From contig NC_015703.1 in the NCBI RefSeq assembly GCF_000218895.1, positions 2,431,001-2,495,000 on the forward strand: DNA of 64,000 bases, read 5' to 3'. Position 1 is the stretch's first letter. Each line of letters opens with the position of its first letter. A program made the position numbers and the translations under genes. Positions 1 through 64,000 of this stretch are shown in pieces. The notes beneath the pieces are model-generated. The model did no database searches, had not been told where the DNA came from, and saw only the letters and a list, made by a program, of their open reading frames with translations. This DNA is from Runella slithyformis DSM 19594. Its GTDB lineage: Bacteria; Bacteroidota; Bacteroidia; Cytophagales; Spirosomataceae.

Positions 1-7
1 TGATTTA

Positions 8-622
8 ATGTTATTTGACGATAGTTATCAAACAATAGCCACACCTGTAGAGGGTTTATTTCGCGACCGTGGAAGTAAGTTTTTGGCGTTCGCGTATCCG
101 ATCCAAAACGAAGAGGATGTAAAACGTTTGCTTCTGACCTTACGTGAATTACACCCCAAAGCCAACCATCATTGCTTTGCCTATCGGCTGGGATTGGACC
201 GTTCCAACTTCCGCGCCAATGATGACGGAGAGCCGTCCGGTTCCGCCGGTAAGCCTATTTTAAATACGCTTTATGCCCATGACCTGACCAATCTTTTGGT
301 GGTGGTGGTGCGGTACTTCGGCGGTACATTGCTCGGGGTGCCGGGTTTGATCAATGCCTATAAAGCGGCCACGGAAGAGGCGCTTGCCCAAGCCCAAATT
401 GTGACCAAACACGTACGCGATGTGTATACGCTGACGTACCCGTACGAACAGATGAATGAGGTCATGAAAGTCATAAAAATGTTTGACCTAACGCCCCAAA
501 AACAACAGTTTGACAACGAGTGCACTCTCCAAATCGAAATCCGTAAAACACTGCTTAACCAAGTTTTGGGAAAGCTGGAAAAGATCGAAGCATTGCAACT
601 GGATTTTGAAGAAACGATTTAA
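8..622 (+). CDS. yigZ: YigZ/IMPACT family protein
   Basis: A 204-residue protein of the YigZ (UPF0029/IMPACT) family. The N-terminal domain shows the family signatures DDGEPSGSAGKPIL (about residues 72-85) and VVVRYFGGTLLGVPGL (about 98-113). The C-terminal part (about 136-200) fits the ferredoxin-like DUF1949 domain. Length is normal for the family. The biochemical role of bacterial YigZ is poorly defined; eukaryotic IMPACT acts in translational control through GCN2, and that should not be carried over. The ATG at position 8 is the first in the frame. The gene converges on the TonB-receptor remnant, with 18 bases between the two stop codons. Confidence 0.93.
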   Translation: MLFDDSYQTIATPVEGLFRDRGSKFLAFAYPIQNEEDVKRLLLTLRELHPKANHHCFAYRLGLDRSNFRANDDGEPSGSAGKPILNTLYAHDLTNLLVVVVRYFGGTLLGVPGLINAYKAATEEALAQAQIVTKHVRDVYTLTYPYEQMNEVMKVIKMFDLTPQKQQFDNECTLQIEIRKTLLNQVLGKLEKIEALQLDFEETI

Positions 623-640
623 TGGAAACTTCAGAAAAAA

Positions 641-1111
641 TCATTTGCCAAACTTTACAGAATACGAAAACGAAGGTAAAACCGGAAAAAGAGCCACTGA
701 CTTCATAATGTCTGTTTTGCCAAATGCCATAGGAATTGCTTTCAGCCGCTCAATGGGGATGTCTATTAAGCCTATTACTTTTTGAGAACTGGGGGTTACG
801 ACCGGGGTTTGCAGTTCAGTAGGACTCAGCAATACCTGAAGAAAGGGTTCACGAGGATTAAGCGGCAAGTTCTTGGGTCGGTACCCTGCAAATGAAACCT
901 GAAGCCGTGTGCTGCCGGCGGGTACATGAATGCTGAAAAAACCGTATTTGTTGCTGACCGTTCCCATGTTTTTGTTGAGCACGATGTTTGCCACTATCAA
1001 TACTTCTCCCGAAAGGCTGTCTCTGACATAGCCGTTGCAGGTAATGCTTTGACCCATAAGGGGCAGCGCAACAATAATCTATAACCCAATAATTGTGAAA
1101 GTCTTAGCCAT
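641..1111 (-). pseudogene. TonB-dependent receptor remnant (nonsense codon in signal peptide plus internal deletion)
   Basis: The frame starts with ATG at 1111 and reads MAKTFTIIGL, then an in-frame TAG at 1079-1081, then IIVALPLMGQSITCNGYV: a signal peptide cut by an amber codon. A carboxypeptidase-regulatory-like domain follows (GYVRDSLSGEV to about codon 110) and the beginning of a plug region (DIMKSVALFP). It then passes directly into VLPSFSYSVKFGK and stops. The intact receptor at 2933-5269 has LKSLLLLPG at the start of its plug and LFPILPSFSYERSF at its C-terminus, so the remnant looks like receptor N- and C-termini joined at a shared LFP, with about 600 codons lost. An ATG at 1057 could restart the frame but would give a protein without a signal peptide. 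Confidence 0.82.
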
Positions 1112-1319
1112 AATAATAAGTAAACAAGCACCACACGGCGGCAATACGGTGCCGGCGGTGTTTTATCCCGTATAATTGCCCATAATTTGGATGCAAGTAA
1201 AAACAAAAAGCTACCTCTTTGAAAAAATATACTTTACCTCTCTTATTACTTATTTGGTGACATTGTCATACTCTTGATTTATGGAAAATTTAGTATGATG
1301 GTGCTTAGTAAAAATGGTA

Positions 1320-1958
1320 TTAGAAATATAAACCTGTTGTGAGAAACAAGCCCGCAGGATAAGAACCGGCAAAATTTAGTAAACGTGCTGAAACAAAATT
1401 GGGAACAGTAAACGAATAAGTTATGCCTGTTCTGAGACTTAATTTTTTACTTAACTTGATAGGTACTTGGCAAGTGATGATACCACCCCAATTGATAGAA
1501 CGGTACGTATCAAAGCCAGAAGGAGGCGGATTTTTAGTATTGGTACCATCACTGGCCTTGCTGGTTGTGTATTCTCTCAACTTGTATTCGCTCAATACAC
1601 CTGCACCAATTATTATTTTGTCCCTCAAAACAAGCCTTTTGCAACTTACTGAGGCGCTTAAAAAATTAATATTTGTACTTCCACCATTGAGCAGATTGGT
1701 AGCCAATGTACGATAACTTAGCCCGTATGAAAGAGTATTTTTGCGCCCTACGGTGTGAGAATACACAACCCCGATTTGAGGCCGCCAAGCTATACTATTT
1801 CCATCTACCCGCAAGGTTGTGGTGGGTCCATAACCTATTTCTACTCCCCATTTGTGGCGAAGCAGCGAATCAGTAGCTTGGGCTTTGGCGTTTGTTTGTA
1901 ATAGACAAAAACAGAAAATACAAGAGATAGAAAACGAGGACTTGAAAATAGCAGACAT
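1320..1958 (-). CDS. Putative outer-membrane beta-barrel protein
   Basis: A 212-residue protein with an N-terminal signal peptide (FSISCIFCFCLLQTNAKAQ). It then alternates short hydrophobic/polar strands rich in Gly, Tyr and Ser (WGVEIGYGPTTTL, LSYGLSYRTL, IIIGAGVLSEYKL) and ends in an aromatic C-terminal strand (FLTTGLYF), as small outer-membrane barrels do. It is the last intact gene of a minus-strand run with the DUF4249 lipoprotein and TonB receptor upstream, 61 bases after the DUF4249 stop, so probably co-transcribed. The exact family was not recognised; a PorT/opacity-like fold is possible. Confidence 0.7.
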   Translation of the reverse strand: MSAIFKSSFSISCIFCFCLLQTNAKAQATDSLLRHKWGVEIGYGPTTTLRVDGNSIAWRPQIGVVYSHTVGRKNTLSYGLSYRTLATNLLNGGSTNINFLSASVSCKRLVLRDKIIIGAGVLSEYKLREYTTSKASDGTNTKNPPPSGFDTYRSINWGGIITCQVPIKLSKKLSLRTGITYSFTVPNFVSARLLNFAGSYPAGLFLTTGLYF

Positions 1959-2019
1959 AGATACAAGATGTAATGAATAAACAAGAATTGAATTGGTGGT
2001 GGAATTTTTTTATGAAAAA

Positions 2020-2949
2020 TTAAAGTGAAATACGCTCAATACTATACGCTGCCCATATTCCTAACCCATTTTTGATATTTGAATAAACCGGTGTTGGCTC
2101 GGCAAAAGGATTACTGATTGCCCCTGACGAATCAAATAAGCGATTTTGATATGCATTGATAGCCGATTTTAAATAGCTATCGTAGGCATCACTCATGGTG
2201 TAAACATATACAAAAGCTTGTTCGTCTTTTCTAACTTGATTGACATAGCTAAAATCAATGTAAGCATTAGAAGTCAACTTATAGAGTTGCATGTCCACCC
2301 TAACGGGATCGCCGAAGGCATAACGTCCTGATAAACCGTCAAAAAATGAATTAAAACGATCTAAATAAGGGCTATTGCTTAATATGTTGAGATAAAAAAC
2401 CGTTGGAAACTTTTTGGGTTGTCCATTTAAGTCAAGTTCACGGAGGTTTATAATTCGAGGAACGTAGGCACTGAACCAATGATTTGAAGTACTGCCCCGA
2501 AAACGCAATTCCAAATCATGGTTATTGTTGGGGTTGGCGGGATTGTTGTTCAATTTTACCAAGCCGGTAGTGGGTTTTGGCGGAACGACGTCTTCAGAGG
2601 TAATCTCTGCCCGATTGGCTACTTGTACTTTTATACCATATTTTCGCCCACGTACCGGCCTGTAATTGAGCTGAAAAAGGCCGTTTTGGGCTTTTGTTAA
2701 GTTTCCAATCAATACATCATTTTCATAAAAAAGTACCCTTGCTTCGTTGATGGGCCGGTATTTGATGATGGTATCGGGGCGTAGGCTGTAACTCAAGCGC
2801 ACAGTCAATAAACTGTCGGGATTGAGTGTGCCTCTTACTACCACTTCCGACCGAAAAGCTTCAGCGGGAATATCAATTAATTTGACACAGCTCGTGGTGC
2901 TGATCAAAATTAGTCCAATAAAAGACGCTATCCTAAAAGCTGCGTTCAT
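2020..2949 (-). CDS. DUF4249 domain lipoprotein
   Basis: A 309-residue lipoprotein. Its signal peptide ends in a lipobox-like STTSC (Cys about residue 21) followed by VKLIDIPAE. The body matches the DUF4249 pattern found next to TonB receptors in Bacteroidota: VVVRGTLNPDSLLTVRLSYS near the N-terminus, NEARVLFYEN, and YDSYLKSAINAYQNR toward the C-terminus. Its start overlaps the end of the receptor gene by 17 bases, indicating translational coupling. It is probably a surface partner of that receptor, but the ligand is unknown. Confidence 0.88.
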   Translation of the reverse strand: MNAAFRIASFIGLILISTTSCVKLIDIPAEAFRSEVVVRGTLNPDSLLTVRLSYSLRPDTIIKYRPINEARVLFYENDVLIGNLTKAQNGLFQLNYRPVRGRKYGIKVQVANRAEITSEDVVPPKPTTGLVKLNNNPANPNNNHDLELRFRGSTSNHWFSAYVPRIINLRELDLNGQPKKFPTVFYLNILSNSPYLDRFNSFFDGLSGRYAFGDPVRVDMQLYKLTSNAYIDFSYVNQVRKDEQAFVYVYTMSDAYDSYLKSAINAYQNRLFDSSGAISNPFAEPTPVYSNIKNGLGIWAAYSIERISL

Positions 2950-5269
2950 AGCTAAAAGACGGTAAAATAGGGAATAAGCTAAACTGTTTTAATACGTTTT
3001 TGTCGTAATAAATAAAAAACGGATTATTTCGATTATATACATTGTACGCTCCCAGTGTCCAGGTACGAGAGCCTCGTTTGAGCACTTTGGTTGTTTTATA
3101 ACTAAAATCAGCGCGATGATAGGCCGGACTTCGATAGGTATTTCGGTCGCTCAATTGCCCAAGTGTATTAAAATAGCTGTAGTAAACGTCATACGGCTCA
3201 TTACCAAAACCCGGAACAGGACCACTTAGGTAATGAGGAAAAACGCCTTGGTAGGTGGTTTGGTTGATTTGAAGCGGTGTGCCTGACTGATAAACAAAAT
3301 TGAAAGATAAAGACTTATTTTTACTCAAACTGTAATCGAGGGTTAGGGCAAGGTTATGTCGGCTGTCGTACCTATAAGGAAACTGCCTGCCTTGATTCAG
3401 TTCATCAAACTGCCGTACGGAACTCGATAACGTATAACTCAACCGGCCCTTGATCTTTCCTGCGTTTTTTTGTAACATGAATTCTATCCCGTAGGCCTTT
3501 CCGTTGCCCACGGCGACTTTTTCTTCCCAACTTTGGGCACGATTGTTTAAAAAAGATGCACCTTCTTTGTACTCAATGACATTTTGCATGGTTCTATAAA
3601 AACCCTCAATACTGGCACTGTAACGCGCATTGGCAAAGTCTTTATAATAACCCAACGAAAACTGGTTTGACTGTTGCGGAGGCACTTTGCCTGTAGCCGA
3701 TACCCACAAATCGGTAGGGAGCCCGAGTGACGAATTGCTCAATAGATGTAAGTACTGGGCAAAACGCCCATAACTCAGTTTTAACGAACTGCGTGTACCC
3801 GTCAAAAATCGCAGTGAAGCGCGGGGTTGTGGATAAAAATAGCGATGCTGACCGACTCCATAAAAACTGCCATTGATGCCTATATTGGCTGTCAGTAGAT
3901 TTTTAATCTTAAACTCATCTTCTATATAAAAGCCTATTTCAGTCCCATTGACGGTGGGTTGTTGATTGAATAATGTATCGGCTTGTCCTGCCCGAATTTG
4001 TTGCACTTCCGGCGTAAACTGCCGCAAAGTAATGTTTGTTCCAAACTTCAAAGCATGCTGAGGTGTAGCAAAAAAATCCCAGTCATATTTGAGTGTCCAA
4101 TCGCTGATACCCGAACTGAAAACACTCCTAAAACTTCGTTGGTCGGTTACTTCGTTGCGTAGTTTATAGTCAAAATTAGTGTAATTGACCGCCATATTGC
4201 CAAAAAGTCGTTGGCTATAAAGGTGATTCCAGCGCAAAACAAAGGTATTATTACCCCAATTGTAGTTAAAACGCGATACCCCATCGCCGAGTTTGATGCT
4301 GTTACTGAGGCCGTCGCGACCTGTGTAATAACTCAGATAAAGGCGGTCTTTGACCGAAAAAGTGTGGTTTAGCTTGATATTTACATCATAAAACTTCAAT
4401 ACCGATCTGAAATCGCTGTTAGAAAGAGCGGCTATAGGCGTAGTAAGGGCATCAAGCCAAGTACGCCGCGCAGAAATTAAGAAAGATGATCGGTTTTTGA
4501 GTAGTGGGCCTTCAATGAGTAGTCGGCTGGCAATGGGGCTGAGGGTTATTTTTTTCTCAAATCGCTCTTTATTTCCTTCTCTCATGCTCACATCTATCAC
4601 CGATGCCAACCGCCCCCCGTAGCGCGCCGGAATACCTCCCTTATAAAAATCGACATTGGCTACGGCATCGTGGTTAAATACAGATAAAAACCCAAAAAGG
4701 TGGTTGATATTATAAACGGGCGCTCCGTCCAACAAAATCAGGTTTTGGTCGGGAGTGCCGCCTCTGACGTTGACACCCACCGTGCCTTCTTTCCCCATTT
4801 GTACGCCGGGAAGCAGCAAAAGCGATTTTAGTACGTCCACCTCACCTGCAAGAGCAGGTATCTTGGCAATGGCCTGTGCAGAAAGCCTGTAGTAGCCACC
4901 CAGTGTCTGTTGATGAGGTGGTACAATCTCTACTATTTTTACTTCGTCCAACTGCTGTATGTGAGGAACAAGCGCTATAGAAATCAGCGTGTCTCTTTGA
5001 AGAAAAATTGAAAACACTTGAGTTTTAAAGCCCAAATCACGTACTTCCAAAGTGTGATTGGCAGAACTTGGCAGCGATAAACTAAAAAAACCATACGCAT
5101 TGGTGGTCGTAGAGACATTGGAAGATTTGCCAATCACCACTACCCCCGACAGCCGCTCTTGCGTAGCGGCATCTTCCACATAGCCATAAATACTCTTTTT
5201 TTGTTGAGCATCGGCGGATATACCCAACAAAAAAAGAAAAAAGAAAAACAAAAAATGAATCAATTTCAT
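2933..5269 (-). CDS. TonB-dependent receptor with carboxypeptidase-like N-terminal domain
   Basis: A 778-residue outer-membrane receptor. Signal peptide residues 1-21 (ending ADAQ), carboxypeptidase-regulatory-like domain about 26-105 (GYVEDAATQERLSGVVV, YGFFSLSLP), plug domain about 135-225 (VNVRGGTPDQNLILLDGAPV is the diagnostic plug loop), then a beta-barrel of about 550 residues ending LFPILPSFSYERSF. Such receptors import ligands using energy from TonB-ExbBD. Its start lies 2 bases after the stop of the interrupted lipoprotein gene and its end overlaps the DUF4249 gene by 17 bases, so the three form a tight operon. The substrate cannot be read from sequence. It has no SusD partner. Confidence 0.93.
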   Translation of the reverse strand: MKLIHFLFFFFLFLLGISADAQQKKSIYGYVEDAATQERLSGVVVIGKSSNVSTTTNAYGFFSLSLPSSANHTLEVRDLGFKTQVFSIFLQRDTLISIALVPHIQQLDEVKIVEIVPPHQQTLGGYYRLSAQAIAKIPALAGEVDVLKSLLLLPGVQMGKEGTVGVNVRGGTPDQNLILLDGAPVYNINHLFGFLSVFNHDAVANVDFYKGGIPARYGGRLASVIDVSMREGNKERFEKKITLSPIASRLLIEGPLLKNRSSFLISARRTWLDALTTPIAALSNSDFRSVLKFYDVNIKLNHTFSVKDRLYLSYYTGRDGLSNSIKLGDGVSRFNYNWGNNTFVLRWNHLYSQRLFGNMAVNYTNFDYKLRNEVTDQRSFRSVFSSGISDWTLKYDWDFFATPQHALKFGTNITLRQFTPEVQQIRAGQADTLFNQQPTVNGTEIGFYIEDEFKIKNLLTANIGINGSFYGVGQHRYFYPQPRASLRFLTGTRSSLKLSYGRFAQYLHLLSNSSLGLPTDLWVSATGKVPPQQSNQFSLGYYKDFANARYSASIEGFYRTMQNVIEYKEGASFLNNRAQSWEEKVAVGNGKAYGIEFMLQKNAGKIKGRLSYTLSSSVRQFDELNQGRQFPYRYDSRHNLALTLDYSLSKNKSLSFNFVYQSGTPLQINQTTYQGVFPHYLSGPVPGFGNEPYDVYYSYFNTLGQLSDRNTYRSPAYHRADFSYKTTKVLKRGSRTWTLGAYNVYNRNNPFFIYYDKNVLKQFSLFPILPSFSYERSF

Positions 5270-5271
5270 GA

Positions 5272-6378
5272 TTAAATAGAACAGGTACAGCCAGAACCAC
5301 CGGTACCGAAATTAAAGGTAGCAGTAGTGGAAGACGAAAATCTTATTTCTAAACTATTGTAAGGTGGGTTAAGTCCGGCAGTTAGATTTACAGCATAATC
5401 AAAGAAATTTATACCGTAATTAGAAGTCTCGCTACCACTAGAATTATCGAAAGAATAAGAGCCGTTAGGTGTCATGTAAGGTGTAGTAGCCCAAGATAGG
5501 CCACCTATGGGCTGACTAAAACTGGGAGTGAAATTTACCGAGCCATTTTGTGAGCGAGTGGCATGGTTGTACCAAGCACCAAACGCGCCTCGTCTCAATG
5601 TTCTGACTCTGTAGTTTCCTACCCAATATCTAAGTACTCCATCATTAAAGTCATAAGCTTCTTCATAAACGATGACTCTATACTGCAAAGGGGACCCGGT
5701 AGCATTTTCACAACTTCTTGTATAGCTGTAAGCTACTTTACTCACTTTACTGTTTTTTTGTCCTGAGCTCTTAAAATTGATGGGATTTACCGTGATACCC
5801 TGACTTTTATCGGTCTGATTTATTTTATCAAGCAAGGCTATTTTTGTAGGGTCACCGTCTTCAATGATTTTTATATTAAACTTAGAGTATTGAATGATTT
5901 TCCCCGCTACTTTTACAATACCATCTTTATTTAACACAGACGACATTTCGGTACTGGTCAAATTTAGTTCAATACCTTCCTCCAAAGAATAAAAAAAAGT
6001 ATGAGGATTTTGGGTGACAATATCTGGTACTCTGTGTGTTATACTTTTAATCAAATTAGGTTTTTGGGCCAATATTCTCATTTCATCTTCATGATTTTGA
6101 GCATCTTCTCTTTCGGCTTATAATAAAAGCATACGCATCGAAATAAAGTTATGTTGTCTCTGATACGCCTCTAATTCCGAATAAGATGATTTGTTCATTT
6201 TTTTCGCGGCAGCCTGATATTCTTCATGCGTCTGAAAAGTTATAAAGCTAACATTAGTAGCTGGCTTAGCGTCTATACTATTATCAATTTGGTTTTTGCA
6301 AGATTGTATTACCAATCCAGCGGCCAAGATTGCACAAAATAATAAATGATGATTTTGGAGAAAAGATAACTTTTTCAT
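5272..6378 (-). pseudogene. Secreted lipoprotein interrupted by one in-frame stop codon
   Basis: Two open frames, codons 1-86 (6378-6118) and a 269-residue frame starting with ATG at 6081, lie in the same phase and are separated only by TAA (6118-6120) and 12 sense codons (AEREDAQNHEDE). Read through, they form a 368-codon protein. It has a lipobox (VIQSC, Cys about 27), a segment SFITFQTHEEYQAAAKKM then SELEAYQRQHNFISMR of the kind seen after the lipobox in several Bacteroidota lipoproteins, and a beta-rich C-terminus ending in a Cys motif (GSGCTCSI). The lesion is a single base change if the original codon was AAA, CAA or GAA. No named family is certain. The coding quality beyond the stop suggests a recent mutation or an isolate-specific break. 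It is the first gene of the TonB receptor operon. Confidence 0.8.
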
Positions 6379-6545
6379 TGTTTTGTGTTGGTTTAATTAA
6401 TGAAATGATTAGACTCATGAGCCTCCCACGTCCGCCAAGATGTTCGGGGGGCTTATTCGTTTACAAACATAAAGGGAAGAGTTGAAACAAAAAATCAACA
6501 TTTGTTAAGAAAAAAATTAACAAACGCTGATGGATGTCGCTACAT

Positions 6546-7193
6546 TTATTTTGAACGCGACGCAAGTTTACCCCTGATGCGGCTCAGGTGAGTAGGTGTG
6601 ATATTAAGGTAGGAGGCAATGTATTTTAGGGGGAGTCTGTTCGCCAACTGAGGCTGCTTATTATAAAAGTATGCTAATCGTTTTTGAGCGGGTTGCTTTA
6701 GTAAACGGATATAGGCATCCTGTTTTTTCAAACAATCTATCAGGACAAACTGAATGAGTAGATGGAGAGAAGGTAACTCAAGACAAAGTGTCTGAAGGTC
6801 TTCTTTTTTTATTCTCCAAATCGTAGCATTTTCCAGTACTTCTATCCCCGATGAAGAAATATCGTTGCTTGAAAAACCCCGAATGGAATAATGAAAATGT
6901 CCTTCACTAACAAAATCACGAGTAGTAGTGGCTTCTTCTTCTTCTTCTTCTTCTTCTTCTTCTTCTTCTTCTCGCATTAAAAATTCTCTTAAAAGCCCCG
7001 ATTCAACAAACGTTAAATAATTGCTGATCTCTCCTATGGCAAGGCAGGTATGCTTTTTATACGTTTTAACTTCAAATGCTGCTGCTATAGCCTTTATATC
7101 AATGGGTGAGAATAGCTCAAAAGAGGCTAAAAACTGAGAAAGGCCACTTCTTGCGGGTACTTGCTTTGATACGATGATAGGGGGTGGATTCAT
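6546..7193 (-). CDS. Crp/Fnr-family transcriptional regulator with a poly-Glu tract
   Basis: A 215-residue protein starting at ATG 7193 (a TTG six bases upstream is in frame but less likely). A cyclic-nucleotide-binding-like domain occupies about 25-150 (FEVKTYKKHTCLAIGEISNYL and SGIEVLENATIWRIKKEDL). A winged-helix motif is at the C-terminus (LPLKYIASYLNITPTHLSRI, about 185-205). This fits the Bacteroidota Crp/Fnr regulators that usually lack a known ligand. Between them is a run of about 13 glutamates encoded by perfect GAA repeats (6932-6972) in what should be the beta-roll. The minus-strand surface locus lies directly downstream, so it may regulate that locus. Confidence 0.88.
   Translation of the reverse strand: MNPPPIIVSKQVPARSGLSQFLASFELFSPIDIKAIAAAFEVKTYKKHTCLAIGEISNYLTFVESGLLREFLMREEEEEEEEEEEEEATTTRDFVSEGHFHYSIRGFSSNDISSSGIEVLENATIWRIKKEDLQTLCLELPSLHLLIQFVLIDCLKKQDAYIRLLKQPAQKRLAYFYNKQPQLANRLPLKYIASYLNITPTHLSRIRGKLASRSK
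6932..6972 (-). repeat. (GAA)13 trinucleotide microsatellite inside the Crp-like gene
   Basis: A perfect TTC/GAA repeat of 41 bases encoding about 13 consecutive Glu residues after MR. Triplet length changes keep the frame, so slippage would alter the acidic linker length without switching the gene off. Confidence 0.97.
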
Positions 7194-7199
7194 ACGCAA

Positions 7200-7673
7200 C
7201 GCTTGGCTGTTTGTTCAAAAAGTACAATTAATAAAAAAAGTCTATTGATTGTCGTTATGATGAAGCTAAATAGAAAATAATAAAATAGCCAAATCAAATC
7301 GTTTCATTTTTGAAAAAAAACCGTGAAGCCTACTTTTTTGACCGTGAAATGACTATGATATTGATGTTTCACAGAAGAAATAGATACAGTAATTTTACTA
7401 ATTATATCTACAAATACTATTTTGGTCTATTAACAAAAAGGACTTAAAAAGGACTTTGTTCGAAAAATACAATTTTTGAAAGAACTGCCCCGTCAGTTGA
7501 TAGCATTTGTTTTCACATCAGCTGACCGGGAATTGGGTTTACAAATTCTTCAATATCCAATCCGTCATCATTTGATAACGGTGAATGAGCGTATTGTTAC
7601 CATTGATACTGTGGTGCGATTGGGATAACTATCGAAAAATAAATAATTAGGATAGGCTTCTTTAGGAAACAAG
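7200..7673. other. Gene-free stretch with a possible small gene remnant
   Basis: This AT-rich stretch has no gene with a normal start. From about 7429 to 7628 (+) one frame stays open for some 65 codons with natural-looking codon use (LKELPRQLIAFVFTSADREL, then ITVNERIVTIDTVVRLG, then TAA) but has no ATG and a stop just upstream. It may be the 3' end of a lost gene. I did not recognise the family. The promoter of nth closes the stretch. Confidence 0.4.
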
Positions 7674-7681
7674 TATCTTTG
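7674..7681 (+). promoter_or_regulatory. Bacteroidota -7 promoter element for nth
   Basis: TATCTTTG matches the Bacteroidota -7 consensus TAnnTTTG and lies 28 bases upstream of the nth start codon, giving a short leader. Confidence 0.6.
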
Positions 7682-7709
7682 AAAGCTCAAAAAAGGGCTT
7701 TCCAAACCT

Positions 7710-8390
7710 ATGCTAAAGAAAGAACGCTATCGCCTTATTACTGAACATTTTTCGCAAAAATTTCCCGAAGCGGAAACCGAACTCAATTATTCCAATCCTT
7801 TTGAGCTGTTGGTAGCGGTCATTCTGTCGGCGCAATGCACCGACAAACGTATCAATATGATTACTCCCGCGCTTTTTCAGCGTTACCCTGATGCGCAGGC
7901 CTTGGCCGACAGTACGGTGGAGGAGGTGTTTCAATACATTCGTTCGGTGTCGTATCCCAATAATAAAGCCAAGCACCTTGTGGGCATGGCGCGACTGTTG
8001 CTGGATAAATTCGGGGGAGACATCCCGAGCACCATCGAAGAATTGCAACTGTTGCCCGGCGTGGGCCGTAAGACCGCCAATGTCATTGTTTCGGTGGTGT
8101 ATAATCAACCGGCGCTTGCCGTCGATACGCACGTTTTTCGGGTGTCGCATCGCCTGGGATTGGTCCCCAAAACCGCGACCACGCCTTTTGCGGTCGAAAA
8201 AGAAGTGGTCAAACACGTACCCGATGCGATCATTCCCATCTTTCACCACTGGCTGATCCTGCACGGTCGGTATGTGTGTTTAGCACGTACGCCTCAATGT
8301 GCCAAGTGCGAGCTGACCCACGTGTGTAAATTCTACGAAACGCTTCAAAAAAAAATGGGTATTCCCAAAAAGATGCAGGAATTGTTGTAG
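7710..8390 (+). CDS. nth: Endonuclease III (DNA glycosylase/AP lyase)
   Basis: A 226-residue base-excision repair enzyme that removes oxidised pyrimidines and cleaves at the resulting abasic site. The helix-hairpin-helix LPGVGRKTANVI (about residues 114-125) carries the catalytic Lys. The catalytic Asp follows in VDTHVFRVSHRLGL (about 138-151). The C-terminal [4Fe-4S] ligands fit C-x6-C-x2-C-x5-C in the segment beginning VCLARTPQC (about 190-206). Length is typical. It stands alone with its own promoter. Confidence 0.97.
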   Translation: MLKKERYRLITEHFSQKFPEAETELNYSNPFELLVAVILSAQCTDKRINMITPALFQRYPDAQALADSTVEEVFQYIRSVSYPNNKAKHLVGMARLLLDKFGGDIPSTIEELQLLPGVGRKTANVIVSVVYNQPALAVDTHVFRVSHRLGLVPKTATTPFAVEKEVVKHVPDAIIPIFHHWLILHGRYVCLARTPQCAKCELTHVCKFYETLQKKMGIPKKMQELL

Positions 8391-8416
8391 TTGGTATAAA
8401 AAATGGGTTTTTAGCG

Positions 8417-8424
8417 TAATTTTG
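8417..8424 (+). promoter_or_regulatory. Putative -7 promoter element
   Basis: TAATTTTG matches TAnnTTTG and lies 44 bases before the aminotransferase start. A clear upstream TTTG box was not found. Confidence 0.45.
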
Positions 8425-8467
8425 CCCTTTCAAACCAAAGGCCTTTACCGATAGGGCTTCAAATCAG

Positions 8468-9553
8468 ATGAAACAAGTCTATTTTACAGCCGGGCCGGCT
8501 GAGATGTATCCTACGTTTGAACAGCATTTACGAAGCGCCGTTGAGCAGCAGTTGGGCTCGATTTCACACCGCAGTCAGAAATTTCGGAGTATCTATCAGT
8601 TTACGGCAGAGCAACTTCGCACGTTGATGAATATCCCCGAAACACACGGCATTTTCTTCACGGGCTCCGCCTCGGAGGTGTGGGAGCGGGTGGTGCAGAA
8701 TTGCGTCGAGCACGAAAGTTTTCACTTGGTCAACGGGTCTTTTTCCAAGAAATTTTATGAGTACAGCGCCTCCCTGCGAAAGTACGCGCACAAGCAGGAA
8801 AAACCCTTTGGCGAAGGTTTTGACTATGCTGAAGTGGAAGTACCCGAATACGCTGAGTTGATCTGTGTGACGCACAACGAAACCAGTTCGGGCGTACAAA
8901 TGCGCGAGCCGGATATTCACAAATTGAAGCGAAGTAATTTAAAAAAGCTCATTGCGGTCGATATGGTGTCGTCGGCACCTTATCCTGAGCTGGATTTTGG
9001 GGTGGTGGATACGGCGTTCTTTTCGGTGCAGAAAGCCTTTGGGTTGCCGGCCGGTTTGGGCGTGTGGATCGCCAACGAAAAATGCCTGGCCAAAGCCGAG
9101 CGTTTGCAGAAATATGAAGATGCCACCATCGGGGCGCACAACAGCCTGCCCATGCTGTGGAAAAATTTTAAGAATTACGAAACACCCGCCACGCCCAACG
9201 TTATCAGTATCTTTCTGCTGGGAAAAGTAGCTGAAGATATGAATAAGATCGGCGCGGATACGGTACGCAAACAAACCGAAGAAAAGTACAAATTGCTCAA
9301 TAAATACCTCGAAACAAGTCGCGCTTTCAGCCCGGCGGTAGCCGAAGAGCGGCACCGTTCGCGCACGGTCGTGGTAGCCAATACCCGCATTCCGTCGCCG
9401 GAGGTCATTGCACAGGTGAAGGTGGCCAATATGATCGTTGGAAGCGGCTACGGGCCGTTCAAAGACAGCCAAATTCGCATCGCCAATTTTCCCGCCGTAT
9501 CGCTTGAGCAGGTGGAGGCGTTGATCGGGGAGTTGAAAAAACTGGAAAATTAA
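8468..9553 (+). CDS. Class V aminotransferase, phosphoserine aminotransferase-like
   Basis: A 361-residue PLP enzyme. The N-terminus YFTAGPAEMYPTF and the segment LGSISHRSQKF match the opening of SerC/class V aminotransferases. ICVTHNETSSGVQM is the region contacting the cofactor and substrate. The PLP lysine is in FFSVQKAFGLPAGLGVWI (about residue 190). The expected reaction is 3-phosphohydroxypyruvate to phosphoserine with glutamate as donor. SerC is the closest match, but related class V enzymes (serine-pyruvate or alanine-glyoxylate aminotransferase) share these motifs and no serA or serB is adjacent. Confidence 0.85.
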   Translation: MKQVYFTAGPAEMYPTFEQHLRSAVEQQLGSISHRSQKFRSIYQFTAEQLRTLMNIPETHGIFFTGSASEVWERVVQNCVEHESFHLVNGSFSKKFYEYSASLRKYAHKQEKPFGEGFDYAEVEVPEYAELICVTHNETSSGVQMREPDIHKLKRSNLKKLIAVDMVSSAPYPELDFGVVDTAFFSVQKAFGLPAGLGVWIANEKCLAKAERLQKYEDATIGAHNSLPMLWKNFKNYETPATPNVISIFLLGKVAEDMNKIGADTVRKQTEEKYKLLNKYLETSRAFSPAVAEERHRSRTVVVANTRIPSPEVIAQVKVANMIVGSGYGPFKDSQIRIANFPAVSLEQVEALIGELKKLEN

Positions 9554-9659
9554 GACACGTCAGCCGGAGAGGGTTTTAGCGTTGATTTCTTTTCGATGCT
9601 AAAGCCCTTTTTTGTTGCAAACCCTTTTGATTTGGAGAAAAAATAGGGAAGGACTTCTG

Positions 9660-9691
9660 TTTGACAAAAGGTCTTCAAGTATGTATATTTA
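9660..9691 (+). promoter_or_regulatory. Promoter of the Uma2-family gene
   Basis: TTTG at 9660-9663 and TATATTTA at 9684-9691 (one mismatch to TAnnTTTG) with a 20-base spacer, 19 bases before the ATG. The spacing fits Bacteroidota promoters. Confidence 0.5.
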
Positions 9692-9710
9692 CGTTTAAAA
9701 CCAATGGGTT

Positions 9711-10328
9711 ATGACGGTCCTGCAAGTACAAAAGCCTTCTTACTGGTCAGATGAAACCCTCAGTCGCACGATTGAGTTGGGGCGTTTTATTCGTTCGGAG
9801 GAAGATTTTTATCAATTTTGCTTAGACAATGACCACCTTAAGATTGAACGTAATGCCGATGGTACGATTAAAATTATGGCGCTGACCGGTGGTAAAACAG
9901 GCGAGAAAAACGCGGAACTCAATGCTGAATTGGTATTTTGGAAGCGTAAAAATGGGGGGCGGGCCTTTGACTCTTCGACCGGCTTCAGATTGGCAAACGG
10001 GGCAACGCGTTCTCCCGATGCTGCATGGATACGGGAAGACAGATGGCAGGCGCTTACCGCCGAGCAACAGGAGAAACACCCGCCGATTGCCCCCGATTTT
10101 GTGGTGGAATTAATGTCGGTGACCGATGATTTGAAAGAATCTCAACAGAAAATGCAGGAATATATTGAAAATGGGGTACAGCTTGCCTGGTTGATCGCTT
10201 CCAAAACGGAGGAGGTGTATATTTATCGGGCCGACGGTACCGTAACCAAACATGCCGATTTCTCTGAAAGCCTGGATGGGGAAGAGATCATGGCAGGATT
10301 TACCTTCGATTTAACGTTGCTGAAATAA
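9711..10328 (+). CDS. Uma2 family (DUF820) PD-(D/E)XK nuclease-fold protein
   Basis: A 205-residue protein of the Uma2/DUF820 family. Family features are an opening region about residues 20-60 (FYQFCLDNDHLKIERNADG), the strand motif SPDAAWI with its Asp (about 103), and PDFVVELMSVTDDLKESQQK (about 128-147), which carries the second acidic residue and is followed by LAWLI. These are restriction-endonuclease-like folds of unknown cellular role, often present in many copies and commonly found alone. It lies in a single-gene unit, convergent with the cupin gene. Confidence 0.9.
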   Translation: MTVLQVQKPSYWSDETLSRTIELGRFIRSEEDFYQFCLDNDHLKIERNADGTIKIMALTGGKTGEKNAELNAELVFWKRKNGGRAFDSSTGFRLANGATRSPDAAWIREDRWQALTAEQQEKHPPIAPDFVVELMSVTDDLKESQQKMQEYIENGVQLAWLIASKTEEVYIYRADGTVTKHADFSESLDGEEIMAGFTFDLTLLK

Positions 10329-10341
10329 ACAGCTCTCTTTG

Positions 10342-10845
10342 TTATTCAGGTGTCAACGATCGAATCACCGCTTCATGCTCCGGATAAGTCGCCAATAAAG
10401 CAGTACGCTCGGCCAGTTCAAAATCGGCAAAATCAAAGCCCGGCGCTACGGTACAGCCCACCAGAGAATAGTCACTTTCGGCCGCAGGCTTAGAGCCAAA
10501 CCACGTACCTGCCGGTACTACCGCCTGAAAGACTTCGCCATTGTCGGGGTTTGCGCCCAATTTGATCATTTCAAGCCGTCCGTCTATGTGAATTACGTAG
10601 ACATGTAATGGCCCTCCCGCGTAGAAATGCCACATCTCATCGGCCTGAATGCGGTGAAACGCCGAAAAATGATGGTTTTCGAGTAAAAAATAAATACCCG
10701 TGCCAAAACTTCGGTCGCCGGAAAAACGGCTCGGGAGCGCACTGTGCGGGATGCGCTCCGCTGAGCGATAGGTTTCGGCAAAAAATCCCCCCTCGGGATG
10801 CGCTTGCATTTGGTATTTATCAACCCAATACTGTGCAGGTTTCAT
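10342..10845 (-). CDS. Cupin domain protein (DUF985)
   Basis: A 167-residue protein from ATG 10845 (a TTG two codons upstream is in frame). The opening WVDKYQMQAHPEGGFFAETY and the segment TGIYFLLENHHFSAFHRIQA are typical of the DUF985 cupin family. WHFYAGGPLHVYVI forms the cupin strand and AVVPAGTWFGSKPA the second half of the barrel. The function is unknown; the fold is related to sugar-epimerase-like cupins. The start lies 2 bases after the map stop codon, so the two are one operon. Confidence 0.88.
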   Translation of the reverse strand: MKPAQYWVDKYQMQAHPEGGFFAETYRSAERIPHSALPSRFSGDRSFGTGIYFLLENHHFSAFHRIQADEMWHFYAGGPLHVYVIHIDGRLEMIKLGANPDNGEVFQAVVPAGTWFGSKPAAESDYSLVGCTVAPGFDFADFELAERTALLATYPEHEAVIRSLTPE

Positions 10846-10847
10846 GG

Positions 10848-11612
10848 TCAATTCCGGATTTCGTTGCTTTCGGTTAGGATGACGGGCTTTCCGTCGGTAA
10901 TCATGATGGTATGCTCATGTTGGGCCACAAAACTGCCGTCGTTGGTCACGAATGTCCAGCCGTCTCCGTTTTGGTGGGCAAAAGTCGCCTTGGTGGATAT
11001 GAACGTTTCAATCGCCACAACGGAGTTTTTTCGGAAACGTTGGGTATTGAAACGGTCGTAAAAACACGGGATTTCGTTCGGTTCTTCGTGCAGACTTCTT
11101 CCTACGCCGTGGCCGACGAGGTTTTTGATGACCCGGTACCCTGCTTTTTTGGCTTCAGTTTCAATAAGCTTGCCGATGTCGGCGATTCTGACGCCTCCTT
11201 TGATTTGGTCAATGGCTTTGTATAAAATATGCTTTGAGGTATTGACGAGTTTGAGATGATTGTTTTTGTCTTCTCCCAACACAAAAGAACCGCCGTTGTC
11301 AGCCCAAAAGCCGGCCAGCTCTGCCGATACGTCGATATTGATCAAATCGCCTTCGTGTAATACCTTTTCTTCGGATGGAATGCCGTGCGCTACTTCATTG
11401 TTAAGGCAAATGCACGTCCAGCCCGGAAAGCCGTAGGTGAGGCGCGGGGCCGATTTGGCTCCGAATTCCTCCAACAGTTGTCCGCCGTAGTCGTCCAACT
11501 CTTTGGCGGTTATGCCCGGGCGGGCGTATTCGCGCATTTTCCGAAGGGTAGTTCCGACGGCTTCGCTGATTTTTTGCATACCGACCAGCTCGGCAGGGGT
11601 GGTGATGGACAT
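10848..11612 (-). CDS. map: Methionine aminopeptidase, type I
   Basis: A 254-residue enzyme that removes the initiator Met from nascent proteins. Metal and catalytic residues are recognisable in order: His in NNEVAHGIP (about 79), Asp in INIDVSAELAGFWADNGGSF (two ligands, about 93 and 104), His in GHGVGRSLHEEP (about 168), Glu in VVAIETFIS (about 201) and Glu in AQHEHTIMI (about 234). It has no N-terminal extension, as usual for the short type I class. It is followed immediately by the cupin gene. Confidence 0.96.
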   Translation of the reverse strand: MSITTPAELVGMQKISEAVGTTLRKMREYARPGITAKELDDYGGQLLEEFGAKSAPRLTYGFPGWTCICLNNEVAHGIPSEEKVLHEGDLINIDVSAELAGFWADNGGSFVLGEDKNNHLKLVNTSKHILYKAIDQIKGGVRIADIGKLIETEAKKAGYRVIKNLVGHGVGRSLHEEPNEIPCFYDRFNTQRFRKNSVVAIETFISTKATFAHQNGDGWTFVTNDGSFVAQHEHTIMITDGKPVILTESNEIRN

Positions 11613-11758
11613 GGGGAAAGAGGTTAATCAGAATGACGAATGTGGAGGTATGACGGGGTCGTGCGTGCGATGACGAATTGGTATTTGTCATTGCCTTAAA
11701 TAGGTTGCCCTCAAACGACACCTTATAGTGTCAAAAACAAATTAAAAGGAACCGGTGA

Positions 11759-12592
11759 TTATACTTTCACTGACCCATACCCCGTCACCAATTCCTCAAA
11801 TTGCTCCAATAGCTTCAGGGTTCTGGTTCCCGGCTTGCCGTCGCCTACGACCTGTCGGCCGATCTGTACTACGGGCATCACCCATTTGGTGGTACTGGTG
11901 GTGAAGGCTTCGTCGGCGTCTTCGAGTTCTTCCAGGTTCAGCGGGCGGACTTCTACGTTGAAATCTTTTGCGGCCAATTCCAACACCACTCGGCGCGTGA
12001 TGCCGTGCAGAATGTTTTGATCGGGCGTGATGAGGGTATCACCTTTGAAAATGAAGAAGTTGCTGCGGGTCAATTCGCTTACTTCGCCGTTTTTATGGTA
12101 TAAGAGATCAGCCGCTCCCTGCGACTTCATCTCGGCCGCGAGACGAATCATGTGGAGGTAATTGGTACTTTTGAGCTCGGGCAGGTCGCGCACAAACTCA
12201 AACGGCAATACCTTGATGCCGCGATAGCGTCCTTCGGGGTTGTCTTTGGGGAGATTTTCGGCAATGATCAAAAAATTAGGTTTCACCACGCTGACACTGT
12301 CGGGCGAGTAACCGCCGGTCAGGACAAAACGGTAGGCGATGTCCGGCTTGTCAGCCAATTTGTAAAGTTCTGCCAACACATCGGCAGTTTGGGCTTGCGT
12401 AAGGGCCACGGGCAGCCGCAGCACATCGGCTGAGCGGGTAAAGCGCGCCCAGTACCCATCCCACTGAAAAGGAACGCCGTTGTAGGTACGGAAATAGTCA
12501 AACAGCCCGTAGCCACGCAATAAAGCAAGATCGTTGAGGTGGATGGAAGCCTGTTCGACAGGGAGTATGTCGCCGTTGAAGTAGCAGTGCAT
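11759..12592 (-). CDS. Class IV aminotransferase
   Basis: A 277-residue fold-type IV PLP enzyme (family of D-amino-acid aminotransferase, branched-chain aminotransferase and aminodeoxychorismate lyase). The N-terminus reads ASIHLNDLALLRGYGLFDYF (about 14-33). The PLP lysine lies in ELKSTNYLHMIRLAAEMK (about 140). The phosphate-binding end is SELTRSNFFIFKGDTLITP then ILHGITRRVVLELA. The substrate cannot be assigned from the motifs. It has its own promoter (12624-12631), divergent from the barrel-protein operon. Confidence 0.87.
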   Translation of the reverse strand: MHCYFNGDILPVEQASIHLNDLALLRGYGLFDYFRTYNGVPFQWDGYWARFTRSADVLRLPVALTQAQTADVLAELYKLADKPDIAYRFVLTGGYSPDSVSVVKPNFLIIAENLPKDNPEGRYRGIKVLPFEFVRDLPELKSTNYLHMIRLAAEMKSQGAADLLYHKNGEVSELTRSNFFIFKGDTLITPDQNILHGITRRVVLELAAKDFNVEVRPLNLEELEDADEAFTTSTTKWVMPVVQIGRQVVGDGKPGTRTLKLLEQFEELVTGYGSVKV

Positions 12593-12623
12593 GGTGATAG
12601 AAGATGTCTAAGATGAGTGTGTG

Positions 12624-12631
12624 CAAAGATA
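12624..12631 (-). promoter_or_regulatory. -7 promoter element for the class IV aminotransferase
   Basis: CAAAGATA on the plus strand reads TATCTTTG on the minus strand, a perfect TAnnTTTG match, 32 bases upstream of the start codon at 12592. Confidence 0.6.
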
Positions 12632-12701
12632 AGGTTTTTGGCATTAACCTTAATTAACATTGTTTCTACGACCATTAACCTACTCTTACGAGCGGGGCGC
12701 G

Positions 12702-12709
12702 TAGTTTTG
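12702..12709 (+). promoter_or_regulatory. -7 promoter element for the barrel/GLPGLI/two-component operon
   Basis: TAGTTTTG matches TAnnTTTG. Transcription would begin around 12716, giving a leader of about 140 bases before the preferred ATG at 12856. The leader contains the hairpin at 12808-12844. Confidence 0.55.
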
Positions 12710-12807
12710 CAGCGTACTCAAAAACCTATACAGCCATGTTTTTTGAATGTCTAATGATGAATGAAGAATGTCGAATGAAGAATGCAAAACGCAGTCAGTC
12801 AAATCAA

Positions 12808-12844
12808 CCCTTGAGAAGAAGCCCCTCGGGGCCCTTCTCAAGGG
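12808..12844 (+). repeat. Strong imperfect hairpin in the 5' leader
   Basis: CCCTTGAGAAG pairs with CTTCTCAAGGG, with an inner GCCC/GGGC pair around a CTCG loop. It lies between the promoter and the preferred start at 12856, so it could act on translation or RNA stability. If the upstream ATG at 12736 were used, the hairpin would be coding. Confidence 0.65.
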
Positions 12845-12855
12845 TACTGTTTGTA

Positions 12856-15642
12856 ATGTCCCTTACACTTTTCACTCTACACTTTCACCCTACTGCTTTT
12901 GCTCAAAAACTGACCATCAAAGGCACGCTCCGCGACACGGCCAACCGCCCGCTGGAAGGCGCCACGGTCATGTTGCTGGATGGAAAAGATACGTCGCTGG
13001 TGTCTTTTGCGAGGTCGCAGTCGACGGGCGCGTTTGAATTTAAGAACGTAGCCAATGCGCCCTATTTTCTCAAAGCTACGTACATGGGCCTGCAACCACT
13101 GAATCAAACCATTCAGCCACCGTCGGCCGAAGTGCTTGATTTGGGAACACTGCAGATGGTGCCCATTCCCAAAGAATTGAAAGAAGTTGTCATCAAAGGA
13201 GAACGCGATCCCGTAACCATTAAACAGGATACCATCGAATACAACGCCGGTTCGTTCAAGGTGCAGCCCAACGCTGCCGTGGAAGAGTTGCTCAAACGCC
13301 TGCCGGGCGTAGAGGTGGACCGCGACGGAACGGTGCGCGCTCAGGGACAACAGGTACAGCGGGTGACGGTCGACGGCAAAGAGTTTTTTGGACGTGACCC
13401 CAAAATGGCCACCAAAAACCTCCCCGCCGATGTGGTGGACAAAGTGCAGGTATTTGACCGAAAATCAGATCAGGCGCAGTTTACGGGCATTGACGACGGG
13501 CAGCGGGAGAAGACGATCAACCTGTCATTGAAAGAAGAAAAGAAAAAAGGTGTTTTCGGAAATGCCACAGCGGGTGTTGGCCCGGATAGCCGCTACATGC
13601 TGAAAGCTAATTTTAACCGTTTCAGCAAAACCCGTCAGCTGTCGTTTTTGGGAATGGCCAATAATATCAATCAGCAGGGATTTTCGATTGATGATTACAT
13701 GAACTTCACGGGAGCGTCGCAACGGATGATGTCGGGCGGCGGGGTGCGTTTGCAGTTCAATTCAGACGATGATGCGGCTATTCCGCTCAATTTCGGCGGG
13801 CGAAACAATGGGTTTGTTACTTCCGGCGGGGCGGGGTTGAATTACAATGATCAACTCAGCAAAAAGACCGAACTGCAAAGCAATTATTTCTACAATCAGC
13901 TCGACCAACTGATCGAACGGGAAACCAACCGCGAGACGTTTTTGCCCGTGGGTACTTTCAAAACCCTCCAAAATACGGCCCAAAAAACGACCAACGCCAC
14001 GCACCGAGGTAACGTGACCCTCGATCACAAAATTGATTCGCTCAATTCGCTGAAATGGACCAACAACTTCAACTATTCCCAAAATTCGTCCACGACCGGA
14101 AGTAACACCCGCTCCACCAACGGCGGAGGTGTGCTTGAAAATGAAGGTACGCGGCAGTCAAACGCGCAGGGCGATACCCGGAAGCTGAATTCTGAACTGT
14201 TGTGGCGGCATAAGTTTGCCAAAAAAGGTCGGACGCTCTCGACCAACCTTATCTTTGGCCTCGAACAAAGTGACCGTGACGGAACGCTGCGCGCCGTCAA
14301 TAGGTTCTATACGCCTGCGGGTCAGTCCAATCGGGTCGATACGCTGCGCCAAACCAATACGCAGGCCAACGACCGTCAAAGCTATGGTATTACCGCTTCT
14401 TATACGGAACCGTTGGGCAAACGTAAATATTTGGAATTCAATTACGCCCTGAACTTTACCCAAAATGACGTAAATCGACAGGTATTTGATGTCAATGGCG
14501 AGGGGCGGGCGCCACGCTTCAACCCACAGTTGAGCAATCAATTTCGCAATGATTTTACGTACCAACGCGGCGGGTTGAATTTTCGGCTGAATACCCAAAA
14601 GGCTAATTTCTCGACGGGCGTCAGCGTGCAGCGGTCGGCATTGGAGGGGGATTTGATCTTACAAAATGCCCACATTTCGCGTACGTTTGTGAATGTATTG
14701 CCCAACGTACGCTATCAATACAATTTCGCGGCCAGTCGAAACCTGAACCTGACCTACGATACCGACGTGCGCGAACCGAGCATTCAGCAGCTTTCACCGA
14801 TTGTGGACAACAGCGATCCGCTTAACATCGTAACCGGCAACCCCAACCTGCGGCCCGAATACAATCATCGTCTGAATGTGAATTTTTTCAATTTCAATCA
14901 GCTCAAATTCAGTAATTTCTTTGCCTTTGCCAACCTGACCTATACCACCAATAAAATTGCCAATGCGCAGCAGGTCGATGCGAATTTGGTCCGCACGTAT
15001 CGGCCTGTTAACGTGAAAGATGATTATACGCTCAATGCCAATATTTCGAAAGGCTTTCGGATCAAAGCCATCGGTACCCGGGTGAATTTTTCGACCAATC
15101 TGGTCTTGAATCGGGGCATTACGCCCGTCAACGACGTAGATAATCTTACGCGTCGGCTCGAAAGCCGCAATCGGTTGCGATTGGAATACCGCTATAAGGA
15201 GCTTTTGGACCTTTCGACGGGCGCGGCCATTACGTTCAATCAAACCTCGTATTCGCTCAACCCCAACCTGAATCAGTCGTTCGTCAATCAAAGCTACGAA
15301 GCGGAGGGCAATTGGAAACTTTCCAAAACCCTCTCTCTCAACTCGACATTGGATTACAGCATTTACAATTTTGCCGGCTCTGATTTCAACGCAAAAGTGC
15401 CGCTTTGGAACGCTTCCGTTTCCAGGTTCTTTCTGAAAGGCAACCGAGGCGAGTTGAAGTTGTCGGTGGTTGATATGCTCAATCGTAACGTGGGCATCAA
15501 CCGCATTGCGCAGGGAAATTTCGTGCAGGATGAGCGCATTCGCTCCTTAGGGCGCTATTTTCTGTTGAGTTTTACCTATAGCCTCAAAAGTTTTATGGGC
15601 GGAATGCCTTCCGGGGGTATGCGCGTGATACGTCAGGGGTGA
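12856..15642 (+). CDS. Outer-membrane beta-barrel protein (TonB receptor-like, carboxypeptidase-like N-terminus)
   Basis: About 928 residues from ATG 12856, chosen because MSLTLFTLHFHPTAFAQ is a signal peptide. The frame is open back to ATG 12736, but that extension is low-complexity (MMNEECRMKNAKR) and runs through a hairpin repeat. After the signal peptide comes a carboxypeptidase-regulatory-like domain (LRDTANRPLEGATVMLLDG), then a plug-like region (VEELLKRLPGVEVDRDGTVR, VTVDGKEFFGRDPKMATKNL), then a long barrel. This is the OMP_b-brl_3-like group of TonB-receptor relatives. It heads an operon with a GLPGLI protein and a histidine kinase/response regulator pair. The ligand is unknown. Confidence 0.88.
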   Translation: MSLTLFTLHFHPTAFAQKLTIKGTLRDTANRPLEGATVMLLDGKDTSLVSFARSQSTGAFEFKNVANAPYFLKATYMGLQPLNQTIQPPSAEVLDLGTLQMVPIPKELKEVVIKGERDPVTIKQDTIEYNAGSFKVQPNAAVEELLKRLPGVEVDRDGTVRAQGQQVQRVTVDGKEFFGRDPKMATKNLPADVVDKVQVFDRKSDQAQFTGIDDGQREKTINLSLKEEKKKGVFGNATAGVGPDSRYMLKANFNRFSKTRQLSFLGMANNINQQGFSIDDYMNFTGASQRMMSGGGVRLQFNSDDDAAIPLNFGGRNNGFVTSGGAGLNYNDQLSKKTELQSNYFYNQLDQLIERETNRETFLPVGTFKTLQNTAQKTTNATHRGNVTLDHKIDSLNSLKWTNNFNYSQNSSTTGSNTRSTNGGGVLENEGTRQSNAQGDTRKLNSELLWRHKFAKKGRTLSTNLIFGLEQSDRDGTLRAVNRFYTPAGQSNRVDTLRQTNTQANDRQSYGITASYTEPLGKRKYLEFNYALNFTQNDVNRQVFDVNGEGRAPRFNPQLSNQFRNDFTYQRGGLNFRLNTQKANFSTGVSVQRSALEGDLILQNAHISRTFVNVLPNVRYQYNFAASRNLNLTYDTDVREPSIQQLSPIVDNSDPLNIVTGNPNLRPEYNHRLNVNFFNFNQLKFSNFFAFANLTYTTNKIANAQQVDANLVRTYRPVNVKDDYTLNANISKGFRIKAIGTRVNFSTNLVLNRGITPVNDVDNLTRRLESRNRLRLEYRYKELLDLSTGAAITFNQTSYSLNPNLNQSFVNQSYEAEGNWKLSKTLSLNSTLDYSIYNFAGSDFNAKVPLWNASVSRFFLKGNRGELKLSVVDMLNRNVGINRIAQGNFVQDERIRSLGRYFLLSFTYSLKSFMGGMPSGGMRVIRQG

Positions 15643-15703
15643 GAATGAGTTCTTTGTAACAGTAAAATCAATCCATCAGAAACAATTATTAAACCATAAA
15701 CCA

Positions 15704-16435
15704 ATGAAGAAAATAACGTTAAGCTTACTTTTGATAGGTTCTCTGCTGCAGGCTTTCGGCCAGCAAAATGAAGGAATCGTGCTGTACGATCAAAAGATCA
15801 ACATGCACAAACGCATGCAGGATGAGTCGATGAAGGCCATGGTACCGGAATTTCGTACCAACAAAATGCAGCTCCTGATTCGGGCGACGGAATCGCTCTT
15901 TAAAGCAGCGGCGCAGCCCAACGAAGAAGAAGAAAATACCGATGGCAACGGTAACACGGTCCAGATGGTGATTCGGGTTCCGCAAAATGAAACCTATCGC
16001 AATTACGAAACCCAAAAATCCGTAGAATTGCGGGAACTGGCAGGGCAGAAATTTTTGATCGAAGATACCCTGCGTCGGATGCCGTGGAAGTTGGCGGGAG
16101 ACACCAAAAAAATTCAGGGCTATGAGTGTATGAAAGCCACCATGACCAACAAAGTCAATAATCAGCCCATCGTGGCGTGGTTTACCGAAGCTATTCCGGT
16201 ACCGAGCGGGCCGGCGGGGTTTGGCGGGTTGCCGGGACTGATTCTGGAAGTGGATGTCAACGACGGCGATATGCTTTATACACTCACCAAAGCGGAATTT
16301 AAAAAACTGGCTGCTGCCGACATAAAATTACCGTCGGGCGGCAAAAAAATTACCGAAGCCGAGTTTACCAAAAAGCGTGATGAATTCATGAAAGAAATGG
16401 GCGGGCAGGGCGGCATTCGAATCATTCGGAATTAG
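15704..16435 (+). CDS. GLPGLI family protein
   Basis: A 243-residue secreted protein with a signal peptide (LSLLLIGSLLQAFG). The family signature is present in GFGGLPGLILEVDVNDGD (about residues 176-193), preceded by the conserved KKIQGYECMKATM and IVAWFTEAIPVPSGP. GLPGLI proteins are Bacteroidota-specific, of unknown function, and often sit beside large outer-membrane barrels, as here. It lies 61 bases after the barrel gene and probably shares its transcript. Confidence 0.93.
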   Translation: MKKITLSLLLIGSLLQAFGQQNEGIVLYDQKINMHKRMQDESMKAMVPEFRTNKMQLLIRATESLFKAAAQPNEEEENTDGNGNTVQMVIRVPQNETYRNYETQKSVELRELAGQKFLIEDTLRRMPWKLAGDTKKIQGYECMKATMTNKVNNQPIVAWFTEAIPVPSGPAGFGGLPGLILEVDVNDGDMLYTLTKAEFKKLAAADIKLPSGGKKITEAEFTKKRDEFMKEMGGQGGIRIIRN

Positions 16436-16485
16436 TAATCTGTCTCCCTGAAAGGGTCTGTTGGACTCATACATTGTTTATAAAA

Positions 16486-18321
16486 ATGAGCAATTCAAAG
16501 TCAGCGGTTACTTCGTTATCCCTGATGGTTGCCGGTATGTTGTTACTGGCGGCCTTTCAGGTATTTTGGCTGCGCAAAGAATATAATGAACAAAAAAGCA
16601 TCTTGCAGAAAGAAGCCGATATGTTGTTCAAAAATACGATTCAGTCGTTGGAGGATTCGGTGATACAAAAGAAGATAACGATGCCGATGCGAAAAGCATT
16701 TGCGTCGGATTCGCAGGCCGCCGCCTCAAACGGAATTTCCGGCAATCGTAACTTTACCTTTAAGTACACTCACAACATTACCCCTCCCGAGCCTCGGCGG
16801 GGTGTGGTCTACTTGGGGAAAAGTGAAAAAAGAACCGCTCGTTCGGATGCCGTTGATCTTTTTTTTATCCAAACGGCGGCACGACTTGCGCAGTTGCCCG
16901 GCATTGACTCTACGCTTTCAAAAAGTAAGCTGCACGACGTTTTACGCAAAACCAATCCCGAGGATATTCGAGCTGTAAAGATCAATTCTGTCGGGAATTT
17001 AGACATTACCAAGCTGACCGTTGCGGATACTGTGCCGCAAGGTAAATCTGAAATTATCATTGTTAAATCGCATCATCCTTCGGATACGCTCCAACGGATG
17101 CTCGGCCGCATGGCGAAGGTCGTGATGTATAATCGCCCAAACCGCGATAGCGTATTATCATTTACGCCGATTGAAGGTGGAAATAATAATATAAGAATAT
17201 CGGTCATTGAGCGGAATGAAAAGCGGGAAGTCTCAACGCAAAAGAGACCCAAGGCAAAAGCCGTTGAAAATCAATTTATTATTCGGCTGGATTACGATTC
17301 GCTCAAAATCCAAGACATTCAACGGGCCTATGTGCGCCAAATCAGGAAGTCAAAAATTGAGTTGCCTTTTCAGGTAGTGCGTCGGTCAGCGAAGCCTTCC
17401 TCTGAAAATCGGGAAGAACATCCCTCAACGGAATCAAATCCTTCCACGTTGTCTACGTCGGCCGTCGCTACGACCATTCCCTTTGGAAGTACGTATAGTG
17501 CGGTCTTTTCCGACTATCATGGGTTTTTATTGAAAAAGATTCTGCCGCAAAGCCTGTTCTCGTTTTTTCTGTTAACCCTTATGGGGCTGGCGTTCGGGAC
17601 CATTTACCAAAATCTTCGCCGGCAGCATCGCCTGACCGAACTGAAGAATGACTTCATCAGCAACGTAACCCACGAACTTAAAACACCCATTGCGACCGTC
17701 AGCGTAGCGATTGAAGCATTGCAGAATTTTGGGGTTTCGCAAAACCCCGAGCAAACCAAAGAGTACCTGGAAATATCGAAAAGTGAGCTCAACCGTCTGG
17801 CGCTGCTGGTGGATAAAGTGCTGAAAATGGCGACCTTTGAGCAGCAGGGGCTGTCGCTTTCGCCCGAAACGGTGGATTGGTCCGAAATCATCCGACTGGT
17901 GCTGAACTCGATGCGCCTGCAGTTTGAAAAATACGGAGCCACCGTACATTTTGAGAAATCGGGCGAAACGTTTATGCTTTCGGCCGATAAGATACACCTG
18001 ACCAACGTGGTCTATAATCTGTTGGACAATGCCCTCAAATACACGGAAGCTCAACCGCACATTTCGTTGCTTTTGAAAGAGACCGACGCTGATATCCGGC
18101 TTTCAGTCAGCGACAATGGCATCGGTATTCCTTCGGAATTTCAGAGAAAGATCTTTGATAAATTTTTTCGGGTACCCACGGGCGACACCCATGATGTAAA
18201 AGGCTACGGATTGGGATTAAGCTATGTGTCTTCCGTTGTCACACAGCACCGCGGGCGTATCGAAGTGGAAAGTGAAGTGGGAAAAGGCAGTAGTTTTACC
18301 ATCATTATCCCCAAACCGTAG
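16486..18321 (+). CDS. Membrane sensor histidine kinase
   Basis: About 611 residues from ATG 16486 (an in-frame TTG lies four codons upstream). Transmembrane segment at about 14-34, a periplasmic sensor region of some 310 residues with no recognised fold, and a second transmembrane segment near 350-370 (LFSFFLLTLMGLAFGTIY). The HisKA box is FISNVTHELKTPIATVSV (phospho-His about 396). The ATPase domain has the N box NVVYNLLDNALKYTEA (about 507), G1 DNGIGIP and G2 GYGLGLSYV. The stop codon TAG is part of a 25-bp palindromic repeat (18318-18342). The cognate regulator follows 31 bases later. Confidence 0.95.
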   Translation: MSNSKSAVTSLSLMVAGMLLLAAFQVFWLRKEYNEQKSILQKEADMLFKNTIQSLEDSVIQKKITMPMRKAFASDSQAAASNGISGNRNFTFKYTHNITPPEPRRGVVYLGKSEKRTARSDAVDLFFIQTAARLAQLPGIDSTLSKSKLHDVLRKTNPEDIRAVKINSVGNLDITKLTVADTVPQGKSEIIIVKSHHPSDTLQRMLGRMAKVVMYNRPNRDSVLSFTPIEGGNNNIRISVIERNEKREVSTQKRPKAKAVENQFIIRLDYDSLKIQDIQRAYVRQIRKSKIELPFQVVRRSAKPSSENREEHPSTESNPSTLSTSAVATTIPFGSTYSAVFSDYHGFLLKKILPQSLFSFFLLTLMGLAFGTIYQNLRRQHRLTELKNDFISNVTHELKTPIATVSVAIEALQNFGVSQNPEQTKEYLEISKSELNRLALLVDKVLKMATFEQQGLSLSPETVDWSEIIRLVLNSMRLQFEKYGATVHFEKSGETFMLSADKIHLTNVVYNLLDNALKYTEAQPHISLLLKETDADIRLSVSDNGIGIPSEFQRKIFDKFFRVPTGDTHDVKGYGLGLSYVSSVVTQHRGRIEVESEVGKGSSFTIIIPKP

Positions 18322-18342
18322 GGGTGGGGCTCGCCTCCGCCC
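18318..18342 (+). repeat. 25-bp palindromic repeat, copy 1 (overlaps kinase stop codon)
   Basis: Begins GTAGGGGTGGGG and ends CCTCCGCCC. It matches copy 2 (43343-43367) at 21 of 25 positions and has the same length and layout as copy 3 (54441-54465). The TAG in GTAGGGG is the stop codon of the histidine kinase. Confidence 0.8.
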
Positions 18343-18352
18343 AAAACAAACT

Positions 18353-19042
18353 ATGACCAAAATTCTGTACGTTGAAGACGAGCCCTTTTTGGGGAAAATT
18401 GTAAAAGAAAGTCTCGAAAGTCGCCGATTTGAGGTGTGCATGGTGACCGACGGCAAAGACGTTATGGCTCAATTTAAAGCCTTTCAGCCCGTTATTTGCG
18501 TGCTGGATGTGATGCTGCCGCACCGCGACGGGTATGCTTTGGCGCAGGATATCCGTCAATTGGCTCCCGACATGCCTATCATATTTCTGACCGCCAAAAC
18601 CCAAACCGAAGACCTACTGAAAGGGTTTCAGGCAGGCGGAAATGATTATATACGCAAGCCTTTCAGCATGGAAGAATTGATCGTCAGAATTCAGAACCTG
18701 CTTCAATTGACCAATGCTAAGCCCGCCGCCGCGGCCCCCAACGACTGCATTGTGTTGGGTACTTACACGTTTTACCCGCATAAATACGAGCTGTACCGCG
18801 CCGAAAGCCTGCGCAAACTCTCCCACCGCGAAACGGAACTTCTCTCTATTTTGGCCGAAAGCCGCAACTTTACCGTCTCCCGCCGCGACATCCTCATGCG
18901 GGTCTGGGGCGATGATTCCTTCTTCAATTCCCGTAACTTAGACGTATACATCACCCGCCTGCGTGACTACCTCCGCGAAGATGCCCGGCTCGAAATCGTC
19001 ACGCTCAAAGGGGTGGGGTATTTATTTAAGTGCAGCGGCTGA
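18353..19042 (+). CDS. OmpR-family response regulator
   Basis: A 229-residue regulator from ATG 18353; the frame extends upstream over the kinase end but the receiver domain begins right here (MTKILYVEDEPFLGKIV). The receiver domain has the acidic pair near residue 9, the phospho-acceptor Asp in CVLDVMLPHRDGY (about 51) and the Lys in NDYIRKPFSMEELI (about 101). The C-terminal winged helix (about 125-229) contains LSHRETELLSILAESRN and DVYITRLRDYL, typical of Trans_reg_C. Partner of the preceding kinase. It likely regulates the barrel/GLPGLI operon it belongs to, by inference. Confidence 0.95.
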   Translation: MTKILYVEDEPFLGKIVKESLESRRFEVCMVTDGKDVMAQFKAFQPVICVLDVMLPHRDGYALAQDIRQLAPDMPIIFLTAKTQTEDLLKGFQAGGNDYIRKPFSMEELIVRIQNLLQLTNAKPAAAAPNDCIVLGTYTFYPHKYELYRAESLRKLSHRETELLSILAESRNFTVSRRDILMRVWGDDSFFNSRNLDVYITRLRDYLREDARLEIVTLKGVGYLFKCSG

Positions 19043-19515
19043 GAAAACTTCCAAAATTCCCGCCCTGAATGCGGAATACTGTCATTTATTTTTTATAGTA
19101 TTGTTGGGATAGAAGTTTCCGGCTTTTTTAGCCGGTGCCCGGTAGGTTACACTTTTTAAGGCGTAATTTTGGCATTGTAAATATTAGAATGTTATTAGAA
19201 AAAGGCTTTTAAAGAATATTTGGGGCTAAAATAAGGTTTAACGGTAAAACAGAGTAAAAGAAAAACGGGGGTAAGGAGTAAAAACGCCTCATGGAATTAA
19301 ACCTCGTTGGTCGGGTAGAACTTGGAAATGTACAATCAATGACTCAAGAAACCCGACCGACTGCTTCCCGCGCAGCAGAACAGGATTTTTCTCAACTTTA
19401 TCCTTAATGTTTGTTTGCCTTGCAAAAAAGTAAATAAGCAGTATTATTGCAATTCTAAAACTCTAAAATTGTACATTTTAAATTAAAAATTGTACATTAA
19501 AAATCTTCATTAATC
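19043..19515. other. Intergenic region with small repeats, no gene
   Basis: No coding frame found. It contains a short hairpin CCGGCT-TTTTT-AGCCGG (19119-19135, without a T tail, so a weak terminator), a spaced inverted repeat GGTCGGGT/ACCCGACC (19309-19358), a relative of the CCGAGCGACTGCT repeat (from 19353), and AT-rich direct repeats of ATTGTACATT (about 19467-19499) just before the glycogen synthase start. Confidence 0.6.
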
Positions 19516-21333
19516 GTGGAAAAGAAAACTAAAAAAGCCCTCTTATTTGAAGTCGCTTGGGAAGTATGCAACCAGGTGGGAGGAATTTATACCGTAATAC
19601 GCAGCAAGGTGCCTGCCATGGTCGATCAGTGGGGCGATGATTACGTTTGCTTGGGTCCCTATTTCCCTCAACGTGCTTTGACAGAATACGAACCCATCAC
19701 TTCCGATGACGGTTCGGGCATTTATCAGACCGTAGAGAAAATGCGTGAAGCCGGTTTTGCGGTAGAATACGGCTATTGGCTGATCACGGGCAAGCCGCGC
19801 GTGGTACTGTTTGATATACGGAGTATGGCCGCTCAAATGGACCGTATCAAGTACGGCCTCTGGGAGCGTCATCAAATATCTACGGTCAATATTGAAGATT
19901 TGGTCAATCAGACGTTGGGTTTTGGTGAAATGGTACGTGTTTTCCTGACCCTTTTCGCGGAAGACTATGCCAAGAAATTCGAGATTACGGCGCATTTTCA
20001 CGAGTGGATGGCAAGCTCGGGCTTACCGGACCTGCGTCGGGATGATGTACGGATTGCAACCGTATTTACGACCCATGCGACCATGCTTGGGCGGTATATT
20101 GCGTCCAACGAGCGAGATTTTTACCATAAGCTTCCCTTTTTTGATTGGAAACACGAGGCGCGGCATTATGGAATTGAAGCACAGGCCACGGTCGAGCGGC
20201 TGGCGTACCTGAGTGCCCATGTGAGTACTACCGTAAGTGATGTTACGGCGCGGGAATGTGAGGTTTTTCTGGGTAAATATCCTGACTTGGTATTGCCCAA
20301 CGGACTTAATATTCAGCGGTTTGCGGCAGTGCACGAGTTTCAGAATCTGCACATGAAGTACAAGGAAAATATCCATCGGTTTATCATGGGTCACTTTTTC
20401 CAAAGCTATTCGTTCAATCTGGACAAAACGCTTTACTTCTTTACCTCGGGTCGCTATGAATTTGTCAATAAAGGCTATGACATAACGATGGAAGCCCTGG
20501 CGCGCCTGAACTGGAAAATGGTGCAGGCCAAAATGGACATGACCGTCGTGATGTTTATCGTGACCAAGCAGCCGTATCATTCCATGAATCCGGACGTGCT
20601 TCAATCGCGGGCGGTATTGGGCGAAATTCAGGATACGTGCGAAGCCATTGAAAAGCAATTGGGCGATAAATTGTTTTTAGCCTCTGCTTCTTCGACCGAC
20701 CATCATTTGCCGGATCTGAACCAATTTGTGGACGAATATTGGCGACTTCGGCTTCGTCGTACCATTCAAACCTGGAAAACAAAGCGTTTGCCGCCGTACG
20801 TAACCCACGATCTTAAGCAACCGGATTCCATTACCGAATATTGCGAGCGCTCGGGCCTGAAAAACCACGAGCAGGATCGTGTCAAAATCGTCTACCACCC
20901 TGACTTTATTGCCTCCACCAATCCCCTTTTCGGTTTGGATTACGGACAGTTTGTGCGCGGATGTCACTTGGGTATTTTCCCAAGTTACTACGAGCCGTGG
21001 GGATACACACCGCTGGAGTGCGTAGTGCGAGGCATTCCCACCGTAACGAGCGACCTGTCGGGTTTTGGCGATTTTATCATGCAGATCATGCGTGATTATG
21101 AAAACCGAGGCATTTACGTGATCAATCGCAAGACCCAAAACTTTGATCAGGCTGCCGATCAACTGGCCAATATTATGTTCAGGTTTGTACGAATGAATCT
21201 ACGTGAACGGATTCAGCAGCGTAATAAAGTAGAAAATATATCAGACGTTTTTGATTGGGGAAATCTACGCTCTTACTACGATACGGCCCACGATCTGGCC
21301 GCCAAGAAAGCGTTTAAAACAAAAGTGAATTAA
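19516..21333 (+). CDS. Glycogen synthase, eukaryotic (GT3) type
   Basis: A 605-residue glycosyltransferase expected to extend alpha-1,4-glucan chains from a nucleotide-glucose donor. The N-terminus LFEVAWEVCNQVGGIYTVIR (about 10-29) is the donor-site opening of GT3 glycogen synthases. Other family segments are TVFTTHATMLGRYIAS, VLPNGLNIQRF and the C-terminal GIFPSYYEPWGYTPLECVVR (about 490-510) with the E-x7-E-like acidic pair. This differs from the GT5 GlgA of most bacteria. The start is a GTG; no ATG lies nearby in frame. A strong terminator follows. No other glycogen genes are adjacent. Confidence 0.9.
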   Translation: MEKKTKKALLFEVAWEVCNQVGGIYTVIRSKVPAMVDQWGDDYVCLGPYFPQRALTEYEPITSDDGSGIYQTVEKMREAGFAVEYGYWLITGKPRVVLFDIRSMAAQMDRIKYGLWERHQISTVNIEDLVNQTLGFGEMVRVFLTLFAEDYAKKFEITAHFHEWMASSGLPDLRRDDVRIATVFTTHATMLGRYIASNERDFYHKLPFFDWKHEARHYGIEAQATVERLAYLSAHVSTTVSDVTARECEVFLGKYPDLVLPNGLNIQRFAAVHEFQNLHMKYKENIHRFIMGHFFQSYSFNLDKTLYFFTSGRYEFVNKGYDITMEALARLNWKMVQAKMDMTVVMFIVTKQPYHSMNPDVLQSRAVLGEIQDTCEAIEKQLGDKLFLASASSTDHHLPDLNQFVDEYWRLRLRRTIQTWKTKRLPPYVTHDLKQPDSITEYCERSGLKNHEQDRVKIVYHPDFIASTNPLFGLDYGQFVRGCHLGIFPSYYEPWGYTPLECVVRGIPTVTSDLSGFGDFIMQIMRDYENRGIYVINRKTQNFDQAADQLANIMFRFVRMNLRERIQQRNKVENISDVFDWGNLRSYYDTAHDLAAKKAFKTKVN

Positions 21334-21347
21334 CCTTCTGATTTCGA

Positions 21348-21380
21348 AGACATGGAAAGTGTTTAACACTTTCCATGTCT
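21348..21380. terminator. 33-bp perfect palindrome acting as bidirectional terminator
   Basis: AGAC, ten bases, TTTAA loop, the ten bases inverted, GTCT: a 14-bp perfect stem followed by ATATTTTT. It lies between the glycogen synthase stop and the convergent MBL hydrolase, whose stop codon overlaps its end. The layout is identical to the element inside the glycosyltransferase at 52407-52439. Confidence 0.85.
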
Positions 21381-22524
21381 ATATTTTTATCACTTCACCC
21401 ACGCCCGCCAACTCGATCAATCCCTGATTTTCGGGCTGTTTCTGCAATTGTTGGAGGGAGCGGTAGCAATCTCCCAGCGGCTCGTCTGACAGATCAAAAG
21501 TGCCGTAGTGCATGGGAATCATGCGTTTTGCCTTCATTTCGTGCGCGGCTTGCACGGCCTCTTTCGGGCCGGCATGACTGGCCGACATAAACCATTCGGG
21601 CTTATAGGCTCCTACGCCCAGCAGCGCTGCATCCACGCCGCCAAAGTACTTGGCAAAGTCCCGGTAGTGTGTTCCGTAGCCTGAATCAGACCCGAAATAA
21701 ACACTTTTGCCATTGGCTCTAATCAAATAAGCCCCCCATAAGTGTTTGTTGGTGTCGTTGAGATAGCGTCGGCCCCAGTGGCGGGCGGGTAAATAAATGA
21801 TCTCGATCTTGGTGGTATCCGTTTGATAAGCCTGATACCAGCCTGCTGCCTGTACGTCGGTGCTTTTCGTAAAATCGGCAAGCAGTTTATCCAATCCTAA
21901 CCCTGTCAGATAGGTGGCGTCGGGGTTTTGCAGTGCAAGGGCTTTGAGGCTTTTTTCGTCGCAATGGTCACGGTGATCGTGCGAAACGATGATATAGTCC
22001 ATGTTCTTCAATGCAGAAACAGCCACGGGCAGTGCCGAAAAACGCTTCATCAAGGCCGAAGGACTTTCCAACACAGGGTCGGTTAATATTCGAACCCCAT
22101 TGAGGCGAATAAAAAATGTAGCATGGCCCAGCCAGACGACACAATCTTCCGTACCGGTGAGAAAATCGCCGTTTTTAGTCACCTGTAGGCGAAAGGTATC
22201 CGCTTTTTTCTCCGCTTTTTGGGGGTTGGTTTCGCGTTGCCATTTCCACAGGGCGCTGAATCCGGGCAGTGCTTCCAAATTTTCGTTCAAAAAACGCCCC
22301 TGTGGGTTGACGGGATTGCCTTTCCAATCGTCGCGGACGGTCTTCAGCGCAGGATTTGAACGATAACCGCCTATTTCCCACGTAAAGTTTTCGTACATAA
22401 AGAAATAGAATCCCGCCGCCAGCGTCAGGAGAAAAGCAGAACCGATAAGCATTTTTTTAGAGCGAAAAAAAGGTATCAAAGGAAAGAAATTCAGTAGTAT
22501 CAAAAACAGGCGGAAAGTCGGCAT
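21379..22524 (-). CDS. Membrane-anchored MBL-fold metallo-hydrolase
   Basis: A 381-residue protein with a hydrophobic N-terminus (LFLILLNFFPLIPFF and LIGSAFLLTLAAGFYFFMY), likely one or two membrane anchors. The metallo-beta-lactamase fold shows VVWLGHATFFIRLNGVRILT (about 124-143), the metal motif SHDHRDHCD (about 181-189), and downstream ligands in YFGSDSGYGTHY and MIPMHYGTFDLS. This pattern belongs to the UlaG/NAPE-PLD-like hydrolases. The substrate is unknown; NAPE-PLD relatives act on phosphodiesters. Confidence 0.88.
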   Translation of the reverse strand: MPTFRLFLILLNFFPLIPFFRSKKMLIGSAFLLTLAAGFYFFMYENFTWEIGGYRSNPALKTVRDDWKGNPVNPQGRFLNENLEALPGFSALWKWQRETNPQKAEKKADTFRLQVTKNGDFLTGTEDCVVWLGHATFFIRLNGVRILTDPVLESPSALMKRFSALPVAVSALKNMDYIIVSHDHRDHCDEKSLKALALQNPDATYLTGLGLDKLLADFTKSTDVQAAGWYQAYQTDTTKIEIIYLPARHWGRRYLNDTNKHLWGAYLIRANGKSVYFGSDSGYGTHYRDFAKYFGGVDAALLGVGAYKPEWFMSASHAGPKEAVQAAHEMKAKRMIPMHYGTFDLSDEPLGDCYRSLQQLQKQPENQGLIELAGVGEVIKI

Positions 22525-22607
22525 AGTTCGCCGGCAGGTTATAAATTCATTTATTCGTACTTTAGTTTTTAAATCCCTTTTTACGTTCCTAAACCCTTTC
22601 CTACCTT

Positions 22608-23789
22608 ATGGCCCCCACTTTACCCGCCCGTATCTCTTCGGTAGATGCTTACCGAGGGTTTGTTATGTTTTTGATGATGGCCGAAGTGCTCGAATTCGGT
22701 CATATTTCCAAAGCCCTGCCCGATAGTTCTTTCTGGGCTTTTCTAGCCTACAACCAAGACCACGTCGAATGGGTGGGGTGTTCGCTGCACGATTTGATTC
22801 AGCCTTCGTTCTCGTTTTTGGTGGGAGTGGCGTTGCCGTATTCCATTGCGAGCCGGATGGCCAAAGGGCAAAATTTCGGATCCATGTTCGGACATACTGT
22901 TCAGCGCTCGTTGATTCTGATCTTTCTCGGAATTTTTCTGCGTTCCATGCATCGGGAGCAAACCAACTTTACATTTGAAGATACGCTGACCCAAATCGGT
23001 TTGGGGTACCCCGTTTTATTCTGGCTGGGGTTTAAAACATTTCGCACCCAACTCATCGCTTTGTCGACTATTTTGGTAGGTTATTGGCTTTTCTTCGCGG
23101 CGTATCCGCTGCCGGGAGCCGATTTTGACTATGCATCAGTCGGTGTAACCGCTGATTGGGAACATAATCTACAGGGATTTGCGGCCCATTGGAACAAAAA
23201 TACCAACGCTGCATGGTCGTTTGACCAGTGGTTTATGAATCTCTTTCCTCGCGAAAAACCCTTCATTCGCAACGGCGGTGGCTATTCTACGTTGAGTTTT
23301 ATTCCTACATTGGGAACCATGGTTTTGGGATTAATGGCAGGGCAATGGTTGAAATCAGACACGGCACCCATGGAAAAAGTCAAGCGATTTGCCGCCTTGG
23401 GCGTTGGGTTGTTAGTGGTTGGTTCGCTGTTGAATTGGTTGGGTATTTGTCCCAATGTGAAGCGTATCTGGACGCCCACGTGGGTATTGTTCAGCGGCGG
23501 ATGGTGTTTTCTGTTGTTGGCAGCCTTTTATTGGTTGGTCGATATTCAAGGGCTTCGGAGGGCTTTTTTCTGGTTGATTGTCATCGGGACCAATTCTATC
23601 GCGGCGTATATAATCTCCCATACCATAGTAGAGTTTATTCATCACTCTATTCAAATACATGTTTCTGCCACCTATGATCAGGTCTTTGGAGTCACCTATG
23701 AGTCGTTGGTACGCGGTGGATTGATTCTTTTAGTCGAGTGGCTGATTTTGCATTGGATGTACAGGAATCGGATTTTTGTAAGAATTTAA
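22608..23789 (+). CDS. DUF5009/COG4299 acyltransferase-like membrane protein
   Basis: A 393-residue integral membrane protein with about ten hydrophobic segments. The start RISSVDAYRGFVMFLMM is the signature of the family related to heparan-alpha-glucosaminide N-acetyltransferase (YeiB-like). WVGCSLHDLIQPSFSFLVGV and the C-terminal IGTNSIAAYIISH also fit. It probably moves acyl groups across the membrane or onto glycans, but no bacterial member fixes the substrate. It has its own transcription unit, divergent from the MBL hydrolase. Confidence 0.85.
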   Translation: MAPTLPARISSVDAYRGFVMFLMMAEVLEFGHISKALPDSSFWAFLAYNQDHVEWVGCSLHDLIQPSFSFLVGVALPYSIASRMAKGQNFGSMFGHTVQRSLILIFLGIFLRSMHREQTNFTFEDTLTQIGLGYPVLFWLGFKTFRTQLIALSTILVGYWLFFAAYPLPGADFDYASVGVTADWEHNLQGFAAHWNKNTNAAWSFDQWFMNLFPREKPFIRNGGGYSTLSFIPTLGTMVLGLMAGQWLKSDTAPMEKVKRFAALGVGLLVVGSLLNWLGICPNVKRIWTPTWVLFSGGWCFLLLAAFYWLVDIQGLRRAFFWLIVIGTNSIAAYIISHTIVEFIHHSIQIHVSATYDQVFGVTYESLVRGGLILLVEWLILHWMYRNRIFVRI

Positions 23790-23808
23790 TCCGTTTTTAA
23801 GCCTGCTT

Positions 23809-23840
23809 TTTGGATTTTTTAACTATTGCTTCTACTTTTG
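23809..23840 (+). promoter_or_regulatory. Promoter of the sulfate-assimilation operon
   Basis: TTTG at 23809-23812 and TACTTTTG at 23833-23840 with a 20-base spacer, a full match to the Bacteroidota consensus. Transcription would start near 23847, giving a leader of about 150 bases to the TauE start. The leader holds a hairpin (GCCGC/GCGGC, about 23844-23863) and a GGTG/CACC hairpin near 23950-23970. I could not match it to a known riboswitch. Confidence 0.6.
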
Positions 23841-23994
23841 TAATGCCGCCCCAAAAAGCGGCATTTAATTTATAGTAAATTTCCTATATAATCAATATAC
23901 TATATCTTGTATTTGGTGTTTAAATCAGTACAGTTAGGCTTTAATCAGTTGGTGTCTTGTTGCAGCACCACGGGACTAAACTTTGAAAACGACT

Positions 23995-24900
23995 ATGAGT
24001 TCCATCACAAAACCACCGGTCTTTGCGGCTGAAAAACCAAGAGAAATTGAAGATTGGTTATGGATTGGAATACCGATTGGCTTATTGACCATTGTGATTG
24101 GTTATTTGATTTACAGGCACGCCGGCAGTTTTACGTTTGAAGCTTTCAAATCGGGATTCAATTCCGATTTGGTGTTTTACCTTTTGGTAGGTATCGGTGC
24201 TCAGTTGGTAGATGGCGCGTTGGGCATGGGCTATGGGGCCACGGCCACTTCCTTTTTACTGACCCTGGGAGTGCCGCCGGCTGTCAGCAGTACGAGTGTC
24301 CACTTATCCGAAATGTTTACTACAGGGGCTTCGGCTATTTCGCACTTCAAATTCAAGAATATCAATAAAAAACTCTTCAAAACTTTACTGATTCCGGGTG
24401 TAACAGGTTCCATCATCGGGGCGTATTTACTCTCTGATGTGATAGATGGCAATGTCATTAAGCCCTATATTGCAGCATATATGGTGGTTTTGGGCTGTAT
24501 TATCGTCAGTAAAGGAATCAAAAAGATAAACGTCAAAAAACCCACTAAGCGTTTGGGTATTTTAGCTGTTTTCGGGGGCTTCATGGATGCCGTCGGCGGT
24601 GGAGGCTGGGGCCCGATTGTGACCTCTACGCTCATTGGTCGTGGTCGTGACCCGCGCTATACCATTGGGTCGGTCAATGCCGCCGAATTTGCCGTGGCCT
24701 TTGCGAGTGGGGTGACTTTCCTGCTGTTTGAAGGCATCAACAGTTGGCAGGTTGTATTAGGATTGATGATCGGGGGCATGATCGCGGCTCCGCTCGGGGC
24801 GTATCTGGTCAACAAAGTAAATCGCCGCCCTTTGATGATCCTTGTGGGTTTATTAGTGATATTCTTAGGGTTAAGGGTGGTTTTGAAAGCTATATTATAG
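23995..24900 (+). CDS. TauE/SafE-family sulfite/sulfonate exporter-like permease
   Basis: About 301 residues from ATG 23995 (an upstream TTG in frame is less likely). Eight or so transmembrane helices. The two TauE/SafE repeats are visible as GIGAQLVDGALGMGYGATAT (about 70-89) and GGFMDAVGGGGWGPIVTSTL (about 200-219), each with the Gly-rich pore loop. Family members move sulfite, sulfonates or sulfur compounds. Being first in a cluster with metZ-like, cysH, cysD and cysN supports a role in handling sulfur anions. The transport direction is not provable from sequence. Confidence 0.9.
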   Translation: MSSITKPPVFAAEKPREIEDWLWIGIPIGLLTIVIGYLIYRHAGSFTFEAFKSGFNSDLVFYLLVGIGAQLVDGALGMGYGATATSFLLTLGVPPAVSSTSVHLSEMFTTGASAISHFKFKNINKKLFKTLLIPGVTGSIIGAYLLSDVIDGNVIKPYIAAYMVVLGCIIVSKGIKKINVKKPTKRLGILAVFGGFMDAVGGGGWGPIVTSTLIGRGRDPRYTIGSVNAAEFAVAFASGVTFLLFEGINSWQVVLGLMIGGMIAAPLGAYLVNKVNRRPLMILVGLLVIFLGLRVVLKAIL

Positions 24901-25007
24901 TAAATGTGTAATTTTATTGCCTAATTCAATAAGGCCGTTTAAACGAGTTGAAATGTTGGTGATGCATTAGTTCACAAACATTCCGAGTCTAAATTTTTAG
25001 GAAAAGT

Positions 25008-26198
25008 ATGAAACGTCAGACCAAAGCGATCCGCATCCAAACCAAAAAGACACACTACCGCGAGCATTCCACGCCGATGTTTCTTACTTCAAGCTTCTCT
25101 TTTGAGTCGGCAGAGCAGGGCAAGGCGCTCTTTGACGAAACCGAAGAGGGCAATATCTACAGTCGTTTTTCCAACCCAAGTGTGCAGGAGTTTGTGGATA
25201 AAGTATGCATGTTGGAAGGAGCCGAAGACGGCCTTGCTACCGCTACGGGGATGGCAGCGGTATTTGCAAGCATGGCGGGTATCCTAAAATCCGGTGACCA
25301 CTTGTTGGCCTGTCGGGCGTTGTTTGGGTCGGCGCATCAGATCATTACGCAGATTTTGGCCAAATGGGGAATTACCTATACGTATCTGGATGCCGATGCT
25401 TCTGAAGAGCAATGGGAAGCCGCCGTGCAGCCTAACAGTCGCATGGTCTACCTCGAAACACCATCCAATCCGGGCTTGGAGTTGGTGGATTTGGCCATGA
25501 TCGGTCGGATCTGTAAAAAACACAACCTGATTTTCAACGTAGACAACTGCTTTGCCACGCCGATTATTCAAACACCGGCTGATTTCGGGGCGGATCTGAT
25601 CGTGCATTCCGCGACCAAATTCATGGATGGCCAGGGACGTGTATTAGGGGGAGTGGTAGTTGGTAAAGCCGAGTACATTGCGCCGATTCGCTTTTTCTGT
25701 CGCCATACCGGCCCATCGATGTCGCCTTTTAATGCGTGGACCTTAAGCAAAAGCCTCGAAACGCTGGAATTACGCATGGAGCGTCACAGCCAAAATGCGC
25801 TGCGGTTGGCCGAAGCATTGGAAGCATTACCCGAAGTAAAGAAGGTAAATTACCCCTATTTGCCTAGCCATGCCCAGTATGAATTGGCCAAAGCGCAGAT
25901 GAACGCGGGAGGTGCCATTGTAACCATTGAATTGGAAGGCGGCTTTAAGCGCGTAAGTGCGTTTATGAAAGCATTGACCATTCCCACCCTGTCGTCAAAC
26001 TTGGGCGATACCCGTACCATTATTACCAATCCATTTACGACCACGCACTCAAAACTCAAACCCGACGAGAAAGCGGCGTTAGGCATTACGGAAGGCTTGA
26101 TTCGTATTTCGGTGGGATTGGAATCCGTAGAGGATTTGATCGAAGACTTTATACAGGCGGCGGTAGTAAGTGCTGAGGCGGTTGCCGAGAAGATATAA
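25008..26198 (+). CDS. metZ: Trans-sulfuration PLP enzyme, O-succinylhomoserine sulfhydrylase-like
   Basis: A 396-residue Cys/Met-metabolism PLP enzyme. Motifs are PMFLTSSFSFESAEQGKALF and YSRFSNPSVQEFVDKVCMLE near the N-terminus, the cofactor site YLETPSNPGLELVDL (about 146-160) and NVDNCFATP, and the Schiff-base Lys in HSATKFMDGQGRVLGGVV (about 207). The combination with a sulfate-reduction operon favours direct sulfhydrylation, making homocysteine from an activated homoserine and sulfide. Cystathionine gamma-synthase is the main alternative, since the motifs overlap. Confidence 0.88.
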   Translation: MKRQTKAIRIQTKKTHYREHSTPMFLTSSFSFESAEQGKALFDETEEGNIYSRFSNPSVQEFVDKVCMLEGAEDGLATATGMAAVFASMAGILKSGDHLLACRALFGSAHQIITQILAKWGITYTYLDADASEEQWEAAVQPNSRMVYLETPSNPGLELVDLAMIGRICKKHNLIFNVDNCFATPIIQTPADFGADLIVHSATKFMDGQGRVLGGVVVGKAEYIAPIRFFCRHTGPSMSPFNAWTLSKSLETLELRMERHSQNALRLAEALEALPEVKKVNYPYLPSHAQYELAKAQMNAGGAIVTIELEGGFKRVSAFMKALTIPTLSSNLGDTRTIITNPFTTTHSKLKPDEKAALGITEGLIRISVGLESVEDLIEDFIQAAVVSAEAVAEKI

Positions 26199-26220
26199 GA
26201 TGACATAACACAATCATTAG

Positions 26221-26934
26221 ATGATACTCACCGAAACACCTACAACAGAATCGTTACTTAGCTTGCTTAGCGGCAAAACCGAAGTGGAATCATTACGTCT
26301 ATTGGCCGAAATGTTTCCCGGACAGGTAGCGTTTTCGACAAGTTTAGGGTATGAAGACCAAGTGATCACGGATATGATCCTGGCCAACGGAATTGACATC
26401 CGAATCTTTACCCTGGATACGGGGCGGATGTTTCCCGAAACCTACATGACGCTGCAAAAAACCAATCATCGCTACGATACCAAAATCGAAGTGATGTTCC
26501 CCAAAAACGAAGCCGTTGAACAATTGCTGACGCAGAAAGGGCCTTTGAGTTTTTATGAATCCATCGAAAACCGCAAAGAGTGCTGCTTTATTCGTAAAGT
26601 AGAGCCTTTGAACCGGGCCTTGAAAGGCGTAAAGATTTGGGTAACGGGTATCCGTGCCGAACAATCGCCCAACCGGACCGACATGCAGGCTATTGAGTGG
26701 GATGGAGGACATGATCTGTTTAAATACAATCCTCTTTTACCCTGGACATTTGAGCAGGTAAAAAGCTACGTGAAAGAGCATAATGTGCCCTATAATCCAT
26801 TGCACGATAAAGGCTTTGTAAGCATTGGCTGCGCCCCCTGTACCCGGGCCATTCGTGAAGGTGAAGATTTTCGCGCCGGCCGCTGGTGGTGGGAAGATGA
26901 AAGTAAAAAAGAGTGCGGTTTGCACGCCAGATAA
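26221..26934 (+). CDS. cysH: Assimilatory APS/PAPS reductase
   Basis: A 237-residue reductase that converts activated sulfate to sulfite. The PAPS-reductase fold shows VAFSTSLGYEDQVITDMI (about 38-55) and the C-terminal active-site motif KKECGLH. It also has the Cys pair ECCFIRKVEPL (about 120) and GCAPCTR (about 203), which together ligate a [4Fe-4S] cluster. This cysteine set is characteristic of the APS-using type, and no cysC kinase is seen in the window. It lies 22 bases after the metZ-like gene. Confidence 0.94.
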   Translation: MILTETPTTESLLSLLSGKTEVESLRLLAEMFPGQVAFSTSLGYEDQVITDMILANGIDIRIFTLDTGRMFPETYMTLQKTNHRYDTKIEVMFPKNEAVEQLLTQKGPLSFYESIENRKECCFIRKVEPLNRALKGVKIWVTGIRAEQSPNRTDMQAIEWDGGHDLFKYNPLLPWTFEQVKSYVKEHNVPYNPLHDKGFVSIGCAPCTRAIREGEDFRAGRWWWEDESKKECGLHAR

Positions 26935-26952
26935 AAAAGAGGGATTCTATGA

Positions 26953-26992
26953 CATTAGACATTTGACTTTGGACAAAGAGGAACGTCTAATG
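26953..26992. repeat. Left flank of the four-helix-bundle element: hairpin with inverted-repeat arm
   Basis: CATTAGAC (26953-26960) pairs with GTCTAATG (26985-26992). Within the loop, GACTTTGGA (26965-26973) recurs inverted as TCCAAAGTC (27399-27407) on the far side of the four-helix-bundle gene. Confidence 0.7.
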
Positions 26993-27019
26993 CTTTAATA
27001 CCCTAAACTGCGTGCTAAA

Positions 27020-27385
27020 ATGACACATAATTTCAAAGAATTAAAAATTTGGCAATTGGGATTAGAAATTGCCCGTTTGAGTTATAAAGTTACGCGCACT
27101 TTCCCTGATGAAGAAAAGTATGTACTGACTTCTCAGATTCGCCGAGCGGCTATTTCCATTCCAAGTAATATTGCTGAAGGAAGCGGCAGAAGTACAGATA
27201 GCCAATTTTGCCATTTTTTAGATATTTCATTGGGTTCATCATGTGAACTGGAAACTCAAATGATCTTAGCCTTTGAGTTTAATTATTTCGATAAGACTCA
27301 TTTTGAGACTTTTAACGAATTAATAGGAGAGTTTAGAAGACGAACTCGTTCTTTTAAAAGTAAATTACAAAATCAGACACGATAA
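27020..27385 (+). CDS. Four-helix-bundle protein (23S rRNA intervening-sequence family)
   Basis: A 121-residue protein with the full family pattern: LKIWQLGLEIARLSYKVTRT then FPDEEKYVLTSQIRRAAISI, PSNIAEGSGRSTDSQFCHFL and SLGSSCELETQMILA. Members are known from intervening sequences of 23S rRNA genes and as the Avd accessory protein of diversity-generating retroelements; most solitary copies have no known function. This copy sits between cysH and cysD, in operon direction, flanked by inverted repeats. It has no role in sulfur metabolism that I know of. Together with the altered start of cysD, this suggests a small mobile or formerly mobile unit. Confidence 0.93.
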   Translation: MTHNFKELKIWQLGLEIARLSYKVTRTFPDEEKYVLTSQIRRAAISIPSNIAEGSGRSTDSQFCHFLDISLGSSCELETQMILAFEFNYFDKTHFETFNELIGEFRRRTRSFKSKLQNQTR

Positions 27386-27388
27386 ATC

Positions 27389-28321
27389 ATGTCCAATATC
27401 CAAAGTCCGGAGTCTATTGTCCAACGTCAGGATTATTTAGACCAGCTCGAATCCGAAGCCATTTACATCATGCGGGAAGTGGCCGGGCAATTTGAGCGTC
27501 CCGCCCTGTTGTTTTCGGGTGGCAAAGATTCGATTACCCTTGTACGTTTGGCTCAAAAGGCGTTTGCTCCGGGCAAAATCCCTTTTCCGTTAGTACACAT
27601 TGACACAGGCCATAATTTTCCCGAAGCGATTCAGTACCGCGATTGGCTGGCCAATGAAGTCGGTGCCAAGCTGATCGTGCGTCAGGTGGAAGATACCATC
27701 AAAGCCAAAGGCTTAAAAGAACAAACGGGGAAAAACGCCAGCCGTAACTGGCTGCAGACCTATACGCTGCTCGATACCATTGAAGAGTTTGAATTTGATG
27801 CGTGCATCGGCGGGGCGCGTCGCGACGAAGAAAAAGCCCGCGCCAAAGAACGTATCTTCTCTTTCCGTGATGAGTTTGGTCAATGGGACCCTAAGCGTCA
27901 GCGCCCGGAATTGTGGAATTTGTTTAACGGCAAAATCAGCAAAGGTGAAAACGTACGTTGTTTTCCAATTTCCAACTGGACGGAATTAGACGTATGGTCG
28001 TACATTGAGCGTGAAAAAATTCCGTTGCCCACCATTTATTTCTCTCATCAACGGGAAATGATCTTACGGGATGGAAACCTGTTGGCGAATGCCGACTTCA
28101 TTTTCAAAGATGAAAGCGATGTGATTGTCACCAAAACCGTTCGTTTCCGTACGGTGGGCGACATGACCTGTACGGCAGCCGTGGAATCAGATGCCGATAC
28201 GATCGAAAAAGTGGTCAACGAGATCAAGGCAACGCGCATCAGCGAACGCGGCGAAACCCGCATCGACGACCAGCAAACCGAAGCAGCCATGGAAGACCGC
28301 AAAAAGGGCGGATATTTTTAA
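27389..28321 (+). CDS. cysD: Sulfate adenylyltransferase subunit 2
   Basis: A 310-residue subunit that forms APS from ATP and sulfate with CysN. The PP-loop is LLFSGGKDSITLVRLAQKA (about 43-61), followed by HIDTGHNFPEAIQYRDWL, GGARRDEEKARAKERIFSFR and FPISNWTELDVW, all conserved. The family usually begins just before the DYLDQLESEAIYIMREVA segment. Here the first 15 codons (MSNIQSPESIVQRQ) are encoded by sequence resembling the flanking repeat of the preceding element, so the start seems rebuilt. It begins 3 bases after the four-helix-bundle stop codon. Confidence 0.95.
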   Translation: MSNIQSPESIVQRQDYLDQLESEAIYIMREVAGQFERPALLFSGGKDSITLVRLAQKAFAPGKIPFPLVHIDTGHNFPEAIQYRDWLANEVGAKLIVRQVEDTIKAKGLKEQTGKNASRNWLQTYTLLDTIEEFEFDACIGGARRDEEKARAKERIFSFRDEFGQWDPKRQRPELWNLFNGKISKGENVRCFPISNWTELDVWSYIEREKIPLPTIYFSHQREMILRDGNLLANADFIFKDESDVIVTKTVRFRTVGDMTCTAAVESDADTIEKVVNEIKATRISERGETRIDDQQTEAAMEDRKKGGYF

Positions 28322-28404
28322 CAATGACGAATTTTGAATGTAGAATGACGAATAGATGTTGCTTCTGCTTTCATAACTCATCGCTCATCATTTATTACTG
28401 ACAA
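28322..28404 (+). other. Spacer with degenerate GAATGACGAAT repeats between cysD and cysN
   Basis: Repeats of the type ATGACGAATTTTGAATG and GAATGACGAATAG, then CTCATCGCTCATCATTTATT. Similar tracts occur at about 11631-11680, at 12749-12787 and, for the CTCATCGCTTATG part, at 59981. They do not encode a protein. Confidence 0.5.
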
Positions 28405-29652
28405 ATGGATATTCTAAGATTTATAACCGCAGGCAGTGTTGACGACGGAAAAAGTACGTTGATCGGCCGCTTGCTTTACGATACAAAAAGCATCTTGGCC
28501 GACCAACTGGAGGCCGTAGAGCGCGCCAGCAAAACCCGTGGTGACGGCGAAATTGACTTGGCATTGCTGACCGATGGCCTTCGTTCGGAGCGTGAGCAGG
28601 GCATTACCATCGACGTAGCCTACAAGTATTTCCAAACGCCCAATCGCAAGTTTATCAGCATTGATGCGCCCGGTCACATTCAGTATACCCGCAACATGGT
28701 GACGGGTGCTTCCAATGCCGATCTGGCCATTATTTTGATCGACGCCCGCCTTGGAGTGGTGGAACAAACGCGTCGTCATTCATTGATTGCGTCGCTGCTG
28801 GGCATTCCGCACATTGTGGTGGCGGTCAATAAAATGGATTTGGTGGGGTACTCGGAAGATGCTTTCTTACAAATTGCGCAGGATTACAAAAAACTGGCGG
28901 ATAAACTTGGCATCAAAGACCTGAAAATTATCCCCGTCAGTGCCTTGGCCGGTGATAACATTGTGGATAAGTCGGAGGCAATGCCTTGGTACACGGGCGA
29001 AACAATGCTTCATTTTCTCGAAAATGTAAACGTGTTGAATGACCTGAACCTGACGGATGCGCGCATGGCTGTACAATACGTACTGCGCCCGCAAACGGAA
29101 GAATTGCACGACTATCGCGGCTATGCAGGAAGGATTCAAAGCGGCGTTTTCAAAAAAGGCGATACCATCACGGTTTTGCCTTCGGAACAAACGTCTAAAA
29201 TCGCCAAAATCGAAGTCTACGGTCAAGAAGTGGAAGAAGCTACTGCGCCGCAATCGGTGACGCTATTGCTCGAAACGGACGTAGACATCAGTCGCGGAGA
29301 TTTGATCAGCGGTACGGGAAATCAACCGAAATTGAGCCAGGACGTTGAAGCCACCGTTTGTTGGATGGATGATCGTAAAGAGTTGAAAGTGGGTAATAAA
29401 TACACGCTCCAACACGGTACAAGTCGGGTGCGTTGTTCTGTCAAAGGCATTGAATACCGCATTGACGTTAATAATTACGAACAATTGGAAGATATAGAAA
29501 GTCTGAAATTGAACGACATCGCTAAAATCATACTGCGCACGGCTAAGCCTCTGGCGTACGATTCGTATCAGAAAAACCGCGCTAACGGTGCCGCGATCCT
29601 GATCGATGAAACTTCCCACGTGACCGTCGGTGCCTGTATGGTAGAAGCATAA
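28405..29652 (+). CDS. cysN: Sulfate adenylyltransferase subunit 1 (GTPase)
   Basis: A 415-residue EF-Tu-like GTPase that drives APS synthesis with CysD. G1 is GSVDDGKSTLIGRLLYD (about 9-25), G3 DAPGHIQYTRNMVTGAS (about 88-104) and G4 NKMDLVGY. Switch region SEREQGITIDVAYKYF is also present. Two beta-barrel domains follow (RPQTEELHDYRGYAGRIQSG, ATVCWMDDRKELKVGNKY). It is of normal length for a CysN without a fused CysC kinase domain, in agreement with an APS-reductase-based pathway. It is the last gene of the operon; a terminator follows. Confidence 0.96.
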   Translation: MDILRFITAGSVDDGKSTLIGRLLYDTKSILADQLEAVERASKTRGDGEIDLALLTDGLRSEREQGITIDVAYKYFQTPNRKFISIDAPGHIQYTRNMVTGASNADLAIILIDARLGVVEQTRRHSLIASLLGIPHIVVAVNKMDLVGYSEDAFLQIAQDYKKLADKLGIKDLKIIPVSALAGDNIVDKSEAMPWYTGETMLHFLENVNVLNDLNLTDARMAVQYVLRPQTEELHDYRGYAGRIQSGVFKKGDTITVLPSEQTSKIAKIEVYGQEVEEATAPQSVTLLLETDVDISRGDLISGTGNQPKLSQDVEATVCWMDDRKELKVGNKYTLQHGTSRVRCSVKGIEYRIDVNNYEQLEDIESLKLNDIAKIILRTAKPLAYDSYQKNRANGAAILIDETSHVTVGACMVEA

Positions 29653-29707
29653 TGTTTAGTTATTTTGTGATTGGTCACCCTGAAAGGGGCTGAAATCCAT
29701 TTATTCC

Positions 29708-29743
29708 CAAGCCTCTCAGTTTCGCTGAGGGGCTTGTTTTTTT
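29708..29743 (+). terminator. Intrinsic terminator after cysN
   Basis: CAAGCC-T-CTCAG, loop TTTCG, CTGAG-G-GGCTTG, then seven T residues. Confidence 0.9.
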
Positions 29744-29750
29744 ACGCCGT

Positions 29751-29844
29751 TCGCGTCTCGCGAGCGATAATGATCAATAGGCCTTCGGCCTGAATAGAAC
29801 AACAGGCCGGAGGCCTTAAAATAGTGGTCACTCGCGAGACGCGA
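29751..29844. repeat. Symmetric nested inverted repeat (cruciform-like)
   Basis: Outer arms TCGCGTCTCGCGAG (29751-29764) and CTCGCGAGACGCGA (29831-29844) are perfect inverted repeats. Inner arms AGGCCTTCGGCCT (29779-29791) and AGGCCGGAGGCCT (29804-29816) match at 12 of 13. Both spacers are 14 bases and the central loop is 12. A member of the CGGCAGANCCGAGCGACTGCT repeat follows at 29889-29909. Confidence 0.85.
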
Positions 29845-29863
29845 GCGACGGCGGGAGAACGGC

Positions 29864-29909
29864 CGGATGCCTATTAATCGTTCTCAATCGGCAGAGCCGA
29901 GCGACTGCT
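29864..29909. repeat. Dispersed intergenic repeat, copy A
   Basis: CGGATGCC, 17 bases, then CGGCAGAGCCGAGCGACTGCT (split here as CGGCAGAGCC and GAGCGACTGCT). The second copy at 44512-44562 matches 20 of 21 bases in the right half and 8 of 8 in the left. A related piece is at about 19353. Confidence 0.65.
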
Positions 29910-29958
29910 ACGCAAAACAGGTAGGTACGGGAATGTTTCGCTTTTAAATAACGGCAAC

Positions 29959-29992
29959 TTTGTAGCTTCCCGATAAAACCATCGTAATTCTG
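29959..29992 (+). promoter_or_regulatory. Putative promoter of the first GH105 gene
   Basis: TTTG at 29959-29962 and TAATTCTG (one mismatch to TAnnTTTG) at 29985-29992, with a 22-base spacer and a very short leader to ATG 30003. Confidence 0.4.
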
Positions 29993-30002
29993 TTTTAAAC
30001 CT

Positions 30003-31376
30003 ATGAAAACCCTGCTTTCTCAAACGCTTTTGACTTTCGGAGTGGCAGTCTGCCTGACAGGGCCGCTTTGGGCCCAACGTAACGTAACCAACGCCAACGA
30101 TTCCAATACGCCTTTGCACTTACTGAAACCGGATTATCCGGTTCCTTACGGCATTGTTAAAGCCGATGAAGTAAAGAGTGTTTTAGATAGAGTCCATGGG
30201 TACTTAAACAACGTCACACCACCCGCCTTTGTCAATTCCAAAACAGGTGAGGTATTGACCGATTTGTCCAAAATTGACGAAAATACCGCTTTGCAGAAAG
30301 GCGATTATCGGTTGGTCAGCTACGAATGGGGTGTTACCTACGGAGGAATGCTGCTCGCAAGCCAGGTGACAGGAGACAGCCGTTACAGAGAATATACGGA
30401 TAAACGACTGGCTTTTATCGCCAACGCCGCGCCGTATTTCAAAAAAACATCTGAAGAAAATACCGATTGGGGCACCAAAGGCCCATTACGGGGACTGATC
30501 ACCCCTCACGCCTTGGACGATTGCGGTGCCATGTGCGCGGCGATGATCAAGGCAACTCGCGGAGGCAGTACATTGAATCTGCGGCCGTTGATCGACAGTC
30601 ATATTGATTACATTATGACCAAAGAACACCGGCTGAAAGACGGAACACTGGCGCGTAATCGACCGCAACCCAATACCCTTTGGCTGGATGATCTGTTCAT
30701 GGGAGTTCCTGCGTTGGCACAAATGGGCAAGCTGACGGGTGATAAAAAATACTACGACGAAGCCGCCAAACAAATACTGCAATTTGCCGGGCGCATGTTC
30801 AATAAGGAAAAAGGCGTATACATGCACGGTTGGGTTGAAGGCATGACCGAGCATCCGCAATTTCATTGGGCCAGAGCCAACGGCTGGGCTATTTTGACCA
30901 AAGTGGAAGTGCTGGATGTATTGCCCGAAAATCACCCGGCGCGCCCCGAGATTTTAGCTCTTTTAAAAGCGCACGTCAAAGGCTTGGCCTCGTATCAATC
31001 GGGTTCGGGTTTTTGGCATCAATTGCTCAATAAAGAAGATTCGTACCTGGAAACATCGGCCACGGCGATCTATACCTATGCCATCGCCCATGCCATCAAC
31101 AAAGGTTGGATTGATGGGCTCGCCTATGCACCCATGACGCTGTTGGGGTGGAATGCGGTAGCCACCAAAGTCAACGAAAAAGGGCAGGTGGAAGGCACGT
31201 GTGTAGGCACCGGAATGGCGTTTGACCCGGCTTTTTATTACCATCGCCCCATTAGTCCTTTTGCGGCGCATGGCTACGGACCCGTGATTCTGGCAGGAGC
31301 AGAAGTCATCAGTTTGTTGAAAAACAGGCAGTTTGAAATCAATGACAGCTCAGTGCAATTGTTACAGAAAAAGTAG
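30003..31376 (+). CDS. Unsaturated rhamnogalacturonyl hydrolase, GH105 family
   Basis: A 457-residue secreted enzyme with a signal peptide ending ALWAQ-like (GPLWAQ, about residue 24). The (alpha/alpha)6-barrel GH88/GH105 family is indicated by RLVSYEWGVTYGGMLLAS, LDDCGAMCAAMIKATR (catalytic Asp region), NTLWLDDLFMGVPALAQMG and HWARANGWAILTKVEVLDVL. GH105 enzymes release the unsaturated galacturonyl residue left by rhamnogalacturonan lyases. The neighbouring PL11 remnant and second GH105 support pectin (rhamnogalacturonan I) breakdown. Confidence 0.92.
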   Translation: MKTLLSQTLLTFGVAVCLTGPLWAQRNVTNANDSNTPLHLLKPDYPVPYGIVKADEVKSVLDRVHGYLNNVTPPAFVNSKTGEVLTDLSKIDENTALQKGDYRLVSYEWGVTYGGMLLASQVTGDSRYREYTDKRLAFIANAAPYFKKTSEENTDWGTKGPLRGLITPHALDDCGAMCAAMIKATRGGSTLNLRPLIDSHIDYIMTKEHRLKDGTLARNRPQPNTLWLDDLFMGVPALAQMGKLTGDKKYYDEAAKQILQFAGRMFNKEKGVYMHGWVEGMTEHPQFHWARANGWAILTKVEVLDVLPENHPARPEILALLKAHVKGLASYQSGSGFWHQLLNKEDSYLETSATAIYTYAIAHAINKGWIDGLAYAPMTLLGWNAVATKVNEKGQVEGTCVGTGMAFDPAFYYHRPISPFAAHGYGPVILAGAEVISLLKNRQFEINDSSVQLLQKK

Positions 31377-31391
31377 CAACTGCTGTGATAA

Positions 31392-31553
31392 ACAGAACAT
31401 CGCCTCGTCACACTCATGCACGACCCGCAGTATCGACTGAGTATTGCCGCTCAAAATGTAGCCTATAATCAACCGCCGCATACGAGCTATTACTTAGGAA
31501 ATGGCATGAAAAAAGCGCCGAAACCGGCGATTAAAACAGTGGTAAAGAAATGA
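31392..31553 (+). pseudogene. C-terminal remnant of a PL11 rhamnogalacturonan lyase
   Basis: A 54-codon open frame without a start, following a TAA, reads TEHRLVTLMHDPQYRLSIAA then QNVAYNQPPHTSYYLGNGMK and ends in TGA. This is the characteristic C-terminus of family 11 rhamnogalacturonan endolyases, which end in an MHDPxYR...QNxxYNQPPH...YLGDG block. All the upstream lyase (some 550 codons) is missing. It lies directly between a GH105 gene and an ATPase gene, so the lyase was most likely deleted from a once larger pectin locus. Confidence 0.8.
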
Positions 31554-31558
31554 TGGCT

Positions 31559-32722
31559 TTACAACGACCGCACCACCCGCCAGTTTTGGAGAGTAAACTC
31601 TCCCTGATCGAGGGTATCTATATGACCGTCATACAGGACCGTGCCGTTTGTTTGTCCGGTGAGGCGTTGCCAGTAATAGAGGTTTTTGAAAAAACTGCCT
31701 GAAGCAGTACTGCCGGCCTTTAATTCAATGGCTTTTAACGTACTTCCTTCGTCGATGATTACGTCAACTTCATTGCCGGTGCTGTCGCGGAAATAGTATA
31801 GATTGCTGAGTTGGGAACGATTAAAACGATTTTTCAGGAGTTCATTGATAACTAAATTTTCAAACAGTGCCCCACGGTAGGCGTGGTAAGTTAAGTCACC
31901 GGCTTGGCGAATCCCTAATAGAAAGCACGCCAAACCCGTATCGTAAAAATAGAGCTTAGGTGTTTTGACGATACGCTTATTAAAATTTTGGTAGTAGGGC
32001 TGCACTAAATGAATCACATAACTTGCCTGTAATATGCTCAACCAAGAGGAAACGGTATTGTGGTCAGCTCCGATTTCATTGCCCAATTGACTGAAATTGA
32101 TCTGTTGACCGATTCGACCGGCACATAAATATAAAAATCGTTGAAATTGGGCTAAATCCTTGATGTTTTTCAGTTGCCTTACGTCACGTTCTATGTAGGT
32201 ACGTACATACGCTGAAAACCAGAGTTGCGGGTTGGCCTGCTCATAAATGATTGAAGGATAGCCCCCTAAAAACAAAAAATCGTCCGTAGAGTAATTGGAA
32301 TCGGGTATTGAAGTTATTTCATCATAACAGAAAGGAAGAAGTTCGAGATACCCCACTCGCCCTGCCAATGACTGAGTAATGGATTGTTGTAACAGAAAAT
32401 TATTGGAACCGCTCAAAACAAATAATGCTTTGCGTGAATCCTCGTCAACGATTTGTTGAATGTAAGAAAACAAATGAGGCACCCGCTGGACCTCGTCCAA
32501 AATGGCACCGTCAGGAAACTGTTTCAGAAAGCCTCTTGGATCGTTGAGAGCGAAAGCCTGCTCGTCAGGATTTTCTAAGGAAACGTAGCGTTTATCTTGA
32601 AAATAATAACGTGCCAAAGTTGTTTTACCGCTTTGTCGAGGTCCGGTCAAAGCAACCACTTTAAAAGTACGGGCAAGTTCCTGTAAGGTTTGTTGGGCAA
32701 TGCGCGAAATCATTTTTTGCAA
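31559..32722 (-). CDS. AAA ATPase of the DUF4143 family
   Basis: A 387-residue protein. Walker A is LTGPRQSGKTTLARYYF (about 25-41) and Walker B-like FPDGAILDEVQRVPHLFSYI (about 69-88), followed by the sensor LFVLSGSNNFLL. The C-terminal DUF4143 domain (about 190-350) contains FENLVINELLKNRFNRS and EVDVIIDEGSTLKAIELKAG, the restriction-nuclease-like D-ExK pattern. The family is widespread, of unknown role, and often found as mobile or accessory genes. Its position opposite to, and wedged in, the pectin genes next to the lyase remnant suggests it arrived with the deletion. Confidence 0.93.
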   Translation of the reverse strand: MQKMISRIAQQTLQELARTFKVVALTGPRQSGKTTLARYYFQDKRYVSLENPDEQAFALNDPRGFLKQFPDGAILDEVQRVPHLFSYIQQIVDEDSRKALFVLSGSNNFLLQQSITQSLAGRVGYLELLPFCYDEITSIPDSNYSTDDFLFLGGYPSIIYEQANPQLWFSAYVRTYIERDVRQLKNIKDLAQFQRFLYLCAGRIGQQINFSQLGNEIGADHNTVSSWLSILQASYVIHLVQPYYQNFNKRIVKTPKLYFYDTGLACFLLGIRQAGDLTYHAYRGALFENLVINELLKNRFNRSQLSNLYYFRDSTGNEVDVIIDEGSTLKAIELKAGSTASGSFFKNLYYWQRLTGQTNGTVLYDGHIDTLDQGEFTLQNWRVVRSL

Positions 32723-32795
32723 ATTGAGAATTGAAATACCAAATTACAGAATTTTTTTAATTTTTAATGTAACTCCTTAAAATTCAAGCTTTACA

Positions 32796-33917
32796 ATGCG
32801 CAATAACATACTTGTTTTCTGCTTTTTTGTACTGATATCAGCTTCTTACGCCCAAAAACTCCCCAAAAAGAAGGAGCTTTTGCAGGCGATGACGTCGGCC
32901 AATGCCTATTTTATGAACAAATGGCCTGATGTGGGGAAACCCATTGTGGGCAAAGACCGTACGCGCCCAAGCAACATCTGGACGCGCGGCGTGTATTATG
33001 AAGGACTCATGGCATTGTATAAACTCGACCCGCAAAAAAGTTACTTGGACTATGCCGTTTTGTGGGGAGAAGCGCACAAATGGGGCCTGCGCAATGGCAT
33101 CACCACGCGCAACGGAGACGACCAATGCTGCGGACAAACCTACATTGATCTGTACCTGATGGATAAAAAAGAAGAGCGCATCCGGGACATCAAAGCCTGC
33201 ATGGACAACATGGTCAACAGCGAGAAAAAAGACGATTGGTCGTGGGTGGATGCGCTGCAAATGGCCATGCCTGTTTTTGCAAAGTTGGGGGTGCTGTACA
33301 ACGATAATCGCTATTATGAGAAAATGTACGAAATGTATATGTTCACCAAAACCCAACACGGTGACAGGGGCCTTTACAACCCTGCCGAGGGACTTTGGTG
33401 GCGAGATAAAGACTTTGACCCTCCTTACAAAACGCCTGCGGGCAAAAACTGCTATTGGTCGCGCGGGGATGGCTGGGTGGTAGCGGCGTTGGTGCGGGTC
33501 CTGGACATTATGCCCAAAGACGCACCTCACCGCGACGAATACCAAAAGACGTATTTGGAAATGATGCGCGCCCTGGCACCGCTTCAGCGTCCTGACGGTT
33601 ACTGGAACGTGAGCCTCATGGATGAAACGGATTTTGGAGGTAAAGAACTGACCGGAACGGCGCTGTTTGTATATGGCATGGCGTGGGGAATGCGAAACGG
33701 TTTATTGGATAAGAAAACCTACCAACCCATCGTGGCTAAAGCCATGAACGCGATGCTCAGCGAATGCGTACATCCTGACGGGTTTTTAGGCTGGGTACAG
33801 GGAACGGGCAAAGAGCCCAAAGACGGACAGCCGTTGAGCTATGATAAACAGCCTGATTATGAAGATTTCGGCTTGGGGTGTTTTTTGTTGGCAGGGACAG
33901 AAGTGATCAAATTGTGA
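32796..33917 (+). CDS. GH88/GH105-family glycoside hydrolase
   Basis: A 373-residue secreted enzyme with a signal peptide ending SASYAQ (about residue 20). Family motifs are WTRGVYYEGLMALYKLDP, NGDDQCCGQTYIDLYLMDK (active-site Asp region), DWSWVDALQMAMPVFAKLG and YWSRGDGWVVAALVRVLDIM, with HPDGFLGWVQ near the end. It probably acts on unsaturated or rhamnose-linked uronic acid disaccharides. It is only distantly like the first GH105, so it is not a recent duplicate. A strong terminator follows. Confidence 0.9.
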   Translation: MRNNILVFCFFVLISASYAQKLPKKKELLQAMTSANAYFMNKWPDVGKPIVGKDRTRPSNIWTRGVYYEGLMALYKLDPQKSYLDYAVLWGEAHKWGLRNGITTRNGDDQCCGQTYIDLYLMDKKEERIRDIKACMDNMVNSEKKDDWSWVDALQMAMPVFAKLGVLYNDNRYYEKMYEMYMFTKTQHGDRGLYNPAEGLWWRDKDFDPPYKTPAGKNCYWSRGDGWVVAALVRVLDIMPKDAPHRDEYQKTYLEMMRALAPLQRPDGYWNVSLMDETDFGGKELTGTALFVYGMAWGMRNGLLDKKTYQPIVAKAMNAMLSECVHPDGFLGWVQGTGKEPKDGQPLSYDKQPDYEDFGLGCFLLAGTEVIKL

Positions 33918-33953
33918 TCTTCAAAAATGTACAGCCGCCCGCCTGAAATGAAT

Positions 33954-33987
33954 AAAAAAATCCCGCAGACCTCTGCGGGATTTTTTT
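33954..33987. terminator. Bidirectional intrinsic terminator
   Basis: Seven A residues, TCCCGCAG, loop ACCT, CTGCGGGA, seven T residues. It serves the GH105 gene and the convergent GntR-type regulator. Confidence 0.95.
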
Positions 33988-34017
33988 ATTTCAATAATTG
34001 TTCATTTTTGGTTGCGG

Positions 34018-35106
34018 CTACAAGGACCCTCTGCGTATCATATAAAAAGGGTTTTTAATTCTCACACATTGATTGTTCAGTAAAAGGGTTGCGGCGGTTT
34101 GGCCCATCTGTTCAAAATCAGTGGTGATGACGGTAATGTCCAAAAGCTCTTTGAGGGCCGTTTCGTTGAAGGAAATAATGCCGATATCCTGCCCCGGCGT
34201 AAGCTCGGCGCGACGGGTTTTTTTGATCAGTTCAGCCAAGTCGTTTTCTTCCACGGCGATGTACGCCGTTCCTGCCTGAACCACGGACCCGTCAATTGTT
34301 TCTCTGACTTCAAATTCTTTATGATAATTGATACAAAAATTCCGAAATCCCCGTACGATTTCGAGCGGATAATTGCCGTCGCTCGGAAAAACCAGTACCA
34401 TTCGACGGTATTTGGAAAGGAGGTCGGTGGCATTTTCCAACGCTTCAAAAATATCTTTATCAAATCGTTGATAAATGCTCAACGGCTGCTGAGGAAGCTC
34501 AGGAATTTCACGGTCCAGCAGTACCAGCTCATTGGCGGGAATACTTTTGAGGGTTTGGAGGTAGTTGGCTTTGGATAAATCTTCCGTAAAATGGGGCATC
34601 ACAATGTAGTAATTGTATTTGCCCCGATTTTTGTCGATGATTTCCTGAAAACGCCCCGCGTTGTAATGATGAATTTCCAGATCAACCGTGGCTCGGTCGC
34701 CGAGGGTTTGGAGGAAAGAATAATAAATAATTTTTTTATATGAGCTCAACTTGTTGAAAATGAGCAGTATTTTGAGCTTCTTGTCGTGGTTGGATTGAAT
34801 ATAATACCCTTTTCCCTGCACCGACGTGATGTAGCCGCGCGCTCTCAATTCGCGGTAGGCTTTTTCGACCGTGTCGCGCGCCAATAGGTATTCGATGCTG
34901 AGTTCGCTGATGGAAGGCAGTTGAGTGCCTTTCTGTAATACACCTCGTTCAATGTCTTTGATGATCGAATGGACAATCTGCTTGTATTTGGGCATCTTGT
35001 CGGAAGGATTGAACTGCAACTGATAAACCTCCGAGGAAAGTTTGGATTCGTCTGCTCTATAGTGATGGCTGCGCCGGCGATTGATGGAAGCAAGGGTGGT
35101 GGTCAT
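34018..35106 (-). CDS. GntR-type regulator with LacI-like sensor domain
   Basis: About 362 residues from ATG 35106; the frame is open for a further 74 codons upstream but that part lacks conserved features. An N-terminal winged helix (about 35-100: KYKQIVHSIIKDIERGVLQK then LPSISELSIEYLLARDTVEK and AYRELRARGYITSVQGKGYY) is the GntR DNA-binding domain. The rest (about 110-362) looks like a periplasmic-binding-protein sensor as in LacI/XylR (KILLIFNKLSSYK, ELVLLDREIP, DIGIISFNETALKELLDITV). Such regulators sense sugars; the GH105 genes next door make a pectin sugar the obvious candidate. Confidence 0.88.
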   Translation of the reverse strand: MTTTLASINRRRSHHYRADESKLSSEVYQLQFNPSDKMPKYKQIVHSIIKDIERGVLQKGTQLPSISELSIEYLLARDTVEKAYRELRARGYITSVQGKGYYIQSNHDKKLKILLIFNKLSSYKKIIYYSFLQTLGDRATVDLEIHHYNAGRFQEIIDKNRGKYNYYIVMPHFTEDLSKANYLQTLKSIPANELVLLDREIPELPQQPLSIYQRFDKDIFEALENATDLLSKYRRMVLVFPSDGNYPLEIVRGFRNFCINYHKEFEVRETIDGSVVQAGTAYIAVEENDLAELIKKTRRAELTPGQDIGIISFNETALKELLDITVITTDFEQMGQTAATLLLNNQCVRIKNPFYMIRRGSL

Positions 35107-35425
35107 AGCGGGCTGTTTGAATTTTTCTAAGATATCCCTGAAAAAGAGCGTTTGGGACAAACTAAGTAACGTATTGTAATATACATAGATGACATTAAAC
35201 TTTGTCAAGAAGTGTGCCTGTTTATTTATGCAATCGTTGTCGGGAACGTTGTCAAAAAAAAATATTTTGGAGAAATCGGACGTAAATGCCCGCATAATGC
35301 GCATTTTTTGCGCCTTGCAGCATTTCAAAAATAAAGAGAGAGAAAGAAGTCGAAATTAGATTATTTTAACTCATCACCGGCACAAAGGAAAATGCCTTGA
35401 GGTTGAGTCCTTAAATACACGGTAT
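35107..35425. other. Intergenic region, no gene seen
   Basis: The stretch between the GntR-type start and the LytTR stop holds an open extension of the regulator frame but no convincing gene. No promoter match was clear. Confidence 0.4.
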
Positions 35426-36205
35426 TTACAGTTCAAAGAGTTGTCTGACATTTTCGGCGAATGATTGGCCCGACGTGATTTTGGAGCTTTTCTTGTCATT
35501 AAGCACCAAAACGAACTTTCCGTCAAAATGCTTTTGGATCTCTTTGACGTGGCGGGCGTTGAGAATAGCCGACCGACTGACGCGCGTAAAGTGTGGGGGC
35601 AGCTTGGCTTCCAAAGCAGCGATGGTGTAGCTCGTCAGGTATTTTTGGCCTTCTTTGGTAGCCAGAAATACGTATTTTTCTTCGGCTTCAAAGTAACTGA
35701 TCTCCTCCAGCGGAATCAGCAGGATCTTATCGGCAAACTTGACCGAGATGGCGTGCAGGTCTTTTTTAGGCTTGAATTGATCAATGAGCTGTAAAAGGCC
35801 GGTAGTAAAAGAAGCAGACGCGTTGCCTTCTTCAGGTATGGCGACGTGTTTTTTTAATTTTTCCACCGTTTTTTCCAAGCGGTCGTTCTCCACCGGTTTC
35901 AGCAGATAGTCAATGGAGTTTTCCTCAAAAGCTCTGATGGCGTATTGGTCATAGGCCGTCGCGAAGATGACCATGGGCATGAAGGTCAGTCCGGCCAGCA
36001 TCTCAAAACCATTCATCAGGGGCATTTCGATGTCCAGAAAAATGACATCCGGGTGTAATTCTTCCACCAGCGTAAGCCCTTCTGCCCCGTTGGCGGCTTC
36101 GCCGACGATGTCAAATGTTTCGCCATAGTGGCTCAGTAATCGTCGCAAACGAGCGCGGGCTAAGGGTTCATCATCAATCAAGAGCGTTTTGAAAGGCGTC
36201 TTCAT
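35426..36205 (-). CDS. LytTR-family response regulator
   Basis: About 259 residues from ATG 36205 (MKTPFKTLLIDDEPLARARL, the conserved receiver start). Phospho-acceptor Asp in VIFLDIEMPLMNGFEML (about 57) and Lys in SIDYLLKPVENDRLEKTV (about 106). The LytTR DNA-binding domain covers about 150-258 (ISYFEAEEKYVFLATKEGQ, FTRVSRSAILNARHVKEI). It usually pairs with a LytS-type membrane kinase; none is adjacent, so it is an orphan here. It is divergent from the DUF3365-like lipoprotein gene. Confidence 0.95.
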   Translation of the reverse strand: MKTPFKTLLIDDEPLARARLRRLLSHYGETFDIVGEAANGAEGLTLVEELHPDVIFLDIEMPLMNGFEMLAGLTFMPMVIFATAYDQYAIRAFEENSIDYLLKPVENDRLEKTVEKLKKHVAIPEEGNASASFTTGLLQLIDQFKPKKDLHAISVKFADKILLIPLEEISYFEAEEKYVFLATKEGQKYLTSYTIAALEAKLPPHFTRVSRSAILNARHVKEIQKHFDGKFVLVLNDKKSSKITSGQSFAENVRQLFEL

Positions 36206-36339
36206 GGCGTATAGTAATGGCGTTTTGGGCGTTATCAATAGTGAATGGCAAGTTACAAACTTTTTGCCTGAACCAAACGGCGGCAGGAGGCGTTTTCATT
36301 TTGCTGATAATAACCTTTAATTTTGACGCAAAAAGAACC

Positions 36340-36936
36340 GTGAACCACCGACTGATTTCCTGCAGTATCCTATTTTTTGGCTTGTTTTTTGCCTCCTGTA
36401 ATCCGGAGCGACGCGTAGAAGGCTCTAAAGAAGCCGTCGAAAAAATGAAAAGTATGCAAATAAAACGCGTGACCTCGCCGCAGGTAGTCAACATTGTAGA
36501 CGAATGGGGCGAGCGGATCGTGGAACGCGTGCAAACTGCCTGGGAGGCGCAGGCCAAGAAGCCGAACGCGGATCTTGCGGGCCTATGCCGGTTAAAAGGC
36601 ATTCCTCAAATTGATTCATTGGAGAAATTATATGGTGTCCAAATCCTGCTTTTGGGAGCAAAAGACGTAAAAAACGGGCGGTTGACGGCCAAAGAAAGAG
36701 AAGTATTGGATGCGTATCTGTACAACGCCGAAAATAAACTTCCGCAGTCGACCAATATCCAGAAATTAGGTGATTCTGTCCTCATTTATAATGCTCCGGT
36801 GGCGGCGGCCAACGTGATCTGTCAAAAGTGTTTTGCCGATGATGCCACGAAACTGGGCCTTTGGCGCGTAAAGTTCTATAAGAACGAGGTCATCCGAAAA
36901 GTGGATGGTAAATCGTTGATAAAGAACAAAAAATAA
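36340..36936 (+). CDS. DUF3365-like lipoprotein with degenerate heme motif
   Basis: About 198 residues from GTG 36340; the frame is open to ATG 36217 but only the GTG start gives a lipoprotein signal (LISCSILFFGLFFASC, lipobox Cys about 17). The order of blocks resembles Tll0287-like/DUF3365 sensor domains: an LCRLKGIPQIDSL segment, LLLGAKDVKNGRLTAKEREV, and a VICQKCFAD segment where family members have a CxxCH heme site. The His is replaced by Phe here, so covalent c-type heme binding with the usual axial ligand is doubtful. It is followed 35 bases later by the DsbD-like gene. Confidence 0.55.
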   Translation: MNHRLISCSILFFGLFFASCNPERRVEGSKEAVEKMKSMQIKRVTSPQVVNIVDEWGERIVERVQTAWEAQAKKPNADLAGLCRLKGIPQIDSLEKLYGVQILLLGAKDVKNGRLTAKEREVLDAYLYNAENKLPQSTNIQKLGDSVLIYNAPVAAANVICQKCFADDATKLGLWRVKFYKNEVIRKVDGKSLIKNKK

Positions 36937-36971
36937 AAATCGGGTTATAAATCGTTATCTGTCAATTATAT

Positions 36972-39029
36972 ATGAAGCGCTTAGCTGCTGTTTTATTGTT
37001 TTGGGTCGTCTCTGTCACGACCTTTGCTCAGGTCAAAAACCACGCGACCTTTTCTTTTGAAGGTCCCAAAAAAGAGGTAAAAATAGGGGAGGTAGTTGAA
37101 ATTAAATTCAATGCAATCATTGATGAAGGATGGGATTTGTATTCGAGTGAATTTCCCGCTGAAGATCCCATCAAAACCACTTTTGAGTACAAAAAGAATG
37201 GAACGTTTGAGTTGGTGGGAAAAGTAAAGCCCATCGGTTTTCACAACAAAGAAGATGAATTTTTTGGGACCGTCAGCATTGCGGAAGGCAAAGCGTCCTT
37301 TGTTCAAAGAATAAGAATTTTAAAGGAGAATCCTGTTATTGAAGGCACGATTGACGGGCAAACCTGCACAGTAAGAGATGGTCAGTGCGTTTTATTAAAA
37401 ATTGATTTTAAGTTTCCGCCGATAAAAGTAGTCGCCGCTGCTCCGGAAGCTCCCACTACAGAAGTTACGGCCCCAACAACTGAACCACAGGTAGCTACTG
37501 CTCCGCAGGGAACTACTCCCAAAACAGATACAGTTCAGACTTCGACTGATTCTGATAAGACAACAGCTTCAACGGAAGAAGCCGTTTCAGATAGTACCGT
37601 GCCCGTTTCCGAGCCGGAAGAGTCGCTTTGGAGTTTTCTGTTGGCGTGTTTTTTGGGCGGGTTAGCCTCCATTTTTATGCCTTGCATTTATCCCATCATG
37701 CCCATGACGGTGAGTTATTTCACCAAGCAGGAGCACGGTACGGGCAAAGCATTGGTGTATGGACTGTCGATCGTTTCGATCTTTACGCTGTTGGGTTTTC
37801 TGGTTTCGCGGATTGGCGGCGCGCAGGCGGCTAATTTCATCAGCACGCACTGGGCACCCAATGCCATTTTCTTCATTGTGTTTATTCTTTTCGGCCTCTC
37901 GTTTTTGGGGCTGTTTGAAATTGTATTACCCAATTCCTTCGTCAACAGTGTCGATAAGCAAGCCGACAAAGGCGGCCTGATCGGGATTTTCTTTATGGCG
38001 CTTACGCTCGTGGTGGTGTCGTTTTCGTGTACGGCACCGATTGCGGGGTCGTTATTGATCCTGGCTTCCAAAGGCAACGAAGTGATGCGGCCCGTGTTGG
38101 GAATGATTGCCTTTTCAGTACCGTTCGCGGTGGTGTTTACGGGCTTGGCGATGTTCCCGAAATTCCTGAAAAGCCTGCCTAAGTCGGGTGGATGGCTCAA
38201 TGAATTCAAAGTCGTTTTCGGTTTACTGGAATTTGCGTTGGCCCTGAAATTCTTGTCCAATATCGACTTGGCCTATCAGTGGCAGGTGCTTGATCGTGAG
38301 ATTTTTCTGGCGATTTGGATTGTGCTTTTTTCCATCATTGGGTTTTATGTGTTGGGCAAACTGCGCATGGACAAAGATACGCCCGTGAAGGGAATCACGA
38401 TTCCGAGGCTGCTGATTTCTTCGGCTACGTTTGCCTTTGTGGTGTACATGATTCCGGGTATGTTCGGTGCTCCGTTGCGGGCGTTGTCGGGGTGGCTGCC
38501 TCCGGAGCAGACGCAGGATTTTTACCTGACCAATGCCGTTGGCGGAGGTACTTCGACTCCTGCTCTTACAGCATCAGGCCGTCGTAAACCGCACCTGCCG
38601 CACGGTTTGGAAGGCTATTTCGACTATGAGCAGGCTTTGGCCGAAGCCAAAGCGGCGGGAAAGCCCGTATTCGTTGATTTTACGGGATTCAATTGCGCCA
38701 ATTGCCGCAAAATGGAAGCCAACGTTTGGCCGCAGCCGGAAGTATTGGAGCGTCTTAAAAAGGATTTCGTGATTGCGTCGCTGTACGTGGACGACAAAAC
38801 GGAACTGCCTAAGGAAAAACAGTTTATTTCCACCTACGACCAACGCGAAAAAACGACCGTCGGCGATAAAAATGCCGATTTGCAGATCACTAAATTCAAT
38901 AATAATGCCCAGCCCTTTTACTGCCTGGTTACGCCCGAAGGTGAATTGCTGACCAAGCCGGTCGGGTATACAAGCGCCGAAGAATTTACGCGTTTTTTGG
39001 AAGAAGGATTGACAAAATATAAAAAGTAA
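36972..39029 (+). CDS. DsbD-like thiol:disulfide interchange protein
   Basis: A 685-residue protein that carries electrons from cytoplasmic thioredoxin to the cell envelope. Signal peptide 1-21. N-terminal DsbD-alpha-like domain (about 22-150) with a Cys pair GQTCTVRDGQCV. A Thr/Pro/Ala-rich linker (about 155-210). A transmembrane domain (about 215-510) with the two essential Cys sites FMPCIYPIMPMTVSYF and VVVSFSCTAPIAGSLL. A thioredoxin-like C-terminus (about 545-685) with active site FNCANCRKMEANVW. The domain order matches DsbD. A terminator follows at 39081. Confidence 0.95.
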   Translation: MKRLAAVLLFWVVSVTTFAQVKNHATFSFEGPKKEVKIGEVVEIKFNAIIDEGWDLYSSEFPAEDPIKTTFEYKKNGTFELVGKVKPIGFHNKEDEFFGTVSIAEGKASFVQRIRILKENPVIEGTIDGQTCTVRDGQCVLLKIDFKFPPIKVVAAAPEAPTTEVTAPTTEPQVATAPQGTTPKTDTVQTSTDSDKTTASTEEAVSDSTVPVSEPEESLWSFLLACFLGGLASIFMPCIYPIMPMTVSYFTKQEHGTGKALVYGLSIVSIFTLLGFLVSRIGGAQAANFISTHWAPNAIFFIVFILFGLSFLGLFEIVLPNSFVNSVDKQADKGGLIGIFFMALTLVVVSFSCTAPIAGSLLILASKGNEVMRPVLGMIAFSVPFAVVFTGLAMFPKFLKSLPKSGGWLNEFKVVFGLLEFALALKFLSNIDLAYQWQVLDREIFLAIWIVLFSIIGFYVLGKLRMDKDTPVKGITIPRLLISSATFAFVVYMIPGMFGAPLRALSGWLPPEQTQDFYLTNAVGGGTSTPALTASGRRKPHLPHGLEGYFDYEQALAEAKAAGKPVFVDFTGFNCANCRKMEANVWPQPEVLERLKKDFVIASLYVDDKTELPKEKQFISTYDQREKTTVGDKNADLQITKFNNNAQPFYCLVTPEGELLTKPVGYTSAEEFTRFLEEGLTKYKK

Positions 39030-39080
39030 GATTTTAATAAAAAGGCTTTCTGAAATGAGGTGAGCCTTCGGTAATCATTC

Positions 39081-39128
39081 GAAAGCAACTTCCTGAAAGG
39101 TTTAGTTTTGGGAAGTTGCTTTCTTTGT
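39081..39128 (+). terminator. Intrinsic terminator after the DsbD-like gene
   Basis: GAAAGCAACTTCC pairs perfectly with GGAAGTTGCTTTC (13 bp), followed by TTTGTT. Confidence 0.75.
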
Positions 39129-39228
39129 TAAAAAATCTAAAAAAGGGCAACCTTTGTTGACGCAAAGCATAACTTGTGGAAATTTACGTTGTACGTAATA
39201 CAGAAACCGGCGACGAACGACTTATTGC

Positions 39229-40305
39229 ATGAAAATAATAGACCGATATATTCTCAAGAATTTCTTAATCACTTACGTATTTACGGTACTCGTTACGCTG
39301 CTGATCATCTGCGTAATTGATTTTACCGAAAAGGTCGACAATTTCAGAAAGACAAATCCTACCCCGTACGAAATTATCGTCAATTATTACCTCAATTTCA
39401 TTCCTTACTACGCCAACTACCTCAGTCCTTTGCTGGTGTTCATCTCCACGGTGTTTTTTACGGCCCGCATTGCGGCCCGCACGGAGATCATCGCCATGTT
39501 CAGCAGTGGCATCAGCTTTATACGGATTCTGTTTCCGTACTTTCTCGGGTCGGTGATCTTGGCGGCTTTTACCTTTTACATGGTAGGGTGGGTCATTCCC
39601 AAGGCCAACAAGATACGGTTGGCCTTTGAGTACAAGTATATTGAAGATCAGTATTATTTCAATCGCCGCAATTTCCACATCAAAGTGGCTCCTACCACGT
39701 ACGCGTACCTGGAAAGCTATAACAATACGTCGCAGACGGGCTATAAGTTTACGTTGGAGCGCATTGAGGGAAACCAACTGAAAGAAAAACTGACGTCTGA
39801 CCATATCACGTGGGCACCCAAAAAGAAGAAATGGGAAGTATATGATTATAAAGTGCGAAAGTTTGAGGGACAAAAAGAATTTTTGACGCAAGGTGTTAAG
39901 ATAGATACCGCTATTTCGTTGAGCCCAAAAGACTTTGAGAATGATAAAAATCGCTTTGAAGAATTGACCCTTACGCAGTTAAACGAGTACATCGACCTGC
40001 TCAACCTGCGCGGTGCCGATGGCGTTCAGACCTATTTACTCGAAAAATACACCCGTTTTACCCATCCGTTTGCCTTTATCATTCTGACAGTGATTGGTGT
40101 CGTGGTGTCGGCGCGCAAAAGCCGACGCGGTTCGGGCCTCCAAATTGCCTTTGGGTTTATTTTGGCGTTTGTGTATCTGTTGTTCTTCATGTTGGCCAAG
40201 GGCATTGCCGAATCGGGCAAAATCCCCGCCGTGGCTGCGGTGTGGCTGCCCAACATCATCTTTGCCGGTATTGGCTTTGTGCTTTATAAGACTCTCCCTC
40301 GTTAA
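39229..40305 (+). CDS. LptF/LptG-family permease
   Basis: A 358-residue inner-membrane protein of the YjgP/YjgQ family, which forms the LPS transport ABC permease. The start KIIDRYILKNFLITYVFTVL is the family signature (TM1), followed by TM2-3 at about 55-80 and 95-118. A periplasmic beta-jellyroll occupies about 125-265 (YYFNRRNFHIKV, EVYDYKVRKFEG). TM4-6 close the protein (HPFAFIILTVIGVVVSARKS, FGFILAFVYLLFFMLAKGIA). Normal length. It is not possible to say LptF or LptG. Confidence 0.93.
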   Translation: MKIIDRYILKNFLITYVFTVLVTLLIICVIDFTEKVDNFRKTNPTPYEIIVNYYLNFIPYYANYLSPLLVFISTVFFTARIAARTEIIAMFSSGISFIRILFPYFLGSVILAAFTFYMVGWVIPKANKIRLAFEYKYIEDQYYFNRRNFHIKVAPTTYAYLESYNNTSQTGYKFTLERIEGNQLKEKLTSDHITWAPKKKKWEVYDYKVRKFEGQKEFLTQGVKIDTAISLSPKDFENDKNRFEELTLTQLNEYIDLLNLRGADGVQTYLLEKYTRFTHPFAFIILTVIGVVVSARKSRRGSGLQIAFGFILAFVYLLFFMLAKGIAESGKIPAVAAVWLPNIIFAGIGFVLYKTLPR

Positions 40306-40382
40306 TTGATTATTTACCCCAAATTGGGGGATATTTAGGTTGTGACGGATTGTTTGTTGGCAATATTGACAGATAAAAAACC

Positions 40383-40390
40383 TATTTTTG
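40383..40390 (+). promoter_or_regulatory. Putative -7 promoter element for the antitoxin-toxin-peptidase operon
   Basis: TATTTTTG matches TAnnTTTG, 22 bases before ATG 40413. The upstream TTTG at 40353 is 26 bases away, slightly long. Confidence 0.5.
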
Positions 40391-40412
40391 TAATCATTAA
40401 TGAATCAACATT

Positions 40413-40634
40413 ATGCGAATAATTATTGATGTGAAACCACAACACCGTAATTTGTTCATTGAAATGGCAAAAGCGGTAAAGGCAAAAGTGCAAATTGAAG
40501 AAGAGGAAAAAGACCGTCCCCCTACCAAAGAAGAATTTTTAGATAATCTCGAACGCTCTTTCCGTCAAGCCGAACTGCATTCACAGGGAAAGATTCAATT
40601 GTCCACGTTAAAGGAGTTTTTGGATGAGCTTTAA
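40413..40634 (+). CDS. Putative antitoxin
   Basis: A 73-residue acidic protein, MRIIIDVKPQHRNLFIEMAK at the start and many Glu/Asp. It has no named domain I can confirm; it is called an antitoxin because it overlaps the RelE-like toxin gene by 11 bases and has the expected size and charge. A TAnnTTTG promoter precedes it. Autoregulation of the operon is expected from type II systems in general, not shown here. Confidence 0.75.
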   Translation: MRIIIDVKPQHRNLFIEMAKAVKAKVQIEEEEKDRPPTKEEFLDNLERSFRQAELHSQGKIQLSTLKEFLDEL

Positions 40635-40959
40635 AATAATTCTTTCGGAAGATTTTAAAAGAGAATTCAAGCGTTTACACAAAAAACATAGCTCTCTTCC
40701 CGAAGACATTGCCAATTTAGGAGCTATTTTGAGTAACGACCCAATGATTGGTACTGCTATTGGGCAAAATTGTTACAAAATCCGTTTGAATATTACTTCA
40801 AAAAGAAAAGGAAAAAGCGGAGGGGCACGAGTCATTACCTACGTCAAAATCATAGATGAAGTCATTTATCTGTTAAGTATCTATGATAAAAGCGAGCAGG
40901 TTTCTATCTCCGAAAAAGAAATTATTGCCCGATTAAATTCAATCAACAAATTACAATGA
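40624..40959 (+). CDS. RelE/ParE-type toxin
   Basis: A 111-residue basic protein. The start SFKIILSEDFKREFKRLHKK and the core SKRKGKSGGARVITYVKI, then VIYLLSIYDKSEQ, follow the RelE/YoeB-like fold (type II toxins that cut mRNA at the ribosome; ParE relatives act on gyrase). It overlaps the antitoxin by 11 bases, and its stop codon overlaps the M1 peptidase start as ATGA. This arrangement, with a peptidase translationally linked to a toxin, is unusual. Confidence 0.87.
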   Translation: MSFKIILSEDFKREFKRLHKKHSSLPEDIANLGAILSNDPMIGTAIGQNCYKIRLNITSKRKGKSGGARVITYVKIIDEVIYLLSIYDKSEQVSISEKEIIARLNSINKLQ

Positions 40960-43328
40960 ACAAGTTAATTCTTCCTTTTCTGTGCTGTTTGATAGGCACT
41001 GTATCCGCACTCATGGCGCAGCAACCGGCTGCTGCCAACTACCACGCCAATTCACGTTTTGAGCAAATGGGCACGCAACTGCCTACGCCCAACACCTACC
41101 GCACGGCCTCGGGCGCGCCCGGAAAAGAGTACTGGCAAAATCGGGTGGATTACGACATCAAGACCGAGATTGACGACGAAAAACAGCGCCTGACGGGCTC
41201 GGAAGTAGTCACGTACTTCAATAATTCTCCCGACGAACTGCGCTATGTCTGGATGCAGTTGGATCAGAATGTGTTCTCCAAAAATTCCATGTCGAACCTG
41301 ACCCGTACGAGTTCGGTCAATGAAAGAGGGATGCCGATGAGCACTACCATGCGTTCCATGATCGACAAAGACTACGGACACAAGATCACAGCCGTCAAAG
41401 ACCCCAAATCGGGACAGCCACTGCGCTATACCATCAACGAAACCATGATGCGTATTGAATTGCCTGCTCCCATTAAAACGGGGCAATCGGCGAGTTTTCA
41501 GATCGATTGGAATTACAACATTACCGATTTTCGCTTTGCACAGGGGCGCTCGGGGGCCGAGTATTTTGCCAAAGACAACAATTTTATCTACGAAATAGCC
41601 CAGTGGTTTCCGCGGGCGTGTGTGTATGATGACGTAAACGGCTGGCAAAACAAGCAGTTTTTGGGACAGGGAGAATTTACCCTGGCCTTCGGAAATTATA
41701 AAGTAGCCATTACCGTTCCCAATGACCACATTGTAGGCGCTTCGGGAGAATTGCAGAATGCCAACCAGGTACTTTCGGCTGAGCAGCTGAAGCGCATGGA
41801 ACTGGCCCGTAAAACGTTTGACAAGCCTGTGCTGATCGTCAGTCAGGAAGAGGCAACAAAGAACGAAGCCAATAAACCGACGAGTAAAAAAACCTGGATA
41901 TTCAAAGCAGATAACGTACGCGACTTTGCCTTTGCCACTTCACGTAAATTCATTTGGGATGCCATGAATGTAGAGCTGAACGGCAAAAAGATCATGGCGA
42001 TGTCGTTTTATCCCAAAGAGGCTAATCCGCTTTGGGGCCAATATTCGACCATGTTGGTGGCTCACACCGTGAAAACCTATTCCAAGTATACCTTTGATTA
42101 TCCGTACCCGGTAGCGCAGTCGGTACATGGACCCGTGGGAGGAATGGAATATCCGATGATCTCGTTCAACGGCGCACGCCCGGAGCCCGATGGCACGTAC
42201 TCCAAAGGCACCAAAGACTTTTTGATTCAGGTGGTGATTCACGAAGTAGGCCATAACTGGTTTCCGATGATCGTCAACTCCGATGAGCGCCAATGGTCAT
42301 GGATGGACGAAGGGCTGAACTCTTTTCTGGAATACTTAACCACCAAGGAGTGGGACCGCGACATGGGCGGCGACGTGGCCGAGCCGCAAAACATTGTCGA
42401 ATACATGCGCACCGACCCAAGCAAGCAGGTACCGATCATGTCAAGCTCTGACAACATCATGGGCTTTGGCCCCAATGCCTATACCAAGCCCGCTACGGGA
42501 TTGAATATTCTGCGTGAAACCATCATGGGTCGTGAGCTGTTTGACTACGCCTTCAAAGAATACGCCAATCGCTGGAAATTTAAACACCCCACACCCGCTG
42601 ATTTCTTCCGTACCATGGAAGACGCTTCGGGCGTAGATCTGGATTGGTTTTGGAAAGGGTGGTTTTACGGCACTCAGCCCGTGGATCAGGATTTGACCGA
42701 GGTCGAATGGTTTGCGTTGGATACCCAAAACCCCGAAATCAATAAGCCTTTGGCAAAAAAAGAAGCCGAGGCGAAGCGCAATACCGTGGCGCGTCAGCGG
42801 GATAAAGACTACATCAAAGAAAGTGTCGTAGAGAAAAATCCTGACATGAAGGACTTCTACAATACCTACGACCCGTACCAAGTGACGGAAAACGATAAGA
42901 AAAAATTTGATACGTATCTGGCAAGTTTAACGCCCGACGAGCGCAAGTTGGTCGAATCAGGCTTGAATTTTTATACCATTAAGCTTAAAAACAAAGGCGG
43001 TTTGCCGATGCCGGTCATCATCCGGATGCAGTACGAAGACGGTACCGATTCGGTCGCGCGTTTTCCGGCGGAGATCTGGCGTCTGAACGACCAAGATATT
43101 TCAAAGGTCATTACCAGTAAGAAAAAAGTAGTGCAGTGGACGCTCGACCCGTATCAGGAAATCGCCGACATTGACACTGAAAACAATAGTTTCCCGCGCC
43201 AACCCGCGCAACCGACGCGTTTCCAATTGTTTAAATCGCAGGGAATTCAGCGAGGCCCCAACCCAATGCGCGAGGCGCAGCAAAGTCAGCCGCCAAAAGC
43301 AGGACAGCAGGGCGGTGCCAAAAATTAG
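40956..43328 (+). CDS. M1-family metallopeptidase
   Basis: A 790-residue secreted zinc aminopeptidase-like enzyme. Signal peptide ending SALMAQ (about residue 22). N-terminal aminopeptidase beta domain about 40-330 (WQNRVDYDIKTEIDDEKQRL, FQIDWNYNITDF). Zinc site HEVGHNW at about 429 with the third ligand Glu in WMDEGLNSFLEYLT about 18 residues on. A long charged C-terminal tail (about 650-790, Lys/Glu/Gln rich) has no clear family. The exopeptidase GxMEN-like motif appears as VGGMEYPMISF. It follows the toxin gene by overlap, so it probably uses the TA promoter. Confidence 0.93.
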   Translation: MNKLILPFLCCLIGTVSALMAQQPAAANYHANSRFEQMGTQLPTPNTYRTASGAPGKEYWQNRVDYDIKTEIDDEKQRLTGSEVVTYFNNSPDELRYVWMQLDQNVFSKNSMSNLTRTSSVNERGMPMSTTMRSMIDKDYGHKITAVKDPKSGQPLRYTINETMMRIELPAPIKTGQSASFQIDWNYNITDFRFAQGRSGAEYFAKDNNFIYEIAQWFPRACVYDDVNGWQNKQFLGQGEFTLAFGNYKVAITVPNDHIVGASGELQNANQVLSAEQLKRMELARKTFDKPVLIVSQEEATKNEANKPTSKKTWIFKADNVRDFAFATSRKFIWDAMNVELNGKKIMAMSFYPKEANPLWGQYSTMLVAHTVKTYSKYTFDYPYPVAQSVHGPVGGMEYPMISFNGARPEPDGTYSKGTKDFLIQVVIHEVGHNWFPMIVNSDERQWSWMDEGLNSFLEYLTTKEWDRDMGGDVAEPQNIVEYMRTDPSKQVPIMSSSDNIMGFGPNAYTKPATGLNILRETIMGRELFDYAFKEYANRWKFKHPTPADFFRTMEDASGVDLDWFWKGWFYGTQPVDQDLTEVEWFALDTQNPEINKPLAKKEAEAKRNTVARQRDKDYIKESVVEKNPDMKDFYNTYDPYQVTENDKKKFDTYLASLTPDERKLVESGLNFYTIKLKNKGGLPMPVIIRMQYEDGTDSVARFPAEIWRLNDQDISKVITSKKKVVQWTLDPYQEIADIDTENNSFPRQPAQPTRFQLFKSQGIQRGPNPMREAQQSQPPKAGQQGGAKN

Positions 43329-43342
43329 TCAAATTAATTATC

Positions 43343-43373
43343 GTAGGGGCGGGGTTTACCTCCGCCCTTTTTT
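43343..43373 (+). terminator. 25-bp palindromic repeat, copy 2, acting as terminator
   Basis: GTAGGGGCGGGG, TTTA, CCTCCGCCC (25 bases) followed by six T. It matches copy 1 (18318-18342) at 21 of 25 positions. It terminates the M1 peptidase transcript; its end overlaps the TTTG box of the next promoter. Confidence 0.8.
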
Positions 43374-43400
43374 GTGCATATTATAAACCTTTTACTTTTG
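43371..43400 (+). promoter_or_regulatory. Promoter of the APH-like kinase gene
   Basis: TTTG at 43371-43374 and TACTTTTG at 43393-43400, spacer 18, a full consensus match, 33 bases before ATG 43434. Confidence 0.65.
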
Positions 43401-43433
43401 CCTTTTAACAAACCAAACGAGTAACTAAACCCG

Positions 43434-44507
43434 ATGAGTATTCCCAAAACCGATGCTCCCGTAGCGGTGCGTGAAGGCGAGCAATTGGATATTGCCAAAC
43501 TGAACGCGTATTTTTCTGAACAGGTGCCCGATTTCGGGATCGTTACGGAGGTCAATCAGTTTCCGGGCGGTTATTCCAATTTAACGTATTTTCTCAAAGC
43601 AGCTTCGGGCAAAGAGTATGTTCTGCGTCGGCCACCGTTTGGGGCGAAACACATCAAAGGGGCCCACGACATGGGGCGTGAGTTTAGAGTGCTATCGCTG
43701 CTGAAAGCGGCAGGCTATGCCAAAATCCCGTCGCCCATTGCGTATTGCGAAGATGAAAGTGTACTGGATTGTCCGTTTTACGTGATGGAACGCGTGCAGG
43801 GCGTGATCTTACGCGCTCACTCGGCCCCCAAAATGGGCATAGATACCGATACGTTCCGACGGCTGTCGACGGCGCTGGTAGACAATATGGCAGCGCTGCA
43901 TTCCATTGACCTTCACACTACGGGGTTGATTAATCTGGGAAAACCCGAAGGCTACGTGCAGCGGCAGGTGGAGGGCTGGTACAAACGCTATCAACACGCC
44001 CAAACCGACGAAGTGCCGGTGTTTGAACAGGTATACCAATGGCTCGTACAAAACCTGCCTGCCGAACATACGCCCACGCTCATTCACAATGATTACAAAT
44101 ACGATAACGTGGTGCTCAATGCCAACGACCTGACCGATATTCTGGCCGTGCTGGATTGGGAAATGACCACTGTGGGCGACCCGCTCATGGATGTGGGCAC
44201 TTCACTCTCGTACTGGTCAGAAGCCACGGACGGGGCGTTTGAAAAAAGCTTCAATTTGACGTGGCTCCCGGGCAACTTTACGCGTCGGGAGTTTGCAGAC
44301 CGGTACGCCCGGCAAAGCGGGCGCGATGTGTCCAACATTCTGTATTATTACGTTTTTGGATTGTTTAAAAACACGGTGGTCATCCAACAGATCTACGCGC
44401 GCTGGAAACAGGGATTCAGCAAAGACGAACGCTTCGCGGGCCTGCTTATGGGCGTTCATTCCCTGAGTACTACGGCGGCAAAAGCGATTGAGCGGGGGCG
44501 TATTTAA
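43434..44507 (+). CDS. Phosphotransferase family protein (APH fold, ACAD10/11-like)
   Basis: A 357-residue kinase-fold protein. FPGGYSNLTYFLKAASGKEY then VLRRPPFG (about 43-70) is the ATP loop with its Lys-equivalent; HNDYKYDNVVLNANDLTDIL (about 220-239) is the catalytic loop and AVLDWEMTTVGDPLMDVG (about 240-257) holds the metal-binding DxE. This is the APH family, in the branch seen fused to acyl-CoA dehydrogenases in animals. Substrate unknown; a hydroxyacyl-CoA-related phosphotransfer has been proposed for that branch. Confidence 0.88.
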   Translation: MSIPKTDAPVAVREGEQLDIAKLNAYFSEQVPDFGIVTEVNQFPGGYSNLTYFLKAASGKEYVLRRPPFGAKHIKGAHDMGREFRVLSLLKAAGYAKIPSPIAYCEDESVLDCPFYVMERVQGVILRAHSAPKMGIDTDTFRRLSTALVDNMAALHSIDLHTTGLINLGKPEGYVQRQVEGWYKRYQHAQTDEVPVFEQVYQWLVQNLPAEHTPTLIHNDYKYDNVVLNANDLTDILAVLDWEMTTVGDPLMDVGTSLSYWSEATDGAFEKSFNLTWLPGNFTRREFADRYARQSGRDVSNILYYYVFGLFKNTVVIQQIYARWKQGFSKDERFAGLLMGVHSLSTTAAKAIERGRI

Positions 44508-44511
44508 CAAA

Positions 44512-44562
44512 CGGATGCCGGAAGACACCGGACGGTCCGGGCGGCAGAACCGAGCGACTGCT
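44512..44562. repeat. Dispersed intergenic repeat, copy B
   Basis: CGGATGCC, 22 bases, then CGGCAGAACC and GAGCGACTGCT. It matches copy A at 29864-29909 in both halves (20 of 21 bases on the right), with a slightly longer middle. Confidence 0.65.
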
Positions 44563-44564
44563 TC

Positions 44565-44903
44565 TTAAAACGCCCTTTTAATATAGGCTCCTAAATAGCT
44601 GCCGGCAAAGATGGGAATGAACTGTAAAAAAGCGGTGAACCGGGTTGCGTCGGCGTCGAAAGGAGAAATCAGGCGGAGATCACTGATAAGAAAATACAAT
44701 CCGACAACCAACATTGTCAGCTCGATGGCAAGAATCCATCCTTTGCGCGGCTGAAGCACTCCTACCCCGATGCCCGAAAGTACCCCGATCAGAAATGGCA
44801 AATGGACCGTAGGTCCGTAAAAGCAGCTCAGGGCTAAAACGGTACCGATAAAAATGGTAAGAAGGGCGTCGCGCGTGAGGGTTTTGTTCCAAAATGGCTC
44901 CAT
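44565..44903 (-). CDS. Small four-helix membrane protein, unknown function
   Basis: A 112-residue hydrophobic protein with about four transmembrane segments: LLTIFIGTVLALSCFYG, FLIGVLSGIGVGVL, ILAIELTMLVVGLYFLI and LQFIPIFAGSYLGAYI. No family was recognised. It is encoded alone between the convergent kinase gene and the TolC gene. The codon usage and clean helices support a real gene. Confidence 0.65.
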   Translation of the reverse strand: MEPFWNKTLTRDALLTIFIGTVLALSCFYGPTVHLPFLIGVLSGIGVGVLQPRKGWILAIELTMLVVGLYFLISDLRLISPFDADATRFTAFLQFIPIFAGSYLGAYIKRAF

Positions 44904-44980
44904 ATACAGACCTTTGTCAATGAAAAAACAGAGTTTATTGACAAAGGTAAAGCAAAGCCGGGCAAGGAAGTATACTTTTC

Positions 44981-46312
44981 TTATTTAACGTCTGATACGA
45001 TTGAACTGCTCAGGCGCAGGAGTTCGATTTCCGTCACTTTGACGTTATAGGCCGCTTCGATCAGGCGTGATTCCGTAGCGACGGCGTTGCGTTGCGCTTC
45101 TCTGAATTCGATGGCCGTGGAGTTTCCGAATTTATAACGGTCAAAGGCCAAATCTACGTTTTGACGGGCAATTTTGAGGTTTTGTTCTTCAAGACCAAAC
45201 AGCGCGATACTGTTGCGGTAGGTGTTGTACGTACGTTCTAAAGCCGAAAGAAGTTGTACGGCCAAGTCAGATTCCTGATATTCGGCAATCATGGTCCCGA
45301 TTTTGGCGTTGGCTTCCCGTCGCCGCTGATTATAACCGTCATAGATCGGGATCACCAAGCGCGCTCCGTAGTTGAGAGAGCCATTTCGGCTGGTTTTTAC
45401 CCCAAACCCGACTTCGTTGTTAAGGGTGTTATATCCATAACTTCCGAGCAAATCCACTTGGGGCAAGCGTGTCGATTTTACTTCCCGTTCTATCACTGAC
45501 GCAATTTTACGGTTTTGGTTGGCCGCGATCAAATTGGGGTTTTGGCTTTTTAAATTTTGTTGTAACTGAACCAATTCCAAATCTTTGCGAAACGTAATCG
45601 TATCCGGAATGGCAAAATCAACGGTGAGATCCCGCATCAGCAGGGCATTGAGGTTTACTTTGGTGTTTTGCAGAAATTGCTCCTGCGCCACCAATGCGGC
45701 CTGATCACCGTTGTAATCTACCTGCGCGGCCAAATATTCCGATTTGGATGTGGCTCCCACTTCGTAATTGGCCTTGGCCAACTCGCGGCGGGTACTTGAA
45801 ATATCCAACGCATCTTTGAGCGATTCCAGCCGCTGTTTTTGGCGAATCACGTCATAATAAGCAGCCGCTACCTGCGCTACGGTATTTTCGATGTTGATCT
45901 TAACGGTGGTTTTTCCCAATTGTTCGATTTCGCGCAGGCGTTCAGCGGTGGCAAACATGCCCATGCCGTCAAAGACCGTCCAAACTAAGTTCACACCGGA
46001 AGCGGAGTTGCGGTTATGAACGCCTCGTTGGACGAGTGGCTCGCGAGTGGCGGTTCCCAAGGGGAAAAATGTTTGGTTGACGCTGTTGTTATTGAAGTTG
46101 GCCTGCGTCGAACCCGTCACAATGGGCAGCATACCCGCATTGCCCCGGGTATTGTCGTTGTGCGCAATGGCTTCCCGACTGCGGGCAATTTTGATGGCGT
46201 AATTCTTTTCAAGCGCCACCGAGATGGCATTTTCCAGGGTCAATAATTCTTGAGAAAAGGAAGCAAAGGAGGATATAAAAAGAACAAACAGCAGCGGAAA
46301 AATTCGTGTCAT
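44981..46312 (-). CDS. TolC-family outer-membrane efflux protein
   Basis: About 443 residues from ATG 46312, chosen because MTRIFPLLFVLFISSFASFS is a signal peptide; the frame runs 35 codons further upstream without a sensible start. The two OEP repeats are visible: LENAISVALEKNYAIKIARS near the start, VAQVAAAYYDVIRQKQRLES with YEVGATSKSEYLAAQVDY, and the second copy LERTYNTYRNSIALFGLEEQ with YKFGNSTAIEFREAQRNA. TolC proteins form the exit channel of efflux pumps or type I secretion. No inner-membrane pump genes are adjacent. Confidence 0.92.
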   Translation of the reverse strand: MTRIFPLLFVLFISSFASFSQELLTLENAISVALEKNYAIKIARSREAIAHNDNTRGNAGMLPIVTGSTQANFNNNSVNQTFFPLGTATREPLVQRGVHNRNSASGVNLVWTVFDGMGMFATAERLREIEQLGKTTVKINIENTVAQVAAAYYDVIRQKQRLESLKDALDISSTRRELAKANYEVGATSKSEYLAAQVDYNGDQAALVAQEQFLQNTKVNLNALLMRDLTVDFAIPDTITFRKDLELVQLQQNLKSQNPNLIAANQNRKIASVIEREVKSTRLPQVDLLGSYGYNTLNNEVGFGVKTSRNGSLNYGARLVIPIYDGYNQRRREANAKIGTMIAEYQESDLAVQLLSALERTYNTYRNSIALFGLEEQNLKIARQNVDLAFDRYKFGNSTAIEFREAQRNAVATESRLIEAAYNVKVTEIELLRLSSSIVSDVK

Positions 46313-46465
46313 ACAAGCAAAAACGAAATAGGTTAGCTTTATTTTGTCATGTCGTTCAGCATCTATTAAGGGGAAGATAGATCCCAACAGGGCGACAAAA
46401 CGCGTTTGACGTTTCAAAAATAACTTTTTATAGCGTAGCTTTAAGCATCAATTAAACCCGACACG

Positions 46466-48097
46466 ATGAAAAACTACTTTTACGCGCTATTCGCCGCCTT
46501 TTTAGCGTCATGCTCAAGCCAAAATAAAGCTGACCTAATCGTCTATAATGCGGCCGTTTACACCGTCGATTCCACCTTCAGCAAAGCCTCTGCCTTTGCC
46601 GTCAAAGAAGGGAAATTTGTGCTGATCGGCGACTCGGCTTCGGTGTTTGGAGCGTATCAATCCGATTCCGTGGTCGATGCCGCCGGCAAGGCCGTATATC
46701 CGGGATTGTACGATGCCCACGCGCATTTTTATGGCTTGGGACAAAAGCTCGATCAGGCAGACCTGGTGGATACGCAGTCGGCCGAAGAGGTGGTGGAACG
46801 TTTGAAGAAGTACCAAACCGATCACCCCGACCGCGTATGGATCATCGGGCGCGGCTGGGACCAGAATGATTGGACAGCCAAGCAGTTTCCCGATAAAGAA
46901 CTGTTGGACAAAGCCTTCCCCAATAATCCCGTCTATTTGACCCGCATCGACGGGCACGCGGCTTGGGTAAACTCCAAGGCGCTGCAATTGGCCAAAATCA
47001 CGGGTGAAACGAAAGTAGACGGCGGTGCTATTCCTCTGAAGAACGGACAGCCAACGGGCATTCTGGTCGACAACGCCATGCGTTTGGCGCGGGCGGCCAA
47101 TCCTCAGCCGTCGGAAGCTGAGATCAAAGACATGCTGCTCAAAGCGCAGGAAGTGTGTTTTTCCTACGGCCTGACCAACGTGGGCGACGCGGGCGTATCG
47201 TCGGAAGTGATCGACCTGATGGATAATTTGCAGAAAAAAGGAGAACTGAAAATACGGCTTTATCCGATGGTGAGCATCAATCAGGAAAATGTGGATAAAA
47301 TGTTGAAAAAAGGCGTGTACGTGACCGACCGCCTCAATGTGCGTTCCTTCAAAATCTACGCCGACGGTGCGTTGGGCTCGCGGGGAGCGTGTCTGCTCAA
47401 GCCTTACAGTGATGCACCAACCACCGGGTTTTTGTTGCTGAGTCCTAAAGAACTGGAAAGTTTTGTAAAGCAAATTGCCAATAGTGAGTTTCAGGCCAAT
47501 ACACACTGCATTGGCGACTCAGCCAACCGCCTGATGCTCAATCTGTATGCCAAATACCTAAAAGGAAAAAACAACCGTCGCTGGCGCATTGAGCACGCCC
47601 AGATCGTGGACGCGGCTGATGTACCTACGTTTGGGAAATTCAATATTCTGCCTTCTGTACAACCCACCCATGCCACCTCTGATATGTATTGGGCGGCGGA
47701 ACGGTTGGGGAAAGTGCGCGAAAAAAATGCTTATGCATTTCAGGAATTATTTAAACAAAACGGCAAAATTACCTTCGGAACGGACTTTCCGGTGGAGGCC
47801 GTTTCACCGTTCTATACATTTCATTCGGCAGTGTATCGGCAGGATGCCAAAGGCTTTCCGGAGGGTGGCTACCAAATGGAAGGCGCGCTCAGCCGCGAAC
47901 AAACCCTGCGCGGCATGACGATCTGGGCCGCTTACGGCAATTTTGAAGAAGGCCGTTTGGGCAGTATCGAAAAGGGCAAAGCCGCCGATTTTATCATTCT
48001 GGAAAAAGACCTGCTGACGGCTCCCGCCAACGAGCTTCGCGAAGTAAAAGTACTGAAAACCTACGTAGCGGGCGAGAAGGTGTTTGAGCGGAAATAG
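46466..48097 (+). CDS. YtcJ-like amidohydrolase lipoprotein
   Basis: A 543-residue protein with a lipobox AFLASC (Cys about 16). Amidohydrolase-superfamily features: KAVYPGLYDAHAHFYGLGQ with the metal HxH (about 90), FKIYADGALGSRGACLLKPY (metal-bridging region, about 297-316), HCIGDSANRLML (about 350), WRIEHAQIVD (about 376) and the final metal Asp in ITFGTDFPVE (about 437). The lipid-anchored YtcJ type acts on amides or related bonds of unknown substrates. Divergent from the TolC gene. Confidence 0.9.
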   Translation: MKNYFYALFAAFLASCSSQNKADLIVYNAAVYTVDSTFSKASAFAVKEGKFVLIGDSASVFGAYQSDSVVDAAGKAVYPGLYDAHAHFYGLGQKLDQADLVDTQSAEEVVERLKKYQTDHPDRVWIIGRGWDQNDWTAKQFPDKELLDKAFPNNPVYLTRIDGHAAWVNSKALQLAKITGETKVDGGAIPLKNGQPTGILVDNAMRLARAANPQPSEAEIKDMLLKAQEVCFSYGLTNVGDAGVSSEVIDLMDNLQKKGELKIRLYPMVSINQENVDKMLKKGVYVTDRLNVRSFKIYADGALGSRGACLLKPYSDAPTTGFLLLSPKELESFVKQIANSEFQANTHCIGDSANRLMLNLYAKYLKGKNNRRWRIEHAQIVDAADVPTFGKFNILPSVQPTHATSDMYWAAERLGKVREKNAYAFQELFKQNGKITFGTDFPVEAVSPFYTFHSAVYRQDAKGFPEGGYQMEGALSREQTLRGMTIWAAYGNFEEGRLGSIEKGKAADFIILEKDLLTAPANELREVKVLKTYVAGEKVFERK

Positions 48098-48277
48098 GCA
48101 ACCGTATTTGGCATAATCATCGGTCGGTTTGGCTGCTGTGTTCAGACTGACCGATGAATTACGGCTCAATATTGGACAATTTTGTAGTGTTATTTTTTGA
48201 AAATCTATTGTAAAGCTCAGACAAATCACGGAAGTTTGGAATAATTCGACTCAACGTTTAGATGTATTCCAACTTTT

Positions 48278-48652
48278 ATGCTTTCACACCATCAGCTTGT
48301 ATTGGTACAGCGAGCCGACGATTTGATCACCGCCAAATCTACAGGCACACCCCGCCAAATGGCAAAACGCCTTGGGATTTCAGAAAGAGCGTGGTATTAC
48401 CAGCTCGACCAACTCCGTAACGACTACGGATTCCCGATTGTTTACTGCCGCTTCAGGTGCAGTTACTACTACACCGACGACGCTTCTCATTGGGAAGATT
48501 TCCTGCAAAAATTCCTTAATTACCCCCTCTATAACACAAATAGGGGGGGTAATTTTTTGATTATCAACTACTTAAAATTTAATTATCAAAGCTATGAAAA
48601 ATCCATCAAAAAAAATGGCTCACTGCAAGCCGTTTGCAGTGGCAACTCCTAA
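48278..48652 (+). CDS. Small HTH protein, C-terminus running through a terminator-like hairpin
   Basis: A 124-residue frame. A helix-turn-helix lies at about 24-50 (GTPRQMAKRLGISERAWYYQ, LDQLRNDYGFPIVYCR). Only the first 80 or so residues look conserved in style. The rest crosses a 14-bp hairpin (48518-48554) with a G7 tract and overlaps the next gene by 59 bases in another frame. If the tract had one G more or fewer, the frame would end within a few codons, so the true C-terminus may be near residue 90. It probably regulates the two genes after it. Confidence 0.6.
   Translation: MLSHHQLVLVQRADDLITAKSTGTPRQMAKRLGISERAWYYQLDQLRNDYGFPIVYCRFRCSYYYTDDASHWEDFLQKFLNYPLYNTNRGGNFLIINYLKFNYQSYEKSIKKNGSLQAVCSGNS
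48518..48558 (+). terminator. Intrinsic terminator or attenuator with G7 tract
   Basis: AATTACCCCCTCTA pairs with TAGGGGGGGTAATT (one G-T wobble), loop TAACACAAA, then a T run. It lies inside the HTH reading frame and upstream of the barrel gene. Confidence 0.75.
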
Positions 48653-49387
48653 CATTGTGATGTTGATCAACGATGGCCACCGCCCAAACGCCCGCAAGCA
48701 AGTAGGCACCACCCCAAAACTGAAAGACATATTTTTGAAAACGACCACACGATTACTGTTTATTTTAATCCTTGGGTTTGGGAGTGAACTCAAGGCACAG
48801 GAGTCAGTAGACAAAGAAGTAAAACCTCACGATTGGGAAATTGGGTTGGATATAAGACCCTTCTTTGACACGCCTATCAATGTAGGAATAATGGTAAAAA
48901 GAAGCTTGAAAGATAAAACCAAAGCAATTCGTTTCCGAACTGCTCCTAAGTTTTACAACACCAACAATAAAACGTACCCAGGTATTGGTGGAACCAATTT
49001 TTTAAATGGTTTGATTTAGGCATTGAGAAACGAAAGCAATCCGGCAAGTTTGTGTTCTATTACAGTAGCGACTTACGTTTTATCTATCAACTTCAAGCTA
49101 CAAATGTAGGCATCGGCATTAACCAACAAGCCCCATCACTTGTAAGAGATTATTACCGACACATTGCTGTAGGTATTGTGGGGGTAATAGGCGGTAAGTT
49201 CTTTTTAAATCATCATCTATCCTTATCTGCCGAAAGTACTTTGTCATTGACACATGGTTGGACAAGACGTGAAATGGGGGAAGTAGATTTTAATCTACGA
49301 CCTATCAATCTCTCAATTGAGGAAACTTCTGGGGTAGCATTATCCCTAAATGGAATAGCGGCTTTCATGATTAGTTATCATTTTTAA
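48594..49387 (+). pseudogene. Putative outer-membrane protein, frameshifted at a T6 run
   Basis: The first part (48594-49019) holds a signal-peptide-like segment (RLLFILILGFGSELKAQ, after an odd 45-residue leader; a TTG at about 48735 is an alternative start) and barrel-like strands (DWEIGLDIRPFFDTPINVGI, AIRFRTAPKFYNTNNKTYPG). It reaches TAG just after GTNFLNGLI. The next frame continues as KWFDLGIEKRKQSGKFVFYY and DLRFIYQLQA to 49387 with a barrel-type C-terminus (IAAFMISYHF). Adding one T to the six at 48998-49003 joins both as GTNFFKWFDLGIEK in a 264-residue protein. So one base has been lost, in the DNA or in the reads. Confidence 0.78.
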
Positions 49388-49398
49388 ATTCTCATCAA

Positions 49399-50893
49399 AT
49401 GAAAAATATCTTTAAACTTTCTTTTTTAACTAATTTATTAGTTTTTTCTATAGCTTTTACTCCTGCTTTCTCAGTTGTAACAGTCACTGTTGTAGCCTCG
49501 GGTGTTTCGGGCGGAGGTGGTTTTACTGACTTAGAGCCTGGTACCACTTATAGCTTTTATCCATCAATAGTCGGATTGCCTAATGATGCAACCGTTACAG
49601 CATATTTATGGACTGCTACGAATGGAACTGTAACTGATGCGAGTAAAACGCTAAATACTGCTTATGTAACTTTTAATAATACTCCCAATAGTGGCACAAC
49701 TGTAAAAAAGTTAAAAGTAAAAATAACGTATAAAGTTGGAACAAATACACCTGTAGAGGTGACGAGCAATGAGCAAATAATCGAAGTAAGGCATATAGGA
49801 GCTATCAGTAGTGTGACTATTGCGGGTTCAATCTATAGTAATGGTAATACCCACCAACACCCTTGTGGCACTTCTTCCATAGGTGTTTCCATTCCTAATG
49901 TTGTAACTGACCCTCCTCAAAGCGTCACATACTACTGGACTTACCCCTCCGGCTGGAGTGGCCCTGCAACAACTACGTATCCTACCAACTCAGTAACTGT
50001 AACTCCTGGTGCAGGTCAACAAGGAACTTTAAAAGTAGAAGCCAAACGCAGTGATAGTGGAGTAACAGTCAGTATCTCTGTCAATATTACCCGTCCTTTG
50101 CCAATTATAAATTCTACGAGCATTAATAATTTAGTAGTATGCTCAGGAACTACTCAATCAATTTCTGCGAGTGGTACGAATGCAGACTCTTTTGTTTGGA
50201 CACCATCATCAAACGTAACAGTTAACGGGAATTCAAGCCCTCAAAATGTTAGTGGTGCTGTAAACATTGGTGCTACAAACCAAGGTACAGTTACAGTACA
50301 AGCTTATTCGTCGGCTTGCGGGACTGCAAGTAGCAACTCCATCGTTCGCAATGTTAGTTTTGGCACTCCAGCTATCACTAACCCTATTCAATCGTTGTTT
50401 GACTCCTACTCGAATATGTATCAATGTTCCAACATCGTAACCCCCTATTTTGGCACGAGTTACACTTGGACATTGGTGTCGGGTTCAGCTACTTTGGTTC
50501 CCAATATCAATGATTGCTATGTCACTACCACAGGGGGGGGCTATGGTTTCTGTTACCGCTTCCAATACCTGTGGCACATCAAATACCGTTTATTATGATA
50601 TCCCTGCTGCTGAAGGTTATCGAATGATGGCCTATCCCAACCCAACGAAAAATGTATTGACACTTGAACTTAAAAGCAAAGATGTATCTTCTATTGACAT
50701 TTATTCTAAGGAATCCGCTGAACGAGTCAAGTCTATTCCCGTAAAAGACTTTGTAAAGGGTAATGCTACCGAAGAAGGCCCTAAAGTGGAGTTAAATGTG
50801 AGTGATCTACCTCGTGGGATTTACTATCTGCATGTAAATCCCGGTATAGATTCAAAACAGAAAGTCCAGATAATTCAGATTAGGCTAGAGTAA
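49399..50893 (+). pseudogene. T9SS-exported Ig/PKD-like surface protein, frameshifted at a G8 run
   Basis: Signal peptide (LLVFSIAFTPAFS), then several Ig/PKD-like beta-sandwich repeats rich in Thr, Ser and Asn (ATVTAYLWTATNGTVTDASK, SVTYYWTYPSGWSGPATTTY, ADSFVWTPSSNVTVNGNSSP, YFGTSYTWTLVSGSATLVPN). At the G tract 50533-50540 the frame changes; the other frame continues AMVSVTASNTCGTSNTVYY and ends with a type IX secretion C-terminal domain (MMAYPNPTKNVLTLEL, LPRGIYYLHVNPG). With seven G rather than eight the two join into a protein of about 497 residues. In the current form it would stop after about 399 residues without the sorting domain. Slippage at G8 could switch export on and off. Confidence 0.82.
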
Positions 50894-51020
50894 GGTTGTC
50901 TTCTCCTGCCATTCTTAACAATCCCCTTTGGTCATTGGCAGAAGGGGATTGTTTTTTGCGGTAACGAACCTGCATTTTACGGCAACTTCTCCGTACTTTT
51001 GCCTAAAACCGTATCCTTCC

Positions 51021-51866
51021 GTGACCCTGCGTAAACGAGTCTATAATACCCTGGAATTCTCAGCCGTTGGCCGGCGTGGGATGAGTTTATATATCAATAT
51101 CGCGTTGGTGTCGATCATTTTTATCAACTCGGTGGCGATCATTCTGCACACGGTTCCTGAGATTCGGCATTACCGATTGTATGAATCTATTTTTACCGAT
51201 TTTGAGATTTTTTCGGTCATCATTTTTACCATTGAATATTGCCTGCGTATATGGTCGTGTGTCGAAAACCCTCGCTATAAAAATGGTTGGCGCGGGCGTT
51301 TGCGGTACATCTTTTCGTTTTGGGCCATTGTCGATTTTCTCGGTATTTTTCCGTTTTACTTCACGTTGCTTACGTCCGATTTCGGCATAATTCGGATTTT
51401 GCGGGTTTTTCGACTATTCCGGTTGTTTCGGGTTACGCGCTATTCACACGCCCTCAAGATGATCCGTAACGTGCTTTTGGAAACCAAAGAAGAACTGCTC
51501 ATCTGTTTTTCATTTATTATCTTTACCCTGTTGATCTCGTCGAGTGTGATGTATTATCTGGAGCATAACGTTCAGCCTGAACGATTCAGGAGCATTCCGG
51601 CTACGCTGTGGTGGGGAGTGATTACGATGACCACCACAGGCTACGGTGACATGTATCCCGTCACGGCCGCCGGAAAGTTTTTTGGGGGAATTGTCCTGAT
51701 TTTGGGCATAGCGTTGTTTGCCCTGCCTACGGGTATCATTGCTTCCGGATTCATGGAACAAATTCGCCGGGACAAAGGGCGTAAGTATATCCAATGTCCT
51801 CACTGTAACGAATGGGTTGATTTGCAGGAAGTTCATCATGTTCATAAACCCACGGAAAAACACTGA
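51021..51866 (+). CDS. Voltage-gated-like potassium channel
   Basis: About 281 residues from GTG 51021 (the frame is open to 50928). Six transmembrane helices: S1 near IALVSIIFINSVAIIL, S4 with regular Arg (RILRVFRLFRLFRVTRYS, about 122-139), S5-S6 around the pore. The selectivity filter is TTTGYGDMYP (about 205-214), clearly K+-selective. The cytoplasmic tail ends with QCPHCNEW and HHVH, a possible half zinc site. Its stop overlaps the next glycosyltransferase start by one base (TGATG). Confidence 0.92.
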   Translation: MTLRKRVYNTLEFSAVGRRGMSLYINIALVSIIFINSVAIILHTVPEIRHYRLYESIFTDFEIFSVIIFTIEYCLRIWSCVENPRYKNGWRGRLRYIFSFWAIVDFLGIFPFYFTLLTSDFGIIRILRVFRLFRLFRVTRYSHALKMIRNVLLETKEELLICFSFIIFTLLISSSVMYYLEHNVQPERFRSIPATLWWGVITMTTTGYGDMYPVTAAGKFFGGIVLILGIALFALPTGIIASGFMEQIRRDKGRKYIQCPHCNEWVDLQEVHHVHKPTEKH

Positions 51867-52999
51867 TGCGCATTGGATTTGACGCCAAACGGGCTTTTAA
51901 CAACCGAACAGGATTGGGTAACTACAGTCGGTTTGTACTGAATGCGCTGCACAACTATGCTCCCGGACATACGTATTTGGCCTATACGCCCAAAATCAAA
52001 ACGGGGCTTTTTGACGAGTTTCCCGAAGAGTCCATTCGAATGCCAAATTCGACCAATCCATTGTTTGGTGCCTGGTGGCGGAGTTACGGCATCAAAAAAG
52101 CGCTGTCGCAGGACAGCATTCAGGTTTTTCATGGATTGAGCAATGAGCTTCCGAATGGACTCCATAAGGCGGGAATTAAATCCGTGGTGACCATTCATGA
52201 CTTGATCTTTTTGCGTTATCCCGAGTTGTACCCTGCGATTGACCGTTTTTTTTATCGTCAAAAATTTAGAAATGCCTGTGCCGAAGCCGACGTCATCGTG
52301 GCGGTAAGCGAGCAGACCAAACGGGATATTGTGGCGTTTTACGGCACTTCGCCTGAAAAGATACAGGTAGTATATCAGGATTGTCATGAGGCGTTTCATG
52401 CGCCTCAGACTTCCCAAGTCTTTAAGACTTGGGAAGTCTCACCTCTCCTCCGGAAATACAACATCGACACACCCTATGTGTTGAGTGTAGGCACCATTGA
52501 GGCGCGTAAAAATCAGCTTCATTTGGTCAAAGCCTTTCACGCGGCGCAATTGGAAGACGCTGAACTGGTGCTGGTGGGCGGAAAAACGAGTTATCAGCGT
52601 GAGATAGAAATCTATATTGCGCAACATCAGTTGGCCGCTAAAGTCAAGATTTTAAACAGCGTTCCGTTTGCCGATCTTCCGTCGCTGTACCGATCGGCCC
52701 GGGTATTTGCGTACCCCTCTTTTTTTGAAGGATTCGGCATTCCTATCGTGGAAGCACTGCACAGCGGCGTGCCGGTGGTGGCTGCTACGGGGTCATGTTT
52801 GGAAGAAGCCGGCGGCAAAGGCGGGGTGTATGTGGACCCTGGCGACGTACATGCGTTTGCCCAAACGCTGACCGGGCTTTGGCACGACGAAACCCTGCGA
52901 AAGACGTTGATACAGGATGGCCAAAAACATATACACCAATTTGCCGCCGCGAAAATCGCAAAAGAGTTGATGGAAATCTACGCATCTTTGCAGTCGTAA
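51866..52999 (+). CDS. Glycosyltransferase, GT4 family, with an in-frame palindromic insert
   Basis: A 377-residue GT-B glycosyltransferase. N-terminal domain: RIGFDAKRAFNNRTGLGNYS with the donor/acceptor Gly loop, and VVTIHDLIFLRYPELYPAID. C-terminal nucleotide-sugar domain: YVLSVGTIEARKNQLHLVKA (about 205-225), LYRSARVFAYPSFFEGFGIP and IVEALHSGVPVVAATGSCLE (about 271-312) with the ExxxxxxxE motif. Between the two domains the residues QTSQVFKTWEVS are encoded by a 33-bp perfect palindrome (52407-52439) seen also at 21348-21380. The insert is 11 codons, keeps the frame and lies in a loop, so the protein is probably still functional. The sugar product is unknown. Confidence 0.9.
   Translation: MRIGFDAKRAFNNRTGLGNYSRFVLNALHNYAPGHTYLAYTPKIKTGLFDEFPEESIRMPNSTNPLFGAWWRSYGIKKALSQDSIQVFHGLSNELPNGLHKAGIKSVVTIHDLIFLRYPELYPAIDRFFYRQKFRNACAEADVIVAVSEQTKRDIVAFYGTSPEKIQVVYQDCHEAFHAPQTSQVFKTWEVSPLLRKYNIDTPYVLSVGTIEARKNQLHLVKAFHAAQLEDAELVLVGGKTSYQREIEIYIAQHQLAAKVKILNSVPFADLPSLYRSARVFAYPSFFEGFGIPIVEALHSGVPVVAATGSCLEEAGGKGGVYVDPGDVHAFAQTLTGLWHDETLRKTLIQDGQKHIHQFAAAKIAKELMEIYASLQS
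52407..52439. repeat. 33-bp palindromic repeat inside a coding sequence
   Basis: AGAC, TTCCCAAGTC, TTTAA, GACTTGGGAA, GTCT. Same length, same ends and same TTTAA centre as the terminator at 21348-21380, with a different inner stem. In the glycosyltransferase frame it adds 11 codons. Confidence 0.85.
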
Positions 53000-53085
53000 A
53001 CTGAATGACCGTGTAAGCGTCTGACGAATCCAAACCGTCGGACGCCTGCGCTTCATGTGATGTGCTGCTTTCTGAAAATAATCTT

Positions 53086-54444
53086 ATGATGCAATTTCCC
53101 CAACCGTTTATACAGGAGCTGAAAGCCCAACTGGGCAGTGAATACGCTGATTTTGAAGCTGCTTTACAGCAGCCGCTTCCCGTAAGCATTCGTTATAATG
53201 CCGCTAAAGTTTCCGGTTTTTCTGCCGAAGATGCCGTACAATGGTGTGCCGAAGCGCGTTATTTAGCCTCCCGTCCGGTGTTTACGCTTGATCCGCTTTT
53301 TCACGCGGGCGGGTACTATGTGCAGGAAGCCTCTTCAATGCTGATCGGGGAGGCCCTTACGCAGTCCGTTGATCTTTCGCACCCCTTACGGGTGCTGGAT
53401 CTGTGCGCCGCCCCCGGGGGGAAAACGACACTTCTGGCTTCAAAACTGTCGTCCGATAGCCTTTTGCTGGCCAATGAAGTCATTCGGAGTCGGGTGATGA
53501 TCCTGAAAGAAAATGTGCAGAAATGGGGCCTCCCCAATGTGTACGTCAGCAACCATGATCCCGAAGATTTGGGAAAACTGGCAGGCTTTTTTGACGTTAT
53601 TCTGGTCGATGCGCCCTGCTCGGGCGAAGGGCTGTTTCGCAAAGACCCTGCGGCCGTAGATGAATGGTCGCCGGAAAATGTGCTGACCTGCGCGGGGCGA
53701 CAAAAACGGATCTTAAGCGCAGCCATGCCGCTGCTGAGCGCCGACGGCGTATTGATCTATTGTACCTGTACTTATAACGATGCCGAAAATCAGGACAGCA
53801 GTGCTTTTATATTGGCCGGCAATGCATTTGAAGAAGTAAAACTTCAGCTTCCCGCCGAGTGGGGAACGGTGGCCAAGTCCATTGGGTATCAATGTTATCC
53901 GCATAAGGTACGGGGCGAAGGTTTTTTTCTGTCGGTATTTCGCAAAACGGCCCATGTAGATTCGTTTTATTATAACATGGAAAAAGGCGGAAGGCCGCGC
54001 TCGTTTAAGCCGTTACACAAAAAACAACTGACCGAAATAAGCCGTTGGCTGAAAGAACCCGACGAATTCAGCTTTTATGAAAAGCCCAACGGCGAGGTGA
54101 TCGCCCTGTTGGAAAGCCAAAAAGAAGATTTGATCGTGTTGGACAATCTGTTGTTTGCCAAAGGCCTGGGCCTGGAAATGGGCTCATTTAAAGGCACTGA
54201 TTTCATTCCTTCTCATGCTTTGGCATTAAGCACGGCGGTGTCCGATGAGTTGCCGCGTTTGGAGCTTTCGGAAGGAGAAGCTTTACAATTTTTGAAAAAA
54301 GAGAACCTGCTTTTTGACGCGCCCAAAGGCTGGCTATTGGTGACTTACCAAGGCTTGGGATTGGGCTGGGTCAAGGGATTGGGGAATCGCATCAATAATT
54401 ACCTGCCCAAAGACTGGCGGATTCGGATGGAAATCCCCGAGTAG
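53086..54444 (+). CDS. RsmF-like rRNA m5C methyltransferase
   Basis: About 452 residues from ATG 53086 (a GTG eight codons upstream is possible). A NOL1/NOP2/Sun-type enzyme that methylates cytosine in rRNA. The SAM site is VLDLCAAPGGKTTLLASKL (about 103-121). The two catalytic Cys are in VDAPCSGEGLFRKDP (about 180) and IYCTCTYNDAEN (about 227). A C-terminal PUA-like domain (about 300-450) contains GWLLVTYQGLGLGWVKGLGN. The stop codon TAG lies within palindromic repeat copy 3. Confidence 0.93.
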   Translation: MMQFPQPFIQELKAQLGSEYADFEAALQQPLPVSIRYNAAKVSGFSAEDAVQWCAEARYLASRPVFTLDPLFHAGGYYVQEASSMLIGEALTQSVDLSHPLRVLDLCAAPGGKTTLLASKLSSDSLLLANEVIRSRVMILKENVQKWGLPNVYVSNHDPEDLGKLAGFFDVILVDAPCSGEGLFRKDPAAVDEWSPENVLTCAGRQKRILSAAMPLLSADGVLIYCTCTYNDAENQDSSAFILAGNAFEEVKLQLPAEWGTVAKSIGYQCYPHKVRGEGFFLSVFRKTAHVDSFYYNMEKGGRPRSFKPLHKKQLTEISRWLKEPDEFSFYEKPNGEVIALLESQKEDLIVLDNLLFAKGLGLEMGSFKGTDFIPSHALALSTAVSDELPRLELSEGEALQFLKKENLLFDAPKGWLLVTYQGLGLGWVKGLGNRINNYLPKDWRIRMEIPE

Positions 54445-54465
54445 GGGCAGGCCATGCGTCTGCCC
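54441..54465 (+). repeat. 25-bp palindromic repeat, copy 3 (overlaps methyltransferase stop codon)
   Basis: GTAGGGGCAGG, CCATG, CGTCTGCCC: same ends and length as copies 1 and 2. The TAG is the stop codon of the RsmF-like gene. The following 100 bases hold another GCGTCTGCCCG (54495-54505) and the palindrome CGGGCAGACTGCCCG (54543-54557). Confidence 0.75.
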
Positions 54466-54568
54466 GTAAGGAACGGCCCGCTGCAGTTCCGTTCGCGTCT
54501 GCCCGGACATACAATAGAAGCATAAAATTGACCAAATTACAACGGGCAGACTGCCCGAACCACAGAAT

Positions 54569-55609
54569 ATGCCGTTACCGAAATTGCTTTACCTCTGCAT
54601 CAATGATGGTTCTGATACGCGTATCAATAAAGAGATCAGGACATTAGCTTCACAGTTTGAGATCATTTATGTAGGCATCGGGCGGGATGAGTCGCAGGCG
54701 TTTGTCAAACCTTTTTGTACCAAATTTCATTTGGTCAAAGGCCATCACAAATCTATCGGTACGCTCGTTCGGTACTTTTTTACGTTCGTCAACCTTTATT
54801 TTACCCACCGATTTCGCAGTATACACGTCATCAATGAGCAGTTGCTGCTGATCTTTCTTCCGTTTTTGGTGTGGAGTCGGCGGCGGGTGGTAGCCGATAT
54901 TTTTGATTCCATTTTCCTGCGTTCGGGCAATCCTGTGGTTCGGTCGCTGCAATCCCTGCTGTATCGTTTACCCAAAACCATCATTGTGACCGACGATAAC
55001 CGCAAAACCCTCGTGCCGGCGGAGTTTCAGAAGAAAACCGTAGTGGTTGAAAACTACCCCTATGCGTTTCATAACCTTCAGCCCAAAGCGGCGGCCGCCG
55101 ATGAACTGCTGATCCTGTACAGTGGCTCCTTGGGCACCACGCGCGGCACGATGCTTTTGACGGAATTGTTAAAACATTCGCCCAAGGTAAAGGTATGGAT
55201 GATCGGTTGGGTGTATGATGAGCCTACACGGCTGCTGAGTCAACATCCGCAAGTGATCTTTTGGGGCGTCAAAACCCAGCAGGAAACCATGCGGCTGGCG
55301 TCGGAGTGTGATTATATTCTGTCGGTTTATGAGCCAATCAACGACAATAATCTCAATGCCAGCCCCAATAAGATCTACGATGCCATTCAGGCGCAAACGC
55401 CCGTGATCATCAATGCCGAGGTCAAAGTGGCCCGATTTGTGGCCGAAAACCGCCTCGGCTGCGTGTTGGCGAATTATTACATTACTGATGTCGAGACCTT
55501 GGCCCATCAATTGATTTCTCTAAAGAAAGGCTTCCTTTTCGCTGCCGACTTCCGCCGCCGCTACACCTGGGAAGCCATTGAGCACAAGTTGATAGCGGCA
55601 CATGAATAA
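54569..55609 (+). CDS. Glycosyltransferase, GT4-like
   Basis: A 346-residue GT-B glycosyltransferase. The start LLYLCINDGSDTRINKEIRT matches the first Rossmann domain of GT4 enzymes; HVINEQLLLIFLPFLVWSRR and VVADIFDSIFLRSGNPV are further family parts. The donor domain has LLILYSGSLGTTRGTMLLTE (about 172-191), VKVWMIGWVYDEPTRLLSQH and VYEPINDNNLNASPNKIYDA (about 252-271) in place of the usual ExxxxxxxE region. The sugar and acceptor are unknown; cell-surface glycan is likely from the neighbouring manC and other glycosyltransferase. Confidence 0.82.
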   Translation: MPLPKLLYLCINDGSDTRINKEIRTLASQFEIIYVGIGRDESQAFVKPFCTKFHLVKGHHKSIGTLVRYFFTFVNLYFTHRFRSIHVINEQLLLIFLPFLVWSRRRVVADIFDSIFLRSGNPVVRSLQSLLYRLPKTIIVTDDNRKTLVPAEFQKKTVVVENYPYAFHNLQPKAAAADELLILYSGSLGTTRGTMLLTELLKHSPKVKVWMIGWVYDEPTRLLSQHPQVIFWGVKTQQETMRLASECDYILSVYEPINDNNLNASPNKIYDAIQAQTPVIINAEVKVARFVAENRLGCVLANYYITDVETLAHQLISLKKGFLFAADFRRRYTWEAIEHKLIAAHE

Positions 55610-55677
55610 AGCTGAAAAATACAGTTTTTGACCTAAGTATGAGATGGCAGGGGGATAAGCATGACCCGCCTCAACGC

Positions 55678-55705
55678 AAAAAAGGCTCCAAGCGGAGCCT
55701 TTTTT
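55678..55705. terminator. Bidirectional intrinsic terminator
   Basis: AAAAAAGGCTCC, loop AAGC, GGAGCCTTTTTT: perfect 12-bp stem with A and T tails, between the convergent glycosyltransferase and TonB receptor genes. Confidence 0.95.
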
Positions 55706-55731
55706 GGTAGAAGACAAAAGCGTTGAATACA

Positions 55732-58695
55732 TTATTTATTCAACAGTTCATCAAAGGTAAGTGAAACATAATACATGGAGCCAACAACCGGATTTCCCCA
55801 GCCTGTTCGGTATTGGGTTCCTAACAAATTCGTGCCCCCAAGTTTGAGGATTGATTTAATACTGGAAATTTTCTTGCTCACTTGGGCGTCTAAAGTGCCA
55901 AATGCGGGTATGGTAAGTTGATTGTTGTTCTGAGGCAGTCGGGCCAAGGCAGGTTGGAGAAGATCTAACCAATCAAATGCAGCCTGATGACGCCATACAA
56001 CATTAAAGCCCCACCCTGAGTTGCCTAAATTACGATTTCCAAAAGTTATATTATGTCGATATTTAGGGGTATTGTATCCCACTTGAAAACCGTCATCGAG
56101 CACGTTACGATTCTTCTCGCCACTAAACATCTTTACGCCGCCGGCATCAAGTGTATTATTGGAAAGGTTAAATCCTAATGTAAAGTTTTTGGGTAATAAA
56201 TAATCAAATCCTAAACCAAAGCCTTGAGTTTTAATATCTCCAGTATAATTTGTTGACATTGATATTACCTGTGGGATAGCCGCATTTCTAAGGAGTACGC
56301 CGCCGATGTAATTTTTCATTGTGGTATTGTAATAATACACGTCTACCAATAGTTTTTTGGCAATCATCCCTTTGTAACCTACTTCAAAACTTAAAGCACG
56401 TTCAGGTTTGAATTCAGGAAAAGTCCATGCCTGTCCGGTGGCAATGTTAACAGATCCTGCTCCCTCTCGAAGTTTATAATTGTCCCATAGAGCAGGTAAG
56501 CCGCCAATCAGTAAAGATACCGGAGTATTAAGATTGATGTATTGATTTTGGTTGGTTGGGATTCGGAACCCTGTTTGGTAGGAGGCTCTGAAATTATGGT
56601 TTTTGTTGGCAGTATAAACGGCCGAAATACGTGGACTCCACTGGCCGGCAAAATTTTCGTTTTTATCATAACGAACAGAACCCGTCAACTTAAATACATC
56701 GTTGAAATTTTTGCTCACTTGAGTATATCCTCCAAACTCATTGATGCTGAACTCACTTCCATCCGATTTTTTCAAAAAAAGTGTACCGTTGGAGTTCAAT
56801 GCATATTGTCGATAATTTCCTCCAATAATAATTTCAATTACTTTAGGGTCAATTATTTCATTGAAATTGTACATGGCTTCGGCATGATAGAGTCGAGTAC
56901 GGTCTACAAATAAGGCTCCGTTTGGAATAGGGTTGGCTTTTACCTGAGCCGCAATTTGGTCGAAGCGCGGATCTCCCGGTAAAACTCGACCTTGGTCTGC
57001 CACGCCGCGAGCTGCGGTATGAAATGCACCGGCGTTAGAATTAACGGCTCCTAAAGCAGTAGCATACGCAGCTTGCGGTGTTTGTCCGGCTCTTAAGGCT
57101 GCCTGAAAAGCGGGTACGAAAGTTTGGAATGCACCACCGGCATAAGTAAGGGCATATTGTGGATACCATCCTTGCGCCAAGCCTGCCAAGCCCGCTGACG
57201 CAGGTGGCACGCTTGGTTTCCAAGCTTCATTAATGTAGGTGCCGAGCAAACCGGCGGCATAGGTATCGCCCGAATTTTCGGCGGTCATATAGGCACGAAC
57301 AAAGAAATTAGACCCTCTCAATTCGGCTTTATACAATCCCATTGTAAAATTTTTGAGTTGATATCGGTCTGAAGAAGTATATACTGTTGACCCTGTACCC
57401 CAGTTGGCCTGAACGACTGCTTCTACTTTATCGTTGATACGATAGTGTAACGCACCATTTAATTTCAAGCTTTTTGTGTTATAGTTTACTAAATCAAACT
57501 CATTGTAACCCGTGCGCGATACGGCTACATTGGGAAGTAAAACGTCGTTTATCAACTGCGTGCTCGGAATACCCGTGGCAGCAGAAAACTGATTAATCCC
57601 CCCAACCAGTTGTGCTAATGGAGCGCTGATAGCGTTTAGCTGAGTAAGCGGCACCCCAAGTAATTGGCCGAATGTGCCGCGTAAACTCGCTAAACCGGCA
57701 CCGCTCGAGTTCTCATCGCCATAGACGTTTACGCCATCATACCCGGGATTACTGCGGGTTCCATTATCAGGGGTAGTCCCTCGGAAACTTTGGTCGCGAT
57801 AATCATTCACCTGCCAATCCTGAGCAGTAATGTAGCCAACATTGAGTTTGAAAGCGAATTTGTTGTTGAAAGCTTTGGCATACCGAAAAGCTACATCATA
57901 GAAAGGCGTAGTTTGGGTAGAGCGATTATCGGCGCTCATTAGGCCCAATTTTGTGTAAGCACTTACCCCTTGATAAAGAAATGGATTTTTACTGTTCATC
58001 AATAATAGTCCATTGATGGCATTGGGTCCATACAAAGCAGAAGCGGATCCGGGAAGAAGCTCAACACTTTCTAAATCAAGTTCTGAAATTCCAACTATGT
58101 TTCCTACCGCAAAGTTGAGTCCCGGAGCCTGATTATCTATTCCGTCAATCATTTGTACCACACGTGTATTACCATTTCCTGAAAATCCACGTGTATTAAC
58201 AGAACTGAACATCAACGATTGAGTGCTCACCTCTACCCCTTTTAGGTTACGAATGGCATCATAAAAGTTAGCTGCCGGGGTTTCGCGGATGTTGCGAATG
58301 TCCATTTTCTCAATACTCACGGGCGATTTCAGAACACTTTCCTCAACCCGGGAAGCTGATACAACCACCTCCTGACCCATCAATGCCTGCTCTTTGAGCA
58401 CGATTTTCAGGTCAGAACGATTGCTGTTAATTTGTACTTCCTGCGTCTCGTATCCAATAGAAGTGACAACCAAGGTAAAAGGAGTAGCGGTATTGGTCGT
58501 CAGGGAAAAATTTCCCTTCGAATCGGAGATGGTACCGATCACTTTTCCTTTCACCTGAATGCTTACTCCCACCAGGCCATCGCTTGTGGTACCGTCGGTA
58601 ACAGTACCGCTGATCTTCGTCTGAGCCAGCACTAAGCCTGCGCTCATGCACCATGCCGTTAAATAAAGCAGGGTAGTTCGTAACATTTTACTCAT
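55732..58695 (-). CDS. TonB-dependent receptor, large
   Basis: A 987-residue outer-membrane receptor. Signal peptide 1-25 (ending GLVLAQ). Carboxypeptidase-regulatory-like domain about 27-112 (ISGTVTDGTTSDGLVGVSIQ, TISDSKGNFSLTTN). Plug about 115-230 (VEESVLKSPVSIEKMDIRNI, SVNTRGFSGNGNTRVVQMID with the Gly-rich loop). A barrel of about 750 residues with extra-long loops rich in Ala, Gln and Gly (about 360-610). It ends YVSLTFDELLNK. There is no SusD or other partner adjacent, so the ligand cannot be guessed. Its divergent neighbour is the DUF3089 lipoprotein. Confidence 0.93.
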   Translation of the reverse strand: MSKMLRTTLLYLTAWCMSAGLVLAQTKISGTVTDGTTSDGLVGVSIQVKGKVIGTISDSKGNFSLTTNTATPFTLVVTSIGYETQEVQINSNRSDLKIVLKEQALMGQEVVVSASRVEESVLKSPVSIEKMDIRNIRETPAANFYDAIRNLKGVEVSTQSLMFSSVNTRGFSGNGNTRVVQMIDGIDNQAPGLNFAVGNIVGISELDLESVELLPGSASALYGPNAINGLLLMNSKNPFLYQGVSAYTKLGLMSADNRSTQTTPFYDVAFRYAKAFNNKFAFKLNVGYITAQDWQVNDYRDQSFRGTTPDNGTRSNPGYDGVNVYGDENSSGAGLASLRGTFGQLLGVPLTQLNAISAPLAQLVGGINQFSAATGIPSTQLINDVLLPNVAVSRTGYNEFDLVNYNTKSLKLNGALHYRINDKVEAVVQANWGTGSTVYTSSDRYQLKNFTMGLYKAELRGSNFFVRAYMTAENSGDTYAAGLLGTYINEAWKPSVPPASAGLAGLAQGWYPQYALTYAGGAFQTFVPAFQAALRAGQTPQAAYATALGAVNSNAGAFHTAARGVADQGRVLPGDPRFDQIAAQVKANPIPNGALFVDRTRLYHAEAMYNFNEIIDPKVIEIIIGGNYRQYALNSNGTLFLKKSDGSEFSINEFGGYTQVSKNFNDVFKLTGSVRYDKNENFAGQWSPRISAVYTANKNHNFRASYQTGFRIPTNQNQYINLNTPVSLLIGGLPALWDNYKLREGAGSVNIATGQAWTFPEFKPERALSFEVGYKGMIAKKLLVDVYYYNTTMKNYIGGVLLRNAAIPQVISMSTNYTGDIKTQGFGLGFDYLLPKNFTLGFNLSNNTLDAGGVKMFSGEKNRNVLDDGFQVGYNTPKYRHNITFGNRNLGNSGWGFNVVWRHQAAFDWLDLLQPALARLPQNNNQLTIPAFGTLDAQVSKKISSIKSILKLGGTNLLGTQYRTGWGNPVVGSMYYVSLTFDELLNK

Positions 58696-58701
58696 AGGTA
58701 T

Positions 58702-58729
58702 TAATTGGTTTGGTATTAATTGGTCATAA
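58702..58729. repeat. Tandem GGTATTAATTGGT in the divergent promoter region
   Basis: GGTATTAATTGGT occurs twice with a two-base gap just upstream of the TonB receptor start, in the space shared with the DUF3089 gene. It could be an operator; no regulator is known. Confidence 0.45.
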
Positions 58730-58832
58730 ATTTACGTAATATTCGCTCTTTTAAAGATAATTTACAATTTAACCTATTTATATTCATACATAAAAAATGT
58801 TATGCACGCATAATTATTTGAAAAATCCAAAA

Positions 58833-59906
58833 ATGAATAAAGTGAAAATCCAAAATTTTTTCATGGTAACGATCATTTCGCTCCTTGCAGCGGGGTGTTC
58901 AAAACAACCGGTTAGGTTGCAAAGCCGCTACCTTGCCGACGATGCCCCGGGGGCGCCCGATTATGCCAATCCGATGTATTGGGCGGCATTGCCCACGGTC
59001 AAAGATGCTGCCGATAGCGTGCCGCTTCGATCAGGGTTAAAAGATGAACAGGCATCGGCAAAAGCGGATCTTTTTTTTATTCACCCTACTATTTATACGC
59101 AACAGCCGGAACTTGGGGCTTTTGAATGGAATGCCGATGTCAACGATGCGGCACTGAATCAGCGGGTGGATCAGTCCACCATCCTCAATCAGGCAACGGC
59201 TTTCAACGGTTCCTGTAAAATCTACGCCCCGCGTTATCGACAGGCCCACTATTACAGTTTTGTCACACAACACCGGGACGAGGCCCAAAAAGCCATGGAC
59301 TTGGCGTATTCAGATATCAAAGCGGCTTTTGACTATTACCTGAAAAATTTTCAGCACGACCGCCCCATTGTCATTGCTTCTCACAGTCAGGGAACGGCCC
59401 ACGCCAAACGACTTTTGAAAGAATTTTTTGACGGTAAAAAACTGCAACAAAAACTGGTATTTGCGTATTTGGCAGGAGACATTACGGGGGTTCCCGCCCA
59501 ACCGGATGAATTTAAGAATATTAAACCCGCCCAAACGCCCTATGAATCAGGTGGGTTTGCTTCGTGGCATACCTACGCCCGCGGATTTTTTCCCGACAAA
59601 TATACACCAAATCGCTTTGCTTCCTGCGTTTGTACCAATCCGCTTACGTGGCGTTTGGACGAAGATTATGCTCCCCGGACCCTCAACAAAGGCGGCGTGG
59701 GCCTGAAATTTACGTTTATGCCGCAGTTGGCCGATGCACAGGTGCACAAAGGCCTTTTATGGATCAATAAACCCTATGTGAAAGGGCGAATGCTGTTGCG
59801 CAACAAAGTTTGGCATACGGCAGACATAAACCTTTTTTGGCAAAGTATTCGGGAAAACGTAGCTTTACGCATTGAAAGCTATATCCAACGGGAGCAAAAT
59901 AAATGA
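58833..59906 (+). CDS. DUF3089 alpha/beta-hydrolase-like lipoprotein
   Basis: About 357 residues from ATG 58833 (an ATG 12 codons upstream is in frame). Lipobox ISLLAAGC (Cys about 22). The family is recognised by ADLFFIHPTIYTQQPELGAF (about 78-97), RYRQAHYYSF and the nucleophile-elbow-like IVIASHSQGTAHAKRLLKEF (about 183-202). The later FASCVCTNPLTWRLD segment is also conserved. The fold is alpha/beta hydrolase; the natural ester or peptide substrate is unknown. It is followed by manC after 85 bases. Confidence 0.83.
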   Translation: MNKVKIQNFFMVTIISLLAAGCSKQPVRLQSRYLADDAPGAPDYANPMYWAALPTVKDAADSVPLRSGLKDEQASAKADLFFIHPTIYTQQPELGAFEWNADVNDAALNQRVDQSTILNQATAFNGSCKIYAPRYRQAHYYSFVTQHRDEAQKAMDLAYSDIKAAFDYYLKNFQHDRPIVIASHSQGTAHAKRLLKEFFDGKKLQQKLVFAYLAGDITGVPAQPDEFKNIKPAQTPYESGGFASWHTYARGFFPDKYTPNRFASCVCTNPLTWRLDEDYAPRTLNKGGVGLKFTFMPQLADAQVHKGLLWINKPYVKGRMLLRNKVWHTADINLFWQSIRENVALRIESYIQREQNK

Positions 59907-59991
59907 ATAAATGTAACATAATCGGAAGGATTTATCATTTGAATGAGGTACATTTCTTCCTTGATTTTAATCTCTTTATTACTCATCGCTT

Positions 59992-61059
59992 ATGAATCAT
60001 AATTTTGTCATTATCATGGCAGGGGGTGTCGGAACTCGGTTCTGGCCTTTCAGCCGCAACAACAACCCCAAGCAGTTTCATGACGTTTTGGGAATCGGGC
60101 AATCATTGCTTCAGCAAACCGTAAGCCGTTTTGAAGGAGTTTGTCCTCCCGAAAATATCTACATCGTTACCAGTACGGAGTACTATGATCTGATTAAAAA
60201 ACAGATTCCGTTTTTGAAGGATGATCAAATCCTGTTGGAGCCCAATCGCCGCAATACCGCCCCGTGCATTGCGTATGCGTGTTATAAAATAGCCCAAAAA
60301 GACCCGGAAGCACGCGTGGTGGTAGCGCCTGCCGACCACATCATTTTGAAGGAAGACGTATTTCGTGAAAAGATACTTTATGCCCTTGACGCCGCCGGGA
60401 AGGAAGATATTTTGATCACCCTCGGCATTAAACCCACGCGCCCTGATACCGGCTATGGCTATATTCAGTTTTTGCCTTCCGAAAGCGAAACCAAAAAAGT
60501 GAAAACGTTTACCGAAAAGCCGCAGTTGGAAATTGCGATCAAGTTTTTGGAAAGCGGAGACTTTGTGTGGAATGCAGGGATCTTTGTGTGGAATGTGAAG
60601 GCCATTCTGAACGCGTTCGCCATCCATTTGCCCGAAGTGGCCGAGGTGTTTGCCGCCGGTGAGAACGATTACTATACCGAAGAAGAAAAAAACTTTATTG
60701 AGAAGGCCTATATGCTGTGCCGGAATGTCTCTATCGATGTGGGCATCATGGAAAAGGCCGATAATGTGTATGTGGTTTTAAGTGATTTTGGTTGGTCTGA
60801 TCTGGGTACGTGGAAATCCCTGTACGATGTTTCGCCGAAGGACGAACAGCAAAATGCCACGGAAGGTAATATTAAGCTTTATAATACCAACAACTGCATC
60901 ATCAAAACTCCGAAAGATAAACTCGTGGTGGTGCAGGGGTTGGAGGGATACATCATCGCCGAAAATGACGGGGTGCTGATGATCTGTAAAATAGACGAAG
61001 AACAGCGTGTCCGCGATTTTGTGGCTGACGCCAAGCACTTGGGCAGCCAATATATCTAA
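59992..61059 (+). CDS. manC: Mannose-1-phosphate guanylyltransferase
   Basis: A 355-residue enzyme that makes GDP-mannose from GTP and mannose-1-phosphate for surface glycans. The nucleotide-binding start is IIMAGGVGTRFWPFSRNNNP (about 7-26) with the conserved KQF. EPNRRNTAPCIAYACY (about 82-97), VVVAPADHIIL (about 110) and TGYGYIQF with FTEKPQLEIA (about 150-180) are the GDP-mannose pyrophosphorylase signatures. YLEAP-like FSDFGWSDLGTWKSL corresponds to VLSDFGWSDLGTWKSLYDV here (about 262-280). It lacks the fused isomerase domain. A 23-gene glycan cluster is not present; two glycosyltransferases lie 5-8 kb away. Confidence 0.94.
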   Translation: MNHNFVIIMAGGVGTRFWPFSRNNNPKQFHDVLGIGQSLLQQTVSRFEGVCPPENIYIVTSTEYYDLIKKQIPFLKDDQILLEPNRRNTAPCIAYACYKIAQKDPEARVVVAPADHIILKEDVFREKILYALDAAGKEDILITLGIKPTRPDTGYGYIQFLPSESETKKVKTFTEKPQLEIAIKFLESGDFVWNAGIFVWNVKAILNAFAIHLPEVAEVFAAGENDYYTEEEKNFIEKAYMLCRNVSIDVGIMEKADNVYVVLSDFGWSDLGTWKSLYDVSPKDEQQNATEGNIKLYNTNNCIIKTPKDKLVVVQGLEGYIIAENDGVLMICKIDEEQRVRDFVADAKHLGSQYI

Positions 61060-61115
61060 CGGCTTGGGGGAAGCGAAAGCTTCCCCTTTTTTAACGAACT
61101 CATTACCTGTGATTT

Positions 61116-61505
61116 TTACGCATCGGCAATAATCGCCGTGGCTTCTATTTCCACCATGTATTCGGGGAATATCAAACGGGCTACTTCCACCATCGTGGTG
61201 CAGGGGCGAATCTCTCCGAAAAATTCGCCGTGCGCGCGGCCCACGGCTTCCCACTGCGATATATCCGTCACAAAGATACGTGTGCGGACCACATCCCTGA
61301 GTGAAGCGCCTGCTTGTTGCAGTACGTTCTCAATTTTTTTGAGAATAACCCCCGTTTGAACGTACGGGTCATTGAGGCCGATCAATTGGTCGTTTTCAAC
61401 GGCTACCGTGCCGCTTATTTCAATGGTATTGCCGATCTTAACGGCGCGGGAGTAGCCTACAATGGTTTCCCAGGGGGTGCCGGATGAAATATTGATGCGA
61501 TGCAT
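61116..61505 (-). CDS. RidA family protein
   Basis: A 129-residue protein of the RidA/YjgF/UK114 family, which usually hydrolyses reactive enamine/imine intermediates. Family motifs are KIGNTIEISGTVAV (about 25), VQTGVILKKIENVLQQAGAS (about 49-68) and VVRTRIFVTDISQWEAVGRA (about 71-90). The conserved substrate-binding Arg lies in VVRTRIFVTD. The C-terminal MVEVARLIFPEYMVEIEATA is typical. Normal length for the family. It is unrelated to the neighbouring genes. Confidence 0.93.
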   Translation of the reverse strand: MHRINISSGTPWETIVGYSRAVKIGNTIEISGTVAVENDQLIGLNDPYVQTGVILKKIENVLQQAGASLRDVVRTRIFVTDISQWEAVGRAHGEFFGEIRPCTTMVEVARLIFPEYMVEIEATAIIADA

Positions 61506-61622
61506 AGGCGTGAGTATAAAGGAAATAGTGATTTAAGCGAATAAATATACAGCACTTCCGCTCACCTCTTTTGCTTCGGCCAAGCTCTGCCCGGGAACTA
61601 TTTTCCGAAAAGCCGTAAAACA

Positions 61623-62180
61623 TCACTTTGCAACAGCGGTTGCCCATTCTTCGGGCGTGTTGATATTTTGGAGCCAACGGGGTCTGGGACAGGGCAATAA
61701 ATGCACATCGCCTTTTTGCATAAGGTGAAGCGGCGAGAAGTTGTTTTGTTGGAATTGGGCCCGGATGAGTTCATAACTTTCCGGTTCCCAAATGGCGAGC
61801 AACGGCTCGGGACGCCGGGTTTCGGGGTTCAGAAATGCGGTGGCTCTCTGTGCAGGCTGACGGTTTTTAACCAACAAATCAATCGTTTCCTCATCAATGA
61901 AAGGCATATCGCAGGCCACCGTCAGCCAAGCTTCATGAGGGGCGTGCGCAAAGGCTGTTAAGAGTCCGCCCAAAGGACCGATCTCCCGCGTGTCTGTTAA
62001 CCGGGGGAAGCCCTCAAAACTTTCTTCCTGATCTTTTCGACAGGAAAGAAAAACGCTTTGGCAATAAGGCGTCAGCAATTCATACAAATACCGCCATTGG
62101 GGTTGATGACGGTACGCCAATTGGCTTTTATCGGTGCCCATCCGGGTACTGCGCCCGCCAACCAGAATCAGGCCGTTCAT
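61623..62180 (-). CDS. mobA: MobA-like molybdenum cofactor guanylyltransferase
   Basis: A 185-residue nucleotidyltransferase. The start LILVGGRSTRMGTDKSQLAY (about 4-23) is the nucleotide-binding motif of MobA, and WLTVACDMPFIDEETIDLLV (about 90-109) is its metal-binding Asp site. It would attach GMP to molybdopterin for DMSO-reductase-type enzymes, although the family includes close relatives with other substrates and no other moco genes are adjacent. Its start overlaps the YheT stop by 4 bases, so both are in one operon. Confidence 0.87.
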   Translation of the reverse strand: MNGLILVGGRSTRMGTDKSQLAYRHQPQWRYLYELLTPYCQSVFLSCRKDQEESFEGFPRLTDTREIGPLGGLLTAFAHAPHEAWLTVACDMPFIDEETIDLLVKNRQPAQRATAFLNPETRRPEPLLAIWEPESYELIRAQFQQNNFSPLHLMQKGDVHLLPCPRPRWLQNINTPEEWATAVAK

Positions 62181-63172
62181 GCTTTATTGAGGAAGGATAA
62201 CGCCCGCATTTCTGACCAATAAGCCCCTTTTTGACTGAACCTATCGGGCCGGAAGCCGCAATGTCCGCCTGCTTCCGTGAGTTCCAGCCATACGTTGGGT
62301 AAGTCGGCGATCACGTCGGCCGGCAGGCTTTGATACGGTACCAGCGGGTCGTTGACGGCGTTGACGATAAGGGTCGGAATGGCCGCGTGCTGAATGTAGT
62401 TTTTGGAACTGCTTTTTTCGTAATAATCATCGGCCCCTTCAAACCCGTGTAAAGGGCCGGTATAGACATGGTCGAAATCCCAAAATGTTTTGACCTGCTT
62501 CCACTTATTCAGGTCAAAATGATCGGGATATTGCAATGCTTTGGCGGCTACTTTGGGTTTCAGCGATTTCAGAAAGCGCCATAAATAGAGCTTGTTTTCG
62601 GGTTTTTCAATGTTGCGGCTGCACGCCAGCAGATCCATGGGAACGCTGAAAGCCACGGCTTTTTTGATGGCCGGGTGAATGTTTTTACCGTGTTCCCCCA
62701 CGTATTTGAGCGTTACGTTTCCCCCCAAACTAAACCCCATCAGGTTGAGTTCGGTGTAGCCTTTGGCAAGGGCGTGTTGAATCACAAACTCCAGGTCGGT
62801 GGTTTCGCCGCTGTGATAGAAGCGCAATTGGCGGTTCATTTCGCCGCTGCAACTGCGGTAGTTCCAGGCCAGACAATCATACCCGTTGGCGTTGAGCAGC
62901 TTCACCATCCCCGTCACGTATTGACGGGTACTGTCTCCTTCCAGCCCGTGCGAAAGAATCACCAGGGATGGAGAGGCGTTGGCGCTGTTTTTGGCTTCGT
63001 TGGTTTTGGCATAACTCCAGTCAAGGTCCAGGAAATCATCGTCGGGAGTGGTCAGGCGCTCGCGTTGGTAGGCGGGTTTGACGGTCCGAAAAAGAGCTGG
63101 ATAGATGCTTTGGTAGTGGCCGTTGGGCAACCACGAAGGCGGACGGTGCGTGTTGGTTGAAAGGACGGGCAT
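62177..63172 (-). CDS. YheT-family alpha/beta hydrolase
   Basis: About 331 residues from ATG 63172; the frame is open another 38 codons upstream across the DeoC-like end. The opening PPSWLPNGHYQSIYPALFRT (about 9-28) and the block VILSHGLEGDSTRQYVTGMV are YheT/embryogenesis-associated-protein-like. The nucleophile elbow is LNLMGFSLGGNVTLKYVGEH (Ser about 145). His and Asp of the triad are probable in TLIVNAVNDPLVPYQSLP and EAGGHCGFRPD. Predicted esterase or lipase of unknown substrate. Confidence 0.88.
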   Translation of the reverse strand: MPVLSTNTHRPPSWLPNGHYQSIYPALFRTVKPAYQRERLTTPDDDFLDLDWSYAKTNEAKNSANASPSLVILSHGLEGDSTRQYVTGMVKLLNANGYDCLAWNYRSCSGEMNRQLRFYHSGETTDLEFVIQHALAKGYTELNLMGFSLGGNVTLKYVGEHGKNIHPAIKKAVAFSVPMDLLACSRNIEKPENKLYLWRFLKSLKPKVAAKALQYPDHFDLNKWKQVKTFWDFDHVYTGPLHGFEGADDYYEKSSSKNYIQHAAIPTLIVNAVNDPLVPYQSLPADVIADLPNVWLELTEAGGHCGFRPDRFSQKGAYWSEMRALSFLNKA

Positions 63173-63212
63173 GGCAGACGTTCCAAAAACAAAAATGAAT
63201 GACTGAAAGAGG

Positions 63213-63842
63213 TTAGCGGATAAAAGGCAAACATAGCCTTTCGACGGCGTGTTCCTGCAATTTAGCAAAATCTTCGTTTGCCGCATTCTGTGCCCAAATT
63301 TTACATCCCACCTGAGAAGGCGTCAGGCGTTTGAAAAGGAGTGCTTTTTCTATATCAAACGTTGGGGAAAATACGCCGGTGGCATTTTGTACATAATCTG
63401 CGCCCGCATCGGCAGCGGTTTTAAGGGCGCGATCCAGGTTGGGTTCATCAAAGAAATCGGCTTCAATGATGACCGTAAAAATGGCTTCGTGTTGGTGGAT
63501 CAGCTTGGCGAGTTTGGCAAATTCTATTTTCGGCCACCCGTTTGAATTGGAGAACCAGGCGGAAGTATTCAGTACGACCTGAATTTCCCGCGCGCCGTCT
63601 CTGAGCGCCCATTCCGTTTCGGTCTGTTTGGCTTCGGTGCGTTGATAACCATAAGGATAGCCCACTGCGGTCGATAAGGTGGAGGGTAAGGAGTCGGACC
63701 AATCGCGGTGCAGTTTTTTGACCCAAAACGGAGGAACAGTCAACGCGGCGAAATTTCTCCGATGCACTTCGTCAAAAGCGGCGTATAGGGTTTCGACCGA
63801 AGCCGCAGGGGATAAAACGCTGAGTTCAATGAGAGGAGTCAT
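63213..63842 (-). CDS. DeoC-like aldolase-fold protein missing catalytic residues
   Basis: A 209-residue protein with the fold and motif order of deoxyribose-phosphate aldolase: FAALTVPPFWVKKL, STAVGYPYGYQRTEAKQTET (about 58-77), AREIQVVLNTSAW, FTVIIEADFFDE and AGADYVQNATGVF (about 145-157). Compared with E. coli DeoC, the Asp of the proton relay (Asp102, in EVDVV) is Gln (EIQVV) and the Schiff-base Lys167 (in IKTSTG) is Gln (VQNATG). The later Lys201 (VGFK) is kept in VGCK. It therefore lacks the lysine that forms the reaction intermediate and is probably not an active aldolase of the classical type. It may bind a ligand, or use another mechanism. Overlap is none; YheT begins 40 bases downstream. 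Confidence 0.78.
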   Translation of the reverse strand: MTPLIELSVLSPAASVETLYAAFDEVHRRNFAALTVPPFWVKKLHRDWSDSLPSTLSTAVGYPYGYQRTEAKQTETEWALRDGAREIQVVLNTSAWFSNSNGWPKIEFAKLAKLIHQHEAIFTVIIEADFFDEPNLDRALKTAADAGADYVQNATGVFSPTFDIEKALLFKRLTPSQVGCKIWAQNAANEDFAKLQEHAVERLCLPFIR

Positions 63843-63854
63843 ACCCTCAAAACG

Positions 63855-64000
63855 TCATTGTTTCACAAAAGGTTTGCTGATGGTGCGATTGCCGTCGCTT
63901 ACCTGAATGAAGTAGGTGCCGGGGGGGAGCTGTGATACATCAAACTGATTTAGAAATACGCTTCCGTTGTCGTAAAGCAATTTACTCTCCAGTTTAACAC
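63855..64000 (-). CDS. T9SS C-terminal sorting domain of a surface protein (partial)
   Basis: The 3' end of a minus-strand gene cut by the window edge. The last codons read VFLNQFDVSQLPPGTYFIQV then SDGNRTISKPFVKQ and TGA (63855-63857), with the LPPGTYFIQV block typical of type A sorting domains recognised by the type IX secretion system. The function of the exported protein cannot be told. A C7 run encodes the Pro pair. Confidence 0.8.
   Translation of the reverse strand, partial: VKLESKLLYDNGSVFLNQFDVSQLPPGTYFIQVSDGNRTISKPFVKQ

Follow-up and report, generated by a model that had tools for sequence, protein, structure and literature searches.

A Runella-wide, REP-like 33-bp repeat that normally lies past the 3' ends of genes probably entered the interdomain linker of a glycosyltransferase gene in frame, and was subsequently reshaped there, as a palindrome, most likely by template switching. 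The copy concerned lies at 52407-52439 of the window, the 64,000-nucleotide stretch of DNA analyzed here. The gene, its parts and a second copy of the repeat are as follows.

51866-52999, + strand: GT4-type glycosyltransferase gene, 377 aa (ORF and Pfam matches)
51962-52375, + strand: Glyco_transf_4 (PF13439), N-terminal GT-B domain, residues 33-170 (Pfam match)
52376-52465, + strand: interdomain linker, residues 171-200, housing the palindrome (Pfam bounds and AlphaFold2 model)
52407-52439, no strand assigned: perfect 33-bp palindrome, in-frame member of the dispersed AGAC...GTCT family
52466-52927, + strand: Glycos_transf_1 (PF00534), C-terminal GT-B domain, residues 201-354 (Pfam match)
21348-21380, no strand assigned: second family copy, between convergent 3' ends, with a T-rich tail on the + strand

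As the earlier note had described, the element at 52407-52439 is a perfect inverted repeat, with 16-nt arms and a 1-nt spacer, and it is placed in frame within the 377-aa ORF: its first base falls on codon position 2, and it encodes residues 181-192 of the glycosyltransferase (QTSQVFKTWEVS). As a single strand it folds into a hairpin of -24.7 kcal/mol (z -6.4). The genome is rich in hairpins (in 864 kb, 79 have a stem of at least 13 with no more than one mismatch), which could favor a chance palindrome in coding sequence. Codon shuffling, however, produced no perfect stem longer than 14 in 60 replicates and stems of 14 at a mean of 0.017 per replicate, and the 52407-52439 palindrome is alone in having a perfect stem longer than 13 among the 531 ORFs surveyed (656 kb, comprising the window and 40 segments of 20 kb from the same genome). 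The codon-shuffle result and its membership in a dispersed family rule out a chance origin, the probability of which we consider negligible. The pattern AGAC-N25-GTCT is by itself weak evidence, with two matches in the window and at least two also in 4 of 100 window shuffles. An exact 31-mer of the copy had no match in the collection of other species' genomes. Eight further perfect stems of 11-13 bp, on L069, L078, L083, L089, L101 and L103, lie inside ORFs of the same set of 531, where codon shuffles predict about 1.4 of at least 11 bp; these are possibly older in-frame palindromes.

Pattern searches of the genome uncovered a dispersed family, with 16 places in this genome at no more than two mismatches and none for the reversed-pattern control. 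At the same stringency, copies were identified in 12 of 13 Runella genomes, for a total of 149 places, and the reversed control returned 0 everywhere. When a stricter pattern was applied to 121 genomes of the taxonomic family, all 10 sampled Runella genomes were positive, with 4-26 copies each; outside Runella, 5 of 111 genomes were positive, G131 with nine copies and the other four with one each. No report of this palindrome family in Runella was found in searches of open PMC full-text papers. The second copy in the window, at 21348-21380, belongs to the same family and does share with 52407-52439 the length, the AGAC/GTCT ends and the TTTAA centre that had suggested a kinship between the two; it folds at -22.7 kcal/mol and lies 14 nt past the upstream ORF, with a 2-nt overlap with the end of the other, convergent ORF. 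The TTTAA centre itself is not a family feature, as the loop varies between copies.

Of the 107 copies whose genomic context was read, 96 come from Runella. Among these, 48 are tandem, 40 convergent and 1 divergent, 2 lie at contig edges and 5 are flagged as intragenic. Directly past gene 3' ends lie 88 of these 96, and the distance to the gene end is at most 25 nt in 95 of 128 cases. The same placement is observed for long hairpins of other sequence in this genome (the 79 in 864 kb comprise 31 convergent and 30 tandem cases, 3 divergent ones, 13 within ORFs and 2 at edges). Mobility of the family is putative. Comparison of two intergenic copies of G003 (L177 and L182) with six Runella genomes, using unaligned match tables, yielded no clean empty site or target-site duplication. 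At L182:1404-1496, a sequence of about 90 nt that adjoins the element recurs many times over in G001, G003 and G010. This genome also carries another intergenic palindrome family, ACGTCGGCAGGGTT...AACCCTGCCGACGT, of 31-33 nt (L074:2166-2198, L108:13866-13896 and L108:17108-17138).

In the AlphaFold2 model of the glycosyltransferase (mean pLDDT 89.3), residues 182-185 form the sole stretch below 50, so that the palindrome-coded segment is predicted to fall in a poorly ordered linker; the Pfam matches at residues 33-170 and 201-354 agree with its proposed location in a loop between the two GT-B domains. The start of the gene overlaps the stop of an upstream ion-channel-like ORF, 50928-51866 (overlap region 51856-51870), suggesting translational coupling of the two. 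The closest relatives found by search are Runella, and the glycosyltransferase tree is (G006,(G000,(G012,(G002,(G009,G011))))), where G000 is this genome and G012 is R. aurantiaca YX9. The earlier note had reasoned that an extra segment present only here would speak for insertion. Instead, the linker of G009, G011 and G012 holds a 60-nt version that has the same arms together with an internal 14-nt tandem, and the linker of G002 a shrunken 21-nt remnant; judged by these sequences, the palindrome is not private to this species. The linker of the more distant species G004 (L027, C281) carries an unrelated, very stable hairpin of about 70 nt (MFE -65.5, z -10.5), G006 has a long loop (z -1.1), and no strong hairpin was found at the linker in G001, G003, G005, G007, G008 or G010.

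The segment had been described as an insert of 11 residues, which stands insofar as it is an in-frame segment but not as a clean gain of eleven. The linker loop measures 18 residues here, versus 10-15 in hairpin-free Runella, and since the element accounts for 33 bp of it, its removal would leave 7. The element is thus not a simple addition; with a remaining linker shorter than any hairpin-free one, either the element took the place of part of the old linker or the palindrome grew on site. The latter would mean that no insertion took place, an old linker having been made palindromic in situ by template switching, with its likeness to the family a product of convergence or partial conversion. 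Besides the residue count, this account draws on a class III aminotransferase loop, where sister species have unlike palindromes, as though these had been remade in situ, and the sequence ACCTTGGCAGGGTT... is almost private to the locus (3 of 5 places in 13 genomes). The glycosyltransferase palindrome, however, matches the family in its two ends, its length and its AAGT/ACTT blocks, none of which would be expected of growth in place, and we consider an origin without insertion rather unlikely. Insertion is the best reading, and one that we infer from this family likeness.

The stems and loops of the family bear on how an inserted copy may have been reshaped. Over 94 copies, of which 69 are distinct, pairing holds in 98.1% of the cells of the 14 stem pairs, compared with 14-57% in slid controls, and two-sided changes are seen in 10 of the 14 pairs (128 such cells versus 33.8 in shuffles); these figures are biased toward conserved stems, the copies having been found by patterns that fix up to 20 of 33 positions and leave only pairs 7/27, 8/26, 9/25 and 14/20 free in the main pattern. 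The free columns 7-9 nevertheless pair with 25-27 in nearly all copies, using several pair types. At 27 orthologous sites represented in at least two species, 46 pairs of copies were compared, in which 20 stem-pair changes are two-sided and 17 one-sided; the loops are identical in 12 pairs, exactly inverted in 12 and otherwise different in 22, whereas about 10.5% of unrelated copy pairs have the same loop and about 10.5% an inverted one. Inversion is seen at 9 of the 27 sites, and with one pair taken per site the excess is modest (approximately 7.5 of 27 inversions versus 2.8 expected, P about 0.02). In the pair L194/L201, loop inversion is the sole difference and the flanks are 98% identical. 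Homogenization of arms together with inversion of the spacer is the signature that two studies describe for template switching between the arms of an inverted repeat (PMC8604942, PMC8794818). Pairing could be explained by RNA selection alone, but inversions could not; they could arise otherwise, by AT-rich loops interconverting through point changes. As a pattern, the stems and loops of the family display the signature of template switching, the mechanism that we propose behind it.

The hairpin in the glycosyltransferase gene had also been suggested to cause premature termination of transcription. This finds no backing, as neither strand of the copy carries a T-rich tail (tails CACCTCTCCTCC and GAGGCGCATGAA) and the copy is missing from the terminator-scan output; lacking such a tail, it is unlikely to end transcription. 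Like intrinsic terminators, the family consists of stable hairpins close past stop codons, with tails moderately enriched in T (0.38-0.51 at positions 2-8 versus a background of 0.28). Unlike them, only 41 of 95 family tails have at least four T in eight. Selection could alternatively maintain the hairpin in the mRNA, through attenuation, pausing, stability or folding of the nascent protein, as its folding energy would allow and as the aminotransferase loop, which forms a hairpin (z <=-2.8) in 11 of 13 Runella species (absent in G005 and G008) despite unlike sequences, might indicate. At the glycosyltransferase linker, however, a strong hairpin (z <=-3) is present in only 4 of 13 Runella genomes (this one, G004, G011 and G012) and is weak or gone in the remainder, the close sisters G009 and G002 included, and in none of the 10 orthologs examined outside Runella is it strong (lowest z -2.3). 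With the T-rich tail absent as well, we regard maintenance of this hairpin by selection in the mRNA as decidedly improbable.

Three copies of the family are truly in frame: the one described here and two in G012, in a TPR protein and in the class III aminotransferase. The three are read in three different frames, implying that it is the DNA that recurs and not the peptide. Two other copies flagged as intragenic were dropped, that of L012 because it precedes a likely signal-peptide start and that of L182 because its ORF, of 73 aa, is likely spurious. At the TPR loop, strong hairpins were found in G012 and G002 and also, with another sequence, in G006; that of G010 is moderate (z -3.1), and those of G000, G009 and G011 are decayed. 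The aminotransferase hairpins comprise at least four unlike sequence types: 33 nt AAACTTGG..., 33 nt ACCTTGGCAGGG..., 34 nt AGACCTRTAAGG... and long CCCCACCCC... forms. Little is shared between the peptides that the different types encode. The copy in this genome (G000:C4:3596407-3597690; L230, with orthologs on L226-L238) is a long double hairpin of the CCCCACCCC type. The ACCTTGGCAGGG palindrome is mostly not dispersed, with 5 places in 13 genomes, and the CCTRTAAGGTTT type is dispersed, in 4 of 13 genomes with 4-9 copies. Small DNA hairpins seem to reshape protein loops in Runella, given that the same loops hold palindromes of another size, or altogether unlike ones, in related species. More tentatively, certain Runella loops might be standing homes for hairpins, each replaced or rewritten as a unit by template switching, with the frame kept, so that the loops would evolve by palindrome mechanics and the hairpin perhaps be selected; this is possible, though we hold it to be doubtful.

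For the glycosyltransferase, the most coherent sequence of events would begin with one copy landing in frame in the linker before the split of this species and the four sisters in which its arms are shared. Such an insertion would have been tolerated because it measures 33 bp, can be read through in two of the three forward frames and falls in a loop. The element has since been reshaped as a palindrome, into 33 bp here, 60 bp in three sisters and 21 bp in one, the likely engine being switching of template by DNA polymerase between the arms, which leaves the arms identical and the loop turned round. The coding copy is then most likely a passenger that alters a protein loop and carries no termination function.

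REP-like palindromes at gene ends and protein segments encoded by palindromes, which are usually studied apart, are joined here in one genus. Runella is free-living and has many sequenced species, making orthologous sites comparable. If the inversions and paired stem changes are truly due to template switching, the genus would constitute a natural record of the process in bacteria, and would show protein loops changing by several residues at once, with no selection acting on the peptide.

The palindromic elements of Rickettsia (RPE) lie in frame within genes for unrelated proteins, at sites that tolerate them. By analogy, the in-frame copies in the glycosyltransferase, the TPR protein and the aminotransferase may be likened to them, as palindromes inside otherwise conserved proteins. 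The resemblance to Rickettsia suggested at the outset is thus a fair analogy but would not extend beyond one: compared with RPE by description, the Runella element belongs to a host of a different phylum, measures 33 bp and is mainly intergenic.

REPs, as described in PMC3733652, are small palindromes past the 3' ends of convergent or unidirectional genes, with few in ORFs, and are defined by a GTAG/CGTC tag; different REPs occupy about the same recB site in two Xanthomonas species. The Runella family resembles them as a 20-40 bp palindrome in many copies next to convergent or unidirectional gene 3' ends and rarely within ORFs. This size, placement and rarity in genes, and the presence of Y1_Tnp genes in 13 of 13 Runella genomes, would fit a genuine REP mobilized by a RAYT (Y1) transposase. 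The Runella family, however, has no unpaired GTAG/CGTC tag, its AGAC/GTCT ends pairing with each other, and in its outward flanks no base exceeds 0.51 at any of 12 positions. Its perfect stem spans 14-16 bp, versus 8-9 bp in the CGTC families (PMC3733652), and it is concentrated in one genus. An AGAC...GTCT palindrome was found within about 1.5 kb of 0 of 8 Y1_Tnp loci, a small sample with one locus partly masked, and so gave no link to a transposase; G010 and G011 have one weak Y1 match each yet six and eight copies, and G004, with four Y1 matches, has none. Movement by a RAYT transposase is accordingly an unlikely account of the family.

The cases of template switching reported for yeast coding DNA (PMC8604942) and RNA hairpin genes (PMC8794818) are like those described here in that arms are homogenized, the spacer is exactly inverted and several adjacent residues change at once. 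Those cases concern single old repeats, whereas the Runella palindromes form a dispersed, genus-wide family located mostly at gene ends.
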